Assembly: GCA_021203945.1 (NCBI GenBank)
Contig: JAJQAF010000025.1
Coordinates: 1-5,988 of the forward strand
Direction: 5' to 3'
Length of the DNA: 5,988 nucleotides
Source: Campylobacter sp.
Lineage (GTDB): Bacteria > Campylobacterota > Campylobacteria > Campylobacterales > Campylobacteraceae
Numbering within the stretch: position 1 is the first letter of the stretch; the number at the start of each line of letters is the position of its first letter. Shown piece after piece: positions 1 to 5,988 of the stretch. The position numbers were made by a program, and so were the translations under genes. The notes under the pieces were generated by a model. The model made no database searches and was not told where the DNA came from. It saw only the letters and a list, made by a program, of their open reading frames with translations.

Positions 1-38
1 GAGCAATATTTACAATCAGGTTTTATTATTCATTATTT

Positions 39-44
39 TATAAT
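39..44 (+). promoter_or_regulatory. candidate sigma-70 -10 box (TATAAT)
   Basis: This is a perfect consensus hexamer in the AT-rich leader. A TTTACA at 9-14 resembles a -35 box, but the 24-bp spacing is too long for a classical pair, so the call rests on the -10 match alone. In DNA this AT-rich a chance match is easy, so confidence is low. Confidence 0.35.
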
Positions 45-61
45 TTTTTATCATAATCCCC

Positions 62-114
62 TTTTTTTACCACTTTTTACTGATAGTATTTCAATACGAC
101 GATATTTTGATATT
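62..114 (+). repeat. short repeats in the leader (possible operator sites)
   Basis: Three small repeats cluster here. A T-tract ending in TTTTTAC occurs twice with a 10-bp period (ending at 70 and at 80). GTATT-TC-AATAC at 86-97 is a perfect 5-bp inverted repeat with a 2-bp spacer. GATATT occurs at 101-106 and again at 109-114, an 8-bp direct repeat. Tandem half-sites near one helical turn apart are typical of response-regulator binding, but each unit is short and AT-rich, so chance is a serious alternative. No regulator gene is present in the window to match them to. Confidence 0.25.
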
Positions 115-130
115 ACGTTCACTTTCTCAT

Positions 131-139
131 AAGGAGGAG
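131..139 (+). promoter_or_regulatory. strong Shine-Dalgarno for mccA
   Basis: AAGGAGGAG ends 4 nt before the ATG at 144, with the AGGAGG core at 132-137 leaving a 6-nt gap. This near-perfect anti-16S match fixes the mccA start and suggests high translation, as expected for the catalytic respiratory enzyme. Confidence 0.9.
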
Positions 140-143
140 AGAT

Positions 144-2225
144 ATGAAGAATTTGGATAAGGCGTTACTCGGCTTATTCGTAGGCTTTGGCTTGTCTATT
201 ACCGCAGCCTGTGCTGCTAGCGACGGCGGTATGGGACATTCGATGCAGATGACGAAAGAAGCTAGAGATGTTATCGCAAATCCGAAAGGAACCTTGCAAA
301 GTAGAGGTGTCATATCCTTACAAGACTACATAGTCGAGGAAAAGGAGATGTATGACTGGCTTTTCAAAAACCACCCGATTTTCACTAAATACGGCGGTAA
401 AACGGTCGGAAAACTAAAAGTGGGCGACCGCGGACACGAATGGCTTGCCGAAGGACACGGCTTTGATATGTCTAAGGCTAGTAAGCGCGATAACGGCGAA
501 GGTCTTAGCTCTATGATGTATAGAATTCCCGCCACTTCAAGCTTGCAATTTCCTAACAAATTCGTAGGTCCCGAAAAATGCGGCGAATGTCACCCCGCTC
601 AATACGAAGTTTGGAGCAGAGCACGACACTCTACGACTATACGTTTTCCGGGCGAGCATCCCGAGCTTAACAATAACCTAACAGATCCGGTATTTACGGC
701 GGATACGGCTTCCGTATTGCCTAAAGGCATAACTCCCGACGTAATTTACGGCACAGTCGGTCACTTAAGAACAAAAATGGGTTACATCGACGCATGGCTA
801 CTTCGCGGAACATATCACGTTGAAGGCGGTTTGCTACGCGACGGAACGGGTCAAATAACTGCGGGCGGCAACCAATGGCAAAGAACATGGGCGTTAAATT
901 TAACTCCTGAAGTCGTTAAAAAGATCAAAAAAATAGTTCCCGAGTTCCCTGAAACTCTTGAAGAATACGGCGTAAACGGCGGTTATGTCCGAGGTCTTGC
1001 TTCATATGCGGCTAAGTATAAAACCGAAATGTCTTTTCAGGCAAACAGCTCATACTGCGAGGTCTGTCACCCTGTTAAATTCGACTTCCAAAACAAAAAA
1101 GATTTCTATGCGGCTTTAGGTAATGCTAAAGAGCTTCAAAAGCACACTATCTCAAAAGGCGTATCCTGTGAGGAGTGCCACGGAGCGGGCGGTCACCTTG
1201 ACGGCGCTACTAATTTTAGAACGTCAAACTGCGAACGCTGTCACCAAAGATTTAACTATAGCCCTGATTTAGCGCGCGCTAATCCGCTAAACAACGGCAA
1301 GCTCGATCTGTCTTTAAGCTCTAAATTTAAATCGATGGGACCGGGCTGCGGTTCCGAGGGTTCTCAATCATATTTCACCGCTCACTACGATAAGGGTATG
1401 AGATGCGTTACTTGCCACGATCCGCACGATACTACGGGACCGGTTGTAGGCGATAAAAACGTAAAAGGACTTAACTATAACTCCGAGCAAGGTTATTTAA
1501 GTGCGTTCTATACAAAACCTAAGTTGAAAAAAGATTGCAAGGATTGCCACGAAGCTCAAGCTTATATAATGGCAAGAGCAGATACGCATAAAGACAACAC
1601 TTGTGCGTCTTGCCATATGCCGTTTATGATGAGCTGCGAGAATTTCTATGCTATTCAGTTCCAAGATAACGCCGGATTTGATACTCAAAGAAGATCTCAC
1701 ATCTGGAAAATCGACGTAAGTCCCGATCGCAAAACTCTTGTTGCGGGCGATAACGCAAAAGGTCCGAGAGACGCTAAAGATTGGCACTTCCAAAGAGATG
1801 AGAAAGGTCATAACTTTGTAGATTTGATGTGGTCATGCGCCAGAACTTCTTGGGCGGATAAAGATATGGTAGATAAAAAAGGCTGCCACAGCCCTGTCGT
1901 TTCAGAGCTTAAAGAGACACTTCACTTTAAGAACCAAAAACAAGTTTATGACGAAGTTATGGGATGGCAAACTCCTGTTAAAAAAGACTTTACGGAAGTT
2001 AAAATCGGCATACAAGGAATTTACTCCATTCTTGAAACTAAAAAGTTAGGCTCAAGTGAAAAGACAAGAGTTTATGAGCTAATCGAAAAAGCTCAAGACA
2101 CCGTTGATTTGCTTGAAAAAGACGGCTCATGGGGTATGCACGGATTCAAATACAGCAAACAAAGACTTGACGCCGCTAAAGAATACATCAAAGAAGCCCA
2201 AAAAGTCCTAAACGGAAATTTATAA
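144..2225 (+). CDS. mccA: MccA, periplasmic octaheme cytochrome c sulfite reductase
   Basis: This 693-residue exported multiheme cytochrome should reduce sulfite to sulfide with six electrons at the end of an anaerobic respiratory chain in the periplasm. Residues 1 to about 24 form a Sec signal peptide (charged start, hydrophobic 8-22, cleavage near ACA/A). Seven CX2CH heme sites start at Cys146, 305, 342, 363, 421, 465 and 487. An eighth heme site is CX15CH, from Cys565 to Cys581-His582, the hallmark of MccA. The only other cysteines after the signal are Cys402 and Cys498, 96 residues apart. They fit the two copper ligands of the Wolinella enzyme, recalled as Cys399 and Cys495, a constant offset of three. 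With the same offset Tyr126, Lys211, Tyr288, Arg369 and Lys396 coincide with active-site residues as I recall them. The second site (305-309) would be the catalytic heme. A charged, probably helical C-terminal segment (about 615-690) follows the last heme. The reading frame is intact, and mccB-mccC-mccD-ccsA1 follow. Other octaheme families (hydroxylamine oxidoreductase, tetrathionate reductase, nitrite reductase) lack CX15CH, so identity is firm. Confidence 0.96.
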   Translation: MKNLDKALLGLFVGFGLSITAACAASDGGMGHSMQMTKEARDVIANPKGTLQSRGVISLQDYIVEEKEMYDWLFKNHPIFTKYGGKTVGKLKVGDRGHEWLAEGHGFDMSKASKRDNGEGLSSMMYRIPATSSLQFPNKFVGPEKCGECHPAQYEVWSRARHSTTIRFPGEHPELNNNLTDPVFTADTASVLPKGITPDVIYGTVGHLRTKMGYIDAWLLRGTYHVEGGLLRDGTGQITAGGNQWQRTWALNLTPEVVKKIKKIVPEFPETLEEYGVNGGYVRGLASYAAKYKTEMSFQANSSYCEVCHPVKFDFQNKKDFYAALGNAKELQKHTISKGVSCEECHGAGGHLDGATNFRTSNCERCHQRFNYSPDLARANPLNNGKLDLSLSSKFKSMGPGCGSEGSQSYFTAHYDKGMRCVTCHDPHDTTGPVVGDKNVKGLNYNSEQGYLSAFYTKPKLKKDCKDCHEAQAYIMARADTHKDNTCASCHMPFMMSCENFYAIQFQDNAGFDTQRRSHIWKIDVSPDRKTLVAGDNAKGPRDAKDWHFQRDEKGHNFVDLMWSCARTSWADKDMVDKKGCHSPVVSELKETLHFKNQKQVYDEVMGWQTPVKKDFTEVKIGIQGIYSILETKKLGSSEKTRVYELIEKAQDTVDLLEKDGSWGMHGFKYSKQRLDAAKEYIKEAQKVLNGNL

Positions 2226-2231
2226 AAATAC

Positions 2232-2257
2232 AAGGGTTATGAGAGATCATAGCCCTT
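2232..2257 (+). promoter_or_regulatory. intercistronic hairpin between mccA and mccB
   Basis: AAGGGTTATGA (2232-2242) pairs with TCATAGCCCTT (2247-2257). The result is an 11-bp stem with one G-U wobble, closed by a GAGA loop of the stable GNRA class. It begins 6 nt after the mccA stop codon. The sequence after the stem is AAATTCAAAGG, not a U-tract, so it is not a classical terminator. A 3' stabiliser for the mccA message, or a partial attenuator lowering mccB-D expression relative to mccA, is the likelier role. The function is inferred; the pairing is read directly. Confidence 0.7.
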
Positions 2258-2263
2258 AAATTC

Positions 2264-2268
2264 AAAGG
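2264..2268 (+). promoter_or_regulatory. ribosome binding site of mccB (AAAGG)
   Basis: A short AAAGG lies 8 nt before the ATG at 2277 and 6 nt after the hairpin. It is clearly weaker than the sites of mccA and mccC, which agrees with lower synthesis of the accessory isomerase. The hairpin may also affect ribosome access. Confidence 0.6.
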
Positions 2269-2276
2269 TAACAACG

Positions 2277-3059
2277 ATGCAAAAACAACTTCTAAGCACC
2301 TTAATGGCAACCTTTTGTCTTGTAAGCTTTGCAAATACTACCGAGCTTAAAACTAAAGAGCAAAAAGAGTCTTATAGTATCGGAGTATCTACCGGTAATT
2401 ACGTTACTAATCAAATTTTTCAACAAGAGCGGTTAGGAATAAAATCCGATACGGCTTTAGTAATAGAGGGTTTCATAGACGCTCTTAAAAAACAACAAAA
2501 ACTAAAAGACGACGAAGTTATTACGCTTTTAAACGATAGAGCGGAACAGCTAAACAAAATAGTAGAAGCCAAAGAAAAACAAAAGCTTGATGAAAATTTA
2601 AAAAAAGGTTCTGAATTTATGGCAAAAAATGCCAAAAATAAGAAGGTAAAAACCACTAAATCCGGTATTCAATATGAACTCATAAAAGCCGGTAAAGGCG
2701 GCAATAAACCAAAACCTGAAAGCGTAGTAGTTCTAAACTATAAAGCATACCTGATAGACGGATACGTATTTGACGATACTTACGAGAAAAAAACACCGGC
2801 TCATCTTTCTATGGTAAATATCATAGACGGTTTGCATGAAGGCTTGCTTTTGATGGAAGAAGGCTCAAAATATAAATTCGTAATTCCAAGTAAATTGGCT
2901 TACGGGAACTCCGATATGCAAGATATTCCTGGAGGCTCGACGGTTATTTTTGAAGCCGAATTACTAAAGGTATTGAAACCAAACGAGCTTGCCGAGGCGG
3001 CAAAAGCACTTAGTGAAGGTAGCATGAAAAATTTTCACGATACCAATATGACAAAATAA
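2277..3059 (+). CDS. mccB: MccB, exported FKBP-type peptidyl-prolyl cis-trans isomerase
   Basis: This 260-residue protein resembles FkpA/Mip-type periplasmic foldases. Residues 1-19 form a Sec signal peptide, with likely cleavage after SFA. Residues about 25-120 match the helical FKBP N-terminal dimerisation region (SYSIGVSTGNYV near 32-43, then a Lys/Glu-rich helix at about 70-125). Residues about 127-234 form the FKBP catalytic domain. Against FKBP12, Tyr155, Phe165, Asp166, Tyr209 and Phe225 correspond to Tyr26, Phe36, Asp37, Tyr82 and Phe99. The floor tryptophan (Trp59) is replaced by Leu186 in the IIDGLHEG segment, so isomerase activity may be reduced. A polar tail of about 25 residues follows. 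The gene sits 51 nt behind mccA. In Wolinella the same position is held by the prolyl isomerase MccB, thought to help mature MccA. The mature protein has no cysteine, and Cys14 lies within the signal peptide without a convincing lipobox. Confidence 0.92.
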   Translation: MQKQLLSTLMATFCLVSFANTTELKTKEQKESYSIGVSTGNYVTNQIFQQERLGIKSDTALVIEGFIDALKKQQKLKDDEVITLLNDRAEQLNKIVEAKEKQKLDENLKKGSEFMAKNAKNKKVKTTKSGIQYELIKAGKGGNKPKPESVVVLNYKAYLIDGYVFDDTYEKKTPAHLSMVNIIDGLHEGLLLMEEGSKYKFVIPSKLAYGNSDMQDIPGGSTVIFEAELLKVLKPNELAEAAKALSEGSMKNFHDTNMTK

Positions 3060-3081
3060 AATTCTTACTATCGGTAAAGAT

Positions 3082-3089
3082 GGAGGAGA
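3082..3089 (+). promoter_or_regulatory. strong Shine-Dalgarno for mccC
   Basis: GGAGGAGA ends 3 nt before the ATG at 3093. It is close to the mccA site in quality, so translation of mccC probably does not depend on coupling to mccB. It fixes the start of the Tat-type signal sequence. Confidence 0.85.
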
Positions 3090-3092
3090 ATC

Positions 3093-3779
3093 ATGGAAAA
3101 TAAAAATCAAAGAAGAGCTTTTCTAAAATATGTTGCTATCAGCTCGGTCGGTATCGGCTTAGCCGGTTATGCAAAAGCGTTAGAAAAGCCTAAAGAATAT
3201 GATCAAATTTCAGGCAAAAAACCGCATTTCGGTATGATTTTCGATCAAAATAAATGTGTAGGTTGCACTGATTGCGAGATAGCTTGCAAAAAGGTAAATC
3301 TAGTTCCCAAAGGTCAAATGAGACTTTTCGTGCAAGACAAAACCGATCCTTTAAATTTAAAGGAGAGACGCTTCGTAAGAATCTCTTGTCAGCAGTGCGT
3401 TGAGGCGCCTTGCGCTTTGGTATGTCCCACAAAAGCCTGTTATAAAGACGAAAAAACGGGCATCGTTACGATGAATACCAATGACTGCATTGCGTGTAAA
3501 TACTGTATCGTAGCCTGTCCATACGACGTGCGTTTTATAAATCACGATACAAGAGCGGCGGAGAGTTGCAATTTCTGCTTTGATACGAATTTTAAAGAAG
3601 AACGTGAACCCGCTTGCGTCGAAGCGTGCAGATACGAAGCGTTGGTTTTTGGAGATCTAAACGATGAAGAATCTCATATAAGCAGATTACTTCGCGTAAA
3701 AGATAGCCTTAGAATGAAGCCCGAATGCGGCACAAAGCCAAGTTTGCGATATATTCCTGCGGTTAAATTGGGGGTGTGA
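3093..3779 (+). CDS. mccC: MccC, NrfC-like periplasmic protein with four [4Fe-4S] clusters
   Basis: This 228-residue electron-transfer protein should carry electrons from the membrane subunit MccD to the cytochrome MccA. The N-terminus has a twin-arginine type signal: RRAFLK at residues 7-12, a hydrophobic stretch at about 13-27 and a probable AKA cleavage site near 27-29. Four cysteine groups follow the NrfC/PsrB/DmsB pattern: Cys55-58-61-65, Cys99-102-107-111, Cys132-135-138-142 and Cys159-162-175-179. That gives 16 ligands, enough for four cubane clusters. Two further cysteines, Cys116 and Cys212, lie outside this pattern. Tat export fits, because such clusters are inserted in the cytoplasm before translocation. 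The residue before the arginine pair is Gln rather than the usual Ser/Thr. The gene is 33 nt behind mccB and 1 nt before mccD. The same protein type serves nitrite, polysulfide and DMSO reductases, so the assignment to sulfite reduction rests on the operon. Confidence 0.93.
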   Translation: MENKNQRRAFLKYVAISSVGIGLAGYAKALEKPKEYDQISGKKPHFGMIFDQNKCVGCTDCEIACKKVNLVPKGQMRLFVQDKTDPLNLKERRFVRISCQQCVEAPCALVCPTKACYKDEKTGIVTMNTNDCIACKYCIVACPYDVRFINHDTRAAESCNFCFDTNFKEEREPACVEACRYEALVFGDLNDEESHISRLLRVKDSLRMKPECGTKPSLRYIPAVKLGV

Positions 3780-3780
3780 T

Positions 3781-4752
3781 ATGAACGGAGCTATAAATTT
3801 TACTCATACGTTTTCTCATGGAGTCGAATGGGGCTGGCCGATCGCCGTGTATCTTTTGCTTGCCGGAATGAGCGGCGGCGCGCTTGTGATCGCTTTGCTA
3901 ATCAAATATTATAAAAAACAAAAAGATAGCACGCCTTTGTTTAAAGCGGCGTCTTTGCTATCTTTAGTAACGATTTTGCTAGGAATGGTTTGTCTTGTCG
4001 CCGACCTTGAAAGACCGCTTTTGTTTTGGAAAATTCTCATAAATTATAACTGGACTTCGGTTATGTCCGTGGGTGTTGCGGCACTTTGTATATACATACC
4101 TCTTAGTTTTATTATGTGCCTTTACGCCTTTGAAAAAGAGCTTTTTGCCTTTTTTGAAAACAATTTAAAATTCGTAAAACCTATCCTTGCGATCGTGATG
4201 AAAATTTTAAATCCTTTATGTCCTTTCTTAATCGCTCTTTGTCTTATTTTTGCGGTTACGATTTGCGCATATACGGGATTTTTAATCTCGGTTTTAGTAA
4301 GATTTCCGATATTAAATACCGCTATTTTGCCGGCTCTTTTCGTAGCTTCGGGGCTATCTGCGGGTATAGGCGGCTCAAGTCTTACGGCGACGCTATTTTT
4401 TAAAGAAAATCATCATTCAAACGATTTAAAAACGCTTCATACCATAGAATGGCCGATAATGTGGGCTGAAATTTTACTTATAGCCATGCTTTTTGTCTCT
4501 CTTATCATCGGCTCGGACGTGCAAAAAGCTGCAAGCATAGCCTTTCAAAGCGGAATTTACGCTAAATTATTTTGGTTTGGTGTAGTGGGCGTGGGATTTT
4601 GCGTGCCTATCGTATTAAATTTTCTATTGGGCAAAAAGACGGCTTCATCGCTCGTAACTTTTTATTTAAGCGGTTTTGCTAGCATTATAGGCGTTTTAAT
4701 GCTTAGAATGTTTATCCTTTACGCAGGGCAGACATATCATATAAATATTTAA
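3781..4752 (+). CDS. mccD: MccD, NrfD/PsrC-family membrane quinol dehydrogenase subunit
   Basis: This 323-residue integral membrane protein is the likely menaquinol-oxidising anchor that feeds MccC. About eight hydrophobic helices can be read, roughly at 20-41, 55-75, 94-116, 145-168, 179-199, 226-246, 262-283 and 290-314. Family features include YLLLAGMSGGA at about 24-34, the DLERP segment at 75-79 after helix 2, and the WTSVMSVG start of helix 3 at 91-98. There is no signal peptide and no heme or Fe-S cysteine motif, so electrons must leave through MccC. The start codon lies 1 nt after the mccC stop, with GGGGG at 3770-3774 serving as ribosome site inside the end of mccC. This points to translational coupling and a 1:1 MccC-MccD module. 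NrfD-like proteins serve many respiratory enzymes; the sulfite role comes from the linked mccA. Confidence 0.92.
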   Translation: MNGAINFTHTFSHGVEWGWPIAVYLLLAGMSGGALVIALLIKYYKKQKDSTPLFKAASLLSLVTILLGMVCLVADLERPLLFWKILINYNWTSVMSVGVAALCIYIPLSFIMCLYAFEKELFAFFENNLKFVKPILAIVMKILNPLCPFLIALCLIFAVTICAYTGFLISVLVRFPILNTAILPALFVASGLSAGIGGSSLTATLFFKENHHSNDLKTLHTIEWPIMWAEILLIAMLFVSLIIGSDVQKAASIAFQSGIYAKLFWFGVVGVGFCVPIVLNFLLGKKTASSLVTFYLSGFASIIGVLMLRMFILYAGQTYHINI

Positions 4753-4767
4753 ATAAAGAAAGACAAT

Positions 4768-5988
4768 ATGAAATTTATTTGGAATTTATCAAAAATTTTC
4801 TTATCGTATAAATTCATAATTTTTATGTTGTCTATCTTGGCTATCGGCGCGGCCGTAGCGACATTCATCGAAAGTATTTACGATACTCAGACGGCAAAAA
4901 TTTTAGTTTATGACGCATTTTGGTACGAGATGGTAATGCTTATATTAAACTTATCGCTGATAGGCATTATTTTAAAAACTAAAATGTGGAGACGCTTTAG
5001 TATCTTTACTCTTCATATCGCTTTTATAATCGTATTTTTCGGAGCCTTTTTGACTAGATATTTCGGGCAGGAAGGGCTTATTCACATTAGAGAAAACGAA
5101 ACCCGAAACGAGATGATAAGCGTGCGTCCGTATTTTCAGATAAAAACACAAAACGATTATTTTGAGTATCCTTTAAATTTATCGCAAATCGGCAATAACG
5201 ATTTTGCCTTTACTCAAAACATAAACGGTAAAAATTTTATCGTCAAATTTAACTCTTACGCTCCCGCGCCGAAAGGCGAACGCTCGACGCTAATCGTAGA
5301 GGCAAATTTCGACGGCGAGCCCGCGCAAATGCTTAAAATAAAAGGCGGAACGGGTTGGATAAGCGAACCTGTTATCGTAAGCTTGGACGGAATTGAGATC
5401 GGATTTTCTTGGGGATCGAAATTTATAGAACTTCCGTTTTCGTTAAAACTGCTTGATTTTGAGCTTGAGCGATATGCAGGCTCGCAAAGTCCGTCCTCCT
5501 ACGCCAGCGACGTCGAAATTTTAAAAGATGAAAAAAGCGTAACGGATTATAAAATTTTTATGAATCATCCGCTTACTTACGAAGGCTTTAAATTTTTCCA
5601 ATCCTCATATGATATGGACGAGCAAGGAAGCGTTTTAGAAGTCAATAAAGATCCCGGCAAAATCCCTACCTATATCGGATATTTTTTATTTTGCATAGGC
5701 TTTTTAAGCCTTTTATTTACGGCGCAAAGTAGGTTTGGAAAGCTTAGTAATTTTATAAAAAATAGCAACTTTTTGATAATCTTTGCCTTGCTATTTTTTA
5801 TAAATTTAAATTTACACGCTGCGGACGATGAAGCGCTAAGCAAATTTGCACGCAATTCGCATATTCACGCAAACGGCGAATTCGCAGGACTTCTCGTTCA
5901 AGATTACACGGGCAAGATAAGCCCGCTTAGCACCGAAGCTTACGAGATCGTAAATAAAATTTCGGGCACAGATTCGCTTTTTAATCTA
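4768..5988 (+). CDS. ccsA1: CcsA1-like cytochrome c heme lyase (ResB-CcsA fusion), N-terminal part, cut by window edge
   Basis: The open frame starts at ATG 4768, 15 nt after mccD, and continues for 407 codons without a stop to the window end. I translated it by hand. Predicted helices are at about 15-33, 51-69 and 79-96, then a large periplasmic loop (97-298), then helices at about 299-317 and 331-350, followed by another periplasmic stretch. This is the ResB (CcsB) half of the fused system II synthetases of epsilonproteobacteria, which are about 900 residues long and move heme across the membrane to apocytochromes. His83 in helix 3 (TLHIAF) is the candidate transmembrane heme ligand, equivalent to the His77 recalled for Helicobacter hepaticus CcsBA. 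The CcsA half with its tryptophan-rich motif lies beyond the window. In Wolinella the linked CcsA1 is specific for the CX15CH heme of MccA, so the same job is inferred here. The ribosome site is weak (AAAGAAAG region, 4755-4762), but ATG 4768 is the first start after the in-frame mccD stop. Confidence 0.9.
   Translation, partial: MKFIWNLSKIFLSYKFIIFMLSILAIGAAVATFIESIYDTQTAKILVYDAFWYEMVMLILNLSLIGIILKTKMWRRFSIFTLHIAFIIVFFGAFLTRYFGQEGLIHIRENETRNEMISVRPYFQIKTQNDYFEYPLNLSQIGNNDFAFTQNINGKNFIVKFNSYAPAPKGERSTLIVEANFDGEPAQMLKIKGGTGWISEPVIVSLDGIEIGFSWGSKFIELPFSLKLLDFELERYAGSQSPSSYASDVEILKDEKSVTDYKIFMNHPLTYEGFKFFQSSYDMDEQGSVLEVNKDPGKIPTYIGYFLFCIGFLSLLFTAQSRFGKLSNFIKNSNFLIIFALLFFINLNLHAADDEALSKFARNSHIHANGEFAGLLVQDYTGKISPLSTEAYEIVNKISGTDSLFNL

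Follow-up and report, generated by a model that had tools for sequence, protein, structure and literature searches.

The window, that is, the whole stretch of 5,988 nucleotides analysed here, carries an mccABCD–ccsA1 operon. Besides seven CX2CH sites, its MccA has a conserved CX15CH site that is predicted to bind heme through Cys565 and Cys581 with His582 as a ligand, and the CcsBA-type lyase encoded at the operon end likely attaches it; we put the probability of this reading at about 0.9. A gap-free alignment with Wolinella succinogenes MccA (4rkm), conserved cysteines, the gene order and the clade of the lyase together indicate that, as far as sequence can tell, this is the ordinary MccA–CcsA1 system. 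The system is already known from Wolinella, and the window adds another Campylobacter-type genome to it.

The window is an entire contig (C67) of a 1.52 Mb assembly of 316 contigs that is 68% complete, and contains five plus-strand genes separated by gaps of 51, 33, 1, and 15 bases (Table 1). The order of FKBP-type, NrfC-like, NrfD-like, and CcsBA genes in the Campylobacterota mcc operon is present, and the order A–B–C–D–lyase was found in Campylobacter and Sulfurospirillum loci as well; the names mccB, mccC, mccD, and ccsA1 follow what we take to be the Wolinella usage. A lyase gene four genes downstream of mccA had been proposed in the earlier note, and the fourth gene after mccA indeed encodes a CcsBA of the CX15CH-linked clade. 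In Campylobacter showae CC57C, mccD (L002:13655-14624) is split over two frames of 142 and 156 aa, with intact mccC and lyase genes on either side.

In the proposed pathway, MccD would take electrons from menaquinol and MccC would hand them on to the periplasmic MccA, whose octaheme-copper centre would reduce sulfite to sulfide. MccB would likely help in folding, CcsA1 would likely attach the heme at the CX15CH site, and a housekeeping CcsBA encoded on another contig (C65) would likely attach the other seven hemes.

Table 1. Genes and predicted heme and copper sites in the window.
Feature	Position	Strand	Basis
mccA, octaheme MccA-type sulfite reductase, 693 aa	144..2225	+	ORF without internal stop; 4rkm match E=0, residues 1-691; homologue search
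CX2CH site 1, CGECH, residues 146-150	579..593	+	both Cys and His in 121/121 rows
CX2CH site 2, CEVCH, residues 305-309	1056..1070	+	motif reading, alignment conservation
CX2CH site 3, CEECH, residues 342-346	1167..1181	+	motif reading, alignment conservation
CX2CH site 4, CERCH, residues 363-367	1230..1244	+	motif reading, alignment conservation
Cys402, predicted copper ligand	1347..1349	+	C in 119/121 rows, gap in 2 (120 of 370 homologues)
CX2CH site 5, CVTCH, residues 421-425	1404..1418	+	motif reading, alignment conservation
CX2CH site 6, CKDCH, residues 465-469	1536..1550	+	motif reading, alignment conservation
CX2CH site 7, CASCH, residues 487-491	1602..1616	+	motif reading, alignment conservation
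Cys498, predicted copper ligand	1635..1637	+	C in 120/121 rows, A in 1 (120 of 370 homologues)
Eighth heme site, CX15CH, C565-X15-C581-H582, CARTSWADKDMVDKKGCH	1836..1889	+	codon 565 starts at 1836; gap-free vs. CARTTWADKDQAEAKGCH of 4rkm
mccB, FKBP-type peptidyl-prolyl isomerase	2277..3059	+	Pfam PF00254, PF01346
mccC, iron-sulfur protein, NrfC-like	3093..3779	+	Pfam PF13247; TIGR03149 match under its cut-off
mccD, NrfD-like membrane protein	3781..4752	+	PF03916
ccsA1 first half, 407 aa, CcsBA heme lyase, ResB part, open at contig end	4768..5988	+	PF05140; other half on G000:C199 2013-3488; clade 100/100

The encoded MccA aligned with Wolinella MccA 4rkm at 1299 bits in one continuous alignment over residues 1–691 of 693, and 4rkm/4rkn was its sole PDB match at E ≤ 0.001, confirming the earlier assignment of the protein to MccA. 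The CX15CH site at codons 565–582 and the seven CX2CH sites upstream of it were read as described there. In seven of the eight CH pairs a cysteine stands three residues before the CH cysteine with none other within 20 residues, and for the pair at 581–582, Cys565 is the only cysteine within 20 residues upstream. The alignment with Wolinella MccA that had been suggested as a check was run, and showed the eighth site to be gap-free. Conservation was then read from 121 rows, i.e., the window protein and 120 listed homologues of the 370 found by protein search. Loss of Cys565 among homologues had been named as the result that would speak against the site, but Cys565 is a cysteine in 120 of these 121 rows, the exception (P0102) having a deletion there, and Cys581 and His582 are kept in all 121. 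Among the same rows, the two cysteines are spaced by 15 residues in 116 rows and by 17 in four, with the deletion in one.

Cys402 and Cys498 align with 4rkm chain residues 411 and 507, which correspond to 399 and 495 if the native Met is chain residue 13, and Cys399 and Cys495 are what we take to be the copper ligands of Wolinella MccA. Copper in the MccA active site is described in the accessible part of PMC6703420. Residue 578 (window 1875-1877), just before KGCH, is a Lys that is unique among the 121 rows, the other 120 listed rows having N (64), G (30), A (17), T (8), or R (1); Lys578 is probably neutral.

The lyase of the operon runs off the contig end. When the full-length C. showae lyase was compared with the genome of the window, query residues 6–412 matched on C67 and residues 411–899 on a second contig, C199; between the C199 half and the C. 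showae lyase the identity is 65%. The ends of C67 and C199 share only 10 bases, and the two are contigs of a 68% complete assembly, so we infer, rather than read, that the halves form one gene. A fused ResB and CcsA architecture would span the contig break, with the ResB part in the window and the CcsA part, carrying a WWD-type segment, on C199; the C199 half matched the solved CcsBA 7s9y at 415 bits, including the segment WGRYWGWD. Both halves fell, with a support of 100/100, within a 14-row clade of CX15CH-linked lyases in a 35-row CcsBA tree built without Wolinella CcsA1, and this clade stands apart from CcsA2 and NrfI in the CcsBA trees. On C199 the lyase is followed by homologues of the Sel1-repeat and NosL genes that stand behind the C. 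showae lyase (L002), with identities of 70% and 66%, respectively. NosL presumably belongs to a copper-chaperone family, and these two homologues may serve copper loading of MccA.

The same genome encodes a second CcsBA on C65, with 688 residues up to the contig end, which groups with the longer CcsBA type; this type, here called housekeeping or CcsA2, is unlinked to mccA in most of the genomes examined. Over these 688 residues it is 80.5% identical to the single CcsBA of G032, a genome that carries a CX17CH MccA.

To relate MccA type to lyase number, MccA matches were collected from the genomes of the family and were found in 83 of 153. Two of the 83 (G126:C22 and G127:C33), from a genus of the C. 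jejuni group, are mccA remnants with many stops. The other 81 genomes comprise 40 with spacing 15 (the genome of the window and 39 others) and 41 with spacing 17 or 18; direct reading of the motif covered the genome of the window, 36 of the 39 others, and 37 of the 41 with spacing 17 or 18, while the type was assigned by identity as CX15CH in G006, G014, and G016 and as CX17CH in G115, G117, G119, and G139. CcsBA lyases were counted as PF01578 proteins per genome, a count whose control gave a signal in nine of the 14 known genomes. Two PF01578 proteins are present in each of the 39 other CX15CH genomes, and the second CcsBA adjoins mccD in the seven loci of these genomes that were read far enough (L189-L192, L248-L250). 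Among the CX17CH/CX18CH genomes, two or more PF01578 proteins were found in all 17 of genus g4, and two in all four of g5 and in G152. In contrast, no second kind of CcsBA was detected by the PF01578 search in 19 of these 41 genomes. Eighteen of them have one PF01578 protein (nine in g1, seven in g3, and two in g6), are 99–100% complete, and include six g1 genomes, of nine, in one or two contigs; the nineteenth, G033, has two equal-scoring copies, an MccA also doubled on the same contig, and 6% contamination. Both cysteines of the eighth site are kept in 19 of 19. Of the 70 genomes without an MccA match (153 minus 83), 65 have one PF01578 protein, two (G128, G149) have two, and three have none. 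For PF01265, the heme lyase family of System III, no match was obtained in 48 genomes, but the controls were silent too, so the result carries no weight.

These counts bear on the earlier claim that the wide site needs a dedicated lyase, which agrees with 39 of 39 other CX15CH genomes and is at odds with the 19 CX17CH/CX18CH genomes that lack a second CcsBA kind. From the latter it follows that a linked lyase need not be the required one, so that in the window, too, CcsA2 might attach the eighth heme, the linked lyase being a helper or serving another cytochrome; the high identity of the CcsA2 of this genome to the single CcsBA of G032 points the same way. Against this stand the second CcsBA in every other CX15CH genome, its position beside mccD in seven loci, and Wolinella genetics, which tie the CX15CH site to CcsA1 in the accessible parts of PMC6976685 and PMC12285233. 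We therefore consider sufficiency of CcsA2 unlikely and retain attachment by the operon-end CcsBA as the preferred reading for the window.

For part of the family, the rule that an unusual site needs its own lyase probably fails, as the sequences suggest: the 19 genomes that keep both cysteines with no second CcsBA kind put it in doubt. Other readings remain for the CX17CH/CX18CH proteins, namely that some unrelated or novel factor attaches the heme, that the heme is held non-covalently or by a single bond, or that the enzyme is idle. The retention of both cysteines in 19 of 19 speaks against an idle enzyme, and the single PF01578 protein is compatible with an unrelated lyase.

Of the single lyases from the 19 genomes, 18 were placed in trees, and all grouped with the CcsA2 type. 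Fifteen were placed in one tree and the ten of g1 in a second tree, with seven common to both; G033, G037, and G042 were omitted from the 15-genome tree for size, all three being in the tree containing g1, and the lyase of G091 (L246), read in two frames, is in no tree. These lyases interleave with the CcsA2 lyases of CX15CH genomes, and well-supported branches of the 15-genome tree force five to seven label changes. Thus, close relatives seem to have swapped MccA type repeatedly, and no separate clade is formed by the lyases of CX17CH genomes. A column test of 18 housekeeping lyases from CX17CH/CX18CH genomes against 11 CcsA2-type lyases from CX15CH genomes found no column in which the two sets had disjoint letters; as shuffled data yielded no such column either, the test has little power. 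The linked lyases, in turn, form three separate clades, one of CX15CH loci, one of the C. jejuni–Helicobacter–Mucispirillum CX17CH group, and one of three g5 genomes. Inside the CX17CH-linked group of the 35-row tree, on a branch of 1.05, lies the unlinked 928-residue lyase of a Helicobacter avicola bin (L099), which was left out of later CcsBA trees; the near-copies L004, L005, and L017 were left out of the 35-row tree, in which one bin (L048/G152) has two CcsA2-type lyases.

The position of the lyase relative to mccA also varies. Six of the seven g3 genomes (L242, L243, L244, L246, L247, L047) have their single lyase gene in divergent orientation at a distance of 0.7–1.0 kb from mccA, and in G085 it lies on another contig than mccA. 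In the g5 loci L252, L253, and L254, a CX17CH mccA is accompanied by a divergently placed CcsBA of 915–921 aa, whose branch is very long (1.98 changes per column), and no lyase was found within the 16 kb read around mccA of the fourth g5 genome, G142 (L251). Beside the CX17CH mccA of G043 stands a lone ResB-like frame of 447 aa (L187:10607-11950, plus strand), for which no second CcsA part was found in that genome and whose place in the tree is unsure; it is possibly a lyase remnant or a stand-alone CcsB. CcmF-type genes were found within the stretch examined of two Pseudomonadota loci, Shewanella L024 and Duodenibacillus L031.

Taken together, we lean, at hardly better than even odds, towards a reading in which a wide heme site needs no lyase of its own, and one housekeeping CcsBA serves both the CX2CH and the CX17CH or CX18CH sites of MccA in many Campylobacter relatives. 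Special lyases, where present, would stem from separate branches. CX15CH would be served by one CcsBA clade in Campylobacterota and by the CcmF type in Shewanella and Sutterellaceae (a single locus of each examined), and CX17CH by another CcsBA clade in the C. jejuni group, H. avicola, and Mucispirillum and by the long-branched CcsBA encoded beside mccA in three of the four g5 genomes. The relatives without a second CcsBA kind are a natural experiment by which the lyase rule can be tested. Should the housekeeping CcsBA fill the CX17CH/CX18CH site in these 19 genomes, it would have to tolerate wide sites in some apoproteins; in G032, the single CcsBA has to serve the CX17CH site, provided that site is filled. 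The pair of the window-genome CcsA2 and the G032 CcsBA thereby offers a test of what cytochrome c synthases recognize, i.e., spacing, loop sequence, or the folded apoprotein.

Spacing at the eighth site differs among lineages. Among loci L001-L053, spacing 15 was found in C. showae, C. concisus, Sulfurospirillum, Sulfurovum, Shewanella, Ferrimonas, Sutterellaceae, one further Campylobacter bin, and a soil bin, and spacing 17 in eight loci, from C. jejuni, C. taeniopygiae, C. aviculae, C. portucalensis, H. avicola, Mucispirillum (two), and one Campylobacteraceae bin; all 29 loci L062-L090 were also read for the motif. Spacing 18 (CGRTSFSDPDLMAGPNASGCH) occurs in mccA of G146 and G147 (L255, L256), single-contig genomes of another genus with a lone CcsBA elsewhere on the chromosome, and comparison of this MccA with 4rkm by phmmer placed three extra residues in the loop. 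The earlier description of the wide site as a hallmark of MccA thus holds for the site itself and not for the number 15. When the loop columns were excluded from the MccA tree, one branch (100/100) still split 24 CX15CH rows from 18 CX17CH rows, and all 42 rows of its alignment have the eight sites and both candidate copper cysteines.

Such drift of the spacing among 15, 17, and 18, as in a loop without strict geometry, would suit a structural or metal-binding role of Cys565, with heme 8 bound by Cys581 alone. However, Cys565 is near-invariant, like the heme cysteines, in the listed homologues and in the 42 rows, and it aligns with the Wolinella site that is named a CX15CH heme c site, with a lyase of its own, in the accessible parts of PMC6976685, PMC7096707, PMC10663686, and PMC12285233, which makes this alternative very improbable and favours heme binding by both Cys565 and Cys581. 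That the wide spacing is a frameshift, an assembly error, or a mutated CX2CH, as the fragmentary assembly might suggest, was rejected, because the 693-aa frame has no internal stop, the 4rkm alignment is unbroken, and the same spacing recurs in 116 of the 121 listed rows and in 36 of 36 CX15CH-type loci read from the family; the earlier note, too, had seen no sign of a frameshift.

In a literature search that had most subscription papers outside its scope, no report was found of wider heme-site spacing (CX17CH, CX11CH, CX16CH, CX18CH) or of a missing lyase in MccA carriers. In the published work on Wolinella and Shewanella, as far as accessible, unusual heme sites are assigned to dedicated lyases. 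The presence of more than one CcsBA in some Campylobacter strains is stated in the accessible part of PMC4460558, so unequal CcsBA numbers had already been noticed.

Compared with known systems, the window MccA is closest to that of Wolinella (4rkm, 4rkn), with which it shares full-length homology, the seven CX2CH and one CX15CH sites, the matching positions of the candidate copper cysteines, and a CcsBA lyase for the CX15CH site (PMC6976685, PMC12285233, in their accessible parts); it differs in the loop, CARTSWADKDMVDKKGCH vs. CARTTWADKDQAEAKGCH, and is otherwise an orthologue. The CX17CH MccA of the C. jejuni group, H. avicola, and Mucispirillum is the same protein with eight sites and both candidate copper cysteines, but its loop is longer by two residues, its lyase belongs to another CcsBA clade, and its loci have no MccB, MccC, or MccD match. 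Instead, the next gene encodes a protein of about 690 aa with rhodanese, multiheme, and b561-like matches (L043). More widely, a protein of about 660–710 aa is encoded after mccA in the CX17CH/CX18CH loci L043, L047, L179-L188, L242-L247, and L251-L258, where no MccB, MccC, or MccD matches were seen; the copies in L043 and L047 have rhodanese, multiheme c, and b561-like matches, the last being weak in L047, and this protein may feed electrons to MccA by a different route.

NrfI, the lyase for CX2CK, is likewise a CcsBA that the accessible literature ties to an unusual heme site, but unlike the window lyase it forms a separate clade in the trees, where L115 and L116 were taken to be NrfI from their length and place. 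Shewanella SirA, defined by CX12NKGCH and the System I lyase SirEFG, belongs to the same protein family and has the 15-residue spacing, and Shewanella loci have MccB homologues nearby in most cases and MccC and MccD homologues in several. In contrast, its lyase is of the CcmF type (L024, and the accessible literature), and the window has a CcsBA and KKGCH with Lys in place of Asn, so it lies outside the SirA system as defined. In Ferrimonas (L036, L037), two tandem mccA/sirA-type clusters were found, each with A, B, C, and D genes and both with a CX15CH site.
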